From: Kaistia granuli DSM 23481
GTDB lineage: Bacteria; Pseudomonadota; Alphaproteobacteria; Rhizobiales; Kaistiaceae
Length of the DNA: 64,000 nt
Direction: 5' to 3'
Assembly (NCBI RefSeq): GCF_000380505.1
Contig: NZ_AQYH01000004.1
Location: forward strand, 124,001-188,000
The position numbers were made by a program, and so were the translations under genes. Positions 1 through 64,000 of the stretch are shown piece by piece. The notes below the pieces were generated by a model. It ran no database searches. It was not told the DNA's origin and worked only from the letters and a program-made list of their open reading frames with translations. Position 1 is the first letter of the stretch. Every line of letters starts with the position of its first letter.

Positions 1-390
1 GCCGTCTACGGCTTCCAAGTGCCCTTTACCGGCGGCTTCGCGACCTTCGCGGCAGCCGCCTTCCTCTATGTCGTCATCGCGACATCGATGGGCTTCTTCC
101 TGTCGACCTTCATGCGCAGCCAGATCGCCGCGATCTTCGCCACCGTGCTGCTGACGATGATTCCGGCGTCGCAATACTCGGGAATGATCGACCCCGTTTC
201 CTCGTTGCAGGGGGCGGGCGCGTTCATCGGAAAGATCTACCCGGCGACCTATTTCATGATGATCTCGCGGGGTGTCTTTTCGAAAGCGCTGGGATTCCAG
301 GATTTGTGGGGCGCGTTTATCCCGCTGCTGATCACGGTTCCCGTCGTCATCGGCCTCAGCGTCGCCTTCCTCCGAAAGCAGGCACGCTGA
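1..390 (+). CDS. rbbA: RbbA-type ABC transporter, C-terminal permease end (partial)
   Basis: The reading frame is open from the first base and ends in a TGA at 388-390, so the start lies upstream of the window. The visible 129 residues are the last part of an ABC-2 type membrane domain with about three hydrophobic segments. The text around SSLQGAGAFIGKIYPATYFM and SRGVFSKAL matches, from memory, the C-terminus of RbbA (YhiH), the ribosome-associated ATPase fused to a permease domain. The next gene is a YhhJ homologue that starts inside this stop codon (TGATG), which is the usual rbbA-yhhJ order. The ATPase domains cannot be seen, so a stand-alone ABC-2 permease remains possible. Confidence 0.75.
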   Translation, partial: AVYGFQVPFTGGFATFAAAAFLYVVIATSMGFFLSTFMRSQIAAIFATVLLTMIPASQYSGMIDPVSSLQGAGAFIGKIYPATYFMMISRGVFSKALGFQDLWGAFIPLLITVPVVIGLSVAFLRKQAR

Positions 391-1502
391 TGCGACTGGC
401 CAACATCTTCCAGCTGGGCGTCAAGGAACTGCGGGTCCTGCTGCGGAACGTCACGCTGCTCCTGCTGATCGCCTATTCCTTCTCGCTGCAGGTTTACACC
501 GCCTCTCGAGCCTTGCCCGAGACACTCAACCGGGCGCCCATCGCCATCGTCGACGAGGACCGGTCGGCCATCTCCGACCGCATCGCGAGCGCTTTCTACC
601 TGCCCTATTTCGTCGAGCCGAAGCTGATCTCCCAGTCCGAGATGGACAGCCGGATGGATGAAGGCCTGGATACGTTCGCGCTCGACATTCCTCCCAACTT
701 CCAGCGCGACCTTCTCGCCGGCCGGTCTCCGACCATCCAGCTCAACATCGATGCGACGCGCATGACCCAGGCCTTCGCGGGGGGAGGCTATGTGCAGTCG
801 ATCGTCTCCGGCCAAGTGAGCGAGTTCCTGGCACACCACAGGGCGGAGACGCAACTCCCCGTCGGGCTCGACCTTCGCGCCCGCTTCAATCCGGAGCTGA
901 ACAAAAGCTGGTTCGGGGCGGTCAACGAACTGATCGAGGCAATCACGATGCTATCCGTCATCCTCACGGGCGCCGCGCTGATCCGGGAGCGCGAGCATGG
1001 CACGATCGAGCAGCTGCTGGTGATGCCGGTGACCGCCTTCGAGATCATGGTCGGCAAGCTGTGGTCGATGGGGCTGGTCGTGCTGGTGGCTGCCACCTTC
1101 TGCCTCATTGTCATCGTGCAGGGCCTTCTGGCGGTGCCGATCCACGGATCGCTGCTGCTGTTCCTCGCGGCCGCCGCCCTGGATATCTTTGCCATGACCT
1201 GCCTCGGCATGTTCCTGGCGACCGTCGCCGGCTCGATGCCGCAATTCGCCCTGCTCGTCATGATGGTGCTAATTCCGCTGCAGCTCCTGTCGGGCGGCGT
1301 CACCCCGCGGGAGAGCATGCCCGAGATCATCCGGATCATCATGTTCGCGGCGCCCACCACCCATTTCGTGATGCTCTCGCAAGCCGTCCTCTTCCGCGGC
1401 GCCGGCATAACGGTCGTCTGGCCGCAACTCGTGGCCTTGCTGGCGATCGGCGTCGCGCTCTTCACGCTCTCGTTGAACCGCTTTCGTGAAATGTCGGGCT
1501 AA
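390..1502 (+). CDS. yhhJ: ABC-2 type permease, YhhJ family
   Basis: 370-residue membrane protein. It has one N-terminal transmembrane segment (about residues 15-35), a large extracytoplasmic domain containing the IAIVDEDRSAISDRI and DIPPNFQRDLLAGR motifs, then five or six hydrophobic segments after residue 210 with the ALIREREHGTIEQLLVMP signature typical of ABC-2 drug/lipid exporters. The whole chain resembles Escherichia coli YhhJ closely. The ATG overlaps the stop of the upstream gene (TGATG), so translation is probably coupled. An upstream ATG in frame (306) lies inside the previous gene and is rejected. The substrate is unknown. Members sit with an HlyD-type adaptor (YhiI), expected just outside the window. 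Confidence 0.85.
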   Translation: MRLANIFQLGVKELRVLLRNVTLLLLIAYSFSLQVYTASRALPETLNRAPIAIVDEDRSAISDRIASAFYLPYFVEPKLISQSEMDSRMDEGLDTFALDIPPNFQRDLLAGRSPTIQLNIDATRMTQAFAGGGYVQSIVSGQVSEFLAHHRAETQLPVGLDLRARFNPELNKSWFGAVNELIEAITMLSVILTGAALIREREHGTIEQLLVMPVTAFEIMVGKLWSMGLVVLVAATFCLIVIVQGLLAVPIHGSLLLFLAAAALDIFAMTCLGMFLATVAGSMPQFALLVMMVLIPLQLLSGGVTPRESMPEIIRIIMFAAPTTHFVMLSQAVLFRGAGITVVWPQLVALLAIGVALFTLSLNRFREMSG

Positions 1503-1847
1503 GGGGCGCCCCAACACGTCGCGCCCACTGAAATGCGTTCAGGTCCGCGCCGTTTGGCGTGCATCGTCGATACCTCGTTGTCAGGCCGGCGTGTTGTACG
1601 AGAGCTGACCCCAATCGCCAAACGTCGCGGCTGTTGCGGCGAATTAATGAAATTTCCTTCTTTATGAAGGCTTATTGCATTAAACTTCGAAATCATCTCT
1701 ATTGATCGGCAAGCTTGCTTCTTCCAACGAGTTTGGTTGCCGCTTGAACGATCTGGCAGACGCTGGCTGAGTGCGCGGGCGTGTCGTGCAACCAAAGCCC
1801 GAGGAAATAATGGTGAGACAATAAGAATCTGAGGAGGAGAATGGGAA
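1503..1847. other. Intergenic region with putative promoter of sugar ABC operon
   Basis: 345 bases without a convincing gene. The middle (about 1640-1700) is clearly AT-richer than its surroundings and holds a short inverted repeat, CCTTC-N5-GAAGG, at 1657-1671 that could be part of an operator. A strong Shine-Dalgarno (GAGGAGGAG, 1831-1839) precedes the binding-protein ATG. Open frames on the minus strand here have no recognisable content. I could not fix -35/-10 boxes with confidence. Confidence 0.4.
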
Positions 1848-3128
1848 ATGCGCTCTCTAAAAGCACGGAATTGGGTATTCGCGGCGTCACTTGCCGCCCT
1901 TGGACTTTCCAGCAGCCTGGCGAATGCCGTCGAACTCAAGATATGGCATCACACCTATCCGCCGGCGGAAGAATTCATCAAGAAGAAGGCGGCTGAGTAC
2001 ACCAAGCTGCATCCGGACGTGACGTTCCAGTTCCAGTCCGATCCGCATGGCGACTATGAGGTCAAATTGCTGGCGGCCATCGCGGCCGGCGAAGCGCCGG
2101 ACCTGATCAACGTCCTCGACTATCTCTATCCGAAGTTCGTCAGCAAGGGCATTCTGGCCGAGGCCGACCTGCCCGCCATGGGCGTCAAGTCCAATGAGGA
2201 ACTCGAGGCGCTCTATTCGCCGGGCGCCCTCAAGGGCCTGATGATCGACAACAAGATCTATGGCCTTCCCGAAGAGCTGAACACCTTTGCCTTGTTCATG
2301 AACAAGGAACATTTCGCGGAAGCCGGCATCGATATCACCGACAAGGCCAACTGGCCGAAGACCTGGGACGATCTATTCGTTCTGGCCAAGAAGGTCCAGA
2401 AGAAGGACGAGGCCGGAAACTTCGAGCGCCTCGGGTTCAACTGGGTCTGGGGTCTCGACGGCTTCTGGTATGCGATGGAGTACTGGCCGATCCTGAACCA
2501 GTATGGTTGCAAGGTGCTCGATGACGCCGGCAAGGCGGCGATCAATTCGCCCGAATGCGTCGCCGCCTTCACCGACACCTGGCAGCGCGTCGTCACCGAC
2601 GGCATCGGCGGGCCGGACTACGCCACCGTCAATCCCGTCAATGCCCTGCAGGACTTCTCGGACGGCCGCCAGTCGATGATGATGGCCGGCATCTGGTCGC
2701 CGCCGCTGTTCGGCGAGGACGTCAAGCAGAACTACGTCGTCGCGCCGATCCCGCAGAAGGACCCGGCCAATCCGAAGACGCTGCTCTACAACTATTCGAT
2801 GACCGTCACGGCGGCCTCGAAGAACCAGCCGGAAGCCTGGAACTTCCTTCGCTTCCTGACCTCGGACGGCGACGGCTACTTGCGCAATACCGGCTATGTC
2901 ACGGGCCTGAAGGACTGGGAGAAGTCCGACGCCGCCAAGGACACGATCGGCGCTGAGATCTTCGCCGACCAGCTCCAGTACGGCTCGTACTACTGGCGCT
3001 CGCTGACCTGGAACGAAGAAGGCAAGGCGATCAAGGACGCCATCGAGCAATTCGCCCAGGGCACTTCGGTGCAGGAAGCGCTCGACCAGGCCGCCAAGCA
3101 GATCGATTTCGTTCGCAGTCAGCAGTAA
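1848..3128 (+). CDS. Sugar ABC transporter substrate-binding protein (CUT1, family 1)
   Basis: 426 residues. A Sec signal peptide is visible (basic start, hydrophobic core, likely cleavage after Ala27 in SLANA), so the protein is periplasmic. The mature part begins VELKIWHH and contains the family 1 binding-protein pattern (GEAPDLINV, GLPEELNTFALFMNKEHF), as in MalE/UgpB-type proteins. It is followed by two permease genes, making a CUT1 carbohydrate or polyol importer, but no ATPase gene is present. A strong stem-loop separates it from the permeases. A SorC-type regulator lies downstream, and an operon with a xylulokinase-like kinase and transketolase converges on it, so a pentose, pentitol or deoxy-sugar is a reasonable guess for the ligand; the sequence alone does not identify it. 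Confidence 0.9.
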   Translation: MRSLKARNWVFAASLAALGLSSSLANAVELKIWHHTYPPAEEFIKKKAAEYTKLHPDVTFQFQSDPHGDYEVKLLAAIAAGEAPDLINVLDYLYPKFVSKGILAEADLPAMGVKSNEELEALYSPGALKGLMIDNKIYGLPEELNTFALFMNKEHFAEAGIDITDKANWPKTWDDLFVLAKKVQKKDEAGNFERLGFNWVWGLDGFWYAMEYWPILNQYGCKVLDDAGKAAINSPECVAAFTDTWQRVVTDGIGGPDYATVNPVNALQDFSDGRQSMMMAGIWSPPLFGEDVKQNYVVAPIPQKDPANPKTLLYNYSMTVTAASKNQPEAWNFLRFLTSDGDGYLRNTGYVTGLKDWEKSDAAKDTIGAEIFADQLQYGSYYWRSLTWNEEGKAIKDAIEQFAQGTSVQEALDQAAKQIDFVRSQQ

Positions 3129-3143
3129 TTTCTATCGAGGCAG

Positions 3144-3175
3144 GCGCTCATCCGGCAGGATAGCCGGATGGGCGC
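3144..3175 (+). promoter_or_regulatory. Intercistronic stem-loop between binding protein and permease
   Basis: Arms 3144-3156 and 3163-3175 form a 13-bp stem (one G-U pair) with a six-base loop. No T-run follows, so it is less likely a terminator than an mRNA-stabilising or partial-attenuation structure that keeps the binding protein in excess over the permeases. Confidence 0.7.
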
Positions 3176-3201
3176 TCTATCTGTCGAGAAGGTACAGGCG
3201 C

Positions 3202-4065
3202 GTGGTAAAGTCGCGAAAGAACTGGGCGCTGATTTTCATCGCCCCCTCTCTGTTGTATTTAGCTCTTTTCCAGCTTTATCCCGTTCTATACGCCGTCTAT
3301 ATCAGCTTTCATAAATATGATCTGATGTCGCCGCCGCAGTTCGTCGGGATCTCCAACTACATCCGGTTGGCGTCGGACGAGCAGTTCCTGCGCTCCCTGT
3401 GGGTGACGGCGTTCTATGTCTTCTGGACGATCGTTCCGGTGATCGGGCTGTCGTTCATTCTGGGCGGCTTGCTGAGCACGCTCAACCGCAGCCGCGGCGT
3501 CTGGCGGGTCCTGCTCTATCTGCCCTCCATCCTGCCATTCGTCTCGGTCGCGCTGGTCTGGAAGATCATGTTCAATCAGCGCGGTCCGATCAACGACGCG
3601 CTCAACACGGTCGGCGTCGCGTCGATACCCTGGCTCACCAACAGCGCCTATGCGCCGTGGGCCCTGATCTTCATGAGTTGGTGGCATGCGACCAGCTACT
3701 ACACCATCATCTTCCTTGCCGGCTTCCTGACCTTGCCGCGCGACTGCTTCGAGGCGGCGCGGCTCGACGGGGCGGGGCTCCTGCAGACGATCCGCCACAT
3801 CACCATTCCGCTGATGAAGCCGACCATCGTCCTGGTCGTCGTGCTGGCGACCGTGAACGGCCTGAAGGCGTTCGTCTTCCAGCAGGTGCTGACCGATGGC
3901 GGCCCCGCCAACGCCACCCAGATCCTGACGATCCTGATCTACAAGACCGCGTTCAGCTATCTCGACATGGGGCGCGCGAGCACTTACTCGATCGTGCTGT
4001 TCGGCGGCATCATGGCGCTCGGGCTGATCCAGATCTGGCTGATTTCGGGGCGCCGCGATGCGTAA
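3202..4065 (+). CDS. Sugar ABC transporter permease (MalF/UgpA type)
   Basis: 287-residue inner-membrane protein with about six transmembrane segments. The cytoplasmic EAA loop that contacts the ATPase is visible as EAARLDGAGLLQTIRHITIP (about residues 187-206). The start is GTG at 3202 with a GAGAAGG Shine-Dalgarno at 3186-3192. It lies 73 bases after the binding-protein gene, and its stop overlaps the start of the second permease by 8 bases, so the two permeases are translationally coupled. The partner ATPase is missing from the locus and is presumably supplied by a shared MsiK/UgpC-type protein elsewhere. Confidence 0.92.
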   Translation: MVKSRKNWALIFIAPSLLYLALFQLYPVLYAVYISFHKYDLMSPPQFVGISNYIRLASDEQFLRSLWVTAFYVFWTIVPVIGLSFILGGLLSTLNRSRGVWRVLLYLPSILPFVSVALVWKIMFNQRGPINDALNTVGVASIPWLTNSAYAPWALIFMSWWHATSYYTIIFLAGFLTLPRDCFEAARLDGAGLLQTIRHITIPLMKPTIVLVVVLATVNGLKAFVFQQVLTDGGPANATQILTILIYKTAFSYLDMGRASTYSIVLFGGIMALGLIQIWLISGRRDA

Positions 4066-4879
4066 CGCCCGCACCGAACGCATCGCCGTCTTCGCCTTTC
4101 TGGCGATCTTCACGGCCATCGCCCTGTTTCCGATCGTCTGGATGCTCGGCGCTTCCTTCAAGACGGACAAGGAACTCCTCGACGGGTCGCTGTGGAGTTT
4201 CGGCAGCGCTGGCATCAGCAACTATGTGAAGGCCTTCAGCGCGCGGCCGTTCCTGCGCTACCTGTTGAACTCGTTGCTGGCGGCCGGCGTCTCCGTCGTC
4301 ATCACCGTCGTCCTCGGCGTGCTAGCCGGTTATGGCTTCGCCAAGCTCCGGAACCAGTACACCGAGATCATCTGGATCGTCGTCCTCGCCTCGATCATGA
4401 TTCCGATCGAGTCGATCGTCATCCCGCTGTTCCTGCAGGTCCACGCCTTCGGATGGCACGACACCTATGCCGGCATCATCCTGCCGACCGCGCTCAACGC
4501 CGCCGGCATCTTCATCCTGCGACAGGCGATCCAGTCGATCCCGAACGAATTGCTCGAGGCGGGCCGGATCGACGGCGCCAGCGAGTTCAGGATCCTGAGG
4601 CTGATCGTCGTTCCGCTGCTGGCGCCCAGCATCGTCGTCGTCTCGGTGCTGACGTTCAGCCTGAGCTGGAACAGCTATCTGTGGCCGCTGATCATCACCA
4701 GCACGGATTCACTGCGGACCCTGCCGCTCGGAATGGCGGCGTTCCAGATGACGCTCAACACGAAATACAGTGAGATCATGGCCGTATCGACCTTCGGAAC
4801 CATCCCGATGGCGATCCTGTTCGTCTCGCTGCAACGCTACTTCATCGACAGCGCGATCGGGTCGGGCATCAAGGGATGA
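4058..4879 (+). CDS. Sugar ABC transporter permease (MalG/UgpE type)
   Basis: 273 residues with six predicted transmembrane segments. The EAA loop is visible as EAGRIDGASEFRILRLIVVP (about residues 167-186). It forms the heterodimeric channel with the preceding permease, whose gene it overlaps (4058-4065). The C-terminal stretch (FIDSAIGSGIKG) ends as is usual for MalG-type subunits. 154 bases later comes a SorC-family regulator on the same strand, probably a later member or close neighbour of this transcription unit. Confidence 0.92.
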   Translation: MRNARTERIAVFAFLAIFTAIALFPIVWMLGASFKTDKELLDGSLWSFGSAGISNYVKAFSARPFLRYLLNSLLAAGVSVVITVVLGVLAGYGFAKLRNQYTEIIWIVVLASIMIPIESIVIPLFLQVHAFGWHDTYAGIILPTALNAAGIFILRQAIQSIPNELLEAGRIDGASEFRILRLIVVPLLAPSIVVVSVLTFSLSWNSYLWPLIITSTDSLRTLPLGMAAFQMTLNTKYSEIMAVSTFGTIPMAILFVSLQRYFIDSAIGSGIKG

Positions 4880-5033
4880 CCCTTCCGGGCGCGTGGGCGG
4901 AGGTTGCGAAAAAAGAGATGGCGGGGCGCAGTCGATGCAAGCGGCCGCCAGATTATCTGCTAGGAGCACGGGCTGGCGCGACAAGGCGCGGAAATCCTTG
5001 TCGCGCTTGAAATGGGTCAGTTGAGGAACGGAT

Positions 5034-5978
5034 ATGGCACGCCCGAAACCGGACGAAGAGACGCTGATCAACGTCGCCCGGCTGCGGTATGAAAACGGCA
5101 TCCCCCAGAACGAGATCGCGCGCAATCTCCAGATCTCCGAGGCGACCGTCAGCCGGTATCTCAAGCTGGCGATGGAACTGGGCATCGTCGAGATCCGGGT
5201 CGCGACGCGGGCCTTCCGGAACAAGCTTCTCGAAACCCAGCTGATGCAGCGCTTCAACCTGGTGTCCGCGATCGTCGTGGATCGGCGGTCCACCGACGTC
5301 AACACGGTGCAGTTGCTCGGCAACGCCGTGTTCCGCGGCATCGAGGATCTCGTGCTGAGCGACACGGTGATCGGCGTTTCCAATGGCGAGACAGTTGCCA
5401 GCGTCGCCGCCGCCGGCCGGCTGATCCGTGCCGACAATCTCTCCGTCGTGACGCTGATCGGCGGTGTCGGCCGAGCCGAGGAGGCGAGCCAGACCGGCGA
5501 AATCTGCCGCACGCTGGCGCGCCGGATCGGCGCCCGCGCCTGGGTCTTGCCGGTGCCGGCCGTCGTCGACACCGCCGAGGCGGCCGCCACGCTGCGTTCG
5601 ACCTCAGGCGTCAGCGACATCTTCGAACTGATCGGCCGCGTCTCGATCGCCATCGTCGGCATCGGTGCGATGACGGAAGGGTCCTCGACCTTTCGCCACG
5701 GTCTGTTTCCGTCGCACTATCTGCAGACGATCCTCGCCGCCGGAGCCGTCGGCTCGATGTGCGGGCGGTTCTACAACGCCGACGGCCAGGTGCTGCATTC
5801 GGATATCGAGGCGCGCACCCTGTCGCTGTCGCTGGATGCCCTTTCCAATGTCACGCACTGCATCGCCGTCGCGCTCGGGCCGGAAAAGGTTCCGGCCATT
5901 CGCGCCGCGATGCGCGGCCGCCTGATCAACGCGCTCGGCACCGACGCCGAGACGGCGGCGCTGCTCTGCGAGGGCTAG
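5034..5978 (+). CDS. SorC/DeoR-type sugar-binding transcriptional regulator
   Basis: 314 residues. An N-terminal helix-turn-helix (about residues 15-55, NGIPQNEIARNLQISEATVSRYL) is followed by the SorC sugar-phosphate-binding domain to the C-terminus (GVSNGETVASVAAA, SLSLDALSNVTHCIAVALGPEK). This family senses phosphorylated sugars or sugar acids and controls carbohydrate operons. The ATG has a GAGGAACGG Shine-Dalgarno. It follows the ABC transporter genes on the same strand and converges with the transketolase operon, so it likely controls one or both. A second SorC gene lies within that opposing operon (9792-10763), which suggests two effectors or cross-regulation. Confidence 0.88.
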   Translation: MARPKPDEETLINVARLRYENGIPQNEIARNLQISEATVSRYLKLAMELGIVEIRVATRAFRNKLLETQLMQRFNLVSAIVVDRRSTDVNTVQLLGNAVFRGIEDLVLSDTVIGVSNGETVASVAAAGRLIRADNLSVVTLIGGVGRAEEASQTGEICRTLARRIGARAWVLPVPAVVDTAEAAATLRSTSGVSDIFELIGRVSIAIVGIGAMTEGSSTFRHGLFPSHYLQTILAAGAVGSMCGRFYNADGQVLHSDIEARTLSLSLDALSNVTHCIAVALGPEKVPAIRAAMRGRLINALGTDAETAALLCEG

Positions 5979-5979
5979 A

Positions 5980-6033
5980 GCGTTTTCGAGCGAAGTGAGA
6001 ACCGGTTCGCGTGAAGAAAACGCGACCAAACAA
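5980..6033. repeat. Rhizobial-type interspersed palindrome, copy 1
   Basis: Starts 2 bases after the SorC stop. Outer arms GCGTTTTC (5980-5987) and GAAAACGC (6016-6023) pair, with inner CGAA/TTCG pairing around AACCGGTT, and the element ends in CCAAACAA. A diverged second copy lies at 57127-57180. The pattern matches the short intergenic palindromes that I recall being widespread in Hyphomicrobiales genomes. Confidence 0.75.
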
Positions 6034-6036
6034 GGG

Positions 6037-6082
6037 GCTAGAGCCGCTCGTCGTTTTCCTTGAAACGATGAACGGCTCTAGC
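6037..6082. terminator. Strong hairpin between convergent genes (bidirectional terminator or palindromic repeat)
   Basis: Perfect 10-bp arms GCTAGAGCCG (6037-6046) and CGGCTCTAGC (6073-6082), with a second inner stem of about 8 bp (around 6049-6056 with 6062-6069). It lies between the convergent SorC gene and transketolase gene. T-runs are modest, so it may be a repeat element used as terminator. Confidence 0.6.
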
Positions 6083-6111
6083 GGGCCCGGAGGCCGGCCG
6101 CCGTGCCGAAC

Positions 6112-8118
6112 TCAGTTGGTGGTTTCGAGCTTGGCCGCCTCGGTGAGGCGCAGGATCTCGCCGGAGATCGCCTCGGGCGTCAGGCCGAAATGTTCGTAGA
6201 CCGTCGGTCCCGGGGCCGAGAAGCCGAAGGTCGGAACGCCGAAAATGTGGTCCGAGCGACCGGTGAAGCGTTCCCAGCCGAACGGTGATGCCGCTTCGAT
6301 GGCGAAGCGCGGCGCGTTGCCAAGCACTTCCGCCCGGTAGCGCCCGTCCTGTTCGGCGAACCGCTCCCAGCACGGCATCGAGACGACAGCCGCGTCGATG
6401 CCATGGGTTGCGAGCAGTCGGCGGACGTCGATCGCGAGGCTGACCTCGGATCCGGATGCGAGCAGAGTGAGGTCGCGTCGCGCGCCGCCCGCCAGCACAT
6501 AGGCACCGCGGCGGGACAGCATCTCGTCCGTGGCCGTCAGGCGCACTTGCGGCACCTTCTGGCGCGCCGCGACCATGACGCTCGGGCCGATGCCGGCGAC
6601 CGCGTCGTACCAGCATTCGAGCGCCTCGACCGCGTCGGCCGGCCGATAGACCCGGAGGCCCGGGATCGTGCGCAGCGACGCCACATGCTCGATCGGCTGG
6701 TGGGTCGGGCCGTCCTCGCCGACGCCGATGGAATCATGCGTCATCAGGAAGATGTCGCGGATCCCCATCAGGGCGGCGAGGCGGATGGCGGGGCGGGCGT
6801 AGTCGCTGAAGGTCAGGTAGGTGCCGGCATAGGGCGTGAAGCCGCCATGCAGCGCGATGCCGTTCAACGCCGCCGCCATGCCGTGCTCGCGAATGCCGAA
6901 GCTGATGTGGCGGCCGGCGAAATTTTGCGGCGTCAGCGGTTCCATGCCCTTCGGCTTCGAAAGCACGCTGGAGGTCAGGTCGGCCGAGCCGCCGACCAGT
7001 TCCGGCATCACGGCCGAAAGGACTGCCGTGGCGTTCAGGCTGCCTTGGCGGACCGGGATCGCGGCGGGATTGGCGACGAGGGCGGAAAGCGCTGACTCGA
7101 CGGCTCCGCGCACATCCTCGCGCAGCTGGCCGGAGATGCGCCGTTCGAATTCGGATTTCGCCGGGCTGGCGGCGAGCCGCGCTTCCCAGGCCGCGCGGGC
7201 GTCGGTGCCGCGTCGGCCGGCCGATCTCCAGCTCGCCGCGATCGCATCCGGCACCTCGAAGGGCCCATGTGGCCAATCGAGCGCCTTGCGCATGGCGGCG
7301 ACTTCCTCGGCCCCGAGGGGCGAGCCATGGGCGATGGAGAGCCCCTGTTTCGTCGGCGCGCCAAAGCCGATGCGCGTGCGCGCCGCGATCAGGGTCGGCC
7401 GATCGGAGGCCCTGGCAGCGGTGAGCGCCGCGTCGATGGCGTTAATGTCATGGCCGTCGACGGCGATCGTGTTCCAACCGGACGCCTGGAAGCGACGGCA
7501 CTGGTCGTCGGAGGTGCTGACGCTGGTGGCGCCGTCAATCGTCGTGCTGTTGTCGTCGAAGACGATCGCGAGCTTGCCGAGCCCGAGATGGCCGGCGAGC
7601 GAGATCGCTTCCTGGCTGATACCTTCCATCAGGCAGCCGTCGCCGCAGAACACCCAGGTGCGGTGATCGACGAGATCGTCGCCGAACTCGGCGTTCAGCA
7701 TGCGTTCGGCCAGCGCCATGCCGACGGCGGTGGCGATGCCCTGGCCGAGCGGCCCCGTTGTCGTCTCGATCGCGGCGAAATGGCCGTATTCCGGGTGCCC
7801 GGCGGCGAGCGCCCCGGCCTTGCGGAATTTCTGCAGTTCCGCGAGCGGGACATCGGCGTGGCCGGTCAGGTGCAGCAGCCCGTAAAGCAGCATCGAGCCG
7901 TGGCCATTCGACAGCACGAAGCGATCGCGATCCGGCCAGCGCGGGTCTGAAGCGTCGAACCGCAGATGACGGCCGAACAAAGTGGTGGCGAGGTCCGCCA
8001 TGCCGAGCGGCATGCCCGGATGCCCGGTCCCCGCCTGTTCCACGGCATCGACGGCGAGGAACCGCAGAGCCGTTGCCATCTTTCCGAGATCGCCCTTGGA
8101 AGTCGTCACATCCACCAC
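6112..8118 (-). CDS. tkt: Transketolase
   Basis: 668 residues, the normal length for a full transketolase. Thiamine-diphosphate and substrate motifs are all present: GTGHPGMPLGMADL near residue 30, the cofactor/metal motif GDGCLMEGISQEA near residues 158-170, the catalytic-glutamate region IREHGMAAALNG and the DSIGVGEDGPTHQPIEH signature in the second domain. The cytosolic enzyme transfers two-carbon ketol units between ketose and aldose phosphates. It is the last gene of the minus-strand unit beginning at 14337 and lies 168 bases after the FGGY kinase. That gap contains an AT-rich stretch that may carry its own promoter. Its place in a dedicated catabolic operon suggests an inducible paralogue rather than the only housekeeping copy. 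Confidence 0.95.
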   Translation of the reverse strand: MVDVTTSKGDLGKMATALRFLAVDAVEQAGTGHPGMPLGMADLATTLFGRHLRFDASDPRWPDRDRFVLSNGHGSMLLYGLLHLTGHADVPLAELQKFRKAGALAAGHPEYGHFAAIETTTGPLGQGIATAVGMALAERMLNAEFGDDLVDHRTWVFCGDGCLMEGISQEAISLAGHLGLGKLAIVFDDNSTTIDGATSVSTSDDQCRRFQASGWNTIAVDGHDINAIDAALTAARASDRPTLIAARTRIGFGAPTKQGLSIAHGSPLGAEEVAAMRKALDWPHGPFEVPDAIAASWRSAGRRGTDARAAWEARLAASPAKSEFERRISGQLREDVRGAVESALSALVANPAAIPVRQGSLNATAVLSAVMPELVGGSADLTSSVLSKPKGMEPLTPQNFAGRHISFGIREHGMAAALNGIALHGGFTPYAGTYLTFSDYARPAIRLAALMGIRDIFLMTHDSIGVGEDGPTHQPIEHVASLRTIPGLRVYRPADAVEALECWYDAVAGIGPSVMVAARQKVPQVRLTATDEMLSRRGAYVLAGGARRDLTLLASGSEVSLAIDVRRLLATHGIDAAVVSMPCWERFAEQDGRYRAEVLGNAPRFAIEAASPFGWERFTGRSDHIFGVPTFGFSAPGPTVYEHFGLTPEAISGEILRLTEAAKLETTN

Positions 8119-8286
8119 GTCGCCGCTCCTATCTAGACCCCTTGATCGCTAGGGCATCCGGCGGATTAAAACAATTGATTTCTTTAGTGTAATTTATTCA
8201 TTTAAATGAGTGGCGCGCCGATCGTTGGAGGGGGCTACGTTCGATGGCAAGGCAGGATGCGACCGGCCGAGGGCCGGAGAGCGGTC
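8119..8286 (-). promoter_or_regulatory. AT-rich spacer upstream of transketolase with palindrome
   Basis: The spacer between the kinase stop and the transketolase start is AT-rich at 8165-8210. It contains a perfect 12-bp palindrome, TCATTTAAATGA, at 8198-8209. It could be an operator for one of the two SorC regulators or part of an internal promoter; no direct evidence decides this. Confidence 0.4.
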
Positions 8287-9765
8287 TCAGTCGCCGTTCG
8301 GGCGAGACAGGGATGCGTAGCTCGCGACGGCCGGGAACATCGCCTTGAACGTCTCGAAGCGATGCTGGTAGGCCTCGGCCTGCTCGGCCAGGGGGCGAAC
8401 CGCTTCGACCTTTTCCGGTGGCTTGGCGATCAAGGCGATGTCGACGCCGCTTTCGCCGATCATGGCGAGCCGGGCGGCACCCAGGGACGGGCCGAGATCG
8501 GCCTCGTCGTAGCGCGCGAGGTCGCGCCCCAGCAGCGTCGCCAGGATCCGGCACCAGAACAGGCTCTGCGCGCCGCCGCCGATCAGCCCGGGGACCGGGC
8601 AGGGGCTGCCGGCCTCGGTCAGGAGATCGTCGGCCTGGCGGATCGAAAAGGCGACGCCCTCGATCACCGCTTGCGCGATGTCGATCGGATCGGTCGCCGG
8701 GCTCAGTCCGAGAAACGCGCCGCGAAGATCGCCGTCGCCATGCGGGGTCCGTTCGCCGCTGAGATAGGGCAGGAACATCACAGATGACGGTCCGGCATAG
8801 CGGGCCTCGACCTTCGCCAGCAAGGCGCCGATATCGGCGGCGCCCGTCAGCTTGCTGGCCCAGGCCAGGGCGCTGGCGCCGTTCAGCATGGCCGCCATCT
8901 GGTACCAGCCGGGCGTGCAATGGGCGAAATTGTGCAGTACGAGGTCCGGCTTGGGCGCATAGCGGTCCTGCGCCACGAAATAGACCACGCCGGTGCCGAG
9001 CGAGATGAAGCCCGAGCCGGGTGCGGCGCAGCCGAGACCGATCGCCCCGGTTCCGACATCGGCGCCGCCGCAGGCGAGGGGTATGCCGGCGCGAAGGCCG
9101 AGCGCCCCGGCAATTGCCGGCCGCAGACGTCCGGCGATCTGGTAGCCCTCCATCAAAGGCGGCATCCAGCCGGGGTCTATGCCGAGCCCGTTCAGGATCG
9201 CCGGCGACCATTGCCGCCGCGCCTGATCAAACAGTTGCGTGCCGCCGGCGTCGGACATGTCGCTGGCGATCTCGCCGGTCAGCCACAGCCGCACATAGTC
9301 CTTCGCCAGCATCACATGGGCGATGCGGTCATAGTGCTTCGGCTCATTGTCGCGCATCCACAAGAGCTTCGCCGCGGTGAAGCTCGTCATCGGCACGACG
9401 CCGGAGATCTCCGCCAGGCCGGGCACGCGCGCGGCCATCGAGGTGCATTGCTCGGCACCGCGGCTATCGTTCCAGAGGATGGCCGGCCGGACGACCTGGT
9501 GATCGGCGTCGAGCGTGACCAGCGAATGCATCTGGCCCGAGAAACCGAGCGCGCGAACGGCGGCAAAGGCCTCCGGCTGGGCCTGGCGCAGCGAGGTCAG
9601 CACGGACTGCAGCGCTTCGATCCAGAGGGCCGGATCCTGCTCGCTGATGCCCGGCCCCGGGCGCGACGTTGCGTAGTCGCGGGTGGCGCGAGCCAGGGTC
9701 CGCTGGCTTTCGTCGACCAGGATAGCCTTGGTCGCCGTCGTTCCGACGTCGATCCCCAGATACAT
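8287..9765 (-). CDS. xylB: FGGY-family carbohydrate kinase, xylulokinase-like
   Basis: 492 residues; start chosen at the ATG of MYLGIDVGTTATKAILVDE because upstream in-frame codons lie inside the neighbouring regulator gene and a GGGGGCAAGG Shine-Dalgarno precedes it. The FGGY ATPase fold is clear: N-terminal phosphate-1 motif, GFSGQMHSLVTLD (xylulokinase-type substrate loop), AILWNDSRGAEQC and the C-terminal adenosine site LIGGGAQSLFWCRILATLL. It most resembles D-xylulose kinase, which makes xylulose 5-phosphate for transketolase. Enzymes of this type also accept other ketoses, including 1-deoxy-D-xylulose in Escherichia coli. It is 26 bases downstream of the SorC gene in the same unit. Confidence 0.88.
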   Translation of the reverse strand: MYLGIDVGTTATKAILVDESQRTLARATRDYATSRPGPGISEQDPALWIEALQSVLTSLRQAQPEAFAAVRALGFSGQMHSLVTLDADHQVVRPAILWNDSRGAEQCTSMAARVPGLAEISGVVPMTSFTAAKLLWMRDNEPKHYDRIAHVMLAKDYVRLWLTGEIASDMSDAGGTQLFDQARRQWSPAILNGLGIDPGWMPPLMEGYQIAGRLRPAIAGALGLRAGIPLACGGADVGTGAIGLGCAAPGSGFISLGTGVVYFVAQDRYAPKPDLVLHNFAHCTPGWYQMAAMLNGASALAWASKLTGAADIGALLAKVEARYAGPSSVMFLPYLSGERTPHGDGDLRGAFLGLSPATDPIDIAQAVIEGVAFSIRQADDLLTEAGSPCPVPGLIGGGAQSLFWCRILATLLGRDLARYDEADLGPSLGAARLAMIGESGVDIALIAKPPEKVEAVRPLAEQAEAYQHRFETFKAMFPAVASYASLSRPNGD

Positions 9766-9791
9766 CGCCTTGCCCCCGCTTGCGTCGTCCG

Positions 9792-10763
9792 TCAGCTTTC
9801 CAGGGCCAGCAGCGCCTTGGCGCCGGCCTCGTCCGTGATCAGAGTGTTGCAGCCAACCCGCTTCATCGTGGCGCGAATGGCGATGGCGCGGCTGGCGCCT
9901 CCGGTCGCCAGCACGACGTGCCGCGCCTTGCTGACCGCGTCGAGATCGATCGACATGACGCGGTCGTTCAAAGCGTGCTCGACCGTCCGGCCTTCCGCAT
10001 CCAGGAAATTGCACATCGCGTCGCCGACGCAGCCGGCCTCGACCAGTTCGTTCAGTTCCTGCGGCGAGATCAGGGTCTGCGACAGCGACGTGGCGGACGG
10101 ACTGATGTCGCCGACGCTGATCACCGCGATGTCGAGATCTTCGGCCAGCCGGTACAGGCGATCCAGGCCGCAGCGGTCGATCAGATGGCGCTTGGTCTCG
10201 ATCGAGTCGACCAGGAGCGGCGACAGGAAGAGGTAGCATTCGGCGCCGATCTGGCTGGCGAGCCGCCAGGAGAATTCGATCGGATTGGTAAGATGGGCCT
10301 CGAGCACGCCGCCAAGCAGCGAGACGACGCGCACGCGCTCGCGGCGGGCAGGGCGGAAGCTGGCGAGGGAGGCCGTCAGCGTGCGCCCCCAGCCGACGCC
10401 GATGGTGCAGTCATCGGTGATCGCCTCCGAGAGGAACTGGCCGAGCGCCAGTCCGACCGCCTTGGCGGTACCCTCCGTGTCGTCGGCGCCGGGCACGACG
10501 ATCGCCTCGTCGAGGCCGAAGGTTTTTTCGAGCTTCACGGCGAGCTCGACGCACTCGCCGATCCCCTCATTGATCCAGAGCTGGACCTCGCCGCGCTTCA
10601 CCGCCTCGTCGAGGGCGCGGATGATCGTCATCCGGCTGACGCCGAGCTTCTCGGCGACATCCTTCTGCGTCAGGCCCTGATTGTAGTAGAGCCACGCGGC
10701 GCGCAGCCGAAGCGACGACGTTTCGGAGAGGGCCTTCTGCGTGCCTCGTCTGAGCTTGACCAC
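9792..10763 (-). CDS. SorC/DeoR-type sugar-binding transcriptional regulator (second copy)
   Basis: 323 residues. The helix-turn-helix is at about residues 22-60 (YYNQGLTQKDVAEKLGVSRMTIIRAL), followed by a SorC effector domain (GVGWGRTLTASLASF, SIDLDAVSKARHVVLATGG). The C-terminal motif DLDAVSKARHVVLATGG parallels DALSNVTHCIAVALG of the first SorC gene at 5034, so the two are paralogues, but their helix-turn-helix regions differ and they should read different sites. It lies inside the operon between the hydrolase (36 bases) and the kinase (26 bases), and it probably autoregulates the unit in response to a phosphorylated intermediate. Confidence 0.9.
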   Translation of the reverse strand: MVKLRRGTQKALSETSSLRLRAAWLYYNQGLTQKDVAEKLGVSRMTIIRALDEAVKRGEVQLWINEGIGECVELAVKLEKTFGLDEAIVVPGADDTEGTAKAVGLALGQFLSEAITDDCTIGVGWGRTLTASLASFRPARRERVRVVSLLGGVLEAHLTNPIEFSWRLASQIGAECYLFLSPLLVDSIETKRHLIDRCGLDRLYRLAEDLDIAVISVGDISPSATSLSQTLISPQELNELVEAGCVGDAMCNFLDAEGRTVEHALNDRVMSIDLDAVSKARHVVLATGGASRAIAIRATMKRVGCNTLITDEAGAKALLALES

Positions 10764-10799
10764 GATATTCCTCAGTTTGGCGGCGAAGACCGCGCGGCG

Positions 10800-11588
10800 C
10801 TAGGCGTTGGCGGTCAGGAAGGACTGGATCCAGCCATTGACCGACTTGAAGTCCTCGATCTGCGGCATGTGGCCGGTCGCGGCGAGGACATGCTGTTCGC
10901 CGCCGAACCGGGCGAGCCGGTCGCGGTCGAGCGGATTGATGGTGTCCTGTTCGCCCCAAATCGTCAGGCGGGGCATGCCGCTCGCGACGATCGCCGCGAC
11001 GGTCGGCTGCAGGGCGTCGCCGAGACCCGGCAGGAGGGCGGCAATGGCCGTGATCGCCTCGCGCCGTCCCGGGCGACCGAGATGCGTCAGGACATGCGCC
11101 GCCATCGGCTTGTTGATCAGGCGCGGGCGCGCCACCAGCCTCTGCAGCAGGGCGAGCGCCGAGTCCGCATCGTTGAGCTTGCCAAAGCTGGCGGTGAAGT
11201 CCGGGTCGATGCCCTTGCCGAGGCCGGCTGGCGCGATCAGCACCAGCGAGCGCACGCGGTCGGGCGCCCGCTCGGCGAGCCGCAGCGCGACGGCGCCGCC
11301 CAGCGAATGCCCGACCAGATGTACGACGCCCTGGGTCCGCTCCGCCAGCCCGGCCAGCACCGCATCGACCAGGCCGTCCAGGCTGATGCTGGATGCCGGC
11401 TCCGCCTCGCCATGTCCCGGCAGATCAACGCCCCAGACCCGGAAGTCGGCGGCGAGTTGCGGCGCATTGGCCAGCCAGGAAAGGCGGTCCGCGCCGAAGC
11501 CGTGGATCAGCACGATTTCGGGCTGGCCGTCCTGCCCGCCCATCGCGTGGAAGGGCGCCGGAAGCGCGGCTGTCTTCGCCTCGGACAT
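10800..11588 (-). CDS. Alpha/beta-hydrolase, AcoC C-terminal-domain-like
   Basis: 262 residues; the ATG at 11588 follows the lipoyl gene by 11 bases, and the longer in-frame extension is spurious. Alpha/beta-hydrolase features are complete: oxyanion-hole HGFG (residues 29-32), nucleophile elbow GHSLGG with Ser95, acid Asp215 in GEQDTINP and base His240 in TGHMPQIED. In acetoin dehydrogenase clusters of Pseudomonas/Cupriavidus type, AcoC joins a lipoyl domain to just such a hydrolase fold. Here the two parts are separate adjacent genes. The role in acyl transfer or thioester hydrolysis is uncertain. No membrane segment or signal peptide is seen, so it is cytosolic. Confidence 0.82.
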   Translation of the reverse strand: MSEAKTAALPAPFHAMGGQDGQPEIVLIHGFGADRLSWLANAPQLAADFRVWGVDLPGHGEAEPASSISLDGLVDAVLAGLAERTQGVVHLVGHSLGGAVALRLAERAPDRVRSLVLIAPAGLGKGIDPDFTASFGKLNDADSALALLQRLVARPRLINKPMAAHVLTHLGRPGRREAITAIAALLPGLGDALQPTVAAIVASGMPRLTIWGEQDTINPLDRDRLARFGGEQHVLAATGHMPQIEDFKSVNGWIQSFLTANA

Positions 11589-11599
11589 GGCGCTGTCGC

Positions 11600-11839
11600 T
11601 CACTCGGTCGCGATGATGGCGAGCGTCGTGCCGATCTCGGCGAGGTCGCCTTCCGGCACGACGATCTGCTTCAGGACGCCGGTCGCGGGCGCCTCGATCT
11701 CCATGCTGAGCTTGGTCGTCGTGACGACGAGGATCTGTTCGCCCTCGGTGACGGCGTCCCCCTCGCTCTTCAGCCATTCCGTCAGTTCGGCCTCGGTCGT
11801 CTCGTTGCCCAATTGCGGCATCAGCAGCGGAATATCCAT
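11600..11839 (-). CDS. Stand-alone lipoyl-domain protein (split E2)
   Basis: 79 residues, just one biotinyl/lipoyl domain. It runs from MDIPLLMPQLG through the hairpin TTTKLSMEIEAPATG, where Lys43 is the expected lipoylation site, to the closing strand. The usual DK of ETDKA is replaced by TK, as seen in some acetoin-dehydrogenase-type lipoyl domains. A GAGAGGAAA Shine-Dalgarno selects this ATG. It lies 38 bases after the E1 gene and 11 before the hydrolase gene. There is no E2 acyltransferase core or peripheral-subunit-binding domain anywhere in the window, so it presumably works as the swinging arm of E1 and borrows lipoamide dehydrogenase from elsewhere. A biotin carrier is less likely because no carboxylase is nearby. 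Confidence 0.85.
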   Translation of the reverse strand: MDIPLLMPQLGNETTEAELTEWLKSEGDAVTEGEQILVVTTTKLSMEIEAPATGVLKQIVVPEGDLAEIGTTLAIIATE

Positions 11840-11877
11840 CGTTTCCTCTCGGTATTTCTTGTCGAAGGCGCAGGAGC

Positions 11878-14337
<2,460 letters not shown>

Positions 14338-14568
14338 GCTTTCCTCCATCGGCCATCGCCGGCAACCCGCCCTCGAAGCCCCGGCGGTGGCGATGCTGTC
14401 CTCGGGCTTCGGCACGTCACTATTGCGTCGCTGTTACATATGTCAACTCGAATTTGCAAAAGTTGGGATGGCGGTATTCACCGACCTCGACCGCAGAGGC
14501 GCCGACCGGGTGGAACCGCACGCCCGCGGCATGCGTTGATCCCCCGTTCCACGACATGGAGGTGCGAC

Positions 14569-14883
14569 ATGCCTCGGGGTGACAAATCGAAATACACCGA
14601 CAAGCAGGAGCGCAAGGCCGACCATATCGCCGAGAGCTACGAGGCGCGCGGCGTCTCCGAGAAGGAGGCCGAACGGCGTGCCTGGGCGACCGTCAACAAG
14701 GATGATGGCGGCGGCAAGAAATCGGGTTCGGGCCGAGGCGCCCATACCGGCCATCCCGCCGCGCATAAGGGTGGCGAGAAGGGCGGAGCGGCATCGGCGG
14801 CGCGACCGGCGGCAGAACGTTCGGCCTCGGCCAGGAAGGCGGCCGCGACACGCAAGCGCAATGTCGAGCATGCGCATGGCTGA
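14569..14883 (+). CDS. Small basic protein, plasmid-stabilisation-annotated family
   Basis: 104 residues, strongly basic and low complexity after residue 45 (Lys, Gly, Ala, Ser rich, with KKSGSGRG). The N-terminal half reads KYTDKQERKADHIAESYEAR then GVSEKEAERRAWATVNK, a pattern I recall in rhizobial proteins annotated loosely as plasmid stabilization protein. A GGAGGTGCGAC Shine-Dalgarno fixes the ATG. It precedes a small membrane protein and ku on the same strand. The basic tail suggests nucleic-acid binding, and its position suggests a link to the end-joining genes, but neither is shown. The much longer frame running through it from upstream is antisense to the E1 gene. Confidence 0.7.
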   Translation: MPRGDKSKYTDKQERKADHIAESYEARGVSEKEAERRAWATVNKDDGGGKKSGSGRGAHTGHPAAHKGGEKGGAASAARPAAERSASARKAAATRKRNVEHAHG

Positions 14884-14954
14884 TGGCGCCGGCGGGCGAG
14901 AGCGCCAATCCGTTCGCGTCCCCCACCTGCGACCGTCCAGCGAAGGAGTTGAAG

Positions 14955-15110
14955 ATGGACCAGAGAGTCGGGCTTTCCCCACAGGAGCCACAATCGACGA
15001 CGACGCGGGCGCGGCAAGCGATCGCGCCGCATCGGCTGCGCTATATGCTGGGTGCGGGTATCGCGGCCGTCGTGCTAGGTTTCCTCGCTGTCTACTTCCT
15101 CGTCACGTGA
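14955..15110 (+). CDS. Small single-pass membrane protein, unknown function
   Basis: 51 residues starting MDQRVGLS, with a GAAGGAG Shine-Dalgarno. The N-terminal half is hydrophilic (SPQEPQSTTTRARQAIAPHR), and the C-terminal half is one hydrophobic segment (MLGAGIAAVVLGFLAVYFLV), ending two residues later. It lies between the small basic protein and ku, with only 10 bases to the Ku start, so it is probably co-transcribed. I recognise no family. Confidence 0.55.
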   Translation: MDQRVGLSPQEPQSTTTRARQAIAPHRLRYMLGAGIAAVVLGFLAVYFLVT

Positions 15111-15120
15111 GGGTGCGACC

Positions 15121-15942
15121 ATGGCGCCCCGCTCGTTCTGGAAGGGCTATCTGAAGCTATCGCTGGTCACCTGTCCGGTGGCGATGGTGCCGGCGACGAC
15201 GGATAACGAGAAACTTCGATTCCACACGCTGAACCGCGCCACGGGAAACCGCGTCGTCAGCCAGTATGTCGATCTGGAGACGGGCGAGGCCGTCGAGGAC
15301 GACGATCAGGTCAAGGGCTACGAGCGCGGCGAGGACGAGTATCTGATGCTGGAGGACGACGAGATCGCCTCGGTCGCCCTCGAAAGTACCCGCACCATCG
15401 ACATCGAAAGCTTCGTGCCGAGCGATGCCATCGACTGGATCTGGTACGACAAGCCGCATTATCTCGTGCCCGACGATCCGGTCGGCGAGGAGGCGTTTTC
15501 CGTCATTCGCGACGCCATGGCCGCGACCGGCACGGTCGGCATTTCGCGGCTGGTGCTCTACCGGCGCGAACGCGCGGTGATGCTGAAGCCGCGCGACGCC
15601 GGCATTGAGCTCTGGACGCTGCATTTCGGCGACGAGATCCGCGAGGAGGGCGCCTATTTCGAGGGCATCGAAGCGTCGAAGCCGGATCCGAAGCTGATGC
15701 AGATGATGCAGACCTTGATCCAGGAACGGACCAAGGCGTGGTCGCCGGCGCTCGTCAGCGATCCCGTGCAGGACAAGCTGCTGGAAATCATCGCCGCGAA
15801 GAAGAAGGGCAGGAAGCCGGCAACTGCCAAGGCTCAGCCGAAATCGGAGGGCAATGTCGTCAGTATCCTCGACGCGTTGAAGCGGAGCCTGGCGGCGGAC
15901 GGCAAGTCCGGCGGCAAGGCTGGCCCCTCCAAGGGCAAGTAG
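15121..15942 (+). CDS. ku: Ku protein (non-homologous end joining), paralogue 1
   Basis: 273 residues, the usual size for a bacterial Ku homodimer subunit. It begins with the conserved SFWKGYLKLSLVTCPVAM and contains FHTLNRATGNRV, QVKGYERGEDEY and the core YDKPHYLVPDD. The C-terminal 40 residues are a basic Lys/Ala tail (KKKGRKPATAK, SGGKAGPSKGK) of the type that recruits LigD. Ku binds double-strand DNA ends. The gene is convergent with ligD, their stops 1 base apart, and a second ku lies beyond ligD. The GAGGGTG Shine-Dalgarno supports the ATG. Confidence 0.95.
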   Translation: MAPRSFWKGYLKLSLVTCPVAMVPATTDNEKLRFHTLNRATGNRVVSQYVDLETGEAVEDDDQVKGYERGEDEYLMLEDDEIASVALESTRTIDIESFVPSDAIDWIWYDKPHYLVPDDPVGEEAFSVIRDAMAATGTVGISRLVLYRRERAVMLKPRDAGIELWTLHFGDEIREEGAYFEGIEASKPDPKLMQMMQTLIQERTKAWSPALVSDPVQDKLLEIIAAKKKGRKPATAKAQPKSEGNVVSILDALKRSLAADGKSGGKAGPSKGK

Positions 15943-15943
15943 A

Positions 15944-18529
15944 TCAGGCTTTCTTCGACGGCTTGCCATCCTGCAGCGGCGCCGCCGCCTTGCGAAAATC
16001 GGCCCAGGGATCGGCGCGGAGCGCGGCAAGCCGGGTCGGCATGTTGAGCACGGTGAAATAGGCGGGGCCGATTCCGGGTGTCAGTTCGTCCCAGGCGAGC
16101 GGGGCGGAGACCGGGGCGCCCGGCCGCGCGCGGGTCGAATAGGGGGCGACGGCCGTCTGGCCGCGCTGGTTGCGCAGATAGTCGATCAGGATCTTGCCCG
16201 GCCGTTTCGCCTTGGCGATCGTCGCGACATAGGCGTCGGGACTGTCGGCCGCCATGGCGTCGGCGATCCCCTTGGTGAACGCCTTGATCGCCGGCCACTC
16301 GGCCTTGGGCTTCAGCGGCGCGACGACATGCAAACCTTTGCCGCCGGACGTTTTGACGAAGGGCTCGAGCCCGGCATCGGCGAGACGCTGGCGAACCTCC
16401 TGGGCGGCGGCGATGACCGCTTCCCAGCCCGTGCCCTCGCCGGGGTCGAGGTCGAGGATGATCATGTCCGGTCGTTCCCATTCGGCGAGCGTCGAGCCCC
16501 AGGGATGGATCTCCAGCACGGCCGATTGAACCAGGGCAATCAGCCCGTCGAGATCCGCGATGCTGATCAATTGCTCGACTTCGGCCGTCGAGGGATCGTC
16601 GACCAGCCGGATCGCCGCGTTCAGGCCTTTCCAGGCGTTCTTCTGGAAGAACTGTTCGCCGCCGATCCCGCTCGGGCAGCGCAGCAGGGACAGCGGACGA
16701 TCGGTGACGAAGGGTGCGATATGCGGCCAGACTTCGGCATAATAGTCGGCAAGGCCCTCCTTGGTGACGCCGTTATCCGGCCAGTAGATGCGGTCGGGGT
16801 GGGTCAGCTTGATGCCGTGATGCGGCACCTCGGCGGTGGTCTCCGCCTTCGCCTTGCCCGTCTCGACCATGCTCGGCTCCTCCCGGATGATTTCTTCGGC
16901 CGCCTTGTCCTCGCGCAGGCCACGGAACGCCGCGTGGCGCAGATGGCCGTCCGCTGTCCAGGCCCGGTACTCGACTTCGGCCACCAGTTCGGGTCGCACG
17001 AAGCGGACCTGCCGGCCTTCTTCCGCCGTCAGCGGCCGTCCGAACGGATTGGCCGTGACCCGCATGCGCTCCAGCCGCTGGTAGAGATCCTCGGCCAGGC
17101 GCGCGCTGAAGCCGGTGCCGACGCGGCCGACAGGCTGCAACGCGCCCCTCTCGTACACGCCCAGCACCAGCGAGCCGATGGCGCGCCGCGACGTCGTCGA
17201 GGGAACATAGCCGCCGATGACGAATTCCTGCCGACTTGAACTCTTCACCTTGAGCCAGCTCTTGCCGCGGCCGGAACGGTAGGGCGAATCCAGAACCTTG
17301 GAGACGATGCCCTCGAGGCCTAGCCGGCTCGCATGGCGAAAGACCTCCGCGCCGTCTTCCTCGAAATGCTGGCTGAAGCGAAGGAGTGATGCGCCCTGCG
17401 CGATCAGTGGCGCGAGGGCTTGCTTGCGCTCGGAGAGCGGCACCTCGCGAAGGTCATAGCCGTCGAGATGGAGGAGGTCGAAGGTGTAGAAGACGAAGCG
17501 ATCGGAACGGCCTTCGCTCAGATCCGCCTGCAGAGCGGAAAAATCGGACACCCCGCCCGTCGTCTCGACCACCAGTTCCCCGTCGATCAGCGCGGTTCCG
17601 ACGGGCAGCGCCTGCAGCGCGGCGACGATCTCCTTGCCGAATTTCTTGGTCCAGTCGAGACCCGTGCGGGTCGAGAGCTTGACCCGCCCCGCGCTCAGAT
17701 GCGCCTGCAAGCGATAGCCGTCGAATTTGATCTCGTGGATCCAGCGCTCGCCCGATGGCGGGGTCGCCGCCAGCGAGGCCAAGGCGGGCTCGACGAAGGC
17801 CGGCAGCGCGGCCTTCTTCGCGCCGACAATCGTCGCCGGATCGGGCAGGGCAGGGGCAGGCTCTGCCGCTTCCTCGTCCCTCTCGGCGCGGGGCTTCTTC
17901 TTCGCTGATTTCTCGATCTTGCCTGTCTTCGACGACCAGCCCGGCTCTTCGCCGGCGACATCGGCGATGGCGCGTCCGGTCTTCACCGAATCGGGCGATT
18001 CCTCAAGGATGTCCGGCGCACCAGCGGGCCGCGCCTCCTCGTCCTCCGCCTTGATGAGCAACCAGTTCTCGCGCTTCTCGCGCGGCTTGCCCTGCATTTT
18101 CACAAGGTGCCAGCGGCCGCGCAGCTTTTCGCCTTTCAGTTCGAATTCCAGATGGCCCTTGGCATAACCCTTGTGCGGATCGCCGACGGGTTCCCAGCTG
18201 CCGCGATCCCAGAGGATCACGGTGCCGCCGCCATATTCGCCCTTCGGGATGGTGCCTTCGAAGCCGCCATATTCGAGCGGATGGTCCTCGACATGCACGG
18301 CGAGCCGCTTCTCGGCCGGATCGAGGCTCGGCCCACGCGTCACCGCCCAGCTCTTCAGGACGCCGTCCATCTCGAGCCGGAAGTCGTAGTGCAGTCGGGT
18401 CGCATCATGCTTCTGGATGACGAAGCTGTGGCCGGCCTTGGCCTTGGCTTTCGAGGGCTTGCGGCCGGCCGGTTCGGGCGTCGACTTGAAATCGCGCTTG
18501 CTGCGATAGGTTTCGAGCGTCGCGGCCAT
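15944..18529 (-). CDS. ligD: LigD, multifunctional end-joining DNA ligase
   Basis: 861 residues with three domains in the order phosphoesterase, ligase, polymerase. The N-terminal 3-prime phosphoesterase (about 10-190) shows FVIQKHDATRLHYDFRLEMDG. After a charged linker, the ATP-dependent ligase domain has the adenylated Lys268 in HEIKFDGYR and the OB-fold GYVPSTTSRRAIGSLVLG. The C-terminal primase-polymerase (about 570-855) has LTHPDRIYWPDNGVTK, SLLRCPSGIGGEQFFQK and the metal-binding IILDLDPGEG. It processes and seals broken ends held by Ku. The second ku gene is 40 bases upstream on the same strand, so ku2-ligD is an operon. Confidence 0.97.
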   Translation of the reverse strand: MAATLETYRSKRDFKSTPEPAGRKPSKAKAKAGHSFVIQKHDATRLHYDFRLEMDGVLKSWAVTRGPSLDPAEKRLAVHVEDHPLEYGGFEGTIPKGEYGGGTVILWDRGSWEPVGDPHKGYAKGHLEFELKGEKLRGRWHLVKMQGKPREKRENWLLIKAEDEEARPAGAPDILEESPDSVKTGRAIADVAGEEPGWSSKTGKIEKSAKKKPRAERDEEAAEPAPALPDPATIVGAKKAALPAFVEPALASLAATPPSGERWIHEIKFDGYRLQAHLSAGRVKLSTRTGLDWTKKFGKEIVAALQALPVGTALIDGELVVETTGGVSDFSALQADLSEGRSDRFVFYTFDLLHLDGYDLREVPLSERKQALAPLIAQGASLLRFSQHFEEDGAEVFRHASRLGLEGIVSKVLDSPYRSGRGKSWLKVKSSSRQEFVIGGYVPSTTSRRAIGSLVLGVYERGALQPVGRVGTGFSARLAEDLYQRLERMRVTANPFGRPLTAEEGRQVRFVRPELVAEVEYRAWTADGHLRHAAFRGLREDKAAEEIIREEPSMVETGKAKAETTAEVPHHGIKLTHPDRIYWPDNGVTKEGLADYYAEVWPHIAPFVTDRPLSLLRCPSGIGGEQFFQKNAWKGLNAAIRLVDDPSTAEVEQLISIADLDGLIALVQSAVLEIHPWGSTLAEWERPDMIILDLDPGEGTGWEAVIAAAQEVRQRLADAGLEPFVKTSGGKGLHVVAPLKPKAEWPAIKAFTKGIADAMAADSPDAYVATIAKAKRPGKILIDYLRNQRGQTAVAPYSTRARPGAPVSAPLAWDELTPGIGPAYFTVLNMPTRLAALRADPWADFRKAAAPLQDGKPSKKA

Positions 18530-18569
18530 CTCAGCTAGCCCTCATGTCCGTCAGCTCGCCCCATGTCCG

Positions 18570-19451
18570 TCAACTCGCCTTGCGTCGTGGCGCGGTGGAC
18601 TTGGCCGGCTTCGCGGCCGTCGCCGATCTATCACGCGCCGCGCCGCTCTTCTTCGCTGCCGGGGCTGCCTCGGCCTTGCCCATCCCGGCGCTTTCGCGCA
18701 GCGCCGCCATCAGGTCAACGACCTTGGCGGTTTTCTGCGGGGCCGGTGGCGTGAAGGTCTTGCCATCGAGCTTGGCTCGGACCAGTTCGGCCAGCGCGGC
18801 CTCATAGCGGTCGTGGAAACCGGCGGGATCGAAGCTGCCGCGCTTGGTTGCGATGATGTGTTCGGCCAGCTCCAGCATCTCGCCTTCGATCTTGAGCTTG
18901 GGGATGTCGTCGAACACCTCGCGCGCCGGCCGCACGGCGTAATCGAAGCTGAGCGTGGTGGCGATCATGCCATTGTCCTCGGCCCGGATCAGCACGCTGC
19001 GCATCCGGCGGAACAGCACGGCACGGGCAATCGCCACGGCGCCGCTGGCGCGCATGCCGTCGCGGATCAGCGCGAAGGCTTCCTGCGCCGGCCGGTCGGC
19101 GGGTGTCAGGTAGTAGGGGCGATCGAAATAGACGTCGTCGATCGCATCGGCGGGGACAAAGGTTTCGACGGAGAGCGTCTTGTCGCTTTCCGGCTGCGCG
19201 GAAGCGATTTCCTCGGCATCAATCTGGACATACTCGCCGGCGGCCACTTCATAGCCCTTGACCTGGTCTTCGCTTTCGACCGGCTTGCCGGTGTCCTGGT
19301 CGACGAACTGCCGGCGAATGCGGTTGCCGGTATTGCGGTTGAGGGTGTGGAAAGTGATGCGCTCGGAGGTGGAGGCCGCCGTATGGAGCGCGACCGGACA
19401 GATGATCTCGGCGACTTTCAGATAGCCTTTCCAGACTGCACGGGGAGCCAT
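18570..19451 (-). CDS. ku: Ku protein (non-homologous end joining), paralogue 2
   Basis: 293 residues from the ATG at 19451, which has an AGGAG Shine-Dalgarno. A TTG two codons earlier is an unlikely start. The Ku core is clear (AVWKGYLKVAEIICPVAL, FHTLNRNTGNRI, QVKGYEVAAGEYVQI, FDRPYYLTPADRP), and the last 50 residues form an Ala/Lys/Arg tail. It differs strongly from the other Ku at 15121, so this is an old paralogue rather than a recent duplication. The two could form homo- or heterodimers with different LigD recruitment. It is upstream of ligD in a two-gene operon. Confidence 0.95.
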   Translation of the reverse strand: MAPRAVWKGYLKVAEIICPVALHTAASTSERITFHTLNRNTGNRIRRQFVDQDTGKPVESEDQVKGYEVAAGEYVQIDAEEIASAQPESDKTLSVETFVPADAIDDVYFDRPYYLTPADRPAQEAFALIRDGMRASGAVAIARAVLFRRMRSVLIRAEDNGMIATTLSFDYAVRPAREVFDDIPKLKIEGEMLELAEHIIATKRGSFDPAGFHDRYEAALAELVRAKLDGKTFTPPAPQKTAKVVDLMAALRESAGMGKAEAAPAAKKSGAARDRSATAAKPAKSTAPRRKAS

Positions 19452-19538
19452 CGGCAACTCCTACGCCACGCGACACCGGCCGCCGTCCGGCGGTCAGAAC
19501 GGAGTCCAATGACGGAGGGGCGGTTTTGGTTCCCAGGC

Positions 19539-19576
19539 GACGGATACGAGCCGGCTTGCGCTGGCCCGTATCCGTC
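19539..19576 (-). terminator. Hairpin downstream of amidohydrolase operon
   Basis: Perfect 10-bp arms GACGGATACG (19539-19548) and CGTATCCGTC (19567-19576) lie 16 bases past the stop of the large amidohydrolase subunit. No T-run follows on the minus strand, so it is a terminator or mRNA 3-prime stabiliser separating this operon from ku-ligD. Confidence 0.55.
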
Positions 19577-19591
19577 GGAAGTCGGCAGCGC

Positions 19592-21853
19592 CTAGGCGAA
19601 CGGCGTCTCGTCGAGGAAGCGCTCGAGCACGTTCCAGGTGATGCGCGAGACGTTGTTGTCATAGTCGTTGTGCAAGAGCGAGCCGCACCAGGCGATCGAC
19701 GAGGTAGCGAACAGCGCGCCGCCGGAAGGCGTCTCGCCGAAGGCCAGATCGGCATGCACGCGCTCGTTCTGGTCGCCGCCGAGATTGGGCGGCACCACGC
19801 CGAACTCCTCGTTGACCAGCATCATCATGGCGCTGTGGCCGTCCGAGGAAGCGAGCCGCAGCATGTTGGGCGGACCGCCGAGATTGGGCGTGATGCAGTC
19901 GAGCTCGATGCCGGCCGCACCACCGCCGACGAGGCCGAAATCACCGATGATCTCGTCCGGCACGTCCTTGAAGATGAAGGCCGCGCGTGGATTGTCGGCG
20001 TCGGGCGCGCGGCGGTAGTAGGTCGAGATGTCGAAGCCCTGGGCGATGAAGCCGACGCCGGCCATCACGTTGGGGGCGCGGCCGATGCGGCGCCAGAGAC
20101 CGCCGAACTCGCCGTTGAACGACTGGTAGTATTCGCCCGGCTCCGCCGCCCAGGTGCGGATGCCGTCCTCGGCGCGACGCACCTCGATGACGCCGGGCTC
20201 GGTCTTGTGGAAGCCGATGCGCCAGTACCAGCCATTGCCGCCCATATACATGAGCCGGCCGCCGCGATCGATCCACGCCTTCATGCCGTCCCACATAGCC
20301 GTCGAGTGGTATTCGGGATGGGTGCCGGTGATGACGACGCGGTAGTCGGCGAGGAGGTCGTAGCCTTCCTCGTGCAGGTCCTCGTCGGTGATCAGGTCGT
20401 AGTCGACGCCCTTGTGGTCGAGCCAGTCGAACAGATGCGTGTCGGCATTGTACTGGTAGAGGGCCGAGCCGGGGCCGCCGAGCCAGGAATGGTAACGCGG
20501 CGAGAAGTTGAGGTTCGGCCGCAGCCGGCTCGAATAGCAGACGCCCGAGCCGTCGGCATGGGTGTCGTATTGCGAGCCGCCCAGTTCCGGGTGGTCGTAC
20601 ATGTAGAGATCGGCGTGGCCGAAGGTAAGCAGCCGGCCCATCTGCCGCTCCGCGCCGCGCGCCGTGATGTGTTCGGCGTGGTTGCAGTAGGAGAGGTAGG
20701 ACATGGTCGGCGCCAGCACGAGGACGGGCGGGCGCTTGCCGCGCTTCGCCTTGTCGCGCGGCGGGCGGACGAAGAACGGGATGTAGGTCTCGCGTGTCGC
20801 CGTCTCGTCGCTGTCGCCGGCGCGGGCATGCAGCGCATAGGCGCCGCTCTTCAGATCCTCGGGGATCGTCAGCGAGACCGAGGTCTCCCATCCGGCGTCA
20901 TAGATGTCGTCATGGTGGAAATGCACCGCGCCGTAGTGTTCGGGCTTGTTCGGCCAGGCGTGTTCCTCGCCGGTCCAGTTGTGGCCCTTCATGCCGCGCG
21001 CCGGCATCTGCATCAGCCGGCCATGCCGGCGATGCGGGCCGATGTCGACGGCCTGCACGCTCTCGATCTCGCGGGAGAAGTCCCAATGTGCGAGGACCGC
21101 GTTCCGGACGTCGCGCGGCGCGGTGCCGGCCAGCAGGGCGTCATGGTCGGCGTGGGTACGCAGGCCCGAAAGCAGGATCGGCCCGTCGATCTTGCCGTCG
21201 AAATGATGCCCCATCGTGCCGTCCGCCTCGGGCTTTCCGGCGAGGAAGAAGGGCACGTCCACGGCGCGCGCCGCGACCCGGACGCGGCCACGGAACTGGC
21301 CGTGGTCGCGGATCACCGCGAAGGGCACAAGCGGGCGCTGGTCGAGCGTGACCTCGCCGCTGGCCGGATCAAAGGTGGCGGCCAGCTGGTACCATTGCCG
21401 CTCCAGCATCGGATGATCGACGCGAACGGTTTCCAGTCCACCGGCGCCGTCGCCGACGGTCAGCGACAGCCGGCCCATATCGCCGATGCCGATCGTGAAG
21501 CCTGCCTGGGTCGCGGCATCCCATTGCGCGGCGATGACCTGCTCGCCGCGCTTCGGCAGCGTCGGCCAGACGAAGCCGAGAAAGGTGAAGGTCCGGCCGG
21601 CCACCGGCGGCAGGCCTTCGGAGACCATGTAGGAGCCGGCGTCGATCCGCTGCGGCCTGCCGGCATGGCTGCCGTCGATCCCGGTCGGGATGTGCGGAAA
21701 CTTGAGGCCGGGACCGGCGGGATTGCAGTCACCATTGACGACCCGGACCAGCCGGGCCTCGAACCGGTCGCCCTCTTCGAGCGAAATCTTGAAGGCGATC
21801 TCCTCGCCCGGAGCAACGCTGTAGCGGTCCGGATAACCGACGATCTTGAGCAT
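19592..21853 (-). CDS. N,N-dimethylformamidase-like large (beta) subunit
   Basis: 753 residues, close to the roughly 760 of known dimethylformamidase large subunits. An N-terminal beta-rich LamG-like half (about 1-300) precedes a catalytic half with a class I glutamine amidotransferase-like fold. The motifs APTMSYLSYCNHAEH, SQYDTHADGSGVCYSS and ITGTHPEYHS should supply the two-tyrosine, one-carboxylate iron site. By motif position I suggest Tyr389, Tyr429 and Glu514, unverified. The small-subunit gene is 69 bases upstream, as in dmfA1A2. Known enzymes hydrolyse N-substituted formamides, but the surrounding ROK regulator and sugar-type importer suggest a different natural amide. No signal peptide is seen. 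Confidence 0.88.
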   Translation of the reverse strand: MLKIVGYPDRYSVAPGEEIAFKISLEEGDRFEARLVRVVNGDCNPAGPGLKFPHIPTGIDGSHAGRPQRIDAGSYMVSEGLPPVAGRTFTFLGFVWPTLPKRGEQVIAAQWDAATQAGFTIGIGDMGRLSLTVGDGAGGLETVRVDHPMLERQWYQLAATFDPASGEVTLDQRPLVPFAVIRDHGQFRGRVRVAARAVDVPFFLAGKPEADGTMGHHFDGKIDGPILLSGLRTHADHDALLAGTAPRDVRNAVLAHWDFSREIESVQAVDIGPHRRHGRLMQMPARGMKGHNWTGEEHAWPNKPEHYGAVHFHHDDIYDAGWETSVSLTIPEDLKSGAYALHARAGDSDETATRETYIPFFVRPPRDKAKRGKRPPVLVLAPTMSYLSYCNHAEHITARGAERQMGRLLTFGHADLYMYDHPELGGSQYDTHADGSGVCYSSRLRPNLNFSPRYHSWLGGPGSALYQYNADTHLFDWLDHKGVDYDLITDEDLHEEGYDLLADYRVVITGTHPEYHSTAMWDGMKAWIDRGGRLMYMGGNGWYWRIGFHKTEPGVIEVRRAEDGIRTWAAEPGEYYQSFNGEFGGLWRRIGRAPNVMAGVGFIAQGFDISTYYRRAPDADNPRAAFIFKDVPDEIIGDFGLVGGGAAGIELDCITPNLGGPPNMLRLASSDGHSAMMMLVNEEFGVVPPNLGGDQNERVHADLAFGETPSGGALFATSSIAWCGSLLHNDYDNNVSRITWNVLERFLDETPFA

Positions 21854-21884
21854 GGAATGAAATCCAGATTGGCGCGTGAAACGG

Positions 21885-21904
21885 GATCGCCGCGGCCGGC
21901 GATC
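21885..21904 (-). promoter_or_regulatory. Intercistronic hairpin between small and large subunit genes
   Basis: GATCGCCG (21885-21892) and CGGCGATC (21897-21904) form an 8-bp stem with a four-base loop in the 69-base spacer. It may tune the relative expression of the two subunits. Confidence 0.45.
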
Positions 21905-21922
21905 GACTGTTCGGGACTGCGG

Positions 21923-22243
21923 TCAGTCGCGCAGCGGCCGGTTGATGCTTTCGCCCGTCAACAGGCGCCAGCGGCGGCGGAACACTTCCCATTCCGCTTC
22001 TTCGATGTCGGTGAAGACCGGGCCGTCCTCGATCGCGATCGGTTCGCGGCGGTCCACCGGCATCATGCCGAGCACCCATTCCTCGAACGGACGCTTGCAG
22101 ACCAGCACCACCTGCTTTCCCGACGGATCGTGGCGCATCGTGTTGAGGAGGCGCTGCAGACCAGGGCTATGCGCCCCGATCGGCTTCTGGCGAAACTCCT
22201 CGATGTAGTGTCGATCTTTGTCCGGATCGATCTTGTAGACCAT
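21923..22243 (-). CDS. N,N-dimethylformamidase-like small (alpha) subunit
   Basis: 106 residues (MVYKIDPDKDRHYIEEF start), acidic and basic mixed, with no catalytic motif. The pattern PFEEWVLGMMPVDRREPI together with WEVFRRRWRLLTGESI is what I recall of the small subunit of dimethylformamidase, a structural partner that packs on the large iron-binding subunit. The gene sits between the ROK regulator (24 bases) and the large subunit, in the dmfA1-dmfA2 order. It is a little shorter than the known 130-residue subunits. Confidence 0.82.
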   Translation of the reverse strand: MVYKIDPDKDRHYIEEFRQKPIGAHSPGLQRLLNTMRHDPSGKQVVLVCKRPFEEWVLGMMPVDRREPIAIEDGPVFTDIEEAEWEVFRRRWRLLTGESINRPLRD

Positions 22244-22267
22244 GAAGCACTCCCCCTGCGCGGCACT

Positions 22268-23488
22268 CTACAATGGAAACTGAAGCAACTCCGACAAGAC
22301 AAGGCCCGCCGCGCCCAGCAGGGCCGCGCGGTCTTCCGTCTCGCCGATCGCGAAGCTGATCTCCCCCCCGCTTCGCGATGGTACGAGAGCGCGGACGTGC
22401 CGGGCAATCGCCTTGGCCATGATTTCCCCGCCACCGACGACGTCGCCGTGCAGGACATAGAAGTTTGGCGCCACGGTCTGCTGCAGATTGGCGATGCCGA
22501 CCGCGACGTTGCGGGCATAGCGATCGAGCAGGTCCTCCGCCCCCGGCGCGCCGTCGCGCGCGAGTTCGACCAGGCGGCGTGAATGGATATCGTCCGGCGC
22601 GTCGATGCCGATTTCGCGGGCCTGGCGGCGCAGCCAGCCAAGCGTCGCGATCGTCTCCCAGCAGCCGCGACGGCCACAGGAGCAGATGTCGCCGTCGACC
22701 TGCACGAAGGTATGGCCGAGCTCGCCGCCGGCGCCGCTCTGGCCTCGATAGAGATGGCCGCCGAGATAGAGCGCGCCGCCGAGCACTTCACCGGTATAGA
22801 CGGCGGCAAAGGTCTGCAGGCCGCGCCCCTTGCCGAACCAGCGGTCGCCGACGAGCAGGGCGCGCGGATGGTGGTCGAGCAGGGCGGGCAGGCCGAACCG
22901 TCTCGTCAGCATGTCGCCGAGTTCGAAGCCGTTCAACACTGGTGCCAGGTTGACCGCGATGACGGCGCGCCGGTCGGTATCGACCATGCCGCCGACGGCG
23001 ACGCCGATGCCGAGCGGTTCGCGCCGGGCGGCCGCCAGCGTGCGCGCCGTGCAGAGTTCGATGGCGCGCTCGACATCGGCGATGCGAGGGCGTTCGACGG
23101 GAAAGGGTTCGCTCTCCTCCGCCGAGATCGTGCCGGCCAGTGTCACCAGGCAGGTATGCACCGCGTCCGGCATCAGCAGCATGCCGCAGATCGGGCGGGC
23201 TTCTGGCGAGAACCAGAGCGGCCGGGCCGGCTTGCCACCGGATTCACTCGGCCGGATCGGCTTGCCCTCGACCAGAACCTGCTGGTCGAGCAGCGGCTGC
23301 ACAATGCCGGAAATCGTGGTGCGGTTGACGCCGGCCAGGCGCGCGAGCTCGGCCCGGCTGGTCGGGCCGAGGTCGAACAAGGTCTGCAGCACCCGGCCAC
23401 GATTGGCCGAGCCAACCATGGCAGAGGAAAGCAGGGAACGGCCGGGACTGACGGTCTTGAGGTCGCTCGCCGCGTCCTCCTCGTCCAT
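22268..23488 (-). CDS. ROK-family transcriptional regulator
   Basis: About 406 residues from ATG 23488; a TTG at 23521 with a GAGGACGGA Shine-Dalgarno is a real alternative. An N-terminal winged helix (NRGRVLQTLFDLGPTSRAEL, then ARLAGVNRTTISGIV) is followed by a sugar-kinase-like ROK domain with the zinc motif CSCGRRGCWE and the GELGHTFV signature. ROK repressors of the NagC/XylR kind respond to sugars or sugar phosphates. It is the first gene of the minus-strand unit with the amidohydrolase subunits and is divergent from the importer operon at 23815, so it likely controls both through the shared spacer. Confidence 0.9.
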   Translation of the reverse strand: MDEEDAASDLKTVSPGRSLLSSAMVGSANRGRVLQTLFDLGPTSRAELARLAGVNRTTISGIVQPLLDQQVLVEGKPIRPSESGGKPARPLWFSPEARPICGMLLMPDAVHTCLVTLAGTISAEESEPFPVERPRIADVERAIELCTARTLAAARREPLGIGVAVGGMVDTDRRAVIAVNLAPVLNGFELGDMLTRRFGLPALLDHHPRALLVGDRWFGKGRGLQTFAAVYTGEVLGGALYLGGHLYRGQSGAGGELGHTFVQVDGDICSCGRRGCWETIATLGWLRRQAREIGIDAPDDIHSRRLVELARDGAPGAEDLLDRYARNVAVGIANLQQTVAPNFYVLHGDVVGGGEIMAKAIARHVRALVPSRSGGEISFAIGETEDRAALLGAAGLVLSELLQFPL

Positions 23489-23521
23489 CGACCAGCGTTG
23501 CGCCGACGTTTCGCGCTCCAA

Positions 23522-23814
23522 TCCGTCCTCGTCATGCTTGCGGGCCGCTCGCGCGGATCCTCGCTGATATCTGAAACCGGCCGGGCACGCGCGCTTCCAG
23601 TGCGGCTTCCGAATTAATTTCTAGCCGAACATCGGGTCGTTGACGAGTTAAAATGTTTGTGCGAGCCTCATACTAACAAGTCGATCCGAACGGAATGACA
23701 GCCTTCGAAGGGAACCGAGGCTGTTGGTCACGTCGAGCAACTGTGTTCGTCACGAAGAACGATCGTCAGGCGTGGATCTGACGGCGCCAATGCTTCCAAG
23801 AGGAGAGTGGGGAC
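23522..23814. promoter_or_regulatory. Divergent promoter region (ROK operon / sugar ABC operon)
   Basis: 293 bases between divergent genes. It is AT-enriched around 23610-23690 compared with the flanking coding DNA, as expected for promoters and operators. A GAGGAGAG Shine-Dalgarno (about 23800-23808) precedes the binding-protein ATG. I found no convincing symmetric operator and assign no -35/-10 boxes. Confidence 0.45.
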
Positions 23815-25260
23815 ATGTCTGGATTTGATTTCAATCTTTCCCGTCGCGGCCTGCTGAAAAGCGGCGTCGCCCTGGCCGGCACGGCGGCGATCGGCGGCGG
23901 CCTGGCGCCCCGCCCGGCGCGGGCCGCTGACACGACCTTGCGCGTGCTGCTCGCCGGAGATCCGTTCTACTATGCGATCGAAGGCCTGAAGGATCAGTTC
24001 CAGCAGGAGACCGGCATCAAGCTGGCGATCGAGGCGATCTCGCTCGAGGCCCTGCAGGCCCGGCTCACCTCATCCTTCATCAGCAACGAGCCGGATGCCG
24101 ACGTCATTTCGGTCGATCAGATGTGGCTCGGCCAGTATCTCGAAAGCAAGTGGATCCATCCGCTCAACGAGCTGATCAAGGCGGACAGCGACGTCAACGT
24201 CGAGGACTATATCCCGGAAGTCCTCTATTCGATGAACACCTGGCGCGGCCAGGTCGGCACGCTGCCGGTGGCCGCTTATGGCCAGATGGTTCTCTACCGC
24301 AAGGATTTCGTCGAGAAGGCCGGCATCAGCGTGCCGGAGGACGGCAGCTGGTCGTGGGAGCAGTATCTCGCCGCCATCCAGAAGATGAACGGTCAGGATT
24401 TTGACGGCCACAAGATGAGCGGCACCGTGCTCGCCGGCCAGCAGCCGGCGCCGGTCGTGCACATGTACAGCCAGCTCGCCGCCAGCATGGGCACGCGCTG
24501 GTTCAAGGACTTCCCGGCAGGAACGCCGTGGGATTTCCAGCCGACGATCAACAGCCCGGAAAACCTCGCGGCGCTCAAGATCTTCTCGGAGCTCTACAAG
24601 AACGCCCCGGCGGAGTCGGTCGGCTATAACTGGTTCGACGCCGGCATGCGCTTCGCCAAGGGCGATGTCGGCATGTTCTACTGGTGGACGCCCTATGCCT
24701 ACCTTTGCAAGAAGGACGGCTATATGAGCGGCAAGGACTCGGTCGTCGCCGACAAGCTCGGCATGGCCCGCCTGCCCAAGGGGCCCGGTGAACAGGTCGT
24801 CTCGCTCGGCGGCCACAGCCTCGGCATCACGGCGAACACCGCCAATCGCGACGCCGCCTGGCAGTTCGTCAAATGGGCGACCTCGGCCAAGACGCAGAAG
24901 GCGATGGGCCTCTACGACAAGTATGGCCACCAGTTCTCCGACTTCGCCCGCAAGTCGCTCTACAGCGATCCGGAACTCCTGAAGATCTATCCGCATCTGA
25001 CCGCCCAGCTCGGCGATCTTGAGCGCGGCAACGGCAAGATCGTGCGCCCGCCATGCCCGGTCTACACGACGCTGGAGGGCATCTACGGCCTCAACCTCAA
25101 CAAGGTCCTGACCGGCCAGCTGACCCCCGAAGCCTGTCTCTCGGAGACCTCGACCTTCTTCGAGACGATCCTCAAGGGCAACTTCCTGATCCCGTACCAG
25201 CAGGCTTCCTATGACGACACGCTGGATGCCACCAAGGCTTTGCTGAAGTCCTTGGCCTGA
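23815..25260 (+). CDS. Sugar ABC transporter substrate-binding protein with Tat signal
   Basis: 481 residues. The N-terminus has a twin-arginine motif (SRRGLLKSG, Arg10-Arg11) and a likely cleavage after ARA (residue 37), so the folded protein is exported by Tat. The mature part is a family 1 binding protein (TLRVLLAGDPFYYAIEGLKDQ, PDADVISVDQMWLGQYLES). Two permease genes and a Gfo/Idh/MocA oxidoreductase gene follow. The divergent ROK gene heads an operon for a dimethylformamidase-like enzyme, so the ligand may be a sugar derivative carrying an amide. The ATPase is missing. Confidence 0.9.
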   Translation: MSGFDFNLSRRGLLKSGVALAGTAAIGGGLAPRPARAADTTLRVLLAGDPFYYAIEGLKDQFQQETGIKLAIEAISLEALQARLTSSFISNEPDADVISVDQMWLGQYLESKWIHPLNELIKADSDVNVEDYIPEVLYSMNTWRGQVGTLPVAAYGQMVLYRKDFVEKAGISVPEDGSWSWEQYLAAIQKMNGQDFDGHKMSGTVLAGQQPAPVVHMYSQLAASMGTRWFKDFPAGTPWDFQPTINSPENLAALKIFSELYKNAPAESVGYNWFDAGMRFAKGDVGMFYWWTPYAYLCKKDGYMSGKDSVVADKLGMARLPKGPGEQVVSLGGHSLGITANTANRDAAWQFVKWATSAKTQKAMGLYDKYGHQFSDFARKSLYSDPELLKIYPHLTAQLGDLERGNGKIVRPPCPVYTTLEGIYGLNLNKVLTGQLTPEACLSETSTFFETILKGNFLIPYQQASYDDTLDATKALLKSLA

Positions 25261-25302
25261 ACCAGGAAGCCGGGATCCTCCCAAGCGATCCGGGCTCGAC
25301 TA

Positions 25303-25345
25303 AGAGCGGGCGGGGCCTTCCTCCCAGCCCTGTCCGCTCTCTTTT
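25303..25345 (+). terminator. Attenuator-like stem-loop between binding protein and permease
   Basis: Arms 25303-25316 and 25327-25340 give a 14-bp stem with two G-U pairs, and CTTTTC follows. A smaller imperfect hairpin (about 25268-25296) precedes it. As it lies inside the operon it probably acts as a partial terminator that lowers permease expression relative to the binding protein. Confidence 0.65.
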
Positions 25346-25359
25346 CGATTGGAGCGTCC

Positions 25360-26274
25360 ATGTCCGCTGTTTCCATCGCCGCGCCTTCGCGGGCGCGACG
25401 GCGCCTGCCTGACTATACGCCGTGGCTCCTGATCAGCCCGTCGATCCTGCTCCTGCTGGCGCTGATCGCCTTCCCGCTGCTGTTCGCGCTGAAGAACAGC
25501 TTCTACTTCTGGAACCTGCAGATGGGCCCGGCGCCGATGGGTTTCATCGGCCTCGACAACTATCGCATGGCGCTTTCGAACGGCATGTTCCTCGGCTCGC
25601 TCTGGACCACGCTGCAGATGACGCTGGTCGGCACAGCGATCGAATTCTGTCTCGGCCTTGCCATCGCGCTGCTGCTGCTGCGCCGACTGCCCGGCATCAA
25701 GCTGACCCGCGTGCTGCTGATCATGCCGACCACGATCGCGCCGATCGTCGTCGGCTTCCTGTTCCGCTACATGTACGATCCGAATGGCGGGCTGATCCCC
25801 TGGCTGCTGACATCGGCCGGTATTCCGCTGCCCGCCGCCGGCCTGCTCGGCTCGCCGTCGACGGCACTCTGGGCCGTGCTTTTCGCCGATATCTGGCAGT
25901 GGACGCCGTTCTTCGCGATCGTGCTCTACGCGGCGCTGCTCGCCGTGCCCGGCGAGATCGTCGAGGCGGCGCGGGTCGACGGCGTCTCGCCCTGGAAACA
26001 GCTGCTGTACGTCAAGCTGCCGCTGATCCGCAAGACGGCGCTGATCATCGTGATGCTGCGCTTCATGCAGATCTTCAACACGTTCGACCTCGTGGTCGTG
26101 CTGACCAAGGGCGGGCCGGGAACCGCCAGCCGTACCCTCGGCTACAGCCTCTATCAAGCGGGGCTGGTCGATTTCAACATAGGCCTCTCCAGCGCCATGA
26201 CCTGGATGATGGTGATCATCGTCAACGCCATCATCGGTCTGTTCGTTTTTTTCGCGTTCAAGGATTGGGACTGA
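25360..26274 (+). CDS. Sugar ABC transporter permease (MalF type)
   Basis: 304 residues with six hydrophobic segments. The EAA loop EAARVDGVSPWKQLLYVKLP (about residues 205-224) marks the ATPase contact site. The start ATG follows the intercistronic stem-loop at 99 bases from the binding-protein stop. Its TGA overlaps the ATG of the next permease (TGATG), so they are coupled. It belongs to the CUT1 family and needs an ATPase encoded elsewhere. Confidence 0.92.
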   Translation: MSAVSIAAPSRARRRLPDYTPWLLISPSILLLLALIAFPLLFALKNSFYFWNLQMGPAPMGFIGLDNYRMALSNGMFLGSLWTTLQMTLVGTAIEFCLGLAIALLLLRRLPGIKLTRVLLIMPTTIAPIVVGFLFRYMYDPNGGLIPWLLTSAGIPLPAAGLLGSPSTALWAVLFADIWQWTPFFAIVLYAALLAVPGEIVEAARVDGVSPWKQLLYVKLPLIRKTALIIVMLRFMQIFNTFDLVVVLTKGGPGTASRTLGYSLYQAGLVDFNIGLSSAMTWMMVIIVNAIIGLFVFFAFKDWD

Positions 26275-27107
26275 TGGAAGGCTCGGAAAGCGCTACCGGC
26301 CGCTGGCTTGGCATAGCAGCCATGGTGCTGTTGCTGCTGGTCTTCATCGGCCCGATCGTCTGGTTCATCCTGCTCGCGATCCGGCCGGCGGAGACCTATT
26401 TCGCCATGCCGCCGGTTCTCTCCTTCACGCCGAACTGGGAGTCGATCCGCTATACCTTCTTTGATCCCGGCAACAACGCGCCGCAGCTCGGCAACAGCCT
26501 GATCGTCGCGATCGGCGCGGTCGCGCTCAACCTGCCGTTCTCGTTCCCCGCCGCCTATGCGCTGTCGCGCTACAAGATCCGCGGCCGCAAGCACATCATG
26601 CTCTGGTATCTCGGCCTGCTGATGGCGCCGCCCGTCGCCTTCCTCATTCCCTATTCGGTCCTCGCCAGCATGGCGGGCGTGAAGGGGACCTATTTCTCGA
26701 TGATCCTGATCTCGCAGACCCTGACCATTCCTTTCTCGGTCTGGCTGATGCGGAGCTTCATCGACGAGGTGCCGATCGAGATCGAGGAAGCGGCCCGCAT
26801 CGATGGCGCCGGAACGACGACGATCCTGCTCAAGTTCATCCTGCCGATGGTGATGCCGGGCCTTATCGTCACCTCGATGTTCGCCTTCGTGTTCTCGTGG
26901 AACAACGCGGCCTTCCCGCTGGTGCTGGCCAATCGTAGTACGACGACGCTGCCGGTCGGCACGCTGCAATATTTCGGTACTGCCGGCGTCACCTGGGGCT
27001 TCATCGCCTCGGCCGCCGTCGCTGCCATGATCCCGCCCATGCTGATCTTCCTCGTGCTCGACCGCTATGTCGTCCGAGGCCTGACTTTTGGTTCCGTGAA
27101 AGGATGA
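26274..27107 (+). CDS. Sugar ABC transporter permease (MalG type)
   Basis: 277 residues from the ATG that overlaps the previous stop; the longer in-frame extension upstream is a shadow of the first permease. Six hydrophobic segments are seen. The EAA loop EEAARIDGAGTTTILLKFIL (about residues 173-192) is present and the end is RYVVRGLTFGSVKG, usual for MalG-type subunits. The oxidoreductase gene starts 7 bases later, so it is in the same operon. Confidence 0.92.
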   Translation: MEGSESATGRWLGIAAMVLLLLVFIGPIVWFILLAIRPAETYFAMPPVLSFTPNWESIRYTFFDPGNNAPQLGNSLIVAIGAVALNLPFSFPAAYALSRYKIRGRKHIMLWYLGLLMAPPVAFLIPYSVLASMAGVKGTYFSMILISQTLTIPFSVWLMRSFIDEVPIEIEEAARIDGAGTTTILLKFILPMVMPGLIVTSMFAFVFSWNNAAFPLVLANRSTTTLPVGTLQYFGTAGVTWGFIASAAVAAMIPPMLIFLVLDRYVVRGLTFGSVKG

Positions 27108-27114
27108 TACGGAA

Positions 27115-28158
27115 ATGACGTCATCGCGTAGAATTCGCTTCGGCGTGGTGGGGGCGGGCCTCTGGGGCTCGTTCCATTGCAAGACGCTGAGCTCGATCGC
27201 CGGCGCTGAACTCGCCGCCGTCTGCGATCTGAACCCCGAGCGTGTCGCCGAGATGCAGAAGCAGTTCGGCGCGGCCAAGGCCTATACCGACTATCGCGAG
27301 CTGATCGCCGATCCCGACATCGACGCGGTGACGGTTGCCACTCCCGATTTCGCTCATGGCGACATCGTGCTGGCGGCGATAAAGGCCGGCAAGCACGTGA
27401 TGAGCGAGAAGCCGCTGGCGACGACCCTGGCCGAGGCCGAGGCGATCGCCGACGCCGCCGATCGTAGCGGCCGCAAGGTCATGGTCGATTTCCACAATCG
27501 CGTCAGCCCGGGCATTGTCGCCCTGCGCGACACGATCGCGGCGGGCGATATCGGCCTGCCACTGCATGGCGCGGCGCGCCTCTCCAACACGCTGTTCGTG
27601 CCGTTCGAGCTGCTCTCCTGGGCCGGCAAGTCCTCGGCGCTCTGGTTCCTCGGCAGCCATTCGGTCGATGCGCTGCGCTTCGTCATGGGCTCCGAGGTCA
27701 AGCGTGTGCAGGCGATGGTGCGGCGCGGCTTCCTCGCTTCGCAGGGCGTCGACACGGCCGACGTGCATGTCGCGGTGCTCGAATTCGAGAACGGCGCCGT
27801 CATCTCGCTGGAGAATAGCTGGGTGCTGCCGAACGACATGCCGAATATCGTCGATTTCCGCATCGAGATTGTCGGCGAGAAGGGGCTGGTCCAGGTCGAG
27901 CCGACCCAGGCCGGGCCGTTCCGGAAGTTTACCGGCGCGGGCCTGCGCGGCGCGGATCTGTTCGGCGTTACGCCGGCGGCCGGTGGCCGCATCGGTGGCT
28001 TCGTCATGGAGGCGATCGCCCGCTTCATTGATGCCGTCGCCACCGACGCACCCGTCATCGCCAATGCGCGCGACGGCCTGCAGGTGACCCGCGTGCTCGC
28101 GGCGATCGAGAAGGCGGCTGCGACGGGGCAGACGGTCACGCTCGCCGACGGCGTCTGA
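27115..28158 (+). CDS. Gfo/Idh/MocA-family NAD(P)-dependent oxidoreductase
   Basis: 347 residues. The Rossmann motif GVVGAGLWGSFHCKTL is at residues 9-24, and the family signature SEKPLATTLAEAEAIADAA (EKPLA box) is near residue 95. The C-terminal alpha/beta domain has the usual GSHSVDALRFVMG-type helix with the catalytic-site histidine. Such enzymes oxidise or reduce sugars, inositols or their derivatives. It is the last gene of the importer operon, followed at once by a strong bidirectional terminator, so it probably acts on the imported compound or on the product of the divergent amidohydrolase. Confidence 0.9.
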   Translation: MTSSRRIRFGVVGAGLWGSFHCKTLSSIAGAELAAVCDLNPERVAEMQKQFGAAKAYTDYRELIADPDIDAVTVATPDFAHGDIVLAAIKAGKHVMSEKPLATTLAEAEAIADAADRSGRKVMVDFHNRVSPGIVALRDTIAAGDIGLPLHGAARLSNTLFVPFELLSWAGKSSALWFLGSHSVDALRFVMGSEVKRVQAMVRRGFLASQGVDTADVHVAVLEFENGAVISLENSWVLPNDMPNIVDFRIEIVGEKGLVQVEPTQAGPFRKFTGAGLRGADLFGVTPAAGGRIGGFVMEAIARFIDAVATDAPVIANARDGLQVTRVLAAIEKAAATGQTVTLADGV

Positions 28159-28181
28159 TCGGGCGCGACTACCGAGCCAAC

Positions 28182-28228
28182 AAAAAAGGGCGGCGGCGCG
28201 GTTCATCCGCGCCACCGCCCTTCTTGTT
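28182..28228. terminator. Bidirectional intrinsic terminator
   Basis: Stem 28186-28201 with 28207-28222 (one C/A mismatch, five-base loop) is flanked by six A on the left and TTCTTGTTT on the right, so it can terminate both the plus-strand oxidoreductase operon and the minus-strand importer operon that converge here. Confidence 0.88.
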
Positions 28229-28242
28229 TCGGGTGTTGGCGA

Positions 28243-29205
28243 CTACTTCACCGCGCCAGCGGTCAGGCCCTTGACGATGTAGCGCTCGAGGAAGATGCCG
28301 ACGATGGCGAGCGGCGCGATCGCCGCCGTCGACAGCGCCGCCATCGACCACCAGTTGATGCCCTGCGAGCCGGTCTGGCTCGCGACCATCACGGGCAGCG
28401 TGTTGGCGTTGGTCGAGGTCAAAAGCGCTGCGAAGAAATACTCGTTCCAGCAGAGCACGACCGACAGGATGAAGGCGGCGACCATGCCGGGCAGCGAGAT
28501 CGGCAGCACGATCCGCAGGAACGCGCCCCAGGTCGAGCAGCCGTCGACGAGGGCCGCCTGTTCGAGCTCGACCGGGATGCCGCGGAACTGGTCCCGCATG
28601 ATCCAGATCACGATCGGCAGCACCATCAGCGTGTAGACGACGATCAGGCCGATCCGCGTGTCGAGCAGCGCCAGCTCCTTGTAGAGAACGAGGAACGGCA
28701 TGGCGAGCACGACCGGCGGCAGGATCAGCTGCGACAGGAAGAAGAACGAGATGTCGCGGTTGCGCCAGATCGCGAACTTGTAGTCGAAGCGAACGAGGCC
28801 GTAGGCGGCGAGCGAGCCGAGCACGACGGCCAGCAGCGATGCGCCGATCGCCATGATGGCCGAGTTCAGGAAGCGCTTCATGAACTCTTCGCGCACCGTC
28901 GAAGTGTTGAAGATCGTGTCCGGCGACAGGCCGATCGAGCGCCAGCCACGCCAGTCCGGCGTGTAGTCGACCCAGGGGATCAGGTGGCCCTGGGTGACAT
29001 CGACCGCGACCTTGAACGAGGTCGTGATCGTCCAGTAGATCGGGAACAGCGCGATGAAGGTCCACAGCAGCAACAGGCCGTAGATCGCGACCTTGGCGGC
29101 GATACGCTTGGTGTTGCTGGCGAACTCGCTCTGCGGCTCGCGATAGGTATAGGGCTTGCTGCGGGTGGCCATGCCGGATTGTGCTTTCATAATCGTGGCC
29201 ATCAC
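28243..29205 (-). CDS. Sugar ABC transporter permease (MalG type)
   Basis: 320 residues, longer than usual through a hydrophilic N-terminal tail of about 35 residues before the first membrane segment (IYGLLLLWTFIALFPIYWTI). The EAA loop EQAALVDGCSTWGAFLRIVL is present and the end is RYIVKGLTAGAVK. Its start overlaps the stop of the upstream permease by 4 bases. The exact start is unsure because several ATGs occur within the first 12 codons (positions 29205, 29202, 29190, 29172). It belongs to the third CUT1 importer of the window, again without an ATPase. Confidence 0.9.
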   Translation of the reverse strand: MMATIMKAQSGMATRSKPYTYREPQSEFASNTKRIAAKVAIYGLLLLWTFIALFPIYWTITTSFKVAVDVTQGHLIPWVDYTPDWRGWRSIGLSPDTIFNTSTVREEFMKRFLNSAIMAIGASLLAVVLGSLAAYGLVRFDYKFAIWRNRDISFFFLSQLILPPVVLAMPFLVLYKELALLDTRIGLIVVYTLMVLPIVIWIMRDQFRGIPVELEQAALVDGCSTWGAFLRIVLPISLPGMVAAFILSVVLCWNEYFFAALLTSTNANTLPVMVASQTGSQGINWWSMAALSTAAIAPLAIVGIFLERYIVKGLTAGAVK

Positions 29206-30314
29206 CCGGTCACCCGCTTCATCCAGCGGCTCGAACCCCAGAGCAGCAGCGCGACGAAAAGGGCGATCAGGATGAAGTAGAACTCGGCCACCATGGTGCC
29301 GTAGCCGACATTCGACCTGTCTCGGTATTCACGGAAGATGAAGCTCGACACCGTGTCGGTGGCGCCGCCGGGACCGCCGGAGGTGACTGTGATGACGATG
29401 TCGGCGAGCTTCAGCTGGAAGATGATGCGGATGATGATCGCGGTGATCGAGACCGGTAGCATCAAGGGGAAGATGATCTGCCAGAACGAGCGCCAGGGGC
29501 TAGCACCATCGACCTTGGCGGCTTCCAGGATCTCCTTCGGCAACGCCTGCAGGCCGGCGAGGAGTAGGATCATCACGAACGGGATCCAGACCCAGGCGTC
29601 CATCGCCATGATCGAGAAGCGGGCGATCCAGGGCGAGGCGAAGAAGGCCGGGTTTTCCCAGCCGAGGAAGCGGGCCAGCGTCGCCGCCGGGCCGAAGCGA
29701 TATTCCATCAGCGACTTGCCGACCATCCAGCCGACGGCGACGGGGCTCAGCATGAATGGCATCAGGAAGGCGACGCGGAAGAATTTTCGCGCGCGGATCT
29801 CGGCGTTGAGCAGCATGGCGAGGCCGAAGGCGATAGCGTATTGCACCAGCACCGCCAGCACGTAATAGGCCATGTTGCGCAGCGCGTTCCAGAAATAGCC
29901 GTCATTCATCAGCGCCCAGAAATTGGCGAGGCCATTGAACGAGCGCCCCTCGAACGAGGCGAGGTTCCAGTCGGTGAAGGCGATGTAGAGACCGGCGACG
30001 GTGGGGAAGATCACCACCGCGACGGTGAACAGGATGGCAGGCAGCACGAACAGCGCCCGCTTGCCGCCTTCACCGCGGATCATCACCTGGCCGACGCCGA
30101 GCGCCACGCCCCAGGCAAGATAGGCGTAGAGGACCGGGCGCCAGTTGGAAAAGCCGATATCGGTCTGGCCGGCGGCGTAGAAACCCTGGAGTATGGCGAT
30201 CGCGGCGAGCGCGATCGTCGCCAGCGTGATCAGCCATTTTCCGGCCGTCCGGCGTGCCTCGGGAATATCGTGAGCCGCGATCGTATCGTGCGCGGCCGCT
30301 GTCGAGGTCTGCAT
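29202..30314 (-). CDS. Sugar ABC transporter permease (MalF type, with long N-terminus)
   Basis: 370 residues from ATG 30314; an upstream TTG (30344) lacks a ribosome site. An extra N-terminal module of about 95 residues carries two hydrophobic segments (ITLATIALAAIAILQGFYAA and VLYAYLAWGVALGVGQVMI) ahead of the normal six-segment permease core, giving an eight-segment architecture like some MalF proteins. The EAA loop EAAKVDGASPWRSFWQIIFP is visible. The gene is 109 bases downstream of the binding-protein gene, across a terminator-like stem-loop. Confidence 0.88.
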   Translation of the reverse strand: MQTSTAAAHDTIAAHDIPEARRTAGKWLITLATIALAAIAILQGFYAAGQTDIGFSNWRPVLYAYLAWGVALGVGQVMIRGEGGKRALFVLPAILFTVAVVIFPTVAGLYIAFTDWNLASFEGRSFNGLANFWALMNDGYFWNALRNMAYYVLAVLVQYAIAFGLAMLLNAEIRARKFFRVAFLMPFMLSPVAVGWMVGKSLMEYRFGPAATLARFLGWENPAFFASPWIARFSIMAMDAWVWIPFVMILLLAGLQALPKEILEAAKVDGASPWRSFWQIIFPLMLPVSITAIIIRIIFQLKLADIVITVTSGGPGGATDTVSSFIFREYRDRSNVGYGTMVAEFYFILIALFVALLLWGSSRWMKRVTG

Positions 30315-30356
30315 GGTGGTTCGCTTCGTCAAAGAGCGTCGCAACGACGCTTGCAG

Positions 30357-30392
30357 AAAAAAGCGGCTGGCGACGCGTCAGCGCCGCCAGCC
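30357..30392 (-). terminator. Intra-operon intrinsic terminator/attenuator
   Basis: On the minus strand GGCTGGCG (30392-30385) pairs with CGCCAGCC (30372-30365), and a run of six T follows (30362-30357). It lies between the binding-protein gene and the first permease gene, so read-through must be partial. Two smaller hairpins flank it (about 30402-30422 and 30334-30352). Confidence 0.82.
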
Positions 30393-30423
30393 CCGGATGA
30401 TCAGCAGGTAAGACCTGCTTGGC

Positions 30424-32100
30424 TCAGAGACCGAGCGAGGCCTTGTAGAGCTCGATCTGCTTCTCGCGGCCGATCTGGTCGGTCAGCTTCTCCCAGGCGG
30501 CGGCGATCGCATCGGCGCCCTGCTGGGCGGTGTTCTGGCCGGCGAAGGTCTTGGCCAGTTCGTCCTCGGCGATCGAGTAGTACTGGAAGATGCCCGGAAT
30601 GCGCGGCTCGATCGCCGCGTTCGGGTGGTTGTAGCTGTCCTTGTTGGCGTTGAGATAGGCGGTGATGAACGCCTCGTCATAGCCGGCGGCAACCCATTCC
30701 GGGATGTTGAACTGGCTGTTCCGGTAGGGCTGGAAGCCCGACGGATAGGCCGACATCCAGAGCGCGATGTCCTTGCCGCCGAGATGGGCGGCAGCGGACC
30801 ATGCGGCCTTCTTCTTCTTCTCGTCCGCGTCGACGCGCGACATGACGTAGACGCCCCAGCCGAGGAAGGCCATGTTCGGCGCGTAGTTCGGGCCGCTGGC
30901 GAGCTTGTCCCACTGGCCGGTCTTGGCGTTGTAGACGTCGTCCGAGCCCGGCAGGATCGAGAAGCCGGTGACGTCGCCGACCACCGAGGTGTCGCTGGTC
31001 TTGGCGTTGGAGCCGACGTCGCCCCACCACGAGACCATCGAACCGGTGCCGCCGAGGAACTGCTGGAAGGCGGTGGTGTTCGGATCGGCGTTGATCTGGT
31101 CGGCCGGCTCAGACGGCAGCGCGTCAATCACGTCCTGGATGGCGCGCACCCAGGCCGGATTGTTGATGCGCGGCTTCATCGTGTCGGCGTCGAACAGCCA
31201 GGCCTTGTCGTCCGGATGCTTGGCGTAAGCGGTGGCGCGGCTGCCGAGGAAGTAGAAGCCGAAGCCGCCCCAGGCCTTCGGCGCGTCGAGATAGCCGTAG
31301 AGGTCCTGGCCGCCGAGCTTCTTGCCCTTGAGGAACTTGGTCGCGGCCTGAACCTGCTGCCAGGTCTTCGGCACCGCCCATTCGCCGGCATTGCCTTCTT
31401 CCTTCCACGCCTTGGCGAGGTCGGCATCGGCGAAGACGTCGGTGCGGTGGTTGAAGGTATGGCAGTCGCCGTCGATCGAGACGCGATAGGTCTTGCCGTT
31501 CCAGGTGCCGACCGGCGCCTTGAGGTAGCCGACATAGTCGTCCATGTCGATCTGGGCCTTGACCCAGTCCGGCATCTCGGAAGCGAGGCCCTTGCCGCAG
31601 ACATCGCCTTCGAACGGCGCGCCCATCTCGATGACGTCGAAATCGACGGTGCCGGTGGCGATCGATTGTTGCAGGCGGGCGTTGTAGTCAGCCTGGGCGA
31701 GATCGATCCAGTTGATCTTGGCGCCGGTATAGGCCTCCCACGGCTTCAGGAAGCCGCGGAACAGCATGTTGTGCAGGTTCTGGTTGTTGAGCCCCATGAA
31801 GGTCAGCTCGACGCCCGCGAACTCGCCTTCCTTGACGTTCTTCTTGGTGGCGTCGAGGACCATCTCGCCAACCTTCTGCCAGTCGGCATCGGTGGGCGAA
31901 CCGGCGCCGACACCGGGAACGGCCAGAAGCTGGGCGCGAAGGTCGCCGGCCTGCGCCATGGCGGGCTGGGCGAACAGGCTCGAGCCGCCCATGCCGAGCG
32001 CGCCGGTGGCAGCCAGTGCGCCAAGGCCGGCGGCGCCCTTCAGGATGCCGCGGCGGCTGGCCAGCCACTTCGAATGCTGATCGTAGTCCTGCTTCTTCAT
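30424..32100 (-). CDS. ABC transporter substrate-binding protein, large CUT1 type with Tat-like signal
   Basis: 558 residues, larger than typical family 1 proteins (about 430). The ATG at 32100 has a perfect GGGAGGGAG Shine-Dalgarno. The N-terminus has a twin-arginine-like ASRRGILKG (Arg16-Arg17), then a hydrophobic stretch and likely cleavage after AMA (residue 49). The body shows binding-protein motifs (LTFMGLNNQNLHNMLFRGF, FDVIEMGAPFEGDVCGKGL). It heads the importer operon, with a ribokinase-RbsD pair further upstream on the same strand. The ligand is unknown; a ribose-like or polyol ligand would fit the kinase. Confidence 0.88.
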   Translation of the reverse strand: MKKQDYDQHSKWLASRRGILKGAAGLGALAATGALGMGGSSLFAQPAMAQAGDLRAQLLAVPGVGAGSPTDADWQKVGEMVLDATKKNVKEGEFAGVELTFMGLNNQNLHNMLFRGFLKPWEAYTGAKINWIDLAQADYNARLQQSIATGTVDFDVIEMGAPFEGDVCGKGLASEMPDWVKAQIDMDDYVGYLKAPVGTWNGKTYRVSIDGDCHTFNHRTDVFADADLAKAWKEEGNAGEWAVPKTWQQVQAATKFLKGKKLGGQDLYGYLDAPKAWGGFGFYFLGSRATAYAKHPDDKAWLFDADTMKPRINNPAWVRAIQDVIDALPSEPADQINADPNTTAFQQFLGGTGSMVSWWGDVGSNAKTSDTSVVGDVTGFSILPGSDDVYNAKTGQWDKLASGPNYAPNMAFLGWGVYVMSRVDADEKKKKAAWSAAAHLGGKDIALWMSAYPSGFQPYRNSQFNIPEWVAAGYDEAFITAYLNANKDSYNHPNAAIEPRIPGIFQYYSIAEDELAKTFAGQNTAQQGADAIAAAWEKLTDQIGREKQIELYKASLGL

Positions 32101-32493
32101 GAAAACTCCCTCCCAAAATGATGTGTCGCGGCCTTTGCTGCGCTTCGCCGCATCCCGTTGACCGGTTCGCTGGCGCGCATGCGAAAACCCGCAATGGAGA
32201 CGCAATATCCGTCTCCATTCTCCCCCCGCGTCGCCCTCCAGCGACGCAATTCAGTTCCGGTTGAGATCGCCGCAACCAAGCTTCCGATCCACCGGGCGAC
32301 AACAAGAGCCATAAATGCGCGACGCGTCAATCCGGAAGATGGAAGTGCCCCCTACCCAGGGGAATAGCCATTGATTTTGCTGATGAAACAGTAAGGCTTA
32401 ACTATGTCTGATCTATAGGATTGGAAAGGCTAACTTATAGTCAGGCATAGTTGATCTGTGTCGCGAAAATCAGCCCCGCTCGCCGCGCTTGGG
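32101..32493 (-). promoter_or_regulatory. Upstream region of third importer operon
   Basis: 393 bases with no gene. The part next to the binding-protein gene is of average composition. The distal part (32365-32460) is AT-rich and contains the long inverted repeat listed separately. The promoter of the importer operon should be here, since the ribokinase gene ends at 32494. Confidence 0.5.
32400..32452. repeat. Near-perfect inverted repeat, candidate operator pair
   Basis: AACTATGTCTGA (32400-32411) is matched 11 of 12 by the complement of TCAGGCATAGTT (32441-32452). The pairing extends inwards over CTATA on both sides with one bulged base. No T-run follows on either strand, so a terminator is unlikely. 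Two facing copies of a 12-base site suggest a regulator binding as a pair of dimers. Confidence 0.6.
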
Positions 32494-33432
32494 CTAGACT
32501 CCGGCCCCTGCCAGCAGCGCTTCGACTTCGGCGAGATAGGGCATGGAGGGCGCGGTGCCCGCGCGCGTGACCGAGATGCCGGCGACGGCGCAGCCGAAGC
32601 GGGCCGCTTCGACCGGATCGGCGCCGCGGGCGAGGGCCGCCGCGAAGCCGCCATTGAAGGCGTCGCCGGCGCCGGCCGTCTCTACGACTGGTCCTGGCGC
32701 CATAGCCGGAACGTGGGTCGAGCCGTCGCGGCTGTGCAGCAGCACACCGGCCTCGCCGAGCGTGATTAGCGCCGTGCCGACGCCCTTGTCGAGGAACGCG
32801 TCGCCGGCCCGGCGCGCGCTGGCGAGATCGGTGACGGCGACGCCGGTCAGGAACGACGCCTCGCTCTCGTTCGGCGTGACATAGTCGCAGAGCGCATAGA
32901 GCGCGTCGTCGAACGGTTCGGCAGGTGCAGGGTTGAAGATCGTTGTCACGCCGGCGGCGCGGGCGATTTCGAGCCCTCGCCGCGCGGCCGCCACGGGCTG
33001 TTCGAGCTGGGTGATGAAGACCGCCGCCGCGCGAATGGCGTCGGCCGCCGCCTCGACGTCGCCGGCGCCGATTGTCGCGGCGGCTCCCGGCACGACGATG
33101 ATGGCGTTCTCGCCCGATTGGTCGTTGACGTAGATGAAGGCGGCGCCGGTCGGCTGGTCGTCGAGTTCCGCGACACGCGCGACAATTCCCTCGGCCCGCC
33201 AGGTGTCGAGCGCGATCGCGCCGAACGCATCCTTGCCGACCTTCGAGAGGAAGGTCACCGGCGCGCCGGCCCGCGCCGCGGCGACCGCCTGGTTCGAGCC
33301 CTTGCCGCCGGGCCCCATCTTGAAGCCGGATCCGGCGATGGTCTCGCCGATGCCGGGCATACGCCCCGCCCGAAAAGCGAGGTCCGCCACGAAGATACCG
33401 AGAATGGCGACGCCGCGCCGTGTCTCCGCCAT
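32494..33432 (-). CDS. rbsK: Ribokinase-like PfkB-family sugar kinase
   Basis: 312 residues from ATG 33432 (MAETRRG). PfkB features are present: the N-terminal GIFVADLAFRAGRMPGIGET, the substrate/cation loop MGPGGKGSNQAVAAARAG near residue 40-57, and the C-terminal signature with the catalytic aspartate VVETAGAGDAFNGGFAAALA. It resembles RbsK, which phosphorylates ribose at O5. It is 14 bases after an RbsD/FucU gene and on the same strand as the importer below, so together they could import, epimerise at the anomeric carbon and phosphorylate one pentose or 6-deoxyhexose. The long in-frame extension upstream is spurious. Confidence 0.92.
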   Translation of the reverse strand: MAETRRGVAILGIFVADLAFRAGRMPGIGETIAGSGFKMGPGGKGSNQAVAAARAGAPVTFLSKVGKDAFGAIALDTWRAEGIVARVAELDDQPTGAAFIYVNDQSGENAIIVVPGAAATIGAGDVEAAADAIRAAAVFITQLEQPVAAARRGLEIARAAGVTTIFNPAPAEPFDDALYALCDYVTPNESEASFLTGVAVTDLASARRAGDAFLDKGVGTALITLGEAGVLLHSRDGSTHVPAMAPGPVVETAGAGDAFNGGFAAALARGADPVEAARFGCAVAGISVTRAGTAPSMPYLAEVEALLAGAGV

Positions 33433-33446
33433 GCTGCGTCTCCGAC

Positions 33447-33902
33447 CTAGCGCGCGTCGGGCGGAATGACGCCCTTTTTCAGGATGAAGCAGCCATAGAA
33501 GCGGCGTTCGCCGGTCTGGATGACGCAATAGGCATTCTTCGCCCGTTCGTAGAACTCGAAGCGCTCGACCGAACCCATCGGCCAGGAGCGGCCCTCGGCG
33601 GCGTCGATCTCGGCCTGCACTTCGTTCTGCACGTCGGGAAGCTGGTCGGGGCTGCCGACGATTTCCATCCGGAGCGCCGGCTGGTCGACGAAGCTGTCGA
33701 GCGGCAGGACGGAGAGGATCGCGCGCGCTGCCTGCGCGGCCGAGACATTGTCGATGCGCAGCAGTTCGCCCAGCACGGTCTCGCGGGCAACGGCGTCGGC
33801 CGGGAAATTGGTGTCGCAGATGACGAGGTCGTCGCCATGTCCCATCGCCCTCAGGGCGTACAGAACATCCGCGTTCAGAAGCGGGTCGATCGATTTCAGC
33901 AT
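33447..33902 (-). CDS. RbsD/FucU-family sugar mutarotase
   Basis: 151 residues, FucU-sized. The conserved N-terminus MLKSIDPLLNADVLYALRAM then GHGDDLVICDTNFPAD carries the catalytic histidine in GHGD. The C-terminal FYERAKNAYCVIQTGERRFYG provides the conserved tyrosines. The family interconverts alpha and beta anomers of ribose or fucose so that the kinase gets the right form. It is the first gene of the rbsK pair and is divergent from the DHFR-like gene. Confidence 0.93.
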   Translation of the reverse strand: MLKSIDPLLNADVLYALRAMGHGDDLVICDTNFPADAVARETVLGELLRIDNVSAAQAARAILSVLPLDSFVDQPALRMEIVGSPDQLPDVQNEVQAEIDAAEGRSWPMGSVERFEFYERAKNAYCVIQTGERRFYGCFILKKGVIPPDAR

Positions 33903-34096
33903 GAAGTCCCTCCGTTGGTCGTCCGTCCGCTTGGCACGGATCTTCGGGCGGCCGGTCCGGCGCGCCGTGCCGGCACTCTAGCGTGACATTCGGCGCGGCG
34001 GGAATGGGGTCCGGGATGGAAAGAATTCCGCCTGTCGATATCGCCCGCGTTCGAACGTCGTCGTTCGGACAAGGGCAGCGACGAAGGAGAGATCCG

Positions 34097-34660
34097 GTGA
34101 ATCGATTGACAGTCTTCAACCAGGTGACGCTCGACGGTTATTTCGCCGGTCGGGATGGCGATCTCGGCTGGGCCCATCGCGGCGACGATGACGAGTGGAA
34201 CGCGTTCCTGGCCGATAACGCCGAACAAGGCGGCCACCTCGTCTTCGGACGGGTCACCTATGAGATGATGGCGAGCTACTGGCCGACGCCGATGGCCTCG
34301 GCGGCCGATCCGGTCGTGGCACGGGCCATGAATGCTCTGCCGAAGACGGTGTTCTCGCGGACCCTCAAGGCACCCTCCTGGCAAAACACCCAGCTCGCGA
34401 CCGCGGATCCCGCGACGGAGATCCGGGCGCTGAAGGCTGGCTCCGAGCGCGATCTGGTGATCCTCGGTAGTGGCAGCCTGGTGGCGCAGCTCGCGTCGAC
34501 GGGTCTGATCGACCTCTACCAGCTGATCGTCAATCCGGTCGTGCTGGGCGAGGGCTGGGCCCTGTTCGAGGGCGCGAGGCGGCGGCTCGATCTTCGTCTC
34601 GCCGACATTCGCCGCTTCGCCAATGGCAATGTGCTGCTCAGCTACGAACAGCGGGGTTGA
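34097..34660 (+). CDS. Dihydrofolate reductase-like (RibD C-terminal fold) protein
   Basis: 187 residues from a GTG at 34097 with a GAAGGAGAG Shine-Dalgarno; an earlier in-frame start adds junk sequence. The pattern VFNQVTLDGYFAGRDGDLGW, then GHLVFGRVTYEMMASYWP and GSGSLVAQLASTGLIDLYQL, is that of the large group of dihydrofolate-reductase-family proteins (RibD C-terminal domain) of unknown substrate. It probably binds NAD(P)H. It ends 9 bases from the convergent IclR gene and is not obviously linked to either neighbouring operon. Confidence 0.85.
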   Translation: MNRLTVFNQVTLDGYFAGRDGDLGWAHRGDDDEWNAFLADNAEQGGHLVFGRVTYEMMASYWPTPMASAADPVVARAMNALPKTVFSRTLKAPSWQNTQLATADPATEIRALKAGSERDLVILGSGSLVAQLASTGLIDLYQLIVNPVVLGEGWALFEGARRRLDLRLADIRRFANGNVLLSYEQRG

Positions 34661-34669
34661 GCCGGTCCT

Positions 34670-35473
34670 TCAGTCGGGATCGCCGGCCAGGCGCTGATAG
34701 TGCGACGAGGCGAGTTGCTGCGAGATCTGTGTCGTCGCCTGGCGCAGCCTTGCGATCAGCCGCGGCCGGATCTCGTCCGTCACCCGCCGCTCCGGCGCCG
34801 AGACGCTGATGGCGGCGACGGGATAGCCGATCTCGTTGAGGATGGGGACCCCGATGCACATGGTGCCTTCCTCGTTCTCGCCGACCTCGATGGCGACACC
34901 TTCCGCAGCCGCGTCGGCGAGTTGCCTTTCGATCGTCTTCAGCTGCGTGATCGTCCGGAGCGTTCGTTGCGGCAAGGCGTCGGACAGCAGCTTGTTGCGC
35001 TCGTCGAGCGGCAATTGCGCCAGGATCGCCTTGCCGAGCGCGGTCGAGTGGACGGGATCGCGGCTGCCGATCCGCGCCTGCATGCGCAGCGCCCGGGTCG
35101 ATTCGATGATGTCGATATAGACGACGTGGTTGTCGGCCAGCACGGCGAGATTGGTGGTCTCGTTGAATTCGCGGTTGATCTCGGTCAGCGCCGGCAGCGC
35201 GCAATCGCGCAGGCGTTGGATGCTCTTGTCGGCGGTGGCAAGCGCGCGGAAGCGGATGCCGACGCTGTAGCGGTCGCTGCCGGCGTCATAGGTGAGGAAG
35301 CCGGCAGCACTCAGCGTGCGCAGATAGCGGAACACGCTGGTCTTCGGCAGGCCGAGTTCGGCGGCGATCGTCGTCAGCGAGGCCGGGTGTCCCTTCTGCG
35401 CGATTGCGTCGAGAACCTTCAGGGCCTTGAGGACGGGGCCGACTATGTAGCGGTCGTCTGTTGCCGTGCTCAT
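34670..35473 (-). CDS. IclR-family transcriptional regulator
   Basis: 267 residues from ATG 35473; a TTG at 35488 is an alternative. The winged helix (about residues 12-70) shows GPVLKALKVLDAIAQKGHPA then LTTIAAELGLPKTSVFRYLR, and the effector domain has GSRDPVHSTALGKAILAQLP and the usual GxPI (CIGVPILNEIGYPVAAISVS). It is divergent from the aminotransferase-importer operon, with a symmetric operator candidate in between, so it almost surely controls that operon in response to its nutrient. Confidence 0.93.
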   Translation of the reverse strand: MSTATDDRYIVGPVLKALKVLDAIAQKGHPASLTTIAAELGLPKTSVFRYLRTLSAAGFLTYDAGSDRYSVGIRFRALATADKSIQRLRDCALPALTEINREFNETTNLAVLADNHVVYIDIIESTRALRMQARIGSRDPVHSTALGKAILAQLPLDERNKLLSDALPQRTLRTITQLKTIERQLADAAAEGVAIEVGENEEGTMCIGVPILNEIGYPVAAISVSAPERRVTDEIRPRLIARLRQATTQISQQLASSHYQRLAGDPD

Positions 35474-35541
35474 CTTCTGCTGATCCAATCCTGTCCGACT
35501 GGCGGGGAAACTAGCTTTTTTCCGCCACGCGAAACAAGCAT

Positions 35542-35558
35542 CCGTTTACATGAAACGG
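35542..35558. promoter_or_regulatory. Candidate IclR operator
   Basis: The perfect palindrome CCGTTT-N5-AAACGG lies in the 129-base spacer between the divergent IclR and aminotransferase genes, 45 bases before the aminotransferase start. Size and spacing suit an IclR dimer. Confidence 0.55.
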
Positions 35559-35602
35559 CCCATCTGGCTTGGTGCGGGGACAGCCAAGCAGAGGAGCTAG
35601 CG

Positions 35603-36964
35603 TTGAGCATCCACAACCAGGCGGACACCATGACCACCGAAGCCGCCCAGTCGTCCAAGCCGTTGACCTTCGACCGTTCGGTCGAGGAAATCCGCCGCAA
35701 CGCCCAGTGGATCGCCGGCGGCGTCAACAGCAATTTCCGCATGAACATCTCGCCGACGCCGCTCGTCTTCGAGAAGGCGGAAGGCCCGTATCTGTTCGAC
35801 GTCGATGGCAACAAGCTCATCGACTATTATCTCGGCATGGGGCCGATGATCCTCGGCCACAACCCGCAGGCGCTCACCGACGCCGTCACCGAGCAGATGC
35901 GGCACGGCATCCTGTTCGGTGGCCAGTCCAAGGTCGAGACCGAAGCGGCCCGCCTCGTCTGCGAGATGGTTCCCTGCGCCGAGCGCATGCGCTTCGCTTC
36001 CTCCGGCTCCGAGGCCGACCAGGCCGCGCTGCGGCTCGCCCGCGCCGCCACCGGCCGCCAGGTCATCATCAAGTTCGAGGGCCACTATCACGGCTGGTTC
36101 GACAACGTGCTGTGGTCGACCGCCCCGGCGCTCGACGCGGCAGGTCCTGCCGACAAGCCCGTGCCGGTCGCCGGCAGCAAGGGCCAGCTGCCGCAGTCGT
36201 CCGAGGGACTCGAGGTCCTGCCCTGGAACAATCTGGCGCTTCTCCAGGCGCGTCTTGCCAAGGGCGACGTCGCCGGCGTGATCATGGAAGCGACCATGTG
36301 CAACGCGGGCGCCATCCATCCGGCGCCGGGCTATCTCGAAGGCGTGCGCGAGGCCTGCACCAAGGCCGGCACCATCCTGATCTTCGACGAGGTCATCACC
36401 GGCTTCCGTCTCGGCGCCGGCGGCGCGCAGGCGCATTTCGGCGTCACGCCGGATCTCGCCACCTTCGGCAAGGCGATCGCCAACGGCTTCCCGGTCGCCG
36501 CCATCGCCGGCCGCGCCGACCTGCTCGACATGTTCGTCTCGGGCGGCGTCGTGCATGGCGGCACCTACAATTCGCAGCCGCTCTCGATGGCTGCGACCGT
36601 CGCCTCGCTGAAGTCGCTGACGCCGGAGCTCTACGCCACGATCGGCCGCAACGGCACGCGCCTGATGGAGGGCATGCGCGCCATCTTCGACAAGGCCGGC
36701 GTCAAGGCGGTCGTCACCGGCTATCCGCAGATCTTCCACGTCGCCTTCGGCCTCGACGCGCCGGCGGTCGACTATCGCGATCTCGCCCGTTCCGACAAGA
36801 AGGCTTATGTCGCCTTCACGACCGCGCTGCTGAAGCGCGGCGTCCGCGCGCTCGAGCGCGGCGCATGGTTCATGTCGATCACGCATGACGAGGCGGTGGT
36901 CGATGCGACGCTGGCCGCCGTCGAGGGCGCCGTCGGCGAGCTGAAGGCCGGCGGTATCCTGTAG
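35603..36964 (+). CDS. Class III aminotransferase (glutamate-1-semialdehyde aminomutase-like)
   Basis: 453 residues if started at the TTG at 35603, which has a GAGGAG Shine-Dalgarno seven bases away; the first ATG (35630) has none. The PLP-dependent fold is clear: GVNSNFRM, FASSGSEADQAALRLARAAT (phosphate binding), Asp262 in FDEVITGFR and the Schiff-base lysine Lys290 in LATFGKAIANG. It resembles HemL but sits with an amino acid importer and an IclR gene, so a catabolic transaminase is far more likely, perhaps for a beta-amino acid, as for beta-phenylalanine or beta-aminoisobutyrate transaminases of this class. Transcription likely continues into the importer genes 249 bases later. Confidence 0.9.
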   Translation: MSIHNQADTMTTEAAQSSKPLTFDRSVEEIRRNAQWIAGGVNSNFRMNISPTPLVFEKAEGPYLFDVDGNKLIDYYLGMGPMILGHNPQALTDAVTEQMRHGILFGGQSKVETEAARLVCEMVPCAERMRFASSGSEADQAALRLARAATGRQVIIKFEGHYHGWFDNVLWSTAPALDAAGPADKPVPVAGSKGQLPQSSEGLEVLPWNNLALLQARLAKGDVAGVIMEATMCNAGAIHPAPGYLEGVREACTKAGTILIFDEVITGFRLGAGGAQAHFGVTPDLATFGKAIANGFPVAAIAGRADLLDMFVSGGVVHGGTYNSQPLSMAATVASLKSLTPELYATIGRNGTRLMEGMRAIFDKAGVKAVVTGYPQIFHVAFGLDAPAVDYRDLARSDKKAYVAFTTALLKRGVRALERGAWFMSITHDEAVVDATLAAVEGAVGELKAGGIL

Positions 36965-37213
36965 TTGGCGATTATAAATAATTTCGTGCAGTGAAACACG
37001 GCCGTCTTGCCATCGTCGTTTCGGCGAGGGACGTTGTGTCTGCAGAATCGTATTCGCCGCGCTCGCTACCGGATAAAAGCCGGAGCAGCGCGGCGTAGTC
37101 AGGGATGAATAGGTCGGGCGCCCGCATTAATTCGGAGTCCGATCTTCGAATCCCCATGGCGAAACTTGGGAAGTCGGCTGATGCTCTGCATCATCTGAGA
37201 AGAGGGGAAAATT

Positions 37214-38056
37214 ATGCGCGCTACCGCATTGAAGATCGCAACCGGCCTTGGCGCCGTTACGCTGGCCCTGTCGATGGCGCAGCCGGCCTTCGCCGGCAAG
37301 CTCCAGGACGTGCTCGCCCGCGGCAAGCTGGTCGTCGGCACCGGCAGCACCAATCCGCCGTGGCATTTCCGCGATGAATCCGGCGAGCTCGTCGGCTTCG
37401 ACATCGACGTCGCCAAGATGATCGCCAAGGGCCTGTTCGACGACGAGACCAAGATCGAGTTCGTCAACCAGGCGTCCGACGCCCGCATTCCGAACATCGT
37501 CACCGACAAGGTCGACATCGCCTGCCAGTTCATCACCGTGACGGCGGCCCGCGCCCAGCAGGTGGCATTCACCGTCCCGTACTATCGTGAAGGCGTCAGC
37601 CTGATGATGGTGGCCGGCGGCAAATATCCTGACTATGCGGCTCTGAAGGCGGCTGGCGGTGACGTGACCGTCTCGGTGCTGCAGAACGTCTTCGCCGAAG
37701 GCATGGTCAAGGCCGCACTGCCGGATGCCAAGGTCGACCAGTTCGAGAGCGTCGACCTTATGTACCAGGCGCTGAATTCCGGCCGTGCCGACGCGGCCGC
37801 GACCGATACCTCGTCGCTGGCCTACTACATGAAGCAGAACGAGGGTCGCTACGTGGACTCCGGCTTCAGCTGGAACCCGCAGACCTATGCCTGCATCGTC
37901 AAGCAGGGCGACCCGGACTGGTTGAACTTCGTCAACGTCGCGCTGCGCGAGTCGATGACGGGCACGACCTTCCCGACCTACAAGGCAGCCTACGAGCGTT
38001 GGTTCGGCGTGTCGCCGTCCGACCCGCAGATCGGTTTCCCGGCTGAATTCCGCTAA
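37214..38056 (+). CDS. Polar amino acid ABC transporter substrate-binding protein (family 3)
   Basis: 280 residues with a Sec signal peptide cleaved after PAFA (residue 27). The family 3 pattern is clear: GKLVVGTGSTNPPWHFRDE then GELVGFDIDVAKMIAKGLF near the N-terminus and RADAAATDTSSLAYYMKQ later. An AAGAGGGG Shine-Dalgarno precedes the ATG. It binds an amino acid or similar compound in the periplasm and feeds the two permeases and ATPase that follow. Ligand unknown; presumably the substrate of the upstream aminotransferase. Confidence 0.93.
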   Translation: MRATALKIATGLGAVTLALSMAQPAFAGKLQDVLARGKLVVGTGSTNPPWHFRDESGELVGFDIDVAKMIAKGLFDDETKIEFVNQASDARIPNIVTDKVDIACQFITVTAARAQQVAFTVPYYREGVSLMMVAGGKYPDYAALKAAGGDVTVSVLQNVFAEGMVKAALPDAKVDQFESVDLMYQALNSGRADAAATDTSSLAYYMKQNEGRYVDSGFSWNPQTYACIVKQGDPDWLNFVNVALRESMTGTTFPTYKAAYERWFGVSPSDPQIGFPAEFR

Positions 38057-38074
38057 GTCCGGGCGATCTACAAC

Positions 38075-38734
38075 GTGAACTACACGCTGCATTTCGGTGC
38101 CGTCTGGGCGAGCTTCGACCATCTTCTGGGCGGGCTCGCCATCGGACTGGGCCTGGCGGTCGCCGCCGTGGCGATCGGCACGCTTATCGGTCTGCTGTCG
38201 GCCTTCGCTAGCGTGTCGCATTCGCGTCTGCTCCGCGCGATCAGCGGGACTTACGTCCTGCTGATCCGCAACATTCCGCTGCTGGTCCTCGTCCTGCTGG
38301 TCTATTTTGCCCTGCCGGCAACCGGCATCCGGCTGGACAAGTATGAGAGCTTCATCGGCTCGCTGGCGCTCTATGCGGGTGCCTATCTGACGGAAGTGTT
38401 CCGCGCCGGCCTGCTGTCCGTGCCGAAGGGCATCGTCGAGGCGGGCAGGGCGATCGGGCTGACGCGCCTGCAGACGAACCTCTACGTCGTCGCCCCCGTC
38501 ATGCTGCGCAATTCGCTGCCGTCGCTCGGCAACACCTTCATCGGCATGTTCAAAGACAGCTCGATTGCCGCGGCGATCGCGATTCCCGAGCTGACCTTCG
38601 AAGCGCGCAAGATCAATGTCGACACGTTCCGCGTCGTCGAGACCTGGTCGGTGGCGAGCGGCCTCTACATCGCGGCCTGCTTCACGATCGCCGCCCTGCT
38701 GCGGATGCTCGAGCGACGCTTCCCCAAATTCTGA
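38075..38734 (+). CDS. Amino acid ABC transporter permease (HisM/GlnP type)
   Basis: 219 residues, starting at a GTG 18 bases after the binding-protein stop. About five hydrophobic segments are seen, with the polar amino acid permease loop EAGRAIGLTRLQTNLYVVAP (about residues 129-148). It ends LRMLERRFPKF. It forms a heterodimer with the next permease. Confidence 0.92.
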   Translation: MNYTLHFGAVWASFDHLLGGLAIGLGLAVAAVAIGTLIGLLSAFASVSHSRLLRAISGTYVLLIRNIPLLVLVLLVYFALPATGIRLDKYESFIGSLALYAGAYLTEVFRAGLLSVPKGIVEAGRAIGLTRLQTNLYVVAPVMLRNSLPSLGNTFIGMFKDSSIAAAIAIPELTFEARKINVDTFRVVETWSVASGLYIAACFTIAALLRMLERRFPKF

Positions 38735-38752
38735 TCGGGTCACATCTATCCA

Positions 38753-39409
38753 ATGGACGCCTTTCTCGCCCAGCTCTGGATCGCACGATGGCCGATATTC
38801 GACGGCTTCCTGATGACGATCGGCATCTCGGTCGGCGCCATCGTGTTCGGCACGATCCTCGGCTGCATTGTCGGCATCCAGCTCGTTTTCGGCTCGTTCC
38901 TGGTCAAGCTGCCGTTCCGTCTCTATGTCGACATCATGCGCGGCACGCCGCTGCTGGTGCTGATCCTGGCAGCGTTCTACGTCCCGGCCGTGCTCGGGCT
39001 TTCGCTCTCCGCGCCGCAGGCCGGAACGCTGGCGCTGGGTCTGTTTGCCGGCGCCCATATCGGTGAGCTGGTACGCGGATCGCTGCAGGCGATCCCGCCC
39101 GGCCAGATCGAGGCCGGTCGCGCCATCGGACTGCGGTTCCCGCAGATCCTCGCCAATGTGCTGCTGCCGCAGGCGCTTCGGACCGCCTTGCCGCCCTGGA
39201 TCAATACCGGCGTGGAGCTGATCAAGGGTTCGAGCCTGCTTTCGATGATCGGCGTCGGCGAATTGCTCCTGAAGACGCAGGAAGTGATTGGCCGCAATTT
39301 CATGACCATCCAATTCTACGTCTTCGCCGGCATCCTTTATCTGGTCGTCAACATCGCGCTCGACCTGCTCGGCAAGTCGCTGGAACGCCGCCTCGGAGCC
39401 CGCCTATGA
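38753..39409 (+). CDS. Amino acid ABC transporter permease (HisQ/GlnP type)
   Basis: 218 residues, about five membrane segments. The loop EAGRAIGLRFPQILANVLLP (about residues 119-138) contacts the ATPase. The stop overlaps the start of the ATPase gene by 4 bases (ATGA), so expression is coupled. It is 18 bases after the first permease. Confidence 0.92.
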   Translation: MDAFLAQLWIARWPIFDGFLMTIGISVGAIVFGTILGCIVGIQLVFGSFLVKLPFRLYVDIMRGTPLLVLILAAFYVPAVLGLSLSAPQAGTLALGLFAGAHIGELVRGSLQAIPPGQIEAGRAIGLRFPQILANVLLPQALRTALPPWINTGVELIKGSSLLSMIGVGELLLKTQEVIGRNFMTIQFYVFAGILYLVVNIALDLLGKSLERRLGARL

Positions 39410-40188
39410 TCCTCGACGAAACCGCGCGTCCGCTGCTGGACATCAGAGCTCTGAGGAAGAATTTCGGCGCCGTCGAAATCCTCAAGGGCGTCGATCTCGC
39501 CGTGCGGCCGAAGGAGGTCGTCTCGATCATCGGCTCGAGCGGTTCCGGCAAGACGACGCTGCTGCGTTGCGTCAACCTGCTGGAGGAGTTCCAGGGCGGC
39601 GATATCATCCTCGACGGTGAGACGATCGGCTACAAGACGGCCGGCGGCAAGCGCGTCCGGTTGCGCGATGCGGAGCTGTCGCGCCAGCGCGCCATGACCG
39701 GCATGGTGTTCCAGAGCTTCAACCTGTTCCCGCATCTGACCGCTGCCGGCAACGTCATGCTCGGCCTGCGCAAGGTCAAGAAGATGGGCAAGGACGAAGC
39801 CTTTGCAATCGCCGAGAAATGGCTGAGCCGGGTCGGCCTCGGCGCGCGCCTCAATCATTATCCGAGCCAGCTTTCCGGCGGCCAGCAGCAGCGCGTGGCG
39901 ATCGCCCGGGCGCTGGCGATGAACCCGAAGCTGGTGCTGCTCGACGAGGTGACCTCGGCGCTCGATCCGGAACTGGTGCAGGAAGTGCTGACCACCATCA
40001 AGGGCATCGCCGACGATGGCGCGACGCTGCTGATCGTCACGCACGAGATGCGCTTCGCCCGCGAGGTGTCCGACCGTATCGTCTTCATGGAGCAGGGCCG
40101 CATCGCCGAGGAAGGCACCCCCGAGGTGATCTTCGGCGAAGGGCGCAGCCAGCGGCTGAACGAATTCCTGAAGAGCTCGCGGCATTGA
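39406..40188 (+). CDS. Amino acid ABC transporter ATP-binding protein (GlnQ/HisP type)
   Basis: 260 residues. Walker A GSSGSGKT is at 43-50, the signature LSGGQQQRVAIARAL is near 162-176, Walker B LVLLDEVTSALDPELV follows, and the switch histidine is in IVTHEMRF. All parts needed for ATP hydrolysis are there, in contrast to the three sugar importers of this window, which have no ATPase gene. It ends the importer operon; an intrinsic terminator follows within 43-73 bases. Confidence 0.95.
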   Translation: MILDETARPLLDIRALRKNFGAVEILKGVDLAVRPKEVVSIIGSSGSGKTTLLRCVNLLEEFQGGDIILDGETIGYKTAGGKRVRLRDAELSRQRAMTGMVFQSFNLFPHLTAAGNVMLGLRKVKKMGKDEAFAIAEKWLSRVGLGARLNHYPSQLSGGQQQRVAIARALAMNPKLVLLDEVTSALDPELVQEVLTTIKGIADDGATLLIVTHEMRFAREVSDRIVFMEQGRIAEEGTPEVIFGEGRSQRLNEFLKSSRH

Positions 40189-40230
40189 TCGCCAGCACGG
40201 GCGGCGTTTCGCGCCGGCCCTGACTCTTGA

Positions 40231-40261
40231 AGCGAGGCGCCGGGTCCGGGCCTCGCTTTTT
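40231..40261 (+). terminator. Intrinsic terminator after amino acid importer operon
   Basis: AGCGAGGC (40231-40238) pairs with GCCTCGCT (40250-40257), and a T-run follows (40257-40261). It separates the ATPase gene from the downstream dehydrogenase. Confidence 0.85.
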
Positions 40262-40370
40262 CGTTGGCGCGGCATGCCCTTGCGGGTGCCAGGACGCGCC
40301 TCGCGTGCTAGGCCTTTCCCCGGCGCGCCGCGACCCGGCGCCGGCATGGTGGACTTCGACGGAGATCGAG

Positions 40371-41237
40371 ATGACGAAGGTAGCGTTCCTGGGCCTCGGC
40401 GTGATGGGCTATCCGATGGCGCGGCATTTGAAGGCCGGGGGTCACGAGGTGACCGTCTACAATCGCAGCGCCGCCAAGTCCGCGAAGTGGGTTGCCGAGT
40501 TCGGCGGCCGCGCCGCCGCGACGCCAAAGGAAGCCGCCATCGGCCAGGACATCGTGTTCGCCTGCGTCGGCAATGACGACGATCTGCGCTCGGTGACGAT
40601 CGGCCCGGATGGCGCCTTTGCCGGCCTCGCCAAGGGCGCCGTCTTCGTCGATCACACGACCGCCTCGGCCGAAGTGGCGCGCGAGCTGCATGCCGAGGCA
40701 GCCAAGCTCGGCTTCGCCTTCATCGATGCCCCCGTCTCGGGCGGCCAGGCCGGTGCCGAGAACGGCGTGCTGACGGTGATGTGCGGCGGTGATGCCGAGC
40801 CGTTTTCCCGCGTCGAGCCGGTGATCCAGAGCTATGCCCGCGCCTGCCGGCTGCTCGGTCCGGTCGGTTCGGGCCAGCTCGCCAAGATGATGAACCAGAT
40901 CTGCATCGCCGGCATCGTCCAGGGCCTGGCCGAGGCACTGCATTTCGGCAAGCGCGCCGGTTTGGACGTCGAGGCGGTGGTCGAGGTGATCTCGAAGGGC
41001 GCAGCGCAGTCCTGGCAGATGGAGAACCGCTACAAGTCGATGAATGCCGGCCAGTTCGAGTTCGGCTTCGCCGTCGACTGGATGCGCAAGGACCTCGGTA
41101 TCTGTCTCGACGAGGCGCGCAACAACGGCGCGCGCCTGCCGCTGACGGCGCTGGTCGACCAGTTCTACGGCGACGTCCAGGCCAAGGGCGGTAATCGCTG
41201 GGACACGTCGAGCCTGATTTCCCGGCTGGAAACGTAG
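40371..41237 (+). CDS. 3-hydroxyisobutyrate dehydrogenase-like NAD(P)-dependent enzyme
   Basis: 288 residues from ATG 40371 with a GGAGATCGAG Shine-Dalgarno; the upstream in-frame extension runs through the terminator and is rejected. Family features are the Rossmann start VAFLGLGVMGYPMARHLKAG, the substrate motif DAPVSGGQAGAENGVLTVM and the catalytic lysine region GSGQLAKMMNQICIAG. Members oxidise beta-hydroxyacids such as 3-hydroxyisobutyrate, tartronate semialdehyde or related compounds. Being next to a class III transaminase and an amino acid importer, it may act on the semialdehyde made from a beta-amino acid. A terminator upstream suggests its own promoter. Confidence 0.88.
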   Translation: MTKVAFLGLGVMGYPMARHLKAGGHEVTVYNRSAAKSAKWVAEFGGRAAATPKEAAIGQDIVFACVGNDDDLRSVTIGPDGAFAGLAKGAVFVDHTTASAEVARELHAEAAKLGFAFIDAPVSGGQAGAENGVLTVMCGGDAEPFSRVEPVIQSYARACRLLGPVGSGQLAKMMNQICIAGIVQGLAEALHFGKRAGLDVEAVVEVISKGAAQSWQMENRYKSMNAGQFEFGFAVDWMRKDLGICLDEARNNGARLPLTALVDQFYGDVQAKGGNRWDTSSLISRLET

Positions 41238-41305
41238 GACGCCGGGGGCGGGGTTAACACGCCCCGCGCCGTTAGCGTCCTGTCAACGTCGCGGTAACGG
41301 TCGCC

Positions 41306-41331
41306 GGGGAAGCGTGGACGCCACGCTCCCC
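41306..41331. terminator. Hairpin between convergent dehydrogenase and manC
   Basis: AGCGTGG (41311-41317) pairs with CCACGCT (41321-41327). GGGG/CCCC extends the stem past a bulged A. No clear T-run is present. It lies between two convergent genes and may serve both. Confidence 0.45.
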
Positions 41332-41356
41332 GCGACGCGGATGGGAAGACGCCCCC

Positions 41357-42781
41357 TCAGACCCGTGCGTAGATATCCTCGATGCGGACGATGTCGTCCT
41401 CGCCGAGATAGGAGCCGGTCTGCACCTCGATCAGCTCGAGCGGGATCTTGCCCGGGTTGGAGACGCGGTGGATCGCGCCGAGCGGCAGGTAGATCGATTC
41501 GTTCTCGTTCACCGTCTTGATGGTGTCGTTCAGCGTCACCTCGGCGGTGCCCCGCACGACGACCCAGTGCTCGGCGCGGTGATGGTGCTTCTGCAGCGAC
41601 AGCTTGGCGCCCGGCTCGACGACGATCTTCTTCACATGGAAGCGGTCGCCCCGGCAGATCGTCTGGTAGGTGCCCCAGGGTCGGTGGATCTTGATGTGCT
41701 CATTGGCCTCGTTGCGCTTCTCCGCCTTGAGGCTGGAGACCAGATGCTTGACGTCCTGCGCGCGGTCGGACGGCATGATCAGGATGGCGTCCTCGGAGGC
41801 GACGACGGTCAGATTGTCGAGGCCGATGCCGGTGATCAGCGGGCCTTCCGAATGGACGAAGGCGTTGTGGCTGTCGATCAGCGCCACCGGACCCGAGGTG
41901 ACATTGCCATGATCGCCGGCCGGCCGGCTGTCGCGGACCGCGTCCCAGCTGCCGATGTCGGACCATGAGAAGCGGCCCTCGATGACGGCGGCGCGGTCGG
42001 TGCGCTCGAGCACGGCATAGTCGATCGACTTCGCCGGGATCGCCGCGAAGCTCTTGTCGTCGAGGCGGAGGAAGCCGAGATCCTCATGCGCGCCGGCGAT
42101 GGCGGCCTCGGCGCCGGCAACGATCTCCGGCTCGAACTTCGCCGCCTCGGCCAGCATCAGCGCCGCCGGGAAGATGAAATTGCCGGAGTTCCAGAGATAG
42201 CCCTCGGCGACGTAGCGCTCGGCCGTCTCGCGGTCCGGCTTCTCGACGAAGGAAGTGACGGCGAAGGCGCCCGGCGTCCCGAGCGGCTTGCCTGGCTTGA
42301 TATAGCCATAGCTGGTGCGCGGCTCGGTCGGCGTGATGCCGAAGGTGACGATGTGGCCCTCCTCGGCCGCCGCCGCCGCGTCGAGGCAGGCCTGCTGGAA
42401 CAGGGCGACATCGGGCACGAGATGGTCGGCGGCGAGCGCCAGCACCAGGCAGTCGTCGCCATGCAGCATCTGCGCGTAGCGGGCGGCGACGATCAGCGCT
42501 GCGGCGGAATCGCGACGGGCCGGTTCCAGGATGATGGTGGCGTCGACGCCGATCTCGGCTGCCTGTCGCCGGGCGAAGAAGCGAAACGCGTCGGCCGTGA
42601 TGACGATCGGATCCGTGCCGCCCTCGCTCTTCGGCGGCAGGCGCAGCAAGGTGTCCTGGTAGAAGGTGCGTGCCGAGCCGAGAGCCAGGAATTGCTTCGG
42701 CATGCTATCCCGCGAAATCGGCCAGAGGCGCGTTCCCGATCCGCCCGCCAAAATCACCGGAACAATCTTCGATCCTGCCAT
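41357..42781 (-). CDS. manC: Mannose-1-phosphate guanylyltransferase / mannose-6-phosphate isomerase
   Basis: 474 residues from ATG 42781 (MAGSK), preceded by GAGAGG; an ATG five codons earlier is possible. The nucleotidyltransferase domain (about 1-290) begins VPVILAGGSGTRLWPISRDS with the GTP-binding loop, then KPDRETAERYV (FVEKP motif). The C-terminal cupin isomerase domain (about 350-474) shows HRPWGTYQTICRGDRFHVKK and the metal-binding HHHRAEHWVVVRGTAEV. The bifunctional enzyme makes GDP-mannose for exopolysaccharide or LPS. The polysaccharide co-polymerase gene lies upstream on the same strand. Confidence 0.95.
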   Translation of the reverse strand: MAGSKIVPVILAGGSGTRLWPISRDSMPKQFLALGSARTFYQDTLLRLPPKSEGGTDPIVITADAFRFFARRQAAEIGVDATIILEPARRDSAAALIVAARYAQMLHGDDCLVLALAADHLVPDVALFQQACLDAAAAAEEGHIVTFGITPTEPRTSYGYIKPGKPLGTPGAFAVTSFVEKPDRETAERYVAEGYLWNSGNFIFPAALMLAEAAKFEPEIVAGAEAAIAGAHEDLGFLRLDDKSFAAIPAKSIDYAVLERTDRAAVIEGRFSWSDIGSWDAVRDSRPAGDHGNVTSGPVALIDSHNAFVHSEGPLITGIGLDNLTVVASEDAILIMPSDRAQDVKHLVSSLKAEKRNEANEHIKIHRPWGTYQTICRGDRFHVKKIVVEPGAKLSLQKHHHRAEHWVVVRGTAEVTLNDTIKTVNENESIYLPLGAIHRVSNPGKIPLELIEVQTGSYLGEDDIVRIEDIYARV

Positions 42782-42963
42782 GTCATCGCCTCTCATGCGC
42801 TTTTCGCTGGGATGGACCCGCTCGCTTTGCCTTGATGTCGCATGGAGAAGGTTACAAATTCAACGCGCAGAGCGGTTAACGGTTCGCAGCCGTGCGAAAA
42901 GTTATGTCTCGACGTGGGTGTGCTCCGCGCTGTCGCCGATCGGCGGGTCTCCGACCGGGGGGA

Positions 42964-45240
42964 TTAGGAGGGCCTGTGCGGGCGGGGACGGGCGAAGCGT
43001 GACGGGGCAGGGGCGGCCGTCGGTGATCCGGGGCTGGCGCGACGCCGCGACCGGCGAGCCGCCGGCATGGCGACGCGGTTGAGCACCAGCCATAGATGCG
43101 CCGTGCCGGTGCCGCCGCGCGCCAGCATGCGCAGCGCGGTTCGGACGTCGCGCGGCGGCGTCGCGCTGTCGACCACCATCAGGATGTCGTCGACATGCGG
43201 CATCAGCAGCAGGGCGTCGATCGCCGCGAGCAAAGGCGGGCTGTCGATCAGCACATAGTCGAAATTCTGCCGGGCATCCTGGAGGAGCTGGTTCAGCCGG
43301 TTCGACTGCAGCAGCGTATCGAGGTTGAGGCGCGGGTCGGCGGGGCTGGCCGCGATGGCGAGGTTGGGCGCGATGTCGTCGACGGTCAGGCCTTCCGAAC
43401 CCATGCCCCGGCCGGCGAGATAGTCGGCGACGCTATGGCGGGGGGCAAGGCCGAGCTCTGTGTGGATCGTCGGGCGCCGGAGATCCCCGTCGATCAGCAG
43501 CGTCCGCCGGCCGGCGAGGCCGAGCGAGCGCGCCAGCGCGATCGCCGTCAGCGTCGCGCCTTCGCCTGGCGTCGCCGCCGTCACCAGCAGCAGGCGCGCC
43601 CTGCCGGCCGTGGCGGGGGCGCGATCGAGCCCGAGCCGCAGGCGCCGGATCGCCTCGCCATAGGAGCCGTGCGGATGGGCCAGCGTTTCGTCGGCCGGTC
43701 CGTCGCCGGGCCGGTCATGCCGGGTTTCGATCGTTGGCAGGGTCGCGAGCACGGGCACGCCGGCGAGCTGTTCCAGCGCGCTCTCATCGCCGAAGCCACG
43801 GGTCAGGTTGTCGCGCAGGATCGCAGCACCGACGCCGAGGATCAGGGAGCCCAGGAAAGCGAGCGCGAAGATCAGCGGCTTGTCGGGGAAGGCGGGCGTC
43901 GACGGCGCGAGCGCCGCCGAGACGATGCGGCTGTCCGGCAGTTGCAGGTCGATCTCGGCCATGGCGACGGTCGAGTTGGCCGTCAGCTTGTCGACAACCT
44001 GGCGCAGCGCCGCCGCGTCGCTCTCGGCCTCGCGGAAATGCAGGACGATGTCGGCGGGCACGTCGCTACCGGCCAGCCGCTGGCTGAGCCGGCCGCGCAG
44101 TTCCGTTTCGCTCTCGCGCGCCAGAGCTGCCTCGGCGGCGATCCGGTCGATGACGGCCTGGGCCTCCTTGTCGATCTGCCGGTCGAGTTCGGTCAGCTTG
44201 GCGATCGCCTGCGGATTTGTCGCCGCATCGGGGCCGAGCTGCAGGCGCAGCGTCGTATGCTCGGCATTCAGGCGGACCAGGCGGTCGGAGTTCAGCTCCG
44301 CGATCAGGGCATCCCACTCGCGTTTGCGGGCCTTTTCGCGGGCCCGGCCGGCGAGGGCGTCATAGCGCTGCCGGGTCGACGCCTGCTCCTTGATCGCCGT
44401 GCGGATCTCGGCCAGTTCCGCGCGCAGCTCCGGATTCTGGATCTGGCCGATGCTGTCGTCGAGGAAACTGTCGAGCTTGCGCTCCATCTCGCGCAGGGTG
44501 GCGCGCGTGGTTTCGAGCTGCTGGGCCAGGCGTTGCTGCACGCTGGCGGCGAAGGCGACCTTCGCCTGGATCTGGGCGTCGATATAGGCGGCAGCCGTCG
44601 CATTGGCGATCCGCGCCGCCTTGTCCGGGTCCTCCGAGCGCGCCGCGATCTCGATGATGTAGGTTCCGACCCGACGGGTCACGGTCGTCGCCGCATCGAG
44701 CCTCTTTAACGTCAGCTGCGTGATCGCCTCGTCGGAGAGTTTTGGCGCGGCCAAGCCCAGCCTTTCGCCGAGGCGCGTCAGCCATGAACCTCCAGGCGCG
44801 AATTCGGGATCGCTGGCGAGCCCGAGGCGGGTCTGTGCCGCCAGGAGGATGGAGGGTGAGCGCAGGATCTCGACTTCGCTGTCGACGCGGGCGCTGTCGG
44901 CCGGCCGCGCGGTGCCGGCCGGCTCGGTATTCAGCATGCTGCGTTGCCAGGGATCGACGATGACCAGGGCCGAGGCCTGGTAGACCGGCGTCAGCTGGCT
45001 GACGGCCAGGGCCGTAAGCAGCATCCCGGCAACGACGATGGCGAGGATGGTCCAGATCTGTCGCCGGATCAGCCGGAACAGGCGCCAGGGGTCGAACGCC
45101 GGCGGGGCCGATGCCGGGATCCCGTCGCGCAGGGGCGGATGTTCCGACGCGGGTGGCACAGCGGCGGTCCCTTCGGCCGGCGGCTCGGGCATATCCCGGC
45201 CGTCATCCGTGGCGAGGCGAAGGCCCCTGCCTTCCAACAT
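42964..45240 (-). CDS. Wzz/ExoP-like polysaccharide co-polymerase with degenerate BY-kinase domain
   Basis: 758 residues from ATG 45240; start uncertain. An N-terminal membrane segment (IWTILAIVVAGMLLTALAVS) begins a Wzz domain with long coiled-coil periplasmic part (about residues 190-420), then a second membrane segment (LIFALAFLGSLILGVGAAIL). The cytoplasmic domain (about 530-720) is of tyrosine-autokinase type: Walker A-prime LLIDGDLRRP and Walker B YVLIDSPPLLA are kept. The Walker A reads TPGEGATLTA, with Ala where the essential lysine should be, and the C-terminal tail has no tyrosine cluster. It likely controls exopolysaccharide chain length and export, with weak or no kinase activity. 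manC follows on the same strand. Confidence 0.85.
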   Translation of the reverse strand: MLEGRGLRLATDDGRDMPEPPAEGTAAVPPASEHPPLRDGIPASAPPAFDPWRLFRLIRRQIWTILAIVVAGMLLTALAVSQLTPVYQASALVIVDPWQRSMLNTEPAGTARPADSARVDSEVEILRSPSILLAAQTRLGLASDPEFAPGGSWLTRLGERLGLAAPKLSDEAITQLTLKRLDAATTVTRRVGTYIIEIAARSEDPDKAARIANATAAAYIDAQIQAKVAFAASVQQRLAQQLETTRATLREMERKLDSFLDDSIGQIQNPELRAELAEIRTAIKEQASTRQRYDALAGRAREKARKREWDALIAELNSDRLVRLNAEHTTLRLQLGPDAATNPQAIAKLTELDRQIDKEAQAVIDRIAAEAALARESETELRGRLSQRLAGSDVPADIVLHFREAESDAAALRQVVDKLTANSTVAMAEIDLQLPDSRIVSAALAPSTPAFPDKPLIFALAFLGSLILGVGAAILRDNLTRGFGDESALEQLAGVPVLATLPTIETRHDRPGDGPADETLAHPHGSYGEAIRRLRLGLDRAPATAGRARLLLVTAATPGEGATLTAIALARSLGLAGRRTLLIDGDLRRPTIHTELGLAPRHSVADYLAGRGMGSEGLTVDDIAPNLAIAASPADPRLNLDTLLQSNRLNQLLQDARQNFDYVLIDSPPLLAAIDALLLMPHVDDILMVVDSATPPRDVRTALRMLARGGTGTAHLWLVLNRVAMPAARRSRRRASPGSPTAAPAPSRFARPRPHRPS

Positions 45241-45437
45241 CCTGGCTACCCCCCCGGCTGCCGGTCCGCTCGTGACGGTCGTCGGATGCAAGGACGACCG
45301 TGTGTTTCAGCCTGACGTAAGGGAATGAAGGAGTCAACGCGGCCGGCTGCGGCGGTCCCGCGCATTGCGAACAAAACGGGAAACATGCTCCAATCCGGGA
45401 CGACCTTCCCTTGATTCGACGGAACGACCGATCCGCC

Positions 45438-47498
45438 ATGACGGCTGCCCATCTCGCCCGGCTCAACACCGACCAGCGTCGCGCCGTCGAGTTCGGCATC
45501 ACCACGCCCGAGCGCGGGCCGCTGCTCGTCATCGCGGGCGCCGGCTCCGGCAAGACCAACACGCTGGCGCACCGGGTCGCGCATCTGATCCTGAACGGCG
45601 CCGATCCGCGCCGCATCCTGCTGATGACCTTTTCGCGCCGTGCGGCGAGCGAGATGGCGCACCGGGTCGAGCGCATCGCCGCCGGCGTCCTGGGCGACAA
45701 GGGCGGCATCCTGACCGATGCGCTCGCCTGGTCCGGCACCTTCCATGGCGTCGGCGCCAAGATCCTGCGGGAATACGCGCAATGGATCGGCCTCGATCCG
45801 GCCTTCACGATCCATGACCGCGAGGATTCCGCCGACCTGATGAACCTCGTCCGGCACGAGCGGGGCCTGTCGAAGAAGGAGAGCCGGTTTCCCGCCAAGG
45901 GCACTTGCCTCGCCATCTATTCGCGCGTCGTCAATGCCGAGACGACACTCGACGAGGTACTGGTCCGGGTCTTCCCGTGGTGCGCGATGTGGAAGGACGA
46001 GCTGAAGGCGCTGTTCTCCGCCTATGTCGAGGCGAAGCAGGCGCAGAACGTGCTCGATTACGACGACCTGCTGCTCTACTGGGCCTATCTGATGGCTGAG
46101 CCGTCGATCTCGGGTGAAATCGCCGAGCGCTTCGACCATGTGCTGGTCGACGAATACCAGGACACCAACCGCCTGCAGGCCTCCGTCCTGCTCGGGCTGA
46201 AGCCTAGGGGGGACGGGCTGACGGTGGTCGGCGACGACGCGCAGTCGATCTATTCCTTCCGCGCCGCCACCGTGCGCAACATCCTCGATTTTCCCGCCCA
46301 TTTCTCGCCGCCGGCCGAGATCGTCACGCTGGAGCGCAACTACCGCTCGACCCAGCCGATCCTCGCTGCCGCCAACGGCGTCATCGGGCTGGCGACGGAA
46401 CGCTTCACCAAGAACCTCTGGACCGAGCGCGACAGTGGCGCCAAACCACAGCTCGTCACCGTGCGCGGCGAGGCCGAGCAGGCGCGCTATGTCATCGAGA
46501 CGGTGCTGGAGGCGCGCGAGCGCGGCGTCGCTTTGAAGGAGCAGGCGGTGATGTTCCGCGCCGCGCATCATTCCGGCCCGCTCGAATTCGAGCTGACCCG
46601 GCGCAACATCCCATTCGTCAAGTTCGGCGGGCTGAAATTCCTCGACGCGGCGCATGTGAAGGACCTGCTGGCGGTGCTGCGCTTCGTCGAGAACCCGCGC
46701 GATCGTGTCGCCGGTTTTCGCGTCGCGCAATTGCTGCCGGGCGTCGGGCCGGGCACGGCCGGCAAGATGCTGGACGCGATGGCGGGAGCGGTCGATCCGG
46801 TCGCGGCCTTGGCCGATTTCAAGCCGCCGCAGAAGACGGCGGCCGACTGGCCGGCCTTCGTCGCGCTGATCGACGCGCTCAAGGGGAGGGGCATGGGCTG
46901 GCCGGCCGAGATCGAGGCGGTCAGAAACTGGTACGAGCCGCATCTCGAACGCATCCACGAGGACGCGACGGTGCGGCTCGCCGATCTCGTTCAACTGGAG
47001 CAGATCGCCGGCGGCTATGCCTCGCGCGAGCGCTTCCTGACCGAGCTGACGCTCGACCCGCCCGACGCGACGAGCGGCGAGGCGGGCGTGCCGCTGCTCG
47101 ACGAGGATTATCTGATCCTCTCGACCGTGCATTCCGCCAAGGGGCAGGAATGGAAATCGGCCTTCGTGCTGAATGTCGTCGATGGCTGCATGCCGATCGA
47201 TCTCTCGACCGGCACGGCCGAGGAGATCGAGGAGGAGCGGCGGCTGCTCTATGTCGCGATGACGCGGGCGAAGGACGAATTGCACCTCGTCATGCCGCAG
47301 CGCTTCTTCGTCACCCAGCAGACGCGCGGCGGCGACCGCCACGTCTATGCGACGCGCACCCGCTTCATCCCGTCGGCGATCCTCTCCCTGTTCGAGCAGG
47401 TAATCTGGCCGCCGGTGGCGGCGGAGGCTGAGGGCGCGGCGGCAAGGCCGCGCGTGCCGGTCGACATCGCGGCGCGGATGCGCGGGATGTGGAAGTAG
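45438..47498 (+). CDS. UvrD/Rep-family ATP-dependent DNA helicase
   Basis: 686 residues from ATG 45438; a TTG at 45411 is less likely. All superfamily 1A motifs are seen: Q motif LNTDQRRAVEF, Walker A GAGSGKT (34-40), motif II LVDEYQDTNRLQ, motif III VVGDDAQSIYSFRAA, motif IV LERNYRSTQPIL, motif V TVHSAKGQEWKSAFV and motif VI ERRLLYVAMTRAKDEL. Shorter than a typical UvrD (about 720-800) and lacking the UvrB-binding tail, it is a second, UvrD-like helicase common in alphaproteobacteria. It is 3-prime to 5-prime by family. It is divergent from the polysaccharide gene and followed by composite repeats. Confidence 0.93.
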   Translation: MTAAHLARLNTDQRRAVEFGITTPERGPLLVIAGAGSGKTNTLAHRVAHLILNGADPRRILLMTFSRRAASEMAHRVERIAAGVLGDKGGILTDALAWSGTFHGVGAKILREYAQWIGLDPAFTIHDREDSADLMNLVRHERGLSKKESRFPAKGTCLAIYSRVVNAETTLDEVLVRVFPWCAMWKDELKALFSAYVEAKQAQNVLDYDDLLLYWAYLMAEPSISGEIAERFDHVLVDEYQDTNRLQASVLLGLKPRGDGLTVVGDDAQSIYSFRAATVRNILDFPAHFSPPAEIVTLERNYRSTQPILAAANGVIGLATERFTKNLWTERDSGAKPQLVTVRGEAEQARYVIETVLEARERGVALKEQAVMFRAAHHSGPLEFELTRRNIPFVKFGGLKFLDAAHVKDLLAVLRFVENPRDRVAGFRVAQLLPGVGPGTAGKMLDAMAGAVDPVAALADFKPPQKTAADWPAFVALIDALKGRGMGWPAEIEAVRNWYEPHLERIHEDATVRLADLVQLEQIAGGYASRERFLTELTLDPPDATSGEAGVPLLDEDYLILSTVHSAKGQEWKSAFVLNVVDGCMPIDLSTGTAEEIEEERRLLYVAMTRAKDELHLVMPQRFFVTQQTRGGDRHVYATRTRFIPSAILSLFEQVIWPPVAAEAEGAAARPRVPVDIAARMRGMWK

Positions 47499-47552
47499 GT
47501 TCCTTGCCCCGGCCCAGCGGGAGAGAGGGAAGACGGAGCCGCTCTCCCCTTC

Positions 47553-47703
47553 ACCTCTCCCTGAGGGAGAGGTCGGAGCGAAGCTCCGGGTGAGGGTCTA
47601 GGGAAGGATCTGGATGAAACTCTTTCTGTAGAGAGCCAAGCGTGTGAGGCCGTAAACCCTCACCCGCCGGCCTGTGGCCGTCGACCTCTCCCTCCGGGAG
47701 AGG
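47553..47703. repeat. Composite palindromic repeat (BIME-like), copy 1
   Basis: Two related units face each other. Unit A (from 47553): CCTCTCCC-TGA-GGGAGAGG (47554-47572), then GGAGC-GAA-GCTCC (47575-47587) and GGGTGAGGGT. Unit B, inverted: CCTCTCCC-TCC-GGGAGAGG (47685-47703), preceded by a GCCGGCC/GGCC hairpin and GGCCGTAAACCCTCACCC. The reverse complement of the whole array has the same order as the array at 53613-53732. A further CCCTCTCCCGC-type hairpin follows at about 47736-47770. The 47499-47784 gap has no gene. Confidence 0.85.
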
Positions 47704-47784
47704 TGAAGGACAGAGCCGCGCGGATGCCGCCAGTTCCCTCTCCCGCTGGGGGGAGAGGTTGGGGTGAGGGCTTTCATCCAGCCC

Positions 47785-48156
47785 TCACTCGTCCTGCAGG
47801 CAGACGCGCAGGCGGTGGCCATCGGGGTCGAGGGCGACGAAGGTCGGGCCGAAATCCAGCACCGTCAGCTCCTGCGCGATTCTGAGCCCGCGCGCCTGCC
47901 AGTCGGCATAGAGCGCGTCGATCTTCGGTTTGCCCTCGACCATGAAGACGATCTCGCCCTGCGCGCCGCCGGTACCGCTGGTGGCCGGCTTGACGGTGCT
48001 GCGGGCCCAGAGGCCGAGCGTCATGCCGCCATCGAGCGGCACGGTGGCGAAGTTCGCGGAATGGCCTGTGCCCTCGCGGCCGACCAGGTCGCCATAGAAG
48101 GCGGCGCTGGCGGCGGTGTCTTCGACATAGAGCAGGATCATGTTGGGGTTGGTCAT
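47785..48156 (-). CDS. VOC-superfamily (glyoxalase/PhnB-like) protein
   Basis: 123 residues forming one vicinal-oxygen-chelate domain: MILLYVEDTAASAAFYGDLV start, MTLGLWARSTVKPA middle, and FGPTFVALDPDGHRLRVCLQD with the terminal metal-ligand-like region. Such small proteins may be drug-binding, glyoxalase-like or unassigned; metal ligands cannot be confirmed from sequence alone. It starts 51 bases downstream of the WYL regulator on the same strand, so it is probably its target. Confidence 0.88.
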   Translation of the reverse strand: MTNPNMILLYVEDTAASAAFYGDLVGREGTGHSANFATVPLDGGMTLGLWARSTVKPATSGTGGAQGEIVFMVEGKPKIDALYADWQARGLRIAQELTVLDFGPTFVALDPDGHRLRVCLQDE

Positions 48157-48207
48157 GGTGTTGCCTCCGTTGTGGATGGAGGCAGGTTAGGCGCTCCTGC
48201 TGTCAGT

Positions 48208-48906
48208 TTATGGCAGCAGCGTCGGATGGCTGATGCCCTCGGCGATCTTCCAGTCCTTCAGAAGCGCCTGTCGCCGGCGTGGATAGCGCGTCTCCGTCAC
48301 CACGAGGTCGGCGATCCGCTCGGTGCGGAAATGGCGAAAATCCTGCCGCGTCTCGCACCAGGCGACGAGCATGCGCACCTTTTCGAAGAAGCCGAGCGCG
48401 AACGGCCAGACCGTTCGCTCAGAGGCGGCGCCGGCCGCATCCGTATAGGCGAAGGAAAGCTTGCGCTCCCGGCGGATCGCGGCCCGGATAAGCGCGAGGT
48501 CGACGCCGGGCGTCTCGGTGGAACTGGTCCCGACCAGCAAGGTCGAACTGTCGAGATCCTCGCGCAGATCCGGAGGCAGCACGGCGGCGATCTTGGCGAG
48601 CGCGTTGCCGGCCGCCAGCGCCAGCCGGGGATCGGCGCGCTTGGAGACCCAGCGCGAGCCGAGCACCATCGCCTCGATCTCGTCCTCGGAGAACATCAGC
48701 GGCGGCAGCATGAAGCCCGGCTTCAGGACATAGCCGATGCCGGCTTCGCCCTCGATCGAGGCGCCCTGCGCCTGCAGCGTGGCGATGTCGCGATAGAGCG
48801 TGCGGATACTGACGCCGAGCTCGTCCGCCAGCACATGCCCGCTCACCGGCCGACGGTGGCGGCGCAGGATCTGGATCAGGTCGAGCAGGCGCTGCGAGCG
48901 TGACAT
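48208..48906 (-). CDS. YafY-type HTH/WYL-domain transcriptional regulator
   Basis: 232 residues from ATG 48906 (MSRSQRLL); an upstream GTG (48936) is an alternative. A DeoR-like winged helix (SQRLLDLIQILRRHRRPVSG, then LADELGVSIRTLYRDIATL) precedes a WYL effector domain (RKLSFAYTDAAG, VWPFALGFFEKVRMLVAWCE) and a C-terminal WCX-like part. The family senses varied ligands, including nucleic acids or small molecules. It forms a pair with the VOC gene 51 bases downstream. Confidence 0.9.
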   Translation of the reverse strand: MSRSQRLLDLIQILRRHRRPVSGHVLADELGVSIRTLYRDIATLQAQGASIEGEAGIGYVLKPGFMLPPLMFSEDEIEAMVLGSRWVSKRADPRLALAAGNALAKIAAVLPPDLREDLDSSTLLVGTSSTETPGVDLALIRAAIRRERKLSFAYTDAAGAASERTVWPFALGFFEKVRMLVAWCETRQDFRHFRTERIADLVVTETRYPRRRQALLKDWKIAEGISHPTLLP

Positions 48907-48966
48907 GGGCGATCCCTTCTCGCGCCATGGTGCCACAAATTGGCAGCATCGGCGCGAGAGAAGATC

Positions 48967-50802
48967 CTACGCCGCCTCCTCGGCCAGGAAGCCGCCCGAC
49001 TGACGTCGCCAGAGCGAGGCATAGTGGCCGTCGAGCGCCAGCAGTTCCTCATGCGTGCCGCTTTCGATGATGCGGCCCTTGTCGAGGATGATCAGCCGGT
49101 CCATGCGCGCGATGGTCGAGAGCCGGTGGGCGATCGCGATCACCGTCTTGTCGGCCATCAGGCTCTCGAACTGCTCCTGGATCGCCGCCTCGACCTCGGA
49201 ATCGAGCGCCGAGGTCGCCTCGTCGAGGATCAGGATCGGCGCGTTCTTCAGGATCACGCGGGCGATCGCGATGCGTTGGCGCTGGCCGCCGGAGAGCTTG
49301 ATGCCGCGCTCGCCGACATGCGCCTCGTAGCCGGTGCGGCCGCGCCAGTCTTCCAGATCGCCGATGAACTCGTGCGCATGCGCGCGCCGCGCCGCCTCCT
49401 CGACGCCGTTCAGCGTCACATGCGACTGACCATAGCGGATGTTGTCGAGGATCGAGCGGTGCAGGAGCGAGGTATCCTGGGTAACGACCGAGATCTGCTC
49501 GCGCAGGCTCTCCTGCGTCACGGTGGCGATGTCCTGGCCGTCGACCAGGATACGGCCGCCCTCGAGGTCGAAGAAGCGCAGCAGCAAATTGACCAGCGTC
49601 GACTTGCCGGCGCCGGAGCGGCCGACCAGGCCGATCTTCTCGCCGGGTTTGATGGTGAGCGACAGCTCGTCGATGATGCCGCCGGAGCGGCCATAATTGA
49701 AGTTGACGCGGTCGAAGACGATGCCGCCCTTGGCGACCTTCAGCTGCTCGGCGCCGGGCCGGTCGGTCAGCCGCAGCGGACTGGCGATCGACATCATGCC
49801 TTCCTGCACGGCGCCGATATTCTCGAAGATCGCGGTCACCTGCTGGGCGACGAAGCCGGCGATGTTGGCGATCTGCCAGGTCAAGGGCAGCACCATGGCG
49901 ACGACGCCGACCTCGATCAGCCCGAACGACCAGAGGCGGACGGCGATGGCGCCGGTCGAGACGACCAGGATGGCGTTGTTGAGCGCCAGCGCCAGGCCGA
50001 ACAGGGTGATCAGCCGCAGCTGGCCGCGAAAGACGCTGGTGTGATAGTCGACCGCCTCGCGGACGTAATCGTCCTCCTCGCGGGCGCGGCCGAACAGCTT
50101 GACCGTGATGATGTTGGTGTAGCTGTCGACGATGCGGCCGGTGATCAGCGAGCGCGCCTCCGACATCTCGACCGAGCGGCCCTTCAGCCGCGGCACGAAG
50201 ATGCGGAGCAGCGTCGCGTAGCAGACGAACCAGACCAGCGTCGGCAGCATCAGCCAGAAATTGTTGTGGCCGAGCAGGACGAGCGCGCTGGTGCCGTAGA
50301 CGGCGATGTACCAGACCGCGTTGATCGACGAGACGGCGCTGTCGCGCACCGAGACGCCGGTCTGCATGACGCGGGTGGCGATGCGGCCGGCGAAATCATG
50401 CTGGAAGAAAGACCAGCTCTGCCGCACGACGTGCCAGTGGCTCTGCCAGCGGATCAGGTTGGTGAAGCCCGACGCGATGATCTGGTTGGTGATCAGGTTC
50501 TGCACGAAGATCGCGGCCGGGCGCACCATCAGCATGAACAGCGCCATGCCGACGAGGATGTGCCAATGGTCTCGGAGGAGCGCTTGCGGCGAGGTCTGGC
50601 TGAGCAGCGTGACAAGGCGGCCGATGAAGAACGGAATGGCGGCGTCGAGCAGCGCCACCGTCAGCCCCGCCATCAGGAGGGCCGCGAAATACCAGCGCAC
50701 CTGGCGGATGAAGAACCAGTAGAAGGCGGCGAGCGTGTCGGGCGGTTCGCCGGGCATGCCACGGGCGGTGGCCGGAATCCGTTCTTCGAAATAGCGGAAC
50801 AT
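48967..50802 (-). CDS. ABC exporter, fused membrane and ATPase domains (MsbA-like)
   Basis: 611 residues. Six hydrophobic segments (about 35-310) are followed by a nucleotide-binding domain: Walker A GLVGRSGAGKSTLVNLLLRF, Q-loop VTQDTSLL, signature KLSGGQRQRIAIARV, Walker B ILILDEATSALD and the switch histidine in AIAHRLSTI. This is a half-transporter that dimerises to export lipids, drugs or polysaccharide precursors. The gene stands alone on the minus strand, divergent from the SOS cassette, and its substrate is not indicated by its neighbours. Confidence 0.93.
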   Translation of the reverse strand: MFRYFEERIPATARGMPGEPPDTLAAFYWFFIRQVRWYFAALLMAGLTVALLDAAIPFFIGRLVTLLSQTSPQALLRDHWHILVGMALFMLMVRPAAIFVQNLITNQIIASGFTNLIRWQSHWHVVRQSWSFFQHDFAGRIATRVMQTGVSVRDSAVSSINAVWYIAVYGTSALVLLGHNNFWLMLPTLVWFVCYATLLRIFVPRLKGRSVEMSEARSLITGRIVDSYTNIITVKLFGRAREEDDYVREAVDYHTSVFRGQLRLITLFGLALALNNAILVVSTGAIAVRLWSFGLIEVGVVAMVLPLTWQIANIAGFVAQQVTAIFENIGAVQEGMMSIASPLRLTDRPGAEQLKVAKGGIVFDRVNFNYGRSGGIIDELSLTIKPGEKIGLVGRSGAGKSTLVNLLLRFFDLEGGRILVDGQDIATVTQESLREQISVVTQDTSLLHRSILDNIRYGQSHVTLNGVEEAARRAHAHEFIGDLEDWRGRTGYEAHVGERGIKLSGGQRQRIAIARVILKNAPILILDEATSALDSEVEAAIQEQFESLMADKTVIAIAHRLSTIARMDRLIILDKGRIIESGTHEELLALDGHYASLWRRQSGGFLAEEAA

Positions 50803-51071
50803 GATTGTCTCGACGGCAGGCGGGGTGAGCGCGAAGGAAGCGAACGTCGCGGCGCGGGGAGCGGGGCGATGAACGCGTCCGGGCTTCGATGCGCCCGGGC
50901 GTCGTCGAGGAGGAAGGTTAGCCCGCTTCGTGGTGATTCTTAAGCGGCTTCACGGGCTTTTTTGGCGGGCGCGGCGAAAAGTTCCGCATCGGCAGGAACT
51001 GCCGGGGATTGTGGAGGGCGGAACGCTCGCTTCCTCCTCGATTGACTCTTGCCCGGTTTGGAGTCGTATTA

Positions 51072-51086
51072 GAACAAATAGAGAAC
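51072..51086. promoter_or_regulatory. LexA (SOS) box of the imu operon
   Basis: GAAC (51072-51075), seven bases, GAAC (51083-51086) is an exact match to the alphaproteobacterial LexA site, a direct repeat. It lies 32 bases before the imuA ATG, in the only AT-rich part of the spacer, overlapping the expected promoter. Confidence 0.9.
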
Positions 51087-51117
51087 ATTGGCGTGGATCG
51101 GGCAAGAACGGACAACG

Positions 51118-51927
51118 ATGAGCACCGCGAAGGCGACCCTTTCCGCATTGCGGCAGCGCATTGCGACGATCGAGGCGACGGCCGGAACGCCAGGCGTCGC
51201 CTCGTCGCGGTCGCGCATCGAAATCGATCGAGATTGCGTCGACGCGGCGCTGGGCGGCGGGCTGGCGCGCGGCGCGCTGCATGAGATCCACGCCGCCACC
51301 GGGGCCGACAACATCGCCGCGAGCGGTTTCTCGCTGGCGCTGGCCGTCGCCGCCGCGCCGGCCGGCAAGCCGGTCGTCTGGGTCCGGCAGGATTATGCCG
51401 CGCGGGAGGGCGGCGGCCTCGATGGCGACGGCCTCGCCGCGCTCGGGCTCGATCCGGCGGCGCTGATCCTGGTCCGCCTGCGCGATCCGCTTGCCGTGCT
51501 GCGCGCCGGCGGCGAGGCAGCCCGCTGTGCAGCCCTCGGCGCTGTCCTGGTCGAGCCCTGGGGCGAGCCGAAGGCGCTCGACCTGACGGTGCAGCGCCGC
51601 TTCCAGCTCGCCGCCGAGGCGTCGGGCGTGACGGTCCTGCTGCTCCGGCCGGGCGCGCGGCCGATGCCCGGCGGGGCGGAGACGCGCTGGCAGGTCGCCG
51701 CCGGCCCGGCCGCGCCGATGGCCATGAACGCGCCCGGCCATCCGACCTTCGACCTGACCCTGTTGCGCCATCGCCACGGCCCCCCCGGCGGTCCGTGGCG
51801 GCTGGAGTGGAACCGCGATGAAAAGCTCTTCAAACCCCCGGCGCTATTGCGCGATCCGGCTGCCGTTCCTCGCCTCGAACCGGCTGCGCCGCCGGCCGAA
51901 CGCACCGCATTCCGGCTTGCCGGCTGA
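51118..51927 (+). CDS. imuA: ImuA, SOS mutasome component
   Basis: 269 residues from ATG 51118 (MSTAKATL). The protein is a RecA/SulA-like fold without a full Walker A; characteristic stretches are ALHEIHAATGADNIAASGF, VVWVRQDYAAREGGGL and TFDLTLLRHRHGPPGGPWRL, followed by WNRD. ImuA works with ImuB and the DnaE2 polymerase in damage-induced mutagenesis. A LexA box is 32 bases upstream. Its 3-prime end overlaps imuB by 110 bases in another frame. Confidence 0.93.
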   Translation: MSTAKATLSALRQRIATIEATAGTPGVASSRSRIEIDRDCVDAALGGGLARGALHEIHAATGADNIAASGFSLALAVAAAPAGKPVVWVRQDYAAREGGGLDGDGLAALGLDPAALILVRLRDPLAVLRAGGEAARCAALGAVLVEPWGEPKALDLTVQRRFQLAAEASGVTVLLLRPGARPMPGGAETRWQVAAGPAAPMAMNAPGHPTFDLTLLRHRHGPPGGPWRLEWNRDEKLFKPPALLRDPAAVPRLEPAAPPAERTAFRLAG

Positions 51928-53380
51928 GGCGCCGCTCGTCATCGTCGAGAAGGCGAAGGGCGCGATTGCGATCGCCGCCCCCGACGCGGCGGCGATCGAT
52001 CTCGGCCTCGCGCCGGGCCTGTCGCTCGCCGAGGCGCGGGCGCGGCTCTCCGATCTCGTCGTCGCCGAGCATGATCCCGCCGCCGACGACGCGCTGGTGG
52101 AGGCGATCGCCGACTGGTGCGATCGCTACACGCCGCTCGTCGCCCGCCATGGCGCGCGCGGCCTGATGCTCGACATCACCGGCGTCGCCCATCTCTTCAA
52201 GGGCGAGGCGGCGCTGCTCGACGATCTCCTGACCCGCCTGGACGGGCTCGGCCTCACCGCCTTCGGGGCGATCGCCGGCGCGCCGGCGACGGCGCGGGCG
52301 CTCGCCCGTTCGCCGCGCCGGATCGTGGTCGAGCCGGGCTGCGAGGCGTCGGCCGTGCGGCCGCTGCCGATATCAGCGCTCGGGCTTGACCCGGTCCGGC
52401 TGCAAGCGCTGGCCCGCGCCGGGCTGAAGACGGTCGGCGACCTGATCGATAGGCCGCGCAGCCCCCTTGCCGCCCGCTTCGGCGCCGATTGCGTCGAGCG
52501 GCTGGAGCGGCTTGCCGGAATCTTAGAGCATCCGATCTCGCCGCGCCGGCCGGTGCCGGCAGCACTCGCCGAGCGCATCTTCTTCCAGCCGATCGCGCAT
52601 GAAGACGACATCGCGGCGACGCTCGCCCGCCTCGCCGCCGACGTCGCGTCGCTGCTCGAGACGCGCGGCGAGGGCGGGCGTTCCTTCGAGGCGAGCTTCT
52701 ACCGCGTCGACGGCGACGTCCGCCGCATCACGGTCGCCACCGCCCGCCCGAACCGGGCGCCAAAGGCGATCGCCCGACTGTTTCACGAGAAACTGGATGC
52801 GCTTTCCGTTCCGCTCGATGCCGGCTTCGGCTTCGACCTGATCCGCCTCGGCGCCTTCCGCACCGAGCCCTTCGTCGCCGCGCAGGCGAGCCTCGACGGC
52901 CACGCGCTCGATGACGAGGCGGTCGCCGATCTGGTCGACCGGCTCGGCGCCCGCTTCGGGCCGGAGCGCGTGCTTGGCTTCGTGCCCGAGGACACGCACA
53001 TCCCTGAGCGGCGGACGCGCATGGTCCCCGTCTTCACGCTCGGCGAGGAGGGCAAGGCGCAGTGGGGCGAGCTGCCGGCGACGGGCGAGCCGCCGCTCCG
53101 GCCCTTGAGCCTGTTCGACCCGCCCGAGCCGGTCGAGGCGCTGGGCGAGGTGCCGGACGGCCCGCCGCTCTCCTTCCGCTGGCGCCGCGTGCTGCACCAG
53201 GTGGCCCGCGCCGAGGGGCCGGAACGGATCGCGCCGGAATGGTGGCGCGACGGTGGCCCCGATCGCGATTATTTCCGCGTCGAGGACCGCAAGGGCGCTC
53301 GCTTCTGGCTCTATCGCGAGGGGGGTTACGCCGCCGACCGGCCGCAGCCGCGCTGGTTTTTGCATGGACTGTTCGCATGA
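51818..53380 (+). CDS. imuB: ImuB, inactive Y-family polymerase-like mutasome protein
   Basis: 520 residues. The N-terminus (YCAIRLPFLASNRLRRR) matches the usual ImuB start, so the 110-base overlap with imuA is real; a GGAGTGG motif precedes the ATG. The Y-family fold is recognisable (GLMLDITGVAHLFKGE, GAPATARALARSP), but the acidic SxDE-type catalytic centre is replaced by DITGV, in line with ImuB being non-catalytic. A likely beta-clamp motif PLSLF lies near residue 430. The C-terminus RDYFRVEDRKGARFWLYREG is conserved in ImuB and binds partners. Confidence 0.93.
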   Translation: MKSSSNPRRYCAIRLPFLASNRLRRRPNAPHSGLPAEAPLVIVEKAKGAIAIAAPDAAAIDLGLAPGLSLAEARARLSDLVVAEHDPAADDALVEAIADWCDRYTPLVARHGARGLMLDITGVAHLFKGEAALLDDLLTRLDGLGLTAFGAIAGAPATARALARSPRRIVVEPGCEASAVRPLPISALGLDPVRLQALARAGLKTVGDLIDRPRSPLAARFGADCVERLERLAGILEHPISPRRPVPAALAERIFFQPIAHEDDIAATLARLAADVASLLETRGEGGRSFEASFYRVDGDVRRITVATARPNRAPKAIARLFHEKLDALSVPLDAGFGFDLIRLGAFRTEPFVAAQASLDGHALDDEAVADLVDRLGARFGPERVLGFVPEDTHIPERRTRMVPVFTLGEEGKAQWGELPATGEPPLRPLSLFDPPEPVEALGEVPDGPPLSFRWRRVLHQVARAEGPERIAPEWWRDGGPDRDYFRVEDRKGARFWLYREGGYAADRPQPRWFLHGLFA

Positions 53381-53792
53381 GAACCCGAGCACCGCACGCA
53401 CTGGCGTCATGCCGGCGAAGGCCGGGATCCATCGGCTGGCGATCATACGGTTGGGACGGTGTTCATGGGCCCCGGCCTTCGCCGGGGCGACGAGCCCGTG
53501 GGACAGGCGCGCTCCCTCTTCTGCTTGCGGGAGAGGGTTGGGGTGAGGGGCTATCAGCCTGCTCCATCATCCTGAGTGTCTGGCCCGTAATGCGGGGCGC
53601 GCGCTTCCTTCACCTCTCCCTGAGGGAGAGGTCGACGGCCGAAGGCCGGCGGGTGAGGGTTTACGGCCTCGCGGACAAGTTCCCTAACCCCTCACCCGGA
53701 GCTTTGCTCCGAGTTCTCCCTCAGGGAGAGGTGAGGGGAAAGCGCGGATCGAGCGAGGCTTCAGCCATTCCGCCATCGCTCCGTCGAAGCCC
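53381..53792. other. 412-base repeat-rich spacer between imuB and dnaE2
   Basis: This gap has no gene. It is built from repeat elements: a 15-bp inverted repeat CCGGCGAAGGCCGGG / CCCGGCCTTCGCCGG (53412-53426 and 53471-53485), a GCGGGAGAGGG-GTGAGGGG element (about 53513-53550) and the composite repeat 53613-53732. imuB and dnaE2 are often nearly adjacent, so the spacer looks like an accumulation of mobile palindromes. I saw no second LexA box here. Confidence 0.75.
53613..53732. repeat. Composite palindromic repeat (BIME-like), copy 2
   Basis: CCTCTCCC-TGA-GGGAGAGG (53613-53631) is followed by a GGCC/GGCCGGC hairpin and GGGTGAGGGTTTACGGCCTC. A second, inverted unit follows with CTCACCC, GGAGC-TTT-GCTCC and CTCCC-TCA-GGGAG, ending near 53732. 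The order of the two unit types is the reverse complement of that at 47553-47703, and the GCCGGC units share about 47 nearly identical bases. Confidence 0.85.
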
Positions 53793-56700
53793 ATGAGCGC
53801 CTATGCCGAACTCGCCGCGATGTCGAACTTCTCCTTCCTGGAGGGCGGCTCGCACGCGGCCGAGCTGATCATCCAGGCGCACGCGCTGGGGCTGAGGGGG
53901 ATCGGCATCGCCGACCGCAACACCTTCGCCGGCATCGTCCGCGCCCACGATGCCTGGGGCAGCGAGGACTATGGCAATGCGCGCGCGGCCGGCTTCCGCC
54001 TCGTCGTCGGCGTCCGGCTTGTGTTTCGCGATGGCACGCCGGACATCCTCGCCTATCCGACGGATCTTTCCGACTATGGCCGGCTCTGCCAGCTCTTGAG
54101 CCTCGGCAAGCGCCGGGCGCCGAAGGGCGAGTGCCACATCGATTTCGACGACCTCGCGGCACATGCGGAAGGTTCGCTCTTCATCCTGATGCCGCCGGCG
54201 CGGCTTGAGAGGGATCTCGGTCCGGATCTCGGTGCCGCGCTTGGCCGGCTCGCCGCGCTGGCGCCGGGGCGGACCTGGCTCGCCGCCGTGCTCTATCGCA
54301 AGGGGGATGACCGCCGCCGGCTCGCCGCGCTCTCGGCGCTCGCCTGGGATCACCGCGTCCGGATGCTCGCCGTCAACGACGTGCTCTATCACGCACCGGA
54401 ACGGCGGCCGCTGCAGGATGTTTTGACCTGCATCCGCACGAAGACGACGATCGAGACGGCGGGGCGGATTCTCGCGATGAATGCCGAGCGGCATCTGAAG
54501 CCGGGCGTCGAGATGGAGCGCCTGTTCCGCGATTTTCCCGGCGCCGTGGCGGAGACCGCGCGCTTCCTCGGCCAGATCCGCTTCACCCTCGACGAGATCC
54601 AGTATGAATATCCGCACGAGACCGTGCCGGACGGGATGACGCCGCAGGCGCATCTGGAGGCGCTGGCGCGGGCGGGCGCGGTGAAGCGCTATCCGGACGG
54701 CGTGCCGGCCTCTGTCACGGCGACGCTCGACAAGGAGCTCGCCATGATCGGGGCGCTCGGCTACGCGCCCTATTTCCTCACCGTGCACGACATCGTCGCG
54801 TTTGCGACCGGGCGCGGCATCCTCTGCCAGGGCCGTGGCTCCGCCGCCAATTCCGCCGTCTGCTATTGCCTCGGCGTCACCTCGGTCGACCCGAACGAGT
54901 ATCAGCTGCTGTTCGAGCGCTTCCTCTCGCCGGAGCGGCGCGAGCCGCCGGATATCGACGTCGATTTCGAGCATGAGCGGCGCGAGGAGGTGATCCAGTA
55001 CATCTATGAGCGCTATGGCCGCGACCGCGCCGCCATCTGCGGCACGGTGATCGCCTACCGGACGAAGAGCGCGATCCGCGAGGTCGGCAAGGCCATGGGC
55101 CTGTCGGAGGACGTCATCCTGGCGCTCGGCGGCACGGTCTGGGGTGGCGGCTGGGGCTCGTCCGTGCAGGACAAGCATATTCGCGACTCCGGCCTTGATC
55201 CGAGGAACCCGGTGATCGAGCGCGTGGTCAAGCTGGCGATGGAGCTGCGCGGCTTCCCGCGCCATCTCTCGCAGCATGTCGGCGGCTTCGTGCTGACCGA
55301 GAAGCTTTTGAACGATTTGGTGCCGAGCGGCCCGGCGGTGATGAAGGACCGGAGCTTCATCGAATGGGACAAGGACGATATCGACACGGTGAAGATGATG
55401 AAGGTCGATATCCTGGCGCTCGGCATGCTGACCTGCATCCGCAAGGCGTTCGATCTGATCGAGGAGGCGGGTGGCGAGCGCCACGCGCTGCACACCATCC
55501 CCTGGGAGGATCCGGCCGTCTACGACATGCTCTGCACGGGTGACTCGATCGGCGTGTTCCAGGTCGAGAGCCGGGCGCAGATGAACATGCTGCCGCGCCT
55601 GAAGCCGAAAGAGTTTTACGATCTCGTCATCCAGGTGGCGATCGTCCGGCCCGGGCCGATCCAGGGCGACATGGTGCATCCCTATCTGCGCCGCCGGCAG
55701 AAGCTGGAGCCGGTCACTTTCCCGTCGCCATCGCCGGAGCATGGCCCGGCCGACGAGCTCCGGCAGGTTTTGGGGCGGACGCTCGGCGTGCCGCTGTTCC
55801 AGGAGCAGGCGATGAGCCTCGCCATGGTGGCGGCGCGCTTCTCGCCCTCCGACGCCAACGGGCTGCGCCGCGCCATGGCGACGTTCCGCCATCTCGGCAC
55901 CATGCACAAATATGAGAGCATGATGGTCGAGGGCATGGTGCGGCGCGGCTATGAGCGCGAATTCGCCGAGCGCTGCTTCAACCAGATCCGGGGCTTCGGC
56001 GAATACGGTTTTCCCGAGAGCCATGCCGCGAGCTTCGCCCGGCTCGTCTATGTCTCGGCCTGGATCAAGTGCCACCATCCGGCCGCCTTCGCCGCGGCGC
56101 TGCTGAACTCGCAGCCGATGGGCTTCTATGCGCCGGCGCAGATTGTTCGCGATGCCGCCGATCACGCCGTGCCGATCCGCCCTGTCGATATCAATGCGAG
56201 CGAATGGGACAACACGCTGGAGCCGACGGAAGAGGGGCTGGCGCTGCGGCTCGGCTTCCGCCAGATCGACGGCTTTCGCGAGGACTGGGCGGAGAGGATC
56301 GCGGCAAGGCGGGGCGCCGGCTTCGCGGCGATGGACGATCTCGTCCGCTATACCGGGCTCGAGCGGCGCGCCTATGAAAAACTCGCCGACGCCGATGCGC
56401 TGCGCTCGCTCGGCCTCGACCGGCGGCAGGGGCTCTGGGAGGTGCGCCGCCTGCCGAGCTCCGAGATCCTGCCGCTCTTCGCCGCCGCCGACGCGGCCGA
56501 GCTCGGCCGCGAGCAGGACGCGCCGCTGCCTTCCATGCCGCTTTCCGAGCATGTCGTCGCCGACTACCAGACGCTGCGGCTGTCCCTGAAAGCGCATCCG
56601 ATGAGTTTTTTGCGCGAGCGCTACACCGGGGACCGCATCCTGTCGGCGGCGGCGATCTCCGCGCTCTCCGACGGCGCTTTTGCGAAAACGGCCGGCGTCG

Positions 56701-57059
56701 TGCTGGTGCGGCAGCGGCCGGGCAAGGGCAATGTCGTGTTCATGACGCTCGAGGACGAGACCGGCATCGTCAACGTCGTCGTCTGGACGCGGCTGTTCGA
56801 CACCTTCCGCCGCACCATCATCGGCGCCAAGCTGGTGCTGGTCGAGGGCAATGTGCAGAAGAGCCCCGAGGGCATCGTGCATCTCGTGGCGAAGAAGCTC
56901 GTCGACCGGACGGCCGATCTCGACCATCTGGCCGAGGATCGCCGGCCGAGGCTCGATCCCGCCCGCGCCGACGAGTTCGCCCACCCGAGTCGCCCGAGCC
57001 ACCCCGGCAGCCACCCGCGCAACGTCCGCATCATCCCGAAATCGCGGGATTTTCATTGA
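53793..57059 (+). CDS. dnaE2: Error-prone DNA polymerase III alpha subunit DnaE2
   Basis: 1088 residues, typical for DnaE2 and shorter than DnaE1. The N-terminal PHP domain starts YAELAAMSNFSFLEGGSHAA. The polymerase core has the FGRGILCQGRGSAANSAV-type region (ATGRGILCQGRGSAANS), the catalytic aspartates in PDIDVDF (about 385-391), and YGFPESHAASFARLVYVSAW. The C-terminal OB fold (VFMTLEDETGIVNVVVWTRL) is kept. No tau-binding tail is visible. Together with ImuA and ImuB it carries out SOS-induced translesion synthesis. A 412-base repeat-rich gap separates it from imuB; it may be transcribed by read-through or from its own promoter. Confidence 0.96.
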   Translation: MSAYAELAAMSNFSFLEGGSHAAELIIQAHALGLRGIGIADRNTFAGIVRAHDAWGSEDYGNARAAGFRLVVGVRLVFRDGTPDILAYPTDLSDYGRLCQLLSLGKRRAPKGECHIDFDDLAAHAEGSLFILMPPARLERDLGPDLGAALGRLAALAPGRTWLAAVLYRKGDDRRRLAALSALAWDHRVRMLAVNDVLYHAPERRPLQDVLTCIRTKTTIETAGRILAMNAERHLKPGVEMERLFRDFPGAVAETARFLGQIRFTLDEIQYEYPHETVPDGMTPQAHLEALARAGAVKRYPDGVPASVTATLDKELAMIGALGYAPYFLTVHDIVAFATGRGILCQGRGSAANSAVCYCLGVTSVDPNEYQLLFERFLSPERREPPDIDVDFEHERREEVIQYIYERYGRDRAAICGTVIAYRTKSAIREVGKAMGLSEDVILALGGTVWGGGWGSSVQDKHIRDSGLDPRNPVIERVVKLAMELRGFPRHLSQHVGGFVLTEKLLNDLVPSGPAVMKDRSFIEWDKDDIDTVKMMKVDILALGMLTCIRKAFDLIEEAGGERHALHTIPWEDPAVYDMLCTGDSIGVFQVESRAQMNMLPRLKPKEFYDLVIQVAIVRPGPIQGDMVHPYLRRRQKLEPVTFPSPSPEHGPADELRQVLGRTLGVPLFQEQAMSLAMVAARFSPSDANGLRRAMATFRHLGTMHKYESMMVEGMVRRGYEREFAERCFNQIRGFGEYGFPESHAASFARLVYVSAWIKCHHPAAFAAALLNSQPMGFYAPAQIVRDAADHAVPIRPVDINASEWDNTLEPTEEGLALRLGFRQIDGFREDWAERIAARRGAGFAAMDDLVRYTGLERRAYEKLADADALRSLGLDRRQGLWEVRRLPSSEILPLFAAADAAELGREQDAPLPSMPLSEHVVADYQTLRLSLKAHPMSFLRERYTGDRILSAAAISALSDGAFAKTAGVVLVRQRPGKGNVVFMTLEDETGIVNVVVWTRLFDTFRRTIIGAKLVLVEGNVQKSPEGIVHLVAKKLVDRTADLDHLAEDRRPRLDPARADEFAHPSRPSHPGSHPRNVRIIPKSRDFH

Positions 57060-57126
57060 GGAGGCGAGGCTCCACTTCTACCTCCCCCTTGTGGGGAGGG
57101 CCGGGGTGGGGGTACCGGCTGGGCTG

Positions 57127-57180
57127 GAGCGCTTTGAGCGAAGCGGATACCGGCTCGCGTGCAGAACGCGATCCAACAAA
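57127..57180. repeat. Rhizobial-type interspersed palindrome, copy 2
   Basis: Aligns with 5979-6033 (GAGCG start, GAGCGAAG and ACCGG core, CGCGTG, AACGCGA, CCAACAA end) with several substitutions and small gaps. It is flanked by two GC-rich hairpins in the same 244-base spacer, CCTCCCC/GGGGAGG (about 57081-57099) and CCCTCCCC/GGGGAGGG (57230-57250). Confidence 0.75.
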
Positions 57181-57303
57181 GGTTTGTGAGCGGATCATCC
57201 TGAGGCCGGGAGGTGGTGCCCCTCCCTGACCCTCCCCGCATGGGGGAGGGAAGGCGCTTTGGCGGGCGAGGGCCGCGCAGCCTTCAGGGCGAGAGCAGTC
57301 CCC

Positions 57304-57612
57304 TCAGTGCTCGAGATCGTAGACCAGGATGCCGTCCGTGCCGCCTTCCGCCGCCGCGACGATGGCGGCGCCGACCTTCGCGTGCTCCTCGTCGGCCAGA
57401 TACTGGTCGCGGGCTTGAGCGTCGCGGAAGGTCACGATGAAGCCCTCCGAAAAGCCCTTGTCGAGGCCTTCCGGGCTCATGTTGTTGCCGACGAAGATGT
57501 TGATCAATCCGTCGATCCGGGGCCTGAGCGCCAGCAGCGCGTCGAGGATCGCCACCTTGGTCGAGGCGGTGGTGTCGGCGCGGTAGTGGATGAAGACGCA
57601 GTGGGTGATCAT
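57304..57612 (-). CDS. Dabb (stress-responsive alpha/beta barrel) protein
   Basis: 102 residues, one Dabb domain: ITHCVFIHYRADTTASTKVA start, LDKGFSEGFIVTFRDAQARD core and a VYDLEH end. These small ferredoxin-like-fold proteins are dimers of mostly unknown role. The gene stands alone between two repeat-rich spacers, on the minus strand, tail-to-tail with dnaE2. Confidence 0.88.
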   Translation of the reverse strand: MITHCVFIHYRADTTASTKVAILDALLALRPRIDGLINIFVGNNMSPEGLDKGFSEGFIVTFRDAQARDQYLADEEHAKVGAAIVAAAEGGTDGILVYDLEH

Positions 57613-57991
57613 GATTCTCGGGGTCCTCCGTTGCCGCAGGATAGGCGGCGCCGAGGCGGGACGTCACCTGTTTCGAACGCCGCATGGGGCTGGCTGACCA
57701 AAGCTCCGTGTCCGGCCAAGCATTGGGTTCGCCTCAAGCAAGACCCTCACCCAACCCTCTCCCGCAAGCGGGCGAGGGCTCTTTCGCTCGCGGGCGTCAG
57801 GGTGGGCGGAGCACTGACGTTGCTCGCGGCCGTCAGGGGGCGGCAATCGGGCCGCTGGGCCGGCAGGCTGATCTAGTCGAGGACTTTGCTCGATCCGTTT
57901 CGGCCTGAACCGGGCTCTCGACGTAGCGCGCAGAAAAAAGCCCTCTCCCGCGTGCGGGAGAGGGCTGGGGGGCTTCCGGGGCTCGAGACGC
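57613..57991. other. Gene-free spacer between Dabb gene and RND operon
   Basis: 379 bases without a convincing gene. It holds the Dabb promoter side (57613 on), a CCCTCTCCCGC/GCGGGCGAGGG hairpin at about 57755-57779 next to CCCTCACCCAACC, and the RND terminator at 57934-57966. The hairpin belongs to the same loose CTCTCCC-GGGAGAG family as the composite repeats. Confidence 0.6.
57934..57966 (-). terminator. Intrinsic terminator of the RND efflux operon
   Basis: On the minus strand AGCCCTCTCCCG (57966-57955) pairs perfectly with CGGGAGAGGGCT (57950-57939) over 12 bp with a four-base loop, followed by six T (57939-57934). It is 26 bases past the pump stop codon. Its sequence is also a CTCTCCC-type repeat. 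Confidence 0.88.
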
Positions 57992-60900
57992 CTATTCGGC
58001 CGCGATCCGCATTTCCTTGGTGAGCGCGGGAAGCGGCGGCTGCTGCGCTGCGCCATCTTCGTCCTCGTCCGCCTTGTTCGGGGCGAAGGCGCGATGGAAC
58101 AGGTGCGCCACGAGATGCGAGAGGTCGTCCATGATCGTGTAGACGGACGGAATGAAGACGAGCGACAGGATCGTCGACAGGAACAATCCGCCCATCACCG
58201 CGATCGCCATCGGCGCGCGGAACTCGCCGCCCTCGCCGAAGGCCAGCGCCGCCGGCAGCATGCCGGCGCCCATGGCAAGCGTCGTCATGACGATCGGCCG
58301 CGCCCGCTTGCGTCCGGCGTCGATGATCGCTTCCTTGCGGTCCATGCCGTGCTTGACCTGCTCGACGGCGAAGTCGACCAGCATGATCGCGTTCTTGGTC
58401 ACGATGCCCATCAGCATCAGCATGCCGATGATGACCGGCATCGAGAACGCGTTGTTGGTCAGAAGCAGCGCCGCCACCACGCCGCCGATCGAAAGCGGCA
58501 GCGAGGCGAGGATGGTGAGGGGCTGGAACACGCTGTTGAACAGGATGATCAGCACGACGAAGACAAGCAGGATGCCGGAGCCCATGGCGACGCCGAAGGC
58601 GGAGAACACCTCGGCCTGGGCCTCGGAATCGCCGGTTTCCTGCAGGCGGACGCCGTCGGGGAAGTTCTTGACGACGTCCATCGTCTTGATCCGCTCGGTG
58701 CCCTGGCCGGAGGTGAAACCCTTGGCCATGTCGGTGCCGACCTTGACCAGGCGTTCGCGGTCGAAGCGTTCGATCGTCGCCGGCCCCTGGCCGAAGCCGA
58801 CATCGGCGACGGTCGAGAGCGGCACCGAGCCACCCGCCGGCAGTGGCACGCGCAGCGCCGACAGGATCGCAAGATCGGAGCGGGCGATCCGGTCGAGTTC
58901 GACGCGGATCGGCACCTGGCGGCCGTCGACGGTGAACTTGGCGAGATTGGCGTCGGCGTCGCCGGTCGTCGCCACGCGGATCGTCTCCGAGATCCGGTCC
59001 GGCGCGATGCCGAGCGCCGACGCTTCGTCCAGCTTCGGCACGATGCGGATTTCCGGCCGCGCGAAGGAGGAAAGCGCGACCGGGTTCAGGAACATCGGGT
59101 CGGCCTTCATCGCCATTTCGAGATCGCCGGACGCCTTGGCGACGGCGTCGCCGTCCGGGCCGGTGACGGCGATCGTCGTTTCGCGGTCGCCGCGTTCGTT
59201 GACCACGTAGAAGCGGATGTCGGGAATATCGGCAAGCACAGCGGCGACGAGCGGCTTCATGTCCTTCTGGCTGACCGTGCGGTCGGCCTTCGGCACCAGC
59301 TCGAGGATGACGGCCGCGCGCCGCGTCTCCAGCGTGCCGGTCGGCGATGTCCCACCCATGACGAAGACGCTGCGGATCTCCGGCATGGTGCGGAGCGCCG
59401 CGGCGATCTTGTCTGTGGTGACAGTGGTTTCGGCGAGACCCGTTCCCGGTGGCAGTTCGACCGAGACGGCCAGCCGACCCTCGTCGCCCTCGGGGATGAA
59501 TTCCGAGGGCAGCAGGCCGGTCGCCCAGATCGAGATGGCGAAGGTGGCGATGCCGATGGCGAGGGTCACCCAGCGCATGCCGCGGGCGAGCGTCGCCTTG
59601 AGCAGGCCGGTATAGAGCCGCATGATCAGGCCGTCATGCTCCTCGGCCGGATGCGGCTGGCCGAGCCAGGCGCGGACAAGCGCGAAGCCGGCGGCGATCG
59701 CCAGTGCGCCGAGCGCGATCTTGGTCCAGCCGATCGCCATGACGCGTTCGGCGAGCGTGCCGAGCAGGGGCACGCCAGTGAGCGCTTCGCCGGTGATCTG
59801 CAGGACGAGCGCGCCGAGGCCGATCACCACCGCGACCGGGATGAGAGCCCGGATGCGGCGGCCGAGATCGTTCAGGAAGCCGCCATAGACCGGCTGGCCG
59901 TCCGAGCCGTCGCCGACATAGGGCGCGCGCATGAAGTAGGCGGCCATCATCGGCGTGATCAGGCGCGCCACCAGCAGCGAGAAGAATACCGCGATGGCGA
60001 CCGTCAGGCCGAACTGCTTGAAATACTGGCCGGCGATGCCGCCCATGAACGAGACCGGGGCGAAGATCGCCATGATCGTCGTCGAGATGGCGATGACGGC
60101 GAGGCCGATCTCGTCGGCGGCTTCGAGCGCCGCCCGGTAGGGCTTCTTGCCCATGCGGGTATGGCGAACGATGTTCTCGATCTCGACGATGGCGTCGTCG
60201 ACGAGGATGCCGGTAACCAGCGTGATGCCGAGCAGGCTGACGAGGTTGAGCGAGAAGCCCAGCATCGACAGCGCCCAGAAGGTCGGGATCGCCGAAAGCG
60301 GCAGGGCGACCGCGGCGACCAGCGTCGCGCGCCAGTCGCGCAAAAACAGCAGCACGACGAGGATGGCGAGGATCGACCCTTCATACAGGGTGTCCATCGC
60401 GCTTTCGTAATTGCCGTAGGTGTAGTGGACGGTGTTGTCGATGATCGAGAACGAGACGTCCGGATTGGCGGCGTCGATCTCGGCGATCTTCGCGTTGACG
60501 ACATCGGCGACCGAGGCGTCGCTGGCGCCCTTGGCGCGGTAGACGGCGAGCGCCACGACGGGCTTGCCGTCGAGGCGGGCGAAGGATTTCGGCTCCTCCC
60601 AATGGTCCTCGACCGTGCCGAGATTGCCGAGCCGAACCTCGCGGCCGCCGGAGATGACGATCCGCGCATTGGCGAGATCCTCGATCGTCTTGGCGCCGGC
60701 GAGCGTGCGGATGGTCTGTTCCTGGTTACCGACTTCGCTCTTGCCGCCGGCGAGATCGACATTGGTGATCTGGAGCTGGCGGTTGACGTCGGCGGCCGTG
60801 ACGCCGAGCGCCATCAGCCGGTCCGGATCGAGGCGGATCTGGATCTCGCGGGTGACGCCGCCCATGCGCTCGACCCGGCCGACGCCCTTCAGCGCCTGCA

Positions 60901-61399
60901 GGTCGCGGATGACGCTATCGTCGATGAACCAGGAAAGCTGCTCCGGCGACAGGGTCGGCGCCAGCGCGCCATAGGTCATGATCGACTGCGCTTCGACGTC
61001 GATGCGCTGGATGATCGGCTCGTCGACGGTGCGGGGCAGGTCGCCGCGGATCTTGGCGATGGCGTCCTTGACGTCGTTGAGGGCGCGGTCGGTGTTGACC
61101 TCGAGCCGGAACTCGATGGCGGTCGACGACTGGCCGTCGGTGACGGTCGAGGAGACATGCTTGACGCCGGTGATCGCGGCAACCGCGTCCTCGACCTTCT
61201 TGGTGACCTGCGTTTCGAGCTCGGCCGGCGCCGTGCCGGCGTCGGTGACGTTGACCGAGATCAGCGGCACGTCGATGTTGGGGAAGCGCGTGATCGGCAG
61301 TCCCATGAACGAGACGATGCCGAAGGCGCAGAGCACGACGAACAGCAGGATGGGCGGAACCGGATTGCGGATCGCCCAGGCGGAGAAGTTCCAGCTCAT
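57992..61399 (-). CDS. RND efflux pump inner-membrane transporter (AcrB/MdtB-like)
   Basis: 1135 residues, about 90 more than AcrB. Features are the first membrane segment, the ELETQVTKKVEDAVA and GVTREIQIRLDPDRLMALGV porter motifs, the proton-relay Asp401-Asp402 in GILVDDAIVEIENIVRH, and the second repeat with IMLMGIVTKNAIMLVDFAVE. Between membrane segments 6 and 7, where AcrB has a cytoplasmic helix, residues about 501-590 carry two extra hydrophobic stretches (LIPVAVVIGLGALVLQITG and KIALGALAIAAGFALVRAWL). The adaptor gene overlaps its start by 4 bases and a TetR gene heads the operon. No outer-membrane factor gene is present. Substrates unknown. Confidence 0.94.
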   Translation of the reverse strand: MSWNFSAWAIRNPVPPILLFVVLCAFGIVSFMGLPITRFPNIDVPLISVNVTDAGTAPAELETQVTKKVEDAVAAITGVKHVSSTVTDGQSSTAIEFRLEVNTDRALNDVKDAIAKIRGDLPRTVDEPIIQRIDVEAQSIMTYGALAPTLSPEQLSWFIDDSVIRDLQALKGVGRVERMGGVTREIQIRLDPDRLMALGVTAADVNRQLQITNVDLAGGKSEVGNQEQTIRTLAGAKTIEDLANARIVISGGREVRLGNLGTVEDHWEEPKSFARLDGKPVVALAVYRAKGASDASVADVVNAKIAEIDAANPDVSFSIIDNTVHYTYGNYESAMDTLYEGSILAILVVLLFLRDWRATLVAAVALPLSAIPTFWALSMLGFSLNLVSLLGITLVTGILVDDAIVEIENIVRHTRMGKKPYRAALEAADEIGLAVIAISTTIMAIFAPVSFMGGIAGQYFKQFGLTVAIAVFFSLLVARLITPMMAAYFMRAPYVGDGSDGQPVYGGFLNDLGRRIRALIPVAVVIGLGALVLQITGEALTGVPLLGTLAERVMAIGWTKIALGALAIAAGFALVRAWLGQPHPAEEHDGLIMRLYTGLLKATLARGMRWVTLAIGIATFAISIWATGLLPSEFIPEGDEGRLAVSVELPPGTGLAETTVTTDKIAAALRTMPEIRSVFVMGGTSPTGTLETRRAAVILELVPKADRTVSQKDMKPLVAAVLADIPDIRFYVVNERGDRETTIAVTGPDGDAVAKASGDLEMAMKADPMFLNPVALSSFARPEIRIVPKLDEASALGIAPDRISETIRVATTGDADANLAKFTVDGRQVPIRVELDRIARSDLAILSALRVPLPAGGSVPLSTVADVGFGQGPATIERFDRERLVKVGTDMAKGFTSGQGTERIKTMDVVKNFPDGVRLQETGDSEAQAEVFSAFGVAMGSGILLVFVVLIILFNSVFQPLTILASLPLSIGGVVAALLLTNNAFSMPVIIGMLMLMGIVTKNAIMLVDFAVEQVKHGMDRKEAIIDAGRKRARPIVMTTLAMGAGMLPAALAFGEGGEFRAPMAIAVMGGLFLSTILSLVFIPSVYTIMDDLSHLVAHLFHRAFAPNKADEDEDGAAQQPPLPALTKEMRIAAE

Positions 61400-62610
61400 C
61401 CCTTCGCTCCTTCGGCCGGAGCCTCGACGGCGGTGACGGCGTCGCCGTCGCGCACGAACGTCCCGGCGCGCAGCACGACGGCCTCACCGATCGCGACGCC
61501 TTCCAGAACCTCGACCATGCCGCGACCGGAAATGCCGGTCTTGATCGGGCGGGTCTGCACCTTGCCGTCGACGACGACCTGGATCGTCGCCTCGCCGGCC
61601 GTGGTGACGACGGCCGAGACCGGCACGCTCACGCTCTCCCGGCGGGCGAGCTCGACCGTGCCGCGCGCGAAGGCGCCGGCGCTGATCTTGGCGTCGGTGG
61701 GGAGTGCGACGCGGAGCCGGCCGAGACGGCTGCTGTCGTCGATCTTCGGCGAGACCAGCCGCACGGTTCCCTGGATGCCGTCCGGGATGCCCTGCACGGT
61801 GACCTTGACCGGCTGGCCGACGGCGATCTGGGCGAGTTCGGCTTCCGGCACCTGCGCCTCGAGCTCGATGGCGCCGTCCTCGGCCAGCCGGAACAGCGGT
61901 TCGCCGCCGCTCGACACGATGGCGCCGATGCGGGCCGAGCGCGACAGCACCAGGCCGTCGGTCGGCGCCTTGATCTCGGTCTTGGCGACGCGCAACTGCA
62001 ATTCGCGGCGCTGCGCTTCGGTCAGGGCCTTGTCCGCCTCGGCGAGCGCCAGGCCCTGGGTCGCGGCGTCGCGACGGGCGGCGGCGGTCTTGGCGGCGGA
62101 ACTGCGCAGATCGAGCGCGTCCTGGGCGACGATGCCCTTGTTCTTCAGTGATTCACCCCGGTCGAGCGAGGCATTGGCCTGCGCCTCGATGGCGGTCGCC
62201 TCGGCGATCTGGCTCTTCGCCTGCGCGATCGCCGCGTCGTTGCGGGCGAGCGACGAGGCATTCTGGGCGAGCTGGACCTCCAGCGTATCGGTCGAGAGCC
62301 GGGCGAGCACCTGGCCTGCCTTGACACGGTCGCCTTCCTCCGCCGCCAGATCGGTCAGCCGGATGCCGTCGAGATCAACGCCGACCAGGATTTCCTCGCG
62401 CGGCACCAGCGAGCCGACGACGATCGCGGTCTGGACGATCTCCTTGCGGGCGGCGGGAACCACGGTGATGGCGGGGGGCTTCGGCGCGGCGGCGGGGGCA
62501 GCAGGCTCCTCGGCCACGGCGGAGAACATCGATTCCGGCAGCGCCAGGGCTCCGGCGGCGACGGCGGCGACGAAGGCGGCCGAGGCCGCCAGACGGGTCA
62601 TGCGCTTCAT
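61396..62610 (-). CDS. RND efflux periplasmic adaptor (membrane-fusion protein)
   Basis: 404 residues with an N-terminal signal or anchor segment (about 1-32). The lipoyl-like halves flank a coiled-coil hairpin (GDRVKAGQVLARLSTDTLEV before, TEIKAPTDGLVLSRSARIGA after), with a long Ala/Gln-rich helix pair at about 115-205. The barrel and membrane-proximal domains follow. It links the pump to an outer-membrane channel encoded elsewhere. The stop overlaps the pump start (ATGA), so synthesis is coupled. It starts 69 bases after the TetR gene. Confidence 0.93.
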   Translation of the reverse strand: MKRMTRLAASAAFVAAVAAGALALPESMFSAVAEEPAAPAAAPKPPAITVVPAARKEIVQTAIVVGSLVPREEILVGVDLDGIRLTDLAAEEGDRVKAGQVLARLSTDTLEVQLAQNASSLARNDAAIAQAKSQIAEATAIEAQANASLDRGESLKNKGIVAQDALDLRSSAAKTAAARRDAATQGLALAEADKALTEAQRRELQLRVAKTEIKAPTDGLVLSRSARIGAIVSSGGEPLFRLAEDGAIELEAQVPEAELAQIAVGQPVKVTVQGIPDGIQGTVRLVSPKIDDSSRLGRLRVALPTDAKISAGAFARGTVELARRESVSVPVSAVVTTAGEATIQVVVDGKVQTRPIKTGISGRGMVEVLEGVAIGEAVVLRAGTFVRDGDAVTAVEAPAEGAKG

Positions 62611-62679
62611 GTTCGTTCGACCGCCTCGGCGGTCCCTCTGGTATGCGGCAAGGGCGGTCTGACGCCGCCTTTGAGCCGC

Positions 62680-63309
62680 TCAGGCGTTCATTCCCAACAT
62701 CCCGGCGAGGAGCCGCCGCAGCAGAGGCTCCGTCCGGGCTGGTGTAAGGTCCGGGTCGTTGATCTGGCGCAGGGCAATGCCGTCGACGGCGGCCTGCAGC
62801 ATGCTGATCGTGGCATCCATGTCGGCGATCGGGGCCAGTTCGCCCTTGGCGATCGCCTCGTCGAAGATCTCGCGCATGGTGTCGCGCACGGTCTCGTCGA
62901 TCTTGGCGAAGCGCTTGCCGATTTCGGTGTTGCGCAGGCTCTCGGCGCTGATCTCGGCCATCAGCTCGCAGGCGCCGGGATCGCGCATATAGGCGAAGAA
63001 GCCCATGGCGCAGCTCACCATCCGGTCGAGCAGCGGGCCAGAGCCGCGCATGGTCTCGACCAGCTCGGCCGCGCCGCAGCGCTCGTCCTGGGCGATCGCC
63101 TCGATGATCGCTTCCTTGGATGGGAAATAGCGGTACAGGCCGCCGGGGCTCATCCGGGCTTCGGCGCAGATTTCCTGCATCGAGGCGCCGCGGAAGCCGG
63201 ACCGGGCGAAGCAGGTGCGGGCGGCGTCGAGGATCTGCATGCGTCGCGCGTCCTGCGTGCTTTCGCGGGTCGGGACTTCAGTCGGATCCGGAAGGACGAG
63301 CTCGGTCAT
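62680..63309 (-). CDS. TetR-family transcriptional regulator of the RND operon
   Basis: 209 residues from ATG 63309; a GTG two codons earlier is possible. The N-terminal TetR helix-turn-helix (about 22-70) reads RMQILDAARTCFARSGFRGA, SMQEICAEARMSPGGLYRYF, PSKEAIIEAIA. The C-terminal ligand domain is variable, as usual. It is the first gene of the minus-strand unit with the adaptor and pump, so it most likely represses the operon and its own gene and is released by a pump substrate. Confidence 0.92.
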   Translation of the reverse strand: MTELVLPDPTEVPTRESTQDARRMQILDAARTCFARSGFRGASMQEICAEARMSPGGLYRYFPSKEAIIEAIAQDERCGAAELVETMRGSGPLLDRMVSCAMGFFAYMRDPGACELMAEISAESLRNTEIGKRFAKIDETVRDTMREIFDEAIAKGELAPIADMDATISMLQAAVDGIALRQINDPDLTPARTEPLLRRLLAGMLGMNA

Positions 63310-63664
63310 GGTCACCCAAAAAAGTGCGAATGAATGTTCGCTCGCAGCAGATGCGGATGACCTGCCGTTAAGTCAAGACGAAGGCGGGGAGGTCTCGGGC
63401 GATTTTTTATCGATCGATGCCGATTTTGTTCGGAGCCGGGAATTTTGCGGCAAATCCGCAACAGGCCCGGATGACCCGACGTTCGCTATTTCCATTCCGG
63501 CTGCCGCAAGCGCCGGAAAGGCCTGCTCCGGACTTTCGTAGCCAGCAAGTCGTGTCTCCGCCGGTGTATTTCAATCGCAAATCGCCTAGACAGGACACCG
63601 TTTCCAAGCAGGCTGCGCAGCGGATCGGCTGGAAATGGTGGCGAGCATGCCTGGGGAGGCGAGG
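63310..63664. other. Divergent spacer between TetR operon and phosphotransferase
   Basis: 355 bases. The TetR operator candidate is at its left edge. The part 63370-63600 has moderate GC and holds only short open frames without recognisable content. A strong GGGGAGGCGAGG Shine-Dalgarno ends it. Promoters for both directions are expected but were not pinned down. Confidence 0.45.
63326..63341. promoter_or_regulatory. Candidate TetR operator
   Basis: GCGAA-TGAATG-TTCGC, a symmetric site with 5-bp arms and six-base centre, lies 17 bases upstream of the TetR start. TetR-type repressors that control their own operon often bind sites of this size. Confidence 0.55.
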
Positions 63665-64000
63665 ATGGAGACAATCGACCGCGAACTGGCGGCGTGGCTG
63701 GTGCGCGCCGGTCTTGTCGAGGATGGCGCGGCCATGGTGGCGGAACCGCTGACCGGCGGCGTCGCCTCCGATATCTGGCGGGTCGAGGCGGGCGGCCGCC
63801 GCTTCGCCGTGAAGCGGGCATTGGCGAAGCTGCGCGTGGCGCGCGACTGGCGGGCGCCGGTGTCGCGCAACGGCAACGAGGTGGAGTGGCTGCTGGAGGC
63901 GGGGCGTGTTGTGCCAGACGCCGTGCCGCGCATTCTGGCGCATGATGCTGCCGTCGGCGCGTTCGCCATGGATTATCTGCAGCCGGAGGACCATCCGGTC
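63665..64000 (+). CDS. APH-fold phosphotransferase (partial, runs off the window)
   Basis: 112 codons are visible and the frame is open at the end. The start METIDREL has a perfect Shine-Dalgarno. The N-lobe of an aminoglycoside-phosphotransferase/choline-kinase fold is recognisable: LTGGVASDIWRVEAGGRRFA with the glycine-rich turn, the ATP-binding lysine in FAVKRALAKL, and the linker AVGAFAMDYLQPEDHPV. The catalytic loop lies beyond the window. The natural substrate (a sugar, thiomethylribose-like or amino alcohol) cannot be told. It is divergent from the RND operon. Confidence 0.8.
   Translation, partial: METIDRELAAWLVRAGLVEDGAAMVAEPLTGGVASDIWRVEAGGRRFAVKRALAKLRVARDWRAPVSRNGNEVEWLLEAGRVVPDAVPRILAHDAAVGAFAMDYLQPEDHPV

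What the first reader, a model, noticed from the sequence alone, without database searches (positions are those of the whole stretch)
6112..14337. Possible new ketose/deoxy-ketose catabolic operon built on an acetoin-dehydrogenase-like complex
One tight minus-strand unit encodes a fused E1 alpha/beta thiamine-diphosphate enzyme, a bare lipoyl protein, an AcoC-like alpha/beta-hydrolase, a SorC sugar-phosphate regulator, a xylulokinase-like FGGY kinase and a transketolase. Acetoin dehydrogenases cleave CH3-CO-CHOH compounds to acetyl-CoA plus an aldehyde. A 1-deoxy-ketose such as 1-deoxyxylulose has exactly that group, and XylB of Escherichia coli is known to phosphorylate it. Kinase plus complex would then yield acetyl-CoA and glyceraldehyde 3-phosphate, formally the reverse of DXP synthesis. 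The seen part is the gene set and order; the substrate is inference.
Basis: partly seen in the sequence, partly recalled or inferred. Interest (0 to 1): 0.8.

Follow-up and report, generated by a model that had tools for sequence, protein, structure and literature searches.

The report
Kinase-coupled sugar-cleaving dehydrogenase complex
A soil bacterium carries an operon in which a pyruvate-dehydrogenase-like enzyme complex is tied to its own special sugar kinase and sugar-phosphate sensor, so it probably splits a phosphorylated sugar into an acyl-CoA and a smaller sugar phosphate; which sugar it uses is still unknown.

Summary
The gene set is real. Five genes (fused E1 alpha/beta, lipoyl protein, AcoC-like hydrolase-fold protein, SorC regulator, FGGY kinase) lie 11-38 bp apart; the transketolase follows after 168 bp. 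In 34 alpha/gammaproteobacterial E1 loci with 6 kb on both sides: lipoyl gene 33, hydrolase 31, SorC 24, a sugar kinase 21 (about 2 expected), transketolase 1, the window itself. Fourteen xylulokinase-like proteins (11 distinct) from E1-carrying genomes form one clade apart from ordinary XylB of relatives and E. coli; nine other FGGY genes near E1 loci fall outside it. Starting from the kinase, 8 of 8 relatives with that clade have the E1, 7 within about 2.1 kb. The E1 is a separate, long-stemmed family, not AcoAB; in other phyla it comes with a classical E2 (19 of 26 loci). So this looks like a CoA-forming, lipoyl-dependent ThDP complex coupled to ketose phosphorylation, most likely cleaving C2-C3 of a ketose phosphate. 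The transketolase is peripheral. No description was found in the library searched.

The parts
11878..14337 (-). Fused E1 alpha/beta, ThDP-dependent dehydrogenase, 819 aa, own family
   Evidence: Pfam E1_dh, Transket_pyr, Transketolase_C; own clade 100/100; catalytic motifs kept; AlphaFold model pLDDT 83.9, pTM 0.87, best PDB matches PDH and BCKDH E1 beta chains
11600..11839 (-). Bare lipoyl-carrier protein, 79 aa
   Evidence: Biotin_lipoyl 70.8 bits; Lys43 in 72 of 72 aligned lipoyl domains, E2 and AcoC ones included
10800..11588 (-). AcoC-like alpha/beta-hydrolase-fold protein, putative acyltransferase of the complex
   Evidence: NF011457 201 bits over positions 128-370; Ser95, Asp215, His240 conserved in 52/52, 51/51, 51/51, five AcoC proteins included
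9792..10763 (-). SorC-type regulator (SorC1)
   Evidence: Sugar-bind PF04198 192 bits; relative of 58% or more in 17 plasmid records, 16 of them with the E1
8287..9765 (-). FGGY kinase of the E1-linked clade (xylulokinase-like)
   Evidence: TIGR01312 489 bits; clade of 14 rows, 98/100 and 100/100; signature W49 to I/L, G79 to S, P130 to A/G (E. coli numbering)
6112..8118 (-). Transketolase; variable accessory
   Evidence: TIGR00232 725 bits; 1 of 34 full loci; a different transketolase (47% identical) upstream of the SBP gene in two relatives
14419..14446 (-). Sigma-70-like promoter match upstream of E1
   Evidence: TTGACA-16-AATAGT, 10 of 12; 1 found in the region against 1.0 expected in shuffles, so weak
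8119..8286 (-). 168-bp gap between kinase and transketolase
   Evidence: sequence; no terminator- or promoter-like match inside it
5034..5978 (+). Second SorC-type regulator (SorC2), convergent
   Evidence: Sugar-bind 214 bits; 85-86% identical copy at the same place in K. defluvii and G473
4058..4879 (+). Sugar ABC permease 2
   Evidence: BPD_transp_1; syntenic in two relatives
3202..4065 (+). Sugar ABC permease 1
   Evidence: BPD_transp_1; syntenic in two relatives
1848..3128 (+). Sugar-binding protein
   Evidence: SBP_bac_1 132 bits; nearest solved relative 4qrz, an ABC sugar-binding protein

Best explanation
A sugar or polyol is taken up (neighbouring ABC operon), brought to the ketose level, and phosphorylated at its far end by a kinase (FGGY here, PfkB in many relatives). 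The fused E1 attacks the ketose-phosphate carbonyl with ThDP, as transketolase does, and breaks C2-C3, releasing an aldose phosphate (glyceraldehyde 3-phosphate from C5, erythrose 4-phosphate from C6). Unlike transketolase it oxidises the two-carbon ThDP adduct on the lipoyl protein; the AcoC-like protein passes the acyl group to CoA; the cell's lipoamide dehydrogenase regenerates the lipoyl group and yields NADH. SorC1 senses a sugar phosphate. Shown: gene set, conservation, kinase-E1 co-occurrence, intact catalytic residues, separate E1 family. Inferred: reaction order, substrate, acyl product, regulator ligand. If C1 is CH3 the product is acetyl-CoA; if CH2OH, glycoloyl-CoA.
For: Lipoyl and hydrolase genes beside the E1 in 33 and 31 of 34 loci, a sugar kinase within 6 kb in 21 of 34; expectation about 0.065 per locus from 12 FGGY and 14 PfkB matches in 4.77 Mb of the own genome, i.e. 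about 2 of 34. Fourteen XylB-like proteins of E1-carrying genomes are one clade (kept with nine more FGGY rows added); 12 of the 14 rows lie within about 2.4 kb of the E1, one (Agrobacterium) 9 kb away, one (G481) on another contig. Kinase-first: 8 of 61 relatives carry that clade and 8 of 8 have the E1, 7 within about 2.1 kb; G481 has lipoyl and hydrolase genes beside the kinase instead. Twelve relatives have only the ordinary XylB type at that threshold; 3 of these have the E1, each time on another contig. In plasmids the 5 records with the best kinase matches (437-487 bits) all hold the E1; none of the other 55 listed does (60 of 63 listed). SorC-first: 16 of 17 records. Acyl-CoA and redox chemistry: the 26 loci of other phyla have a classical E2 in 19 and E3 in 13; lipA in pAt15955, LplA and a radical-SAM gene in L072, LplA in L077. 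FGGY and fructokinase families phosphorylate ketoses (general knowledge). Transaldolase in 4 of 34 loci and transketolase in the window fit PPP products. Precedent in the reverse direction: PMC3424233.
Against: 13 of 34 loci have no kinase within 6 kb; 11 of these 13 have SorC. Nine FGGY genes 1.8-7.6 kb from E1 loci (for example L033, L042, L043) are of other FGGY types, 24-36% identical to the window's. E1-linked PfkB proteins are not one clade (3 changes). Some loci carry fuconolactonase-like and GMC genes, which suggest oxidised sugars, or a RhaD-like aldolase/SDR fusion (L077). No substrate is known for any member. The kinase could serve a parallel step rather than precede the E1. No E3 within 6 kb in the window.
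Confidence: 0.55

Rival explanations
1. One reading: the substrate is a 1-deoxyketose (1-deoxyxylulose or 1-deoxyfructose type), phosphorylated and then cleaved to acetyl-CoA plus glyceraldehyde 3-phosphate or erythrose 4-phosphate. (Sub-case of the best explanation.)
For: AcoC-like acyltransferase with the same Ser-Asp-His as five AcoC proteins; PDH and, by a cited title, acetoin dehydrogenase make 1-deoxyketoses, and XylB phosphorylates 1-deoxyxylulose (PMC3424233); the kinase is XylB-like but a separate clade with G79 to Ser beside the Met77-His78 pair (the role of that pair is recalled).
Against: No gene that would make a 1-deoxyketose was recognised nearby; aldose-ketose isomerisation cannot give a CH3 at C1; natural sources of such sugars are scarce (general knowledge); E1 is not of the AcoAB clade; Tyr496 (nearly invariant) stands where AcoAB and the own PDH have Met or Leu, and invariant Tyr552 where AcoAB have Phe (own PDH Thr), which may mean a more polar ligand.
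Confidence: 0.25
2. Ordinary ketose phosphate (xylulose-, ribulose-, fructose-type) is cleaved as by transketolase, and the dihydroxyethyl adduct is oxidised to glycoloyl-CoA. (Other sub-case of the best explanation.)
For: The pRL8 locus holds a sugar ABC importer, an RbsD/FucU-like gene, a xylose-isomerase-like TIM barrel protein and a PfkB kinase whose best model is fructokinase (136 bits, below cut-off 450) beside the E1; CIAT894 has the same isomerase-like gene and kinase. SDR, AKR and zinc alcohol dehydrogenases are among the commonest enzyme families in the flanks (4, 4 and 3 of 91 proteins). Tyr496 and Tyr552 as above.
Against: No glycolate- or glyoxylate-pathway family among the 25 commonest families of 91 flanking proteins (85 families matched, 60 not shown). 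A route that drains xylulose 5-phosphate would need no special kinase clade. No precedent found.
Confidence: 0.25
3. The E1 acts on an unphosphorylated acetoin-like or diketone compound, and kinase, SorC and transketolase belong to a neighbouring sugar pathway.
For: The hydrolase is closest to the acetoin E2 model; 13 of 34 loci lack a kinase nearby; the transketolase is not conserved.
Against: E1 lies outside the AcoAB clade; no sigma-54 regulator or NAD-kinase-like gene as seen beside AcoABC in two plasmids; kinase clade co-occurs with the E1.
Confidence: 0.15
4. A 2-oxo-acid dehydrogenase for a sugar-derived 2-keto acid (decarboxylating).
For: E1 fold and motifs, QHSQ and GHS histidines kept; lactonase-like and GMC genes in one Rhodobacteraceae subgroup.
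Against: The Tyr of the own PDH's YRxHG motif (by hand alignment Tyr102 alpha of PMC2663715, section 6) is His in this family, as in the AcoA and other non-PDH references shown; FGGY kinases of this type act on ketoses, not keto acids (general knowledge).
Confidence: 0.15
5. An autoinducer-2 (DPD) degradation locus: FGGY = LsrK, SorC = LsrR, E1 complex in place of LsrF.
For: LsrR and LsrK models match weakly.
Against: LsrK model 94 bits against cut-off 528, LsrR 126 against 486; no LsrG or LsrF among the genes identified in the window set, though they were not searched for by name; the kinase is in the XylB family.
Confidence: 0.03

Closest known systems
Acetoin dehydrogenase enzyme system (AcoABC + E3)
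   Same: ThDP E1, lipoyl carrier, alpha/beta-hydrolase-fold E2 with the same Ser-Asp-His; cleaves a C-C bond next to a carbonyl and makes acyl-CoA (known for the family).
   Different: E1 alpha and beta fused and in a separate long-stemmed clade; E2 split in two genes; no sigma-54 regulator or NAD-kinase-like gene (AcoR, AcoX by recall); sugar kinase and SorC instead.
2-oxo acid dehydrogenase complexes (PDH, BCKDH)
   Same: Domain order and catalytic motifs of E1; relatives in other phyla have a classical E2 and often E3.
   Different: Two insertions in the alpha half, His for the Tyr of the own PDH's YRxHG motif, Tyr496 and Tyr552; sugar-gene context.
Xylulokinase XylB
   Same: Over the TIGR01312 cut-off; 42% identical to E. 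coli XylB.
   Different: Separate clade that goes with the E1; changes at W49, G79, A80, P130.
Transketolase, phosphoketolase and apulose-4-phosphate transketolase (recalled)
   Same: ThDP cleavage of C2-C3 in a ketose phosphate.
   Different: Here the two-carbon unit would be oxidised on lipoate and leave as a CoA ester.
DXP synthase
   Same: The proposed 1-deoxy version is formally its oxidative reverse.
   Different: Not a DXS by sequence (TIGR00204 61 bits against cut-off 466).

Membership tests
Acetoin dehydrogenase system | E1 subunits in the AcoAB clade | tested here: not met
   26 fused E1 rows form one clade 100/100, five AcoAB rows another
Acetoin dehydrogenase system | AcoC: lipoyl domain and hydrolase-fold acyltransferase in one chain | tested here: not met
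   Both parts present but as two genes; hydrolase matches NF011457 128-370 only, 201 bits, below cut-off 307; triad kept
Acetoin dehydrogenase system | Sigma-54 regulator (AcoR) and NAD-kinase-like gene (AcoX) beside AcoABC (names recalled) | tested here: not met
   Present in Mycetohabitans and Caballeronia loci, not among the genes of this operon
Acetoin dehydrogenase system | Cleaves acetoin to acetyl-CoA and acetaldehyde | not testable with these tools
   needs enzyme assay
2-oxo acid dehydrogenase complex | E1 domains and ThDP/His catalytic motifs | tested here: met
   Pfam, alignment, PDB fold search
2-oxo acid dehydrogenase complex | Classical E2 catalytic domain in the operon | tested here: not met
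   none within 6 kb in the window; present in 19 of 26 loci of other phyla
2-oxo acid dehydrogenase complex | Decarboxylates a 2-oxo acid | not testable with these tools
   needs enzyme assay
Xylulokinase XylB | Scores over the curated XylB cut-off | tested here: met
   TIGR01312 489.3 against 380.25
Xylulokinase XylB | Groups with XylB of known function | tested here: not met
   Clade of 14 (98/100; 100/100) excludes E. coli XylB and the own genome's other XylB
Xylulokinase XylB | Phosphorylates D-xylulose | not testable with these tools
   needs enzyme assay
Transketolase | Curated transketolase model | tested here: met
   TIGR00232 724.9 against 682.25
Lsr (AI-2) system | LsrK and LsrR models | tested here: not met
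   94 against 528 and 126 against 486 bits

The most novel reading that the evidence does not exclude
A widespread, undescribed enzyme class: a lipoyl- and CoA-dependent ketose-phosphate cleaving complex ('oxidative transketolase' or, in its 1-deoxy form, the catabolic reverse of DXP synthesis), fed by a ketose kinase that is often encoded beside it, in Proteobacteria with a split AcoC-type E2 and in Clostridia, Spirochaetes, Chloroflexi and others with a classical E2 and often E3.
Probability: 0.45. Interest if true: 0.85.

Novelty: new variant of a known kind. Interest (0 to 1): 0.6.

Why it matters
Lipoyl-linked E1 complexes are known for 2-oxo acids and acetoin. One that goes together with a dedicated sugar kinase would join sugar phosphate cleavage directly to acyl-CoA formation and bypass lower glycolysis. 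It would add a reaction to central carbon metabolism, explain a block of genes annotated only as 'alpha-ketoacid dehydrogenase subunit alpha/beta' (on conjugative plasmids of Rhizobium and Agrobacterium among others), and it is directly testable with a handful of phosphorylated ketoses. The kinase clade gives a handle on the substrate.

Tried and rejected
Considered and rejected: AI-2 locus (family scores far below cut-offs); the E1 as an AcoAB or as the PDH of this genome (the PDH is at another place); the transketolase as a core part. Left open: SorC relatives as PPP regulators (copies beside tal in Rhizobium CIAT894 and a few genes from a transketolase-like ORF in Shinella PSBB067; too few, and the latter is the one of 17 SorC records without the E1).

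Led nowhere: substrate from the sugar-binding protein (one search gives only general sugar binders); substrate from flanking enzymes (several different dehydrogenases, no common one); Rfam and tRNA scans (no match); literature searches for the gene set (no description seen in the listings; two searches returned no paper); xylose isomerase family in the own genome: nothing over cut-off. The PfkB clade test did not give a single clade.

Rows dropped before counts: loci L001-L013 were not used for the neighbourhood counts (short flanks; genomes largely the same as later loci). Loci without 6 kb on both sides of the E1 were left out of the '34' (21 of 55 alpha/gamma loci); counts for the 26 loci of other phyla use all 26, 18 of them with shorter flanks. 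L071 was dropped from the structure alignment because its frame holds a stop. The kinase tree took 14 rows chosen for 47% identity or more to the window's kinase (three pairs are identical sequences reached by two routes); nine other FGGY genes near E1 loci were left out there and added, where they fell outside the clade. Of 127 flanking proteins selected, 91 went.
Full report
What is there. The window lies in a Kaistia-like genome (nearest named E1 relatives: K. defluvii 91%, K. hirudinis 88%). On the minus strand, from 14337 down to 8287, five genes follow each other with gaps of 38, 11, 36 and 26 bp: a fused E1 alpha/beta, a 79-aa lipoyl protein, an alpha/beta-hydrolase-fold protein, a SorC-type regulator and an FGGY kinase. 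A transketolase gene follows after 168 bp. A sigma-70-like match sits at 14446-14419, but one such match is expected by chance in the region. From the other side a sugar ABC operon and a second SorC gene (1848-5978, plus strand) run towards the unit.

Is the unit conserved? A scan of one genome for each of 84,980 species kept the best 80 of 502 E1 relatives; with the window, 81 loci were examined. Fifty-five are alpha/gamma-type (E1 60% identical or more), of which 34 have more than 6 kb on both sides. Within 6 kb of the E1 in these 34: lipoyl gene 33, hydrolase 31, SorC 24, PfkB kinase 17, FGGY kinase 6, either kinase 21 (two have both), transaldolase 4, transketolase 1 (the window itself). 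In a set with no two E1s 90% or more identical (27 loci; the window is represented by K. defluvii): 26, 24, 20, kinase 15, transketolase 0. The own genome has 12 FGGY and 14 PfkB matches in 4.77 Mb, so about 0.065 kinases are expected per 12 kb, about 2 in 34. Thirteen of 34 have no kinase nearby; 11 of those have SorC. The other 26 loci (Clostridia, Spirochaetes, Chloroflexi, Planctomycetes and others; only 8 with full flanks) carry a classical E2 in 19, DeoR in 15, E3 in 13, and the models for the stand-alone lipoyl, hydrolase and SorC genes found none there. The E1 is sparse: 11 of 297 genomes of the order, the own one included.

Kinase and E1 go together. Fourteen XylB-like proteins (11 distinct, chosen for 47% identity or more) from E1-carrying genomes form one clade, support 98/100, apart from 15 ordinary XylB proteins of relatives (the own genome's second copy included) and from E. 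coli XylB. Twelve of the 14 rows lie within about 2.4 kb of the E1; the Agrobacterium row is 9 kb away and the G481 row on another contig. When nine further FGGY genes found 1.8-7.6 kb from E1 loci (24-36% identical) are added, the clade of 14 stands (100/100) and the nine fall outside it; so not every FGGY gene near this E1 is of the clade. Clade-specific changes in E. coli numbering: W49 to Ile/Leu, G79 to Ser (14 of 14), A80 mostly to Leu, P130 to Ala/Gly. Starting from the kinase instead: in 61 relatives eight genomes hold a member of 54% identity or more; all eight hold the E1, seven within about 2.1 kb; in the eighth (G481) the kinase contig carries lipoyl and hydrolase genes and the E1 with SorC is on another contig. 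Twelve relatives hold only the ordinary type at that threshold; three of these have the E1, each on another contig than the XylB (G261, G471, G483). Among plasmids, the five best kinase records (437-487 bits) all hold the E1 and none of the other 55 listed records does (63 matched, 60 listed). SorC relatives of 58% or more occur in 17 plasmid records, 16 with the E1; the next best is 42% (40 of 51 listed). The E1-linked PfkB proteins are best matched by a fructokinase model below its cut-off and are not a single clade; two of their E1-free relatives lie beside pgi in Sinorhizobium and near a mannitol dehydrogenase gene in Bartonella, which fits a ketohexose kinase.

What the E1 is. Twenty-six fused E1 rows form one clade (100/100) on a stem of 3.6 changes per site; five AcoAB rows form another; the own PDH and a second, unrelated fused E1 of this genome lie outside. 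In identity the window's E1 is hardly nearer to AcoAB than to the own PDH: 38-41% against 37% in the beta half, 27-31% against 29% in the alpha half. Catalytic motifs are kept (GE at 497-498, QHSQ 595-598, GHS 342-344, HRSHG 108-112). Peculiar features: an insertion before the AHLS motif and about 45 extra residues near 120-165; nearly invariant Tyr496 where AcoAB and the own PDH have Met or Leu; invariant Tyr552 where AcoAB have Phe, the own PDH Thr and one reference (Streptomyces) also Tyr; His where the own PDH has the Tyr that by hand alignment corresponds to Tyr102 alpha of PMC2663715 (section 6 read), as in the other references shown. The AlphaFold model (pLDDT 83.9, pTM 0.87) has PDH and BCKDH E1 beta chains as best PDB matches; over the whole chain 2-oxoadipate and 2-oxoglutarate E1s and human transketolase follow. 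The lipoyl lysine is kept in 72 of 72 aligned lipoyl domains and the Ser-Asp-His of the hydrolase-fold protein in 52/52, 51/51, 51/51, five AcoC proteins included. Lipoate genes sit beside some copies: lipA in pAt15955, LplA and a radical-SAM gene in L072, LplA in L077.

Mechanism. By its parts the complex is a lipoyl-dependent acyl-CoA former (no assay), tied to phosphorylation of a ketose. The kinases concerned phosphorylate the far end of a D-ketose (known for the families). ThDP attack on the carbonyl and C2-C3 cleavage would give glyceraldehyde 3-phosphate from a C5 and erythrose 4-phosphate from a C6 ketose; the second would need transaldolase or transketolase, and such genes turn up in some loci (transaldolase 4 of 34; transketolase in the window; a different one, 47% identical, directly upstream of the SBP operon in K. 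defluvii and, with a second FGGY gene between, in G473). The acyl part decides between acetyl-CoA (1-deoxyketose) and glycoloyl-CoA (ordinary ketose). For the first speak the AcoC-like acyltransferase and precedents: PDH makes 1-deoxyxylulose, XylB phosphorylates it, a cited 1986 title reports 1-deoxyketoses from PDH and acetoin dehydrogenase, and aceE mutants of E. coli raise DXP (PMC3424233; passages and Discussion read; the 1986 and 2001 papers seen only as cited titles). For the second speak the RbsD/FucU-like and xylose-isomerase-like genes of the pRL8 locus (isomerase-like gene also in CIAT894), since an aldose-ketose isomerase always leaves CH2OH at C1, and perhaps the two tyrosines. 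I hold the class of reaction likely (0.55) and the two versions about equal (0.25 each). Specific evidence for 1-deoxyxylulose was not found.

What is known. In the held library no paper listed appears to describe this set (listings seen, four papers opened). R. johnstonii pRL8 carries a copy; the rhizosphere paper PMC3333776 calls pRL8 pea-rhizosphere specific but the passages seen do not mention an E1, lipoyl or kinase gene of this kind, and the passages of PMC11103875 do not either. Most subscription journals are not in the library, so prior description elsewhere cannot be excluded.

Noticed in passing
window 15121-15942 (+) and 15944-18529 (-): Convergent Ku and LigD genes (non-homologous end joining) close to the E1 start (Pfam).
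   Followed up: no
L132 2806-5361 (own genome, contig C1): A second, unrelated fused E1 alpha/beta with a C-terminal lipoyl domain in one 851-aa chain; a near-identical relative in G473 (L178).
   Followed up: partly
L077 3146-14005; L072 4374-13770: In Clostridiales DTU089 the E2-E3-E1 set is flanked by a relative of an IolM-like zinc dehydrogenase, a RhaD-like aldolase/SDR fusion, LplA and an unassigned 434-aa protein with PHP-like motifs (by eye); in Limnochordia LplA and a radical-SAM gene precede E2.
   Followed up: partly
L103 18580-19551: A lipoyl synthase gene of its own lies next after the SorC gene of the E1 set, on the other strand, on Agrobacterium plasmid pAt15955.
   Followed up: no
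L184 3517-7006 (G473); L066 20550-22457 (K. defluvii): An extra transketolase (47% to the window's), in G473 followed by a second FGGY kinase (36%), precedes the sugar-binding protein gene; in the window an ABC-2 type exporter gene is there instead.
   Followed up: partly
L187 and L186 (G481): Split arrangement: lipoyl, hydrolase and kinase genes on one contig, E1 and SorC on another.
   Followed up: no
L104 14001-16462 and 17672-19137: In Rhizobium sp. RCAM05350 both the E1 and the kinase are annotated as two pieces each; decay or sequencing errors.
   Followed up: no
L181 4764-10699 (Phaeobacter inhibens plasmid): Another E1 alpha, beta, bare lipoyl protein, small E2 and GMC oxidoreductase cluster, of a different E1 lineage.
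   Followed up: no
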